Source: Ruminiclostridium sp. (GTDB lineage Bacteria; Bacillota_A; Clostridia; Oscillospirales; Ruminococcaceae). Taken from it: a DNA stretch of 9,437 bases. Positions 1 through 9,437 of the stretch are shown piece after piece. Where the stretch lies: assembly GCA_017550775.1 (NCBI GenBank), contig JAFZOA010000442.1, forward strand, positions 1 to 9,437, in the 5' to 3' direction. The stretch's first letter is position 1. Each line of letters opens with the position of its first letter. Both the position numbers and the translations under genes were made by a program. The notes under the pieces were generated by a model. The model saw only the letters and a program-made list of their open reading frames with translations. It was not told where the DNA came from and ran no database searches.

Positions 1-891
1 GTCGGCGCATTTGCTCCGAAGGTCGGCGGAGCTCCCGCAAATGTCTGCGCGGCGTTCTCGCGGCTCGGCGGGAAATCGAGGCTGCTGACCCAGCTCGGCG
101 ACGACCCGTTCGGACACAAGATCATGCATGAGCTTGCGGAAGTAGGGGTGGACACCGGCTGTATCTCGCTCACGGAGGAAGCGAACACGGCGCTCGCGTT
201 CGTGTCGCTCGGCGAGAACGGAGACCGGACATTCTCCTTCTACCGCAAGCCCTCCGCGGATATGCTCTACACGCCGGAAAGCGTGAGGGAGGAATACTTC
301 GACGACGTTTTCGCTCTGCACTTCTGCAGCGTTTCTATCGGCGACTTCCCGATGAAGGAGGCGCACAGACGTGCTATCGACATCATACGCGGCAGGGGAG
401 GTATAGTAAGCTTTGACCCGAACCTGCGGTTCAACCTCTGGGACATCAGAGAGGCGCTGCAAAAGGCGGTGAGGGAGTTCATACCGCTGAGCGACATTGT
501 GAAGCTGTCGGAGGACGAGCTGGAATTTGTCACCGGCGAGGACGATATCGCAATGGGCGCGCATACGCTGTTCGAGCAGGGTGTAAAGCTTGTTTTGTAC
601 ACCTGCGGCAGTAAGGGCGCATACGCTTTCACGAAGAACACGAACGCGTATTCTCCTGCGCATAAGGTCGAGGCGGTCGATACTACGGGAGCGGGTGACG
701 GCTTCACGGGGGCGTTCCTCTGGAAGCTGAGACAGATATGCCCGGAGCGCGGCGGGCTCGGAGAGATACCCACGGAGAGCCTTACCGGGTGTCTCGGATT
801 TGCGAACAAGTTCTGCGCTATGAGCGTTCAGAGAAAAGGCGCGATAGCATCTTATCCGACAGCGGACGAGATGCAGAAAATAAAACTGTAA
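1..891 (+). CDS. scrK: Fructokinase, PfkB family (5' end missing)
   Basis: The reading frame is open from the first base, so the start lies outside the window. The visible 296 residues cover nearly all of a usual 310-320 residue protein. Near the left edge is the PfkB N-terminal signature GGAPANVCAAFSRLGG (fragment residues 9-24). Near the C-terminus is the second signature DTTGAGDGF (227-235), whose Asp233 would be the catalytic base next to the anion hole. The stretch RTFSFYRKPSADMLY is typical of bacterial fructokinases within this family, so the likely reaction is ATP + fructose to fructose 6-phosphate in the cytoplasm. The symbol is a family label; another ketose or sugar kinase cannot be excluded. 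It lies 19 bp upstream of ptsH in the same direction, suggesting one transcript linking sugar phosphorylation with PTS transport. The first in-frame ATG at 124 is internal, because conserved signature 1 lies before it. Confidence 0.9.
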   Translation, partial: VGAFAPKVGGAPANVCAAFSRLGGKSRLLTQLGDDPFGHKIMHELAEVGVDTGCISLTEEANTALAFVSLGENGDRTFSFYRKPSADMLYTPESVREEYFDDVFALHFCSVSIGDFPMKEAHRRAIDIIRGRGGIVSFDPNLRFNLWDIREALQKAVREFIPLSDIVKLSEDELEFVTGEDDIAMGAHTLFEQGVKLVLYTCGSKGAYAFTKNTNAYSPAHKVEAVDTTGAGDGFTGAFLWKLRQICPERGGLGEIPTESLTGCLGFANKFCAMSVQRKGAIASYPTADEMQKIKL

Positions 892-910
892 TACGAAAGG
901 AATAATTATC

Positions 911-1171
911 ATGAAAGAATTTGCTTACACGATCAAGGACGAAATAGGGATCCACGCAAGACCCGCAGGCAACCTCGTAAAGCTGATAAAGGGCTTTTCG
1001 AGCAGCGTGACCATTGAGAAGGAAGGCAAGCCCGCCGTAAACGGTACCGCTCTGATGAAGCTCATGGGGCTCGGCGTTAAGTGCGGCGAGACGGTGAAGT
1101 TCACAGTTGAGGGCGACGACGAGGAAGCTGCTGTAAAGGCAATTGAGGAATTCATGAGCGCTAACCTGTAA
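911..1171 (+). CDS. ptsH: HPr, phosphocarrier protein of the PTS
   Basis: The 86-residue product has the normal HPr length and the phosphorylation motif GIHARPAG with His15, which takes phosphate from Enzyme I and passes it to sugar-specific EIIA domains. An AAAGGA ribosome site sits about 9 bp before the ATG. The second HPr landmark, Ser46 in the K-S-I-M-G-V type helix, is not conserved. The matching stretch reads VNGTALMKLMGLG, with one extra residue before it, so the serine position is Ala47 or Thr46 depending on gap placement. No serine occurs between residue 32 and residue 84. Classical HPr kinase control through Ser46 and CcpA is therefore doubtful. It is placed between the fructokinase and ptsI, which supports a general PTS role rather than a specialised paralogue, though the regulatory variant resembles paralogues seen in Clostridia. 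Confidence 0.95.
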   Translation: MKEFAYTIKDEIGIHARPAGNLVKLIKGFSSSVTIEKEGKPAVNGTALMKLMGLGVKCGETVKFTVEGDDEEAAVKAIEEFMSANL

Positions 1172-1200
1172 TTATTTAAACGAAAGGCGGGGTGACGGAT

Positions 1201-2832
1201 ATGGTCGTATATAAAGGCAAGGGAGTATATGGGGCTGTCGCGATAGGCAAGGTCTCGGTGTTCAAACGTCAGGCGGCTGCCGTTCGCCGCGTAAGTATTG
1301 AAGATACGGCGGCTGAGCTTGAAAGAGTGGAAGCTGCGAAAGCGATCGCGGTGGAACAGCTCACCGCGATACACGAAAAGGCTCTCAAAGAGGTCGGAGA
1401 AGCCAACGCCGAGATATTCGAGATACACATTATGATGCTCGATGACGAGGACTACAACGACTCCATAAAGAGCATCATCGAAACACAGAAGGTCAATGCC
1501 GAGTATGCTGTGGCGGAGACCTCGGACAATTTCGCGGAGATGTTCGCGAACATGGACGACGCGTATATGCAGGCGCGCTCCGCGGACGTTAAGGACATCT
1601 CCAACCGTCTTATCGCGTGCATGAGCGAGGGCGGCGGAAGTTCGGAAAGCCCGGACGAGAAGATGATCGTCTGCGCGGACGACCTCGCGCCGAGTGAGAC
1701 GGTATCGCTCGACAAGGACAAGGTGCTCGCGTTCGTTACCGCGTTCGGTTCGTCCAACTCGCACACCGCGATACTTGCCCGGAACATGAATATCCCCGCA
1801 GTCATAGGCGTGGGAGAGGACTTTCTGAACGGTATTGCGGACGGCGATATGATGATCGTTGACGGTCACACCGGGGAAGTGTTCGTATATCCCGACGAGG
1901 ACACGATAAAGCGGCTCACCGCAAAGCAGGAGGAGGACGCGCGCAAGAAGAAGCTGCTCCAGGAGCTAAAAGGCAAGGATAACGTGACGCTCGACGGCAC
2001 GAAGATCAAGGTATATGCAAACATAGGCGGCGTCGGAAGTATCGGCGCTGTCCTCGCCAACGACGCGGGCGGCATCGGTCTGTTCCGCAGCGAGTTCCTG
2101 TACCTTGAAAGTGAGGATTACCCTACCGAGGAACAGCAGTTCACCGCATACCGTAAGGTCCTCGAAAGCATGGCGGGAAAGAAGGTCATTATCCGCACGC
2201 TCGATATCGGAGCCGACAAGCAGATCGGCTATTTCGACCTCGACAAGGAGGACAATCCGGCGCTCGGATTCCGCGCCATACGCATTTGCCTCACCCGACC
2301 GGAGATATTCAGGACTCAGCTCCGCGCACTGTACAGAGCGTCGGCGTTCGGCGAGCTCGGGATAATGTTCCCGATGATAACCAGCGTTTCCGAGGTGGAG
2401 AAGTGCCTCGCGCTTTGTGATGAAGTTAAGAAGGAGCTGGACAGCGAGGGTATAAAGTACAGCGACAAGACCGAGGTCGGCATCATGATCGAGACTCCGG
2501 CTGCTGCGGTCATAAGCGACAAGCTTGCTCCGCTGGTAGATTTCTTCAGCGTCGGCACCAATGACCTGACGCAGTACACCCTTGCCTGTGACAGACAGAA
2601 TGCCAAGCTTGAAGCGTTCGTCGATACCCACCACGAAGCTGTGCTGCGGCTTATCGGGATGTCGGCGAATAACGCACACGCGAACGGTGCGTGGATAGGG
2701 ATTTGCGGAGAGCTCGCGGCAGATCTTGCACTTACCGAAACGTTCCTGCGAATGGGAATTGACGAGCTTTCGGTATCGCCGCCGTATGTTCTTCCGCTGC
2801 GTGAGAAGATCCGGAGCATAAATCTCGGTTGA
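1201..2832 (+). CDS. ptsI: Enzyme I of the PTS (PEP-protein phosphotransferase)
   Basis: This soluble enzyme autophosphorylates with phosphoenolpyruvate and hands the phosphate to HPr His15. I chose ATG 1201: the AGGCGGGG ribosome site at 1186-1193 lies 7 bp upstream, whereas the in-frame GTG at 1192 overlaps that site. The product has 543 residues. The active histidine is His188 in SNSHTAILAR, the PEP-utilising swivel domain. The C-terminal barrel carries DFFSVGTNDLTQY (447-459, PEP-utilising signature 2) and the catalytic cysteine Cys502 in GICGELAAD. These positions match classical Enzyme I almost residue for residue. The protein stops about 30 residues earlier than the usual 570-575, just after GIDELSVSPPYVLPLREKI. 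All catalytic residues are present, so it should be active. The gap of 29 bp after ptsH indicates one operon. The stop codon lies inside a hairpin (2811-2840). Confidence 0.97.
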   Translation: MVVYKGKGVYGAVAIGKVSVFKRQAAAVRRVSIEDTAAELERVEAAKAIAVEQLTAIHEKALKEVGEANAEIFEIHIMMLDDEDYNDSIKSIIETQKVNAEYAVAETSDNFAEMFANMDDAYMQARSADVKDISNRLIACMSEGGGSSESPDEKMIVCADDLAPSETVSLDKDKVLAFVTAFGSSNSHTAILARNMNIPAVIGVGEDFLNGIADGDMMIVDGHTGEVFVYPDEDTIKRLTAKQEEDARKKKLLQELKGKDNVTLDGTKIKVYANIGGVGSIGAVLANDAGGIGLFRSEFLYLESEDYPTEEQQFTAYRKVLESMAGKKVIIRTLDIGADKQIGYFDLDKEDNPALGFRAIRICLTRPEIFRTQLRALYRASAFGELGIMFPMITSVSEVEKCLALCDEVKKELDSEGIKYSDKTEVGIMIETPAAAVISDKLAPLVDFFSVGTNDLTQYTLACDRQNAKLEAFVDTHHEAVLRLIGMSANNAHANGAWIGICGELAADLALTETFLRMGIDELSVSPPYVLPLREKIRSINLG

Positions 2833-2860
2833 TGCTCCGGGATAAGATCTTAATTCTTCT
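2811..2860 (+). terminator. Possible weak intrinsic terminator after ptsI
   Basis: A perfect 9-bp stem CCGGAGCAT (2811-2819) / ATGCTCCGG (2832-2840) has a 12-nt loop that holds the ptsI stop codon. A T-rich but interrupted tract follows (2850-2860). It would end or attenuate the fructokinase-ptsH-ptsI transcript. The poor T-tract keeps confidence low. Confidence 0.4.
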
Positions 2861-2899
2861 GATAGCAAGTATTCTGTTGTAAAAACATGGTGAAAAGTC

Positions 2900-3442
2900 A
2901 TGAAAAAAATAAAAGCTGCTGCTGTGTCAGCGTTTTCTGCAGTTATATTGTTATCATCCTGCAGCGCGGGAGGTTTCCCTGCGCAGACCGATCCGCCCAC
3001 AGATCAGTTCAGAAACGGCTACGGCGGGTATGTGGTGGATATTGAACAGGAACAGGATTACAGCAAAATTACCGCGTTTACCGATAAAGCGGTGTACCCG
3101 CTTGATTTCGACAAGATAACGGTTACTGTTAAGAACGAAAACGCTGGTAAGGGCTTTTATTTCTTCGACATACCGGTCATTGAGTATAACGACAATGGGA
3201 AATGGATACGCCTCAATTACTCTCCGAAAAGCTATGAGATACCGGAACAATGGGCGTTCTGCGGCATTGAAAACGCTCCCGAAAAACAATTCAGTACGGT
3301 AATGTCGATTTTCCGAGATATGCTTGATGGAAACTGGAAAACCGGAGAGTACCGCGCGGTCGTTTTTGCGGGAACGGAGATGATCTACGCTCCGTTTGGT
3401 ATAAGCGAGTCTGTTGGTACTACTGAAACAGAGATAAGCTGA
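2900..3442 (+). CDS. Small secreted lipoprotein, Ig-like fold likely
   Basis: The 180-residue product starts with a lipoprotein signal peptide: KKIK, a hydrophobic stretch to about residue 18, then the lipobox LSSC with Cys21 as the expected lipidated residue. The mature part has no catalytic motif I recognise. Residues about 51-150 (KITAFTDKAVYPLDFDKITVTVKNENAGKG...), with alternating strands and the pattern 'yp.d..kitvtvkN', look like a bacterial Ig-like beta-sandwich of the kind found in clostridial lipoproteins. That assignment is by pattern only. It would be anchored on the outer face of the cell membrane; the role is unknown. It lies 67 bp after ptsI and may be transcribed separately. 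The ribosome site is modest (GGTGA about 7 bp before the ATG). A good terminator follows at 3477-3508, so it closes the chromosomal block left of the tRNA junction. Confidence 0.85.
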   Translation: MKKIKAAAVSAFSAVILLSSCSAGGFPAQTDPPTDQFRNGYGGYVVDIEQEQDYSKITAFTDKAVYPLDFDKITVTVKNENAGKGFYFFDIPVIEYNDNGKWIRLNYSPKSYEIPEQWAFCGIENAPEKQFSTVMSIFRDMLDGNWKTGEYRAVVFAGTEMIYAPFGISESVGTTETEIS

Positions 3443-3476
3443 CCAACTGAACGGGTATATTTACGAAGTAAGGAAA

Positions 3477-3520
3477 ACCGGCGGGGTACAATTTCATACC
3501 CAGCCGGTCACTTTATTATT
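3477..3520. terminator. Intrinsic terminator after the lipoprotein gene
   Basis: Stem 3477-3488 pairs with 3497-3508 (12 bp with one G-A mismatch, ACCGGC.GGGTA type) around an 8-nt loop. On the + strand it is followed by a T-rich tract (3511-3520). On the minus strand the stem is followed by TTTT, so it may work both ways, between the convergent lipoprotein and integrase transcripts. Confidence 0.75.
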
Positions 3521-3582
3521 CGATTGTCATTAATTCAATGTCCTATCGGTATCACAACTCCGAAGTATGCCTTATCTGAATA

Positions 3583-3627
3583 AAAACAGACAAATCCGAG
3601 CCATAGCGGTTCGGATTTGTTTGTTTT
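3583..3627. terminator. Long terminator hairpin directly after the tRNA 3' end
   Basis: Arms 3583-3602 and 3608-3627 pair over 20 bp (two G-T pairs) around a 5-nt loop. The core reads ACAAATCCGA / TCGGATTTGT. Read on the minus strand it begins right after the encoded CCA of the tRNA fragment and ends in TTTTT, the layout of a tRNA gene's own terminator. It now also lies downstream of the integrase gene (stop at 3892) and probably ends that transcript. The + strand reading also ends in a T-rich arm, so it may act in both directions. Confidence 0.8.
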
Positions 3628-3649
3628 GGCTCCTGCTACTGGACTTGAA
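3627..3649 (-). other. tRNA-Asn-like 3' end: attachment site (att) of an integrated element
   Basis: Read on the minus strand, these 23 bases are a T-loop TTCAAGT, the 3' half of a T-stem (CCAGT), an acceptor strand (AGCAGGA), discriminator G and encoded CCA. The 5' half of the T-stem and the rest of a tRNA are absent: the base before the T-loop does not pair with C61. Compared from memory with E. coli tRNA-Asn, 19 of 23 positions agree. An acceptor beginning with U1 and discriminator G73 also fit Asn. Such a 3' fragment next to a tyrosine integrase is the classic displaced half of an attachment site. DNA to the left (tRNA terminator, lipoprotein, PTS genes) would be host and DNA to the right would be the element. 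The intact tRNA copy is not in this window. Confidence 0.7.
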
Positions 3650-3891
3650 TTGACCTTTGCGCTTTTTGCGTTTTCAGGCATATTCAAGAGAAGTCGCTTA
3701 TAATGCGGCTTCGCAGCATCCCAACTTTTGTAGCTTGTGGTCATTTGACGTATGTATTTGTAACAATAACGACCAAAATAAAACCAATTTTTCCTGCTAT
3801 TCCGCATAACCGAGCCATTCAGTCGCCCTCTTGATGACCGATTTTTCATTTTGGTCAACAAGCGGGCAACTTTTGTTTTTCGGCGCATTCT
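3650..3891. other. Non-coding strip between att and integrase, with candidate integrase arm sites
   Basis: No credible gene is present. The open minus-strand frame here (start at 3888) reads straight through the tRNA fragment and its terminator, so it is treated as accidental. The strip holds GGTCATTTGAC (3739-3749), AATAACGACCAA (3765-3776) and TTTTGGTCAAC (3849-3859). The same words recur, in a similar order, at 8704-8857. A position between att and the integrase gene is where arm-type binding sites of tyrosine integrases are expected. Confidence 0.45.
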
Positions 3892-5082
3892 TTACGCTCT
3901 CTTTGCTATCGGCAACTGCGGGATAGCCTGCGTTACGACTTCGCTTATGTGCTTGTCATTGTTCCTGAGCGTATGGGCATAAATTCCGAGCGTTACATCC
4001 GGGCGGGCGTGTCCTGCACGCTTTGCGATGTCCGGAACACTTATTCCTGCCTGCAACTGTAAGCTGATCGAAGTGTGTCTGAACTGGTGCGGGTGGAATG
4101 TCGGCAGTCCGTGTTTCTTTGTGAAGTTCCTGATCCATTCGCGTACCGTGTTCGGTGAGAGATACTCACCCGGATACTTTGTCGAGGAAAATACTGCTCT
4201 TTCGTCGATGTTCCATTCTCTGTTTCTGATCGCTCCGAAGAGACACTTCTGACGGTATTCCAGCAGCATATTCATTATTCCGTCGTCCATATACAGATAC
4301 CGTTCTCCCGCCGTGGTCTTGCACCCGTCCTCAACGTGTCTGCCTGTCTTGTCGTGGACGAAATGCCTGTGAATGTGTATGCAGTTTTCATTGAAATCAA
4401 TATCGTCCCAACTCAATGCACACAGCTCTCCGATACGGCAACCCATTGAAAGCAGCAAACTGAAAAGCACCTGATAAACATAATACTTTTCATATGAGAA
4501 CAATTCGGTGTAGAATTTGTTGAGTTCGTCCTCCGTGAGTGCAACCACCGTGTTTTTGTTGCGCTTCGGCGGCATTGCAGCGTCAGCGTAATTTCTCGGA
4601 ACAACACCCTCTTTGTACGCGACCTCCATAACATTTCTGATAAATCCGTGGAGTTCGTGAACGTAGCTTTTGGATGTTCCCGAGTTTAGCAGTTCCGAAT
4701 ACGCATTGTTCAGAGCCTTCGGAAGTAGATCCTTCAACTGAATGTGTCCGATGATCGGTTTCAGTTTCTGGAGTTTTATCCGATAGTTGTACGCTGTTGA
4801 GCTTGCGATACACGACTGCTCCTTGCTTTTTACGACGTACTCGGCATACTCCGCGAAGGTTATCCGCGAGTCGCATACGGTCTGCTCCTCGACACCTTTC
4901 TCGAAGATCGCTGCTTGCTTCTCTGCATTTTTTCTGTTCCAGCTTTCGCTCTTGCTGTTGTCGTACTTGACCGAAAGATTTTTGAATACCTGCTTTCCCG
5001 TGTCGGTATCACGATGATCGAACACGCGAATGCGATATGATGTGATCTTACCGTCCTTGTTCCTGCGTTCCTGAATGTTCAT
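3892..5082 (-). CDS. Tyrosine-type site-specific integrase
   Basis: The 396-residue product has the three-part build of Tn916/phage-type integrases. Residues about 1-65 are an arm-binding domain (GKITSYRIRVFD...), about 72-165 are a SAM-like core-binding domain, and about 180-375 are the catalytic domain. All catalytic residues are visible: Arg216 (GCRIGEL), Lys255 in the beta-hairpin, His332 and Arg335 (HQFRH), His358 (GHARPDVT) and the nucleophile Tyr368 (GIYAH). It looks intact and active. It would cut and rejoin DNA at the att site in the tRNA 3' end, whose CCA is 262 bp beyond its stop codon. ATG 5082 follows GGGGGTGAGG closely. Two strong promoters (5177-5205 and 5256-5284) face it. Base composition is visibly more AT-rich than the flanking PTS and sigma genes, in line with acquisition. 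No excisionase gene is seen next to it. Confidence 0.95.
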   Translation of the reverse strand: MNIQERRNKDGKITSYRIRVFDHRDTDTGKQVFKNLSVKYDNSKSESWNRKNAEKQAAIFEKGVEEQTVCDSRITFAEYAEYVVKSKEQSCIASSTAYNYRIKLQKLKPIIGHIQLKDLLPKALNNAYSELLNSGTSKSYVHELHGFIRNVMEVAYKEGVVPRNYADAAMPPKRNKNTVVALTEDELNKFYTELFSYEKYYVYQVLFSLLLSMGCRIGELCALSWDDIDFNENCIHIHRHFVHDKTGRHVEDGCKTTAGERYLYMDDGIMNMLLEYRQKCLFGAIRNREWNIDERAVFSSTKYPGEYLSPNTVREWIRNFTKKHGLPTFHPHQFRHTSISLQLQAGISVPDIAKRAGHARPDVTLGIYAHTLRNNDKHISEVVTQAIPQLPIAKRA

Positions 5083-5176
5083 ATCCTCACCCCCATTTTA
5101 TTTCCGAAGATGACGATATATTTTGACTGTCTTTTCATTTAATCCTGCCTTTCCGACAGCCGAATATTCTGTGATT

Positions 5177-5205
5177 ATTATAGCACAAAATTTCCGGCTT
5201 GTCTA
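5177..5205 (-). promoter_or_regulatory. Sigma-A promoter for the integrase (proximal)
   Basis: On the minus strand TAGACA (5205-5200) is followed after exactly 17 bp by a perfect TATAAT (5182-5177). The expected start is near 5170, giving a leader of roughly 90 nt before ATG 5082. Confidence 0.65.
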
Positions 5206-5255
5206 CTGTTTTATGTACGGCATTTTATTAAATGCTTCGGAAATCTTGTGAGCTT

Positions 5256-5284
5256 ATTATACCAAAGAGAACGCGAAAAGTCAA
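5256..5284 (-). promoter_or_regulatory. Sigma-A promoter for the integrase (distal)
   Basis: On the minus strand TTGACT (5284-5279) is followed after exactly 17 bp by a perfect TATAAT (5261-5256). This is closer to consensus than the proximal one. It sits immediately after hairpin 5289-5329. Its transcript would run about 170 nt before the integrase start and pass through the proximal promoter. Confidence 0.7.
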
Positions 5285-5329
5285 ACAACAAAGGGCTTTA
5301 CAACGCCATTTGCAAAGTAAAGTCCTTTG
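5280..5329 (-). terminator. Hairpin insulating the integrase promoters
   Basis: Arms 5289-5301 and 5317-5329 pair over 13 bp (core AAAGGACTTTAC / GTAAAGCCCTTT on the minus strand, one G-T pair) around a 15-nt loop. On the minus strand the stem is followed by TTGTTGTTTGACT, a T-rich tract that overlaps the -35 box of the distal promoter. It would stop read-through from the sigma unit upstream before new initiation begins. Confidence 0.5.
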
Positions 5330-5587
5330 AGGTTATTTGAAGTATTTTGAAGTTAAATTTCACCCGATTGTGCATATAGCTGCTTTTCTCGAAAGTTACC
5401 ACAAAATACTAAATGATTATTGTGAGTCTCGTAGAATTTGATTTTTTTCAAATCCGTTTAATGAGCGGCGGCATTTTTTCTCGAAGAGCGCACGATACCA
5501 TCTCGGTGGTATATAAGTGCGCACTTATTAACATAGGCCAACAAGCGCACGTGTCAAAACCCGTGCGCTTGTAAATGTAATCTGATA
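5330..5587. other. Intergenic stretch with a cluster of GCGCAC stem-loops
   Basis: No gene is seen. The right part (5488-5572) carries four copies of one hexamer in alternating sense: GCGCAC 5488-5493, GTGCGC 5517-5522, GCGCAC 5545-5550, GTGCGC 5563-5568. The first two close a stem-loop with an inner ATACCA/TGGTAT stem (5495-5500 / 5507-5512). The second lies in a 16-bp palindrome ATAAGTGCGCACTTAT (5513-5528). The last two form an 11-bp stem (5541-5551 / 5562-5572) that follows the stop of the minus-strand gene at 5588 and may end it, though its T-tract is poor. The left part (5330-5480) is AT-rich with a small ATTTGA/TCAAAT hairpin. Confidence 0.45.
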
Positions 5588-7225
5588 TCACTTTTTCGGT
5601 ACGAACCGCAGATAATAAATTTTCTCCTTGCTGTCAATATCGGTATGTATCTTTCCGTCCTTTACATCAGTCCCGATATTGCCCTCGGTTATAACAACAT
5701 CAGGAATTCCGATGACATTGACGGACTGCGATGAAAAATCGAGCGTGCTGCCGAGAGTCGGGAACATTTCAAGGCTATACGTTATATCGCCCGTGCTCCT
5801 GTCAACATCCATGTACGCCTCGCGCGTGAGTTTTGCGGTCACAGTCACACTGCTGCCCGCGGGTATCGTCACATCAAACGTGGAGTACATAATGCGTTCA
5901 CATCTTACTGCGTCCTCGATCTGGAACTGCAGGTCGCCGAGCCCCATATATCTTTCTATCGGTCTGTCGGAATACGCTCCGTATCTGCTCAGATACTTGA
6001 TTACCGTGTCGCAGAGCGCTTTCTCGGACAGCAGACCCTTCTTACAGCTCTCATACGCTCCGGAGCAGTTCCAGTCCTTCTCCACGGACGCAAGTATTAT
6101 TCTCGGCAGCAGCTCGCCGTAGGTCATTTCAAGCCGCTCTACCTCGCCATATATATGAGACACCTCGGTGCCGGGTTCGCAAGCGCCGTTCGGATAACCG
6201 TTCAGGGTAACGTCGCTTATGTCGTCACCGCGGACTATAATAAATCTGTCGCCTGTGTAGAGCTGACCGTCACGCAGGAAAAAGCTGTCTGTGCGGGAAG
6301 CGCTGTTCTCATTGCAGCCATTGAAGCCGAAAGAGGTTATCCGTGTGTTGTCCCCGAGCTTATAGCTGACTGCGATTGCCGCCGCGCCCGTAGTTCCGAC
6401 GGAATCGCCGTAGTCGTGTACGCGGTAAACTATCACCGGCTCGTCAAAGGTCGGAGCCGCCGCAAGAGCGTTCTGCAAGTATGTTCCGTCACCCAACAGC
6501 CCGATATACTCATCGTAACTGTGGAAATCATCAAGGTTAGAGCTGTCGCTCTGCGCGGGGTAAGCTGCGCTCGAAAATGCTCCGCTGTAGCCGCCCGCGA
6601 CAAACTCAGCCTTTATTTCCGAGCCGTTAACCGTTATCGTCGGATAATTCGCCCCCCATACACTCTCAGTCTGTGCGCCTTCAAGGTCATTCAACGCACA
6701 CCTGAACGGGTACATAAGCTTTACGGTTTTGTCCGCATCGGTCGAGTTCGTCAACGTGTAGCCGTCCACAGCGGTAAACACTCCCATATAGCGCCGGTCG
6801 CCTGCGTCAGCCAAATTGCCGAACAGATTTCCGCTTGTCATCTCGTACGTCAGCTCACGTTCCGCGGTAATGCCGTCGCAGTCTCCCGCCGCGGTTAGCG
6901 GTATTACCGGAGGCTTGTATCGCTCTATCCAGAAGTAATTGTCTCCGCCCGCAACAGTTCCGGCATCTCCACCGTATGCGGGTTGAGTAGTGACCGCTCC
7001 GGTTTGCTCCGTCGCCGAATTTGTGACAGGTATCCCTCCTGTGCCGGAAAGCGTTGAAACTGCAAAAACAGCCGCCCCGCCTACAAGACAAATGCTTGCC
7101 GCGATTCCGAGAGGCTTTATGAGCCACATCGGAGACTTTCTGAATTTATAGTCCGCCGCCTGTTCAATTATATCATCACGGATCTCCGTGACCGCGTCAT
7201 ACATTATCATGCCTTTGTCGCTCAT
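5588..7225 (-). CDS. Large single-pass membrane protein, probable anti-sigma factor / sensor of the adjacent ECF sigma
   Basis: The 545-residue product has a short cytoplasmic head (1-37) with the helix DAVTEIRDDIIEQAADYKF, one membrane segment (about 39-59, after KPLGIAASICLVGG) and an extracellular part of about 485 residues. That part starts with a Ser/Thr/Gly-rich linker and then has mixed strands, with no domain I can name. The start overlaps the sigma stop by four bases (ATGA), so the two are translationally coupled and made in step. The 'D.IT.I.DDII..A' head followed by a membrane helix is common in Clostridia proteins encoded behind ECF sigma factors, where it is thought to hold the sigma factor. 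It lacks the zinc anti-sigma motif HxxxCxxC. Role as anti-sigma is inferred from position and topology. The long outside part could sense a wall or envelope signal. A hairpin at 5541-5572 follows the stop. Confidence 0.7.
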   Translation of the reverse strand: MSDKGMIMYDAVTEIRDDIIEQAADYKFRKSPMWLIKPLGIAASICLVGGAAVFAVSTLSGTGGIPVTNSATEQTGAVTTQPAYGGDAGTVAGGDNYFWIERYKPPVIPLTAAGDCDGITAERELTYEMTSGNLFGNLADAGDRRYMGVFTAVDGYTLTNSTDADKTVKLMYPFRCALNDLEGAQTESVWGANYPTITVNGSEIKAEFVAGGYSGAFSSAAYPAQSDSSNLDDFHSYDEYIGLLGDGTYLQNALAAAPTFDEPVIVYRVHDYGDSVGTTGAAAIAVSYKLGDNTRITSFGFNGCNENSASRTDSFFLRDGQLYTGDRFIIVRGDDISDVTLNGYPNGACEPGTEVSHIYGEVERLEMTYGELLPRIILASVEKDWNCSGAYESCKKGLLSEKALCDTVIKYLSRYGAYSDRPIERYMGLGDLQFQIEDAVRCERIMYSTFDVTIPAGSSVTVTAKLTREAYMDVDRSTGDITYSLEMFPTLGSTLDFSSQSVNVIGIPDVVITEGNIGTDVKDGKIHTDIDSKEKIYYLRFVPKK

Positions 7226-7779
7226 ATCTCGTCACCCCTTTCCGTAAGATGTTTCCGCAGGCTTTCACGCAACCGCGACAGTTTCCGCGACATACCCGCT
7301 TCGGATAAACCTGTTTTCTTCGCGAGAGCTGCTGCCGTGTCGCCGTACCAATAGCGGCGGACGAATATCATTCTGTCCTGCTCCTCCAGCCCGTCGAGCC
7401 AGTCGCTGATATGCCTGCTGAGCTCCTTCGCATCGAATTCCCGTTCAACGTTTTCGCCGGAGGGCAGGCATTCCTCAAGCTCCGACAGCGCGACTTCAAA
7501 GCCGTCATACCGCTTCTGCGCGTGCATTTTCCTGTACCGTCCTATCGCGATGTTGCGCGTGATACGCCCGAGAAACAGCCGAAAGCTTTCCGGCAGCCGC
7601 GGCGGTATCTGTTCCCACACCGACATATATGTATCATTCACGCATTCCTGCGCATCCTCCATTATTCGCAGCAAATTAAGCGCTATTGCTGTGCAGTAAG
7701 CGCCGTATTTGCTGTCTGTTTCCTTTATCGCCGATTCATCCCGCTTGAAATACAGCTCAATTATCCCCGCGTCATCCAT
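7222..7779 (-). CDS. ECF-type RNA polymerase sigma factor
   Basis: I chose ATG 7779 (185 residues) because GGAGGAG lies just before it at 7789-7783. The longer GTG start at 7794 has no ribosome site. Residues about 8-88 are sigma region 2, with DAQECVNDTYMSVWEQIPP (43-61) corresponding to the region 2.2 core-binding / 2.3 part and RNIAIGRYRK following. Residues about 120-178 are region 4, with the helix-turn-helix GDTAAALAKKTGLSEAGMSRKLSRLRESL that reads the -35 box. There is no region 1 or 3, as expected for the ECF group. It would redirect RNA polymerase to a stress or envelope regulon and often to its own promoter. It is 11 bp downstream of the small membrane protein gene and overlaps the putative anti-sigma gene by 4 bp, so all three form one operon. 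Confidence 0.92.
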   Translation of the reverse strand: MDDAGIIELYFKRDESAIKETDSKYGAYCTAIALNLLRIMEDAQECVNDTYMSVWEQIPPRLPESFRLFLGRITRNIAIGRYRKMHAQKRYDGFEVALSELEECLPSGENVEREFDAKELSRHISDWLDGLEEQDRMIFVRRYWYGDTAAALAKKTGLSEAGMSRKLSRLRESLRKHLTERGDEI

Positions 7780-7790
7780 TTTCTCCTCCG

Positions 7791-8063
7791 TCACCTTTCA
7801 TCTGCAATTCTTGTATCATTATACACCTCTTGCCCGAAAATGTAAATGATATTTCCCGTAATATATCCATTCAGCCTGCTGTTATCGTCATTGATTCGGT
7901 GCAGACATTCGATACGGTAAAGGTGTGTGACAGGCTCGAAAACAACCGTTCCGCCGTCGTTGGCTATATTCTTTATCGGGAACAGCAGAGCGAGCAGAAA
8001 GAGCAACTCAACAGCCATAATTAAGATAATAAGACATATAAGGATGAGCTTTTTTGTTTTCAT
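7791..8063 (-). CDS. Small membrane-anchored protein, first gene of the sigma operon
   Basis: The start is uncertain among GTG 8072 and ATG 8069, 8066 and 8063. The ribosome site AAGGGG (8077-8072) is best spaced for 8063, giving 90 residues. The N-terminus MKTKKLILICLIILIMAVELLFLLALLF is a signal anchor or uncleaved signal, with no lipobox. About 60 residues follow outside the membrane (GGTVVFEPVTHLYRIECLHRINDDNSRLNGYITGNIIYIFGQEV...), with no domain I recognise. The sigma factor ribosome site begins 2 bp past its stop, so it is surely co-transcribed. It could be an accessory sensor, a partner of the large membrane protein, or a product whose translation opens the sigma ribosome site. The ordinary codon pattern and tight operon packing argue that it is a real gene. 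Confidence 0.7.
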   Translation of the reverse strand: MKTKKLILICLIILIMAVELLFLLALLFPIKNIANDGGTVVFEPVTHLYRIECLHRINDDNSRLNGYITGNIIYIFGQEVYNDTRIADER

Positions 8064-8085
8064 CATCATCACCCCTTCACTTATA

Positions 8086-8113
8086 CAGTCGCAAAAGGAT
8101 TATCAATCTTTCA
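8086..8113 (-). promoter_or_regulatory. Candidate ECF-type promoter of the sigma operon
   Basis: On the minus strand TGAAAG (8113-8108), a 16-bp spacer and CGACTG (8091-8086) resemble the TGAAAC-N16-CGTATA pattern of Bacillus extracytoplasmic sigma factors. It lies directly before the operon and leaves a very short leader. It would fit autoregulation, but the match is partial. Confidence 0.35.
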
Positions 8114-8191
8114 CTTTTTGGGGAGATTTTTTGAAAAAATATCCCGTACCGCTTTTTCAGCGATAAACCCAATAATCGTGATTAACCCCGC

Positions 8192-8586
8192 GTGACAGCG
8201 TGACAACTGTGACATAATGCAACCGGCGGTAACTCATATCCGCGTGACACCGTGACAGCGTGACAGATAATATAGATCATGGAGCCGGCAGCCATTCAAG
8301 TCCACCCACTCCGTGAATAAAATCTAATATTTTTGTGCTTGGAGCTACCTCGCCTTTGTTACTTTCTGCGAAAGTAACGCAAAGGTACTTTTGACAGTGC
8401 GGCGAGCCTTCTATCAAAAGTCCTTTGCGCCAGACTTTCCCTCTGGACTCCCTTAATGCCGCCTCTGTAATCTGGGGCGGCAATGAAGCGGCTAACGCCG
8501 CGCATCAAGACAGCAGAGCTGTCACATCTGTCACGCTGTCACACGCCACGAACCCTCAAAATCGGTATCGTGTCGTGAGCGTGACA
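8192..8586. repeat. GTGACA repeat array with a 17-bp perfect inverted repeat (MITE- or iteron-like)
   Basis: GTGACA occurs forward at 8192, 8200, 8209 (first triplet), 8244, 8252, 8260 (second triplet) and 8581. It occurs in reverse as TGTCAC at 8520, 8529 and 8537. Copies within a triplet step by 8-9 bp. The second and reverse triplets contain a perfect 17-bp inverted pair, GTGACAGCGTGACAGAT at 8252-8268 and its reverse complement at 8526-8542, enclosing a 291-bp unit. Options are a miniature transposable unit, replication iterons, or binding sites of a regulator. No replication or transposase gene lies next to it. Confidence 0.6.
8353..8385. repeat. Strong imperfect palindrome inside the GTGACA-framed unit
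   Basis: GTTACTTTC (8358-8366) pairs with GAAAGTAAC (8370-8378) around a 3-nt loop. Beyond a 2-base bulge, CCTTTG / CAAAGG extends the stem. No T-tract follows, so it is more like a mobile palindromic repeat or RNA structure than a terminator. Confidence 0.55.
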
Positions 8587-8638
8587 AAAAGATCGGCTAC
8601 CGCCGAGCAAATACAGCCCGAAATCATTCAGAACAGAA

Positions 8639-8675
8639 AACGGAGCAGGTGATTTTTCATCTGCTCCGTTCTAGA
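8639..8675. terminator. 14-bp hairpin, intrinsic terminator type
   Basis: Arms 8639-8652 and 8657-8670 (core AACGGAGCAG / CTGCTCCGTT) pair over 14 bp with one G-T pair and a TTTT loop. On the minus strand the stem is followed by TTCTGTTCT, on the + strand by CTAGAATATTC. Minus-strand termination is the better fit. It could shield the sigma operon from antisense or upstream read-through. The + strand open frame 8395-8652 ends inside it. Confidence 0.6.
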
Positions 8676-8703
8676 ATATTCGGCTGTCTAACTATGATTG
8701 CTG

Positions 8704-8857
8704 GGTCAACTCGTGGTCAACAAACTTACTTTTGGTCAACTGAAAATGCGAAATTTTGTCTGACAATGCAACAAGGAAATCGCGTAATAATGCACAATTC
8801 GGCACATTGCCATATTATGCGAAAAGCTTTGGTCAATTGACCAAATAACGACCAAGA
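8704..8857. repeat. GGTCAAC / CGACCAA motif cluster with an 18-bp palindrome
   Basis: GGTCAAC occurs at 8704-8710, 8715-8721 and 8734-8740. The perfect palindrome TTTGGTCAATTGACCAAA spans 8828-8845. AATAACGACCAA follows at 8844-8855 and is identical to 3765-3776. TTTTGGTCAAC also recurs at 3849-3859 beside the integrase. The set looks like protein-binding sites: either integrase arm sites at a second element end or operators controlling the small genes that start at 8908. Confidence 0.5.
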
Positions 8858-8907
8858 TTAGGCGCACATCTGTCAAACATCAACACCATACTTTGGAGGA
8901 TTTTCAG

Positions 8908-9177
8908 ATGAACAGCATAATAAGCAAGCTATACTACGGCGAGATCAACCCCTGCGAGAAACCGGCACCCGCTACAAAGCGGTACACCGACAACCGAAGA
9001 ACTATCTGCGATACCGAGGAACAGCTTCTCGAGCAGTTCCCCGATTGTAAAGAACTGCTCGACACCTACACCGACGCACTCCACATTGAAGCACAGTTAG
9101 AGTGCGAAGCGGACTTTGAGCGCGGCTTCCGGCTCGGCGCTCAGATCGCAGCGGAGCTGTCACAGCCTATCGATTAA
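8908..9177 (+). CDS. Small DUF6809-like protein, copy 1
   Basis: I chose ATG 8908 because GGAGGA (8895-8900) lies 7 bp before it. A TTG at 8893 in the same frame overlaps that site. The 89-residue product starts MNSIISKLYYGEINPCEKPAP and ends with ECEADFERGFRLGAQIAAEL, an acidic, mostly helical protein without a signal peptide or membrane segment. The 'I..LYYGEI.P.EKP' start and 'F..GFRLG' end match what I recall of the DUF6809 family, frequent in mobile elements and phage-related regions of Clostridia and of unknown function. It is followed after 133 bp by a closely similar gene, so it is one of a tandem pair. The GGTCAAC cluster and palindrome upstream may control it. Confidence 0.8.
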   Translation: MNSIISKLYYGEINPCEKPAPATKRYTDNRRTICDTEEQLLEQFPDCKELLDTYTDALHIEAQLECEADFERGFRLGAQIAAELSQPID

Positions 9178-9310
9178 TATCAATCTTATCTAATCCCCTT
9201 GACGGAAGGTGGGGCGTACCAAAGAAGTTTTCCAAAGTTAATCAGACAGGCAGGTCACAGCACTATTGTTATCATAAGCACCAACCTTACGATAACGGAG
9301 GAAAACATCT

Positions 9311-9437
9311 ATGGATACTATTATAAGCAAGCTCTACTACGGCGAGATTTGCCCGAGCGAGAAACCAGCGCCCCAGACCAAGCGCTGTATTGAGAATAGA
9401 GCGATTATTTGCGACACCGAGGAAGAACTGATTGAAC
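9311..9437 (+). CDS. Small DUF6809-like protein, copy 2 (3' end missing)
   Basis: ATG 9311 follows CGGAGGA (9295-9301) by 9 bp. The frame runs open to the window edge, giving 42 residues: MDTIISKLYYGEICPSEKPAPQTKR and onwards. It repeats copy 1 closely (IISKLYYGEI, EKPAP, TKR, ICDTEE in the same order), and the DNA of both is alike, which shows a tandem duplication. Each copy keeps its own strong ribosome site, so both are probably expressed. Differences at many codon third positions and in several residues show the duplication is not recent. Function is unknown. The 133-bp spacer between the copies holds nothing else I can support; a longer frame at 9199-9393 is a shadow in another frame. 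Confidence 0.8.
   Translation, partial: MDTIISKLYYGEICPSEKPAPQTKRCIENRAIICDTEEELIE

Follow-up and report, generated by a model that had tools for sequence, protein, structure and literature searches.

Which recombinase displaced the tRNA end found in this 9,437-nt window (the whole stretch of DNA analysed), and does the DNA to its right belong to one mobile element or to more than one? Our comparisons favour two: an integrative mobilizable element (IME) that targets tRNA-Asn and, inside its end, a nested element at 3771-8838, a reading to which we assign a probability of roughly 0.87 from sequence comparison. The features are collected in Table 1, and compared loci are designated L with a number. 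The comparison genomes are related to the source of the window and mostly ruminant-gut.

Table 1. Features of the window, with the basis of each assignment.
Feature	Position	Strand	Basis
Presumed chromosome: sugar kinase, HPr, ptsI, lipoprotein-like gene	1..3442	+	ORF and domain matches
Terminator hairpin directly after tRNA end	3583..3627	-	same type behind intact rRNA-operon tRNA-Asn in L162/L134
Displaced tRNA-Asn 3′ end	3627..3649	-	letters; intact tRNA-Asn one nt different in L112, L134
Putative outer element (IME), terminal region	3650..3770	-	common to uninterrupted IME ends
Left arm-like repeat copy TTGGTCGTTATT	3765..3776	-	repeat comparison
GACCAAA, left direct repeat	3771..3777		sequence comparison
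Putative nested integrative element, 5,068 bp	3771..8838		joined-flank alignment to L140; distance arithmetic
Putative tyrosine integrase of nested element, 396 aa	3892..5082	-	PF00589, E 1.4e-23; 52 related loci
545-aa protein overlapping sigma gene	5588..7225	-	no Pfam or NCBIfam match
ECF-type sigma factor, nested-element cargo	7222..7794	-	domain matches
93-aa ORF	7791..8072	-	ORF list
18-bp palindrome TTTGGTCAATTGACCAAA, right edge of nested element	8828..8845		repeat comparison
GACCAAA, right direct repeat	8839..8845		sequence comparison
Right arm-like repeat copy TTGGTCGTTATT	8844..8855	-	repeat comparison
DUF6809 gene, outer element	8893..9177	+	PF20648, E 1.8e-20
Second DUF6809-like gene, cut by window end	9311..9437	+	matches DUF6809 regions of L003, L028

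The minus strand from 3649 to 3627 reads TTCAAGTCCAGTAGCAGGAGCCA, the 3′ end of a tRNA-Asn from T-loop to CCA, and the terminator behind it has arms at 3583-3602 and 3608-3627 (20 nt, 90% complementary, 5-nt spacer). ARAGORN did not find a tRNA in the window, Rfam likewise reported none at 3627-3649, and the five bases preceding the T-loop pair with the 3′ T-stem at two of five positions. The poor pairing and the ARAGORN result indicate that only the tRNA 3′ end is present and the 5′ half absent. An earlier note on this DNA had described just such a minus-strand end running from T-loop to CCA and then into a terminator, without its 5′ half, and the letters, the inverted repeat, ARAGORN and the T-stem pairing bear it out. 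The same note read the stretch as a tRNA-Asn 3′ end displaced to the border of an integrated element, and the intact tRNA-Asn and the cut ends of relatives support this reading. Intact tRNA-Asn(GTT) in L112 and L134 ends TTCAAGTCCAGTAACAGGAGCCA, one nt different from the window, and a non-redundant tally of cut tRNA ends whose inner side holds DUF6809 or a window-type integrase came to 22, the window among them. This count covers the loci gathered for the comparison, merges identical ends and leaves out ends without a DUF6809 match (e.g., L138 and L127). Together, the real tRNA-Asn one nt away and these 22 ends confirm by sequence that the tRNA-like stretch is more than chance. We presume that TTCAAGTCC in the T-loop is the crossover core of the outer element; tRNA ends of this type occurred at 52 places in a scan of eight integrase-bearing genomes, and the exact window end was found in none of 297 genomes of one related family.

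To place the terminator and the left flank, we compared them across related genomes. Within one genus, 8 of 71 genomes have the window's terminator, with one to five copies each (numbers that may mix strains since most assemblies are metagenome bins) and 20 places in all. Of these places, 14 have before it a tRNA-Asn end that reaches the T-loop or further back: a single intact tRNA, nine with the cut in the T-loop and four with the cut further upstream; three more places keep the last tRNA bases only, three lie outside the tRNA-end filter of the script, and the DNA beyond the 20 copies varies from place to place. Rfam gave the order 23S, 5S, tRNA in L162 (the same place as L134), L117, L176, and L182. 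In related genomes tRNA-Asn closes rRNA operons, which likely accounts for the recurrent terminator, and the left flank of the window is most likely chromosome downstream of such an operon. At L162 an intact tRNA-Asn is joined to a terminator of the window type, providing an unoccupied example of the site. A further element on the left, marked by the recurring terminator block, was considered as well and rejected, because several tRNA-Asn-ended rRNA operons per genome fit the copies better.

Searches with PtsI, the lipoprotein-like gene and the tRNA end did not turn up a syntenic empty site for the left flank of the window. The nearest match to the flank covers 149-153 bp at 79-80% identity in L168 and L170, two loci that retain just the final bases of the tRNA end. 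PtsI was matched in all 11 genomes of one genus (highest identity 79%), with no tRNA nearby in the 11 loci scanned (flanks of at most 1.5 kb). The lipoprotein-like gene (180 aa, window 2900-3442) was found in none of 297 genomes of the family, in a search run without a positive control; it has 24 relatives in a protein collection, one of them 276 aa long with an additional C-terminal part.

Two further features of these places were seen. Between the 5S rRNA and the intact tRNA-Asn, L162 carries an array of roughly 89-bp repeats (about 9395-10000, minus strand), most of which open with the tRNA-Asn 5′ half TTCCTGTTTAGCTCAGTCGGTAGAAC and then run for about 60 nt through unrelated sequence; L176 has a similar array at the same kind of place with fewer copies. 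After the terminator comes a block, at 3535-3582 on the minus strand of the window and in 20 related copies such as those of L134 and L140, that reads GKPxFGVVIxI, with variation mainly at third codon positions (0.42 versus 0.15 and 0.09; 20 copies, the window's own excluded). No long frame was found around the block, and on the opposite strand ITTPKFGFPE plus a stop fits equally.

We then asked what lies on the inner side of such tRNA ends. Those cut at the T-loop often have DUF6809 just inside, pointing away: at 19 of the 22 ends the DUF6809 match starts 154-207 bp from the tRNA fragment, and the other three (the window, L003, and L006) have a window-type integrase between or, in L006, DUF6809 on another contig. 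The whole element at L120 runs from intact tRNA-Pro(GGG) through an integrase, a Mob_Pre relaxase, a DUF5906 protein, an MmeI-type enzyme and a KAP ATPase to DUF6809, with a cut tRNA-Pro about 12 kb farther along. L118 carries a pair of cut tRNA-Asn ends separated by 12 kb, with an integrase after each, and in L003 the element after the fragment encodes a MobA-type relaxase and MobC. In complete IMEs the integrase at the tRNA side differs from the window type, and those of L118 are, like them, 26-28% identical to the window's. By their gene content, elements of the L118 and L120 type look like IMEs, some in tandem, whose integrase lies next to the tRNA and whose DUF6809 gene marks the far side. 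Of the outer IME, the window includes only this far, DUF6809 side, with the displaced tRNA fragment at that end; by analogy with L118 and L120, the IME's own integrase should lie beyond the right window end, beside an intact tRNA-Asn.

DUF6809 gave 112 matches in eight genomes and none in 14 control genomes. Among 30 of the 112 matches examined (L191-L220), 12 have a tRNA end at 154-207 bp and the other 18 have none within the 1.0-1.4 kb scanned; one of these 18, L201, is the same place as L003, where the tRNA end lies past the nested element. DUF6809 is therefore not confined to cut tRNA ends. The fold predicted for the protein is an all-helical hairpin, and the idea that it is a winged-helix excisionase was dropped as unsupported by the all-helical model (mean pLDDT 79.8, pTM 0.52). 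The word DUF6809 was not found in the open-licence literature searched.

The nested element lies in non-coding DNA between DUF6809 and the tRNA fragment and ends about 120 bp short of the fragment. Both direct repeats at its ends and an uninterrupted site elsewhere are present: the uninterrupted IME ends L140 and L095 read TTTGGGTCGTTATTTGGTCGTTATTTTTAC, and the window reads CTTGGTCGTTATTTGGTC, then 5,068 bp, then GTTATTGTTAC. With the 5,068 bp taken out, the joined flanks of the window align to L140 at 83% identity over 534 bp with three gaps, in an alignment that crosses the junction, to L095 at 82% over 485 bp and to L144 at 78% over 550 bp. The distance from DUF6809 to the fragment falls from 5,243 to 175 bp in the window and, after removal of 4,164 bp, from 4,368 to 204 bp in L003, both inside the range of integrase-free ends. 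On the left, homology to the close relatives of the integrase breaks off at 3738-3800 (for five of seven, at 3757-3765), short of the tRNA; on the right it ends at 8855-8858 in L001, L002, and L004 and continues into DUF6809 in L003 and L028. The two boundary zones share an exact 12-bp match, which was equalled by 1 of 2,000 random pairs of window zones (pairs less than 200 bp apart were drawn and left uncompared). The crossover is placed only to within the 7-bp repeat. By eye, the non-coding part of the element also holds clusters of direct and inverted GTGACA repeats (window about 8189-8275 and 8518-8590), part of this region being conserved in L001, L002, L003, and L028.

Eight of 52 related integrase loci in species genomes are 82-98% identical to the window's (L001-L006, L028, and L037). 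All eight are located at repeats of a similar kind next to an IME end, some at one end and some at the other, and their neighbouring tRNAs differ; the flanks are incomplete in five. Repeated insertion at one kind of site is thus observed among these close relatives, and the mapping covers them and not the relatives at 54-66% identity. The DUF6809 end of an IME is occupied in L003 and in L006 with L028, the last two probably being halves of one copy on separate contigs. The tRNA end is occupied in L001 and L002, with a tRNA 3′ end and terminator to one side of the element and, to the other, an IME integrase in convergent orientation. In L005 and L037 the visible flank is the IME-integrase side only, and L004 has a tRNA end, terminator and repeats on one side and no IME integrase in the visible 0.6 kb of the other. 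The right-hand site of L118 is uninterrupted, GGGTCGTTGTTTGGTCGTTATT, versus TTTGGTCGTTGTTTGGTC, element, GTTATT in L001. IMEs carry such paired 11-bp repeats close to both of their ends (L120 uses the variant TTGTCCATTA at both), and these look like integrase arm sites. The L005 site reads TTTGGCTCTTATT and the left copy in L004 is TTTTGGTACTTATT, which indicates that the target tolerates variation. The neighbouring tRNAs comprise tRNA-Asn, tRNA-Pro, two others that end in CCTCGACCA and CCGTACGGGTCAC, respectively, and a further one that is tRNA-Met-like by eye. An intact tRNA near the integrase relatives was not seen in the 31 loci scanned of 57, a result that, before the tRNA fragments were compared, could be taken as evidence against a tRNA site. 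At L213, whose integrase is a 66% relative, the integrase lies beyond DUF6809, outside the interval between DUF6809 and the fragment.

The putative integrase of the nested element has a reading frame open over all 396 aa and keeps HxxR ... GH ... Y, the motif of active tyrosine recombinases. Close relatives of it were not found in collections of phages, viral contigs or plasmids, the best listed matches being 31%, 59% over 120 residues, and 29%. The ECF sigma operon (5588-7794) lies within 3771-8838 and is thus cargo of the nested element, and DUF6809, separated from the 93-aa ORF by non-coding DNA, belongs to the IME. The 545-aa protein has, by eye, a hydrophobic stretch near its N-terminus and is possibly an anti-sigma factor or sensor. 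A sigma-factor or sigma-like gene is present in four of six nested elements with visible cargo (the window, L002, L003, and L028); L001 carries an HTH regulator and MgtE, and L004 a two-component system and a large frame. The sigma proteins themselves diverge, with 29% identity between the window and L002 and no clear similarity between the window and L003. Pfam detected no relaxase domain in the window ORFs tested, and two relaxase queries had no match inside the nested elements of L001-L004 and L028. Integrase relatives at 58-59% identity (L011, L014, L015, and L022) have relaxase genes within about 3 kb, so the nested clade may descend from IME integrases that lost mobilization. A match to MicC (28.8 bits, cut-off 90) was disregarded.

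These observations bear on how the junction is to be explained. In the earlier note an intact integrase was said to start 243 bp inside the fragment and to mark that junction; it is the stop codon that lies there (3892), the start being at 5082, and the integrase sits on a separate element, 3771-8838, for which relatives have uninterrupted sites, so that its link to the tRNA junction is unsupported. The note's broader expectation that the right side is mobile held for both the sigma operon and DUF6809; they belong to two elements, the sigma operon to the nested and DUF6809 to the outer. That the integrase at 3892-5082 itself recombined at the tRNA-Asn T-loop, everything rightward forming one island, would agree with an intact gene whose end lies 243 bp from the fragment, a common layout of tRNA islands. 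We nevertheless hold it to be very improbable, since at 19 of 22 tRNA ends DUF6809 lies directly inside with no window-type integrase between, whole IMEs have another integrase at the tRNA side, homology to close relatives ends at 3738-3800, interior to the fragment, and the same integrase type is found beside different tRNAs and at either IME end.

A second alternative reverses the history: the window-type integrase would be ancestral to the IMEs and mostly lost, with the repeats arising by deletion or homologous recombination and not by site-specific insertion. The 11-bp repeats could support deletion, and the 58-59% relatives are indeed close to relaxase genes; yet the element occurs at both IME ends, at the same repeat point, with different tRNAs and different cargo, and deletion would have to yield an identical product many times, which leaves this account as improbable as the single island. 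Lower still, with practically no chance of being right, stands the view that the tRNA-like stretch is a fortuitous match and there is no junction. It spans 23 nt only and neither ARAGORN nor Rfam has a tRNA there, but the stretch differs from a real tRNA-Asn 3′ end at a single position, is followed by the same terminator and shares its architecture with 21 other ends, which together refute this view.

In the two-element reading, the IME's own integrase, encoded outside the window, would have acted at TTCAAGTCC, within the T-loop of a tRNA-Asn that closes an rRNA operon, leaving the displaced tRNA 3′ end and its native terminator at the far, DUF6809 end of the IME. The nested element would then have inserted at GACCAAA within the paired 11-bp repeats near the IME ends, so that one copy of the repeat is left before it (3765-3776) and one behind it (8844-8855); this may keep the IME functional. 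On this scheme the IME integrase would move the whole composite at the tRNA, and the nested integrase would move 3771-8838 only, at GACCAAA; a circle of the nested element would join TTTGGTC / AATTGACC, with the junction TTTTATTTTGGTC to AATTGACCAAAGC. Given its position inside the IME ends and the lack of a recognised relaxase, the nested element would most simply travel in cis, and is probably carried along during IME excision and transfer. A wider proposal, which we advance tentatively and at slightly less than even odds, is that a relaxase-less clade of tyrosine-integrase elements has specialised on the integrase-binding arm repeats of IMEs, where the arm is regenerated, the IME stays mobile, and the passenger moves exchangeable ECF sigma/sensor operons between gut bacteria.

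Tycheposons target tRNAs and come with partial tRNA copies in tandem. In Islander, a tRNA island is defined by the combination of fragment, tRNA and integrase, and T-loop/junction sites and tandem arrays are counted (PMC4383910). The outer element falls into this class and that of IMEs (PMC5704250) by its displaced 3′ tRNA fragment and its T-loop/junction type of site; tandem arrays, each member with its own fragment and integrase, are common to those systems and the present one. Unlike in tRNA islands and IMEs, the integrase nearest the fragment is here not the one acting at it, so pairing a fragment with the nearest integrase, as island finders do, would pick the wrong enzyme and merge two elements. 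Site-specific elements at home in another mobile element are known from IMEs in the oriT of ICEs, and the nested element would resemble them in occupying a functional site of its host element; as PMC7563843 describes them, the oriT IMEs have their own relaxase, whereas here a relaxase was not found; they sit in oriT, and the home here is the repeats near the IME ends. Helper-embedded PICIs, phage satellites inside prophage late genes according to PMC10111431, resemble the present system in that one integrase clade returns again and again to a single kind of helper element, giving nested pairs; they differ from it in the host element, which here is an IME, and in the site, which here is non-coding and not a prophage late gene. 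No description of IME end repeats used as an insertion home was found in the open-licence literature searched. If the repeats are arms of the IME integrase, the passenger would use another element's recombination site as its home and spread regulatory operons; the proposed site, GACCAAA within paired 11-bp repeats, is concrete enough to be tested, and the uncharacterised DUF6809 family becomes linked to the ends of tRNA-targeting IMEs.

The same genomes also hold tRNA pieces cut at other points, in the D-loop or anticodon arm: tRNA-Asn in L098, L104, L126, L142, and L149, tRNA-Pro in L103, and tRNA-Leu in L100. ARAGORN calls the cut pieces in L126 and L149 71-nt tRNA-Asn genes. These other cut points suggest that other integrases may act at the same tRNA genes.
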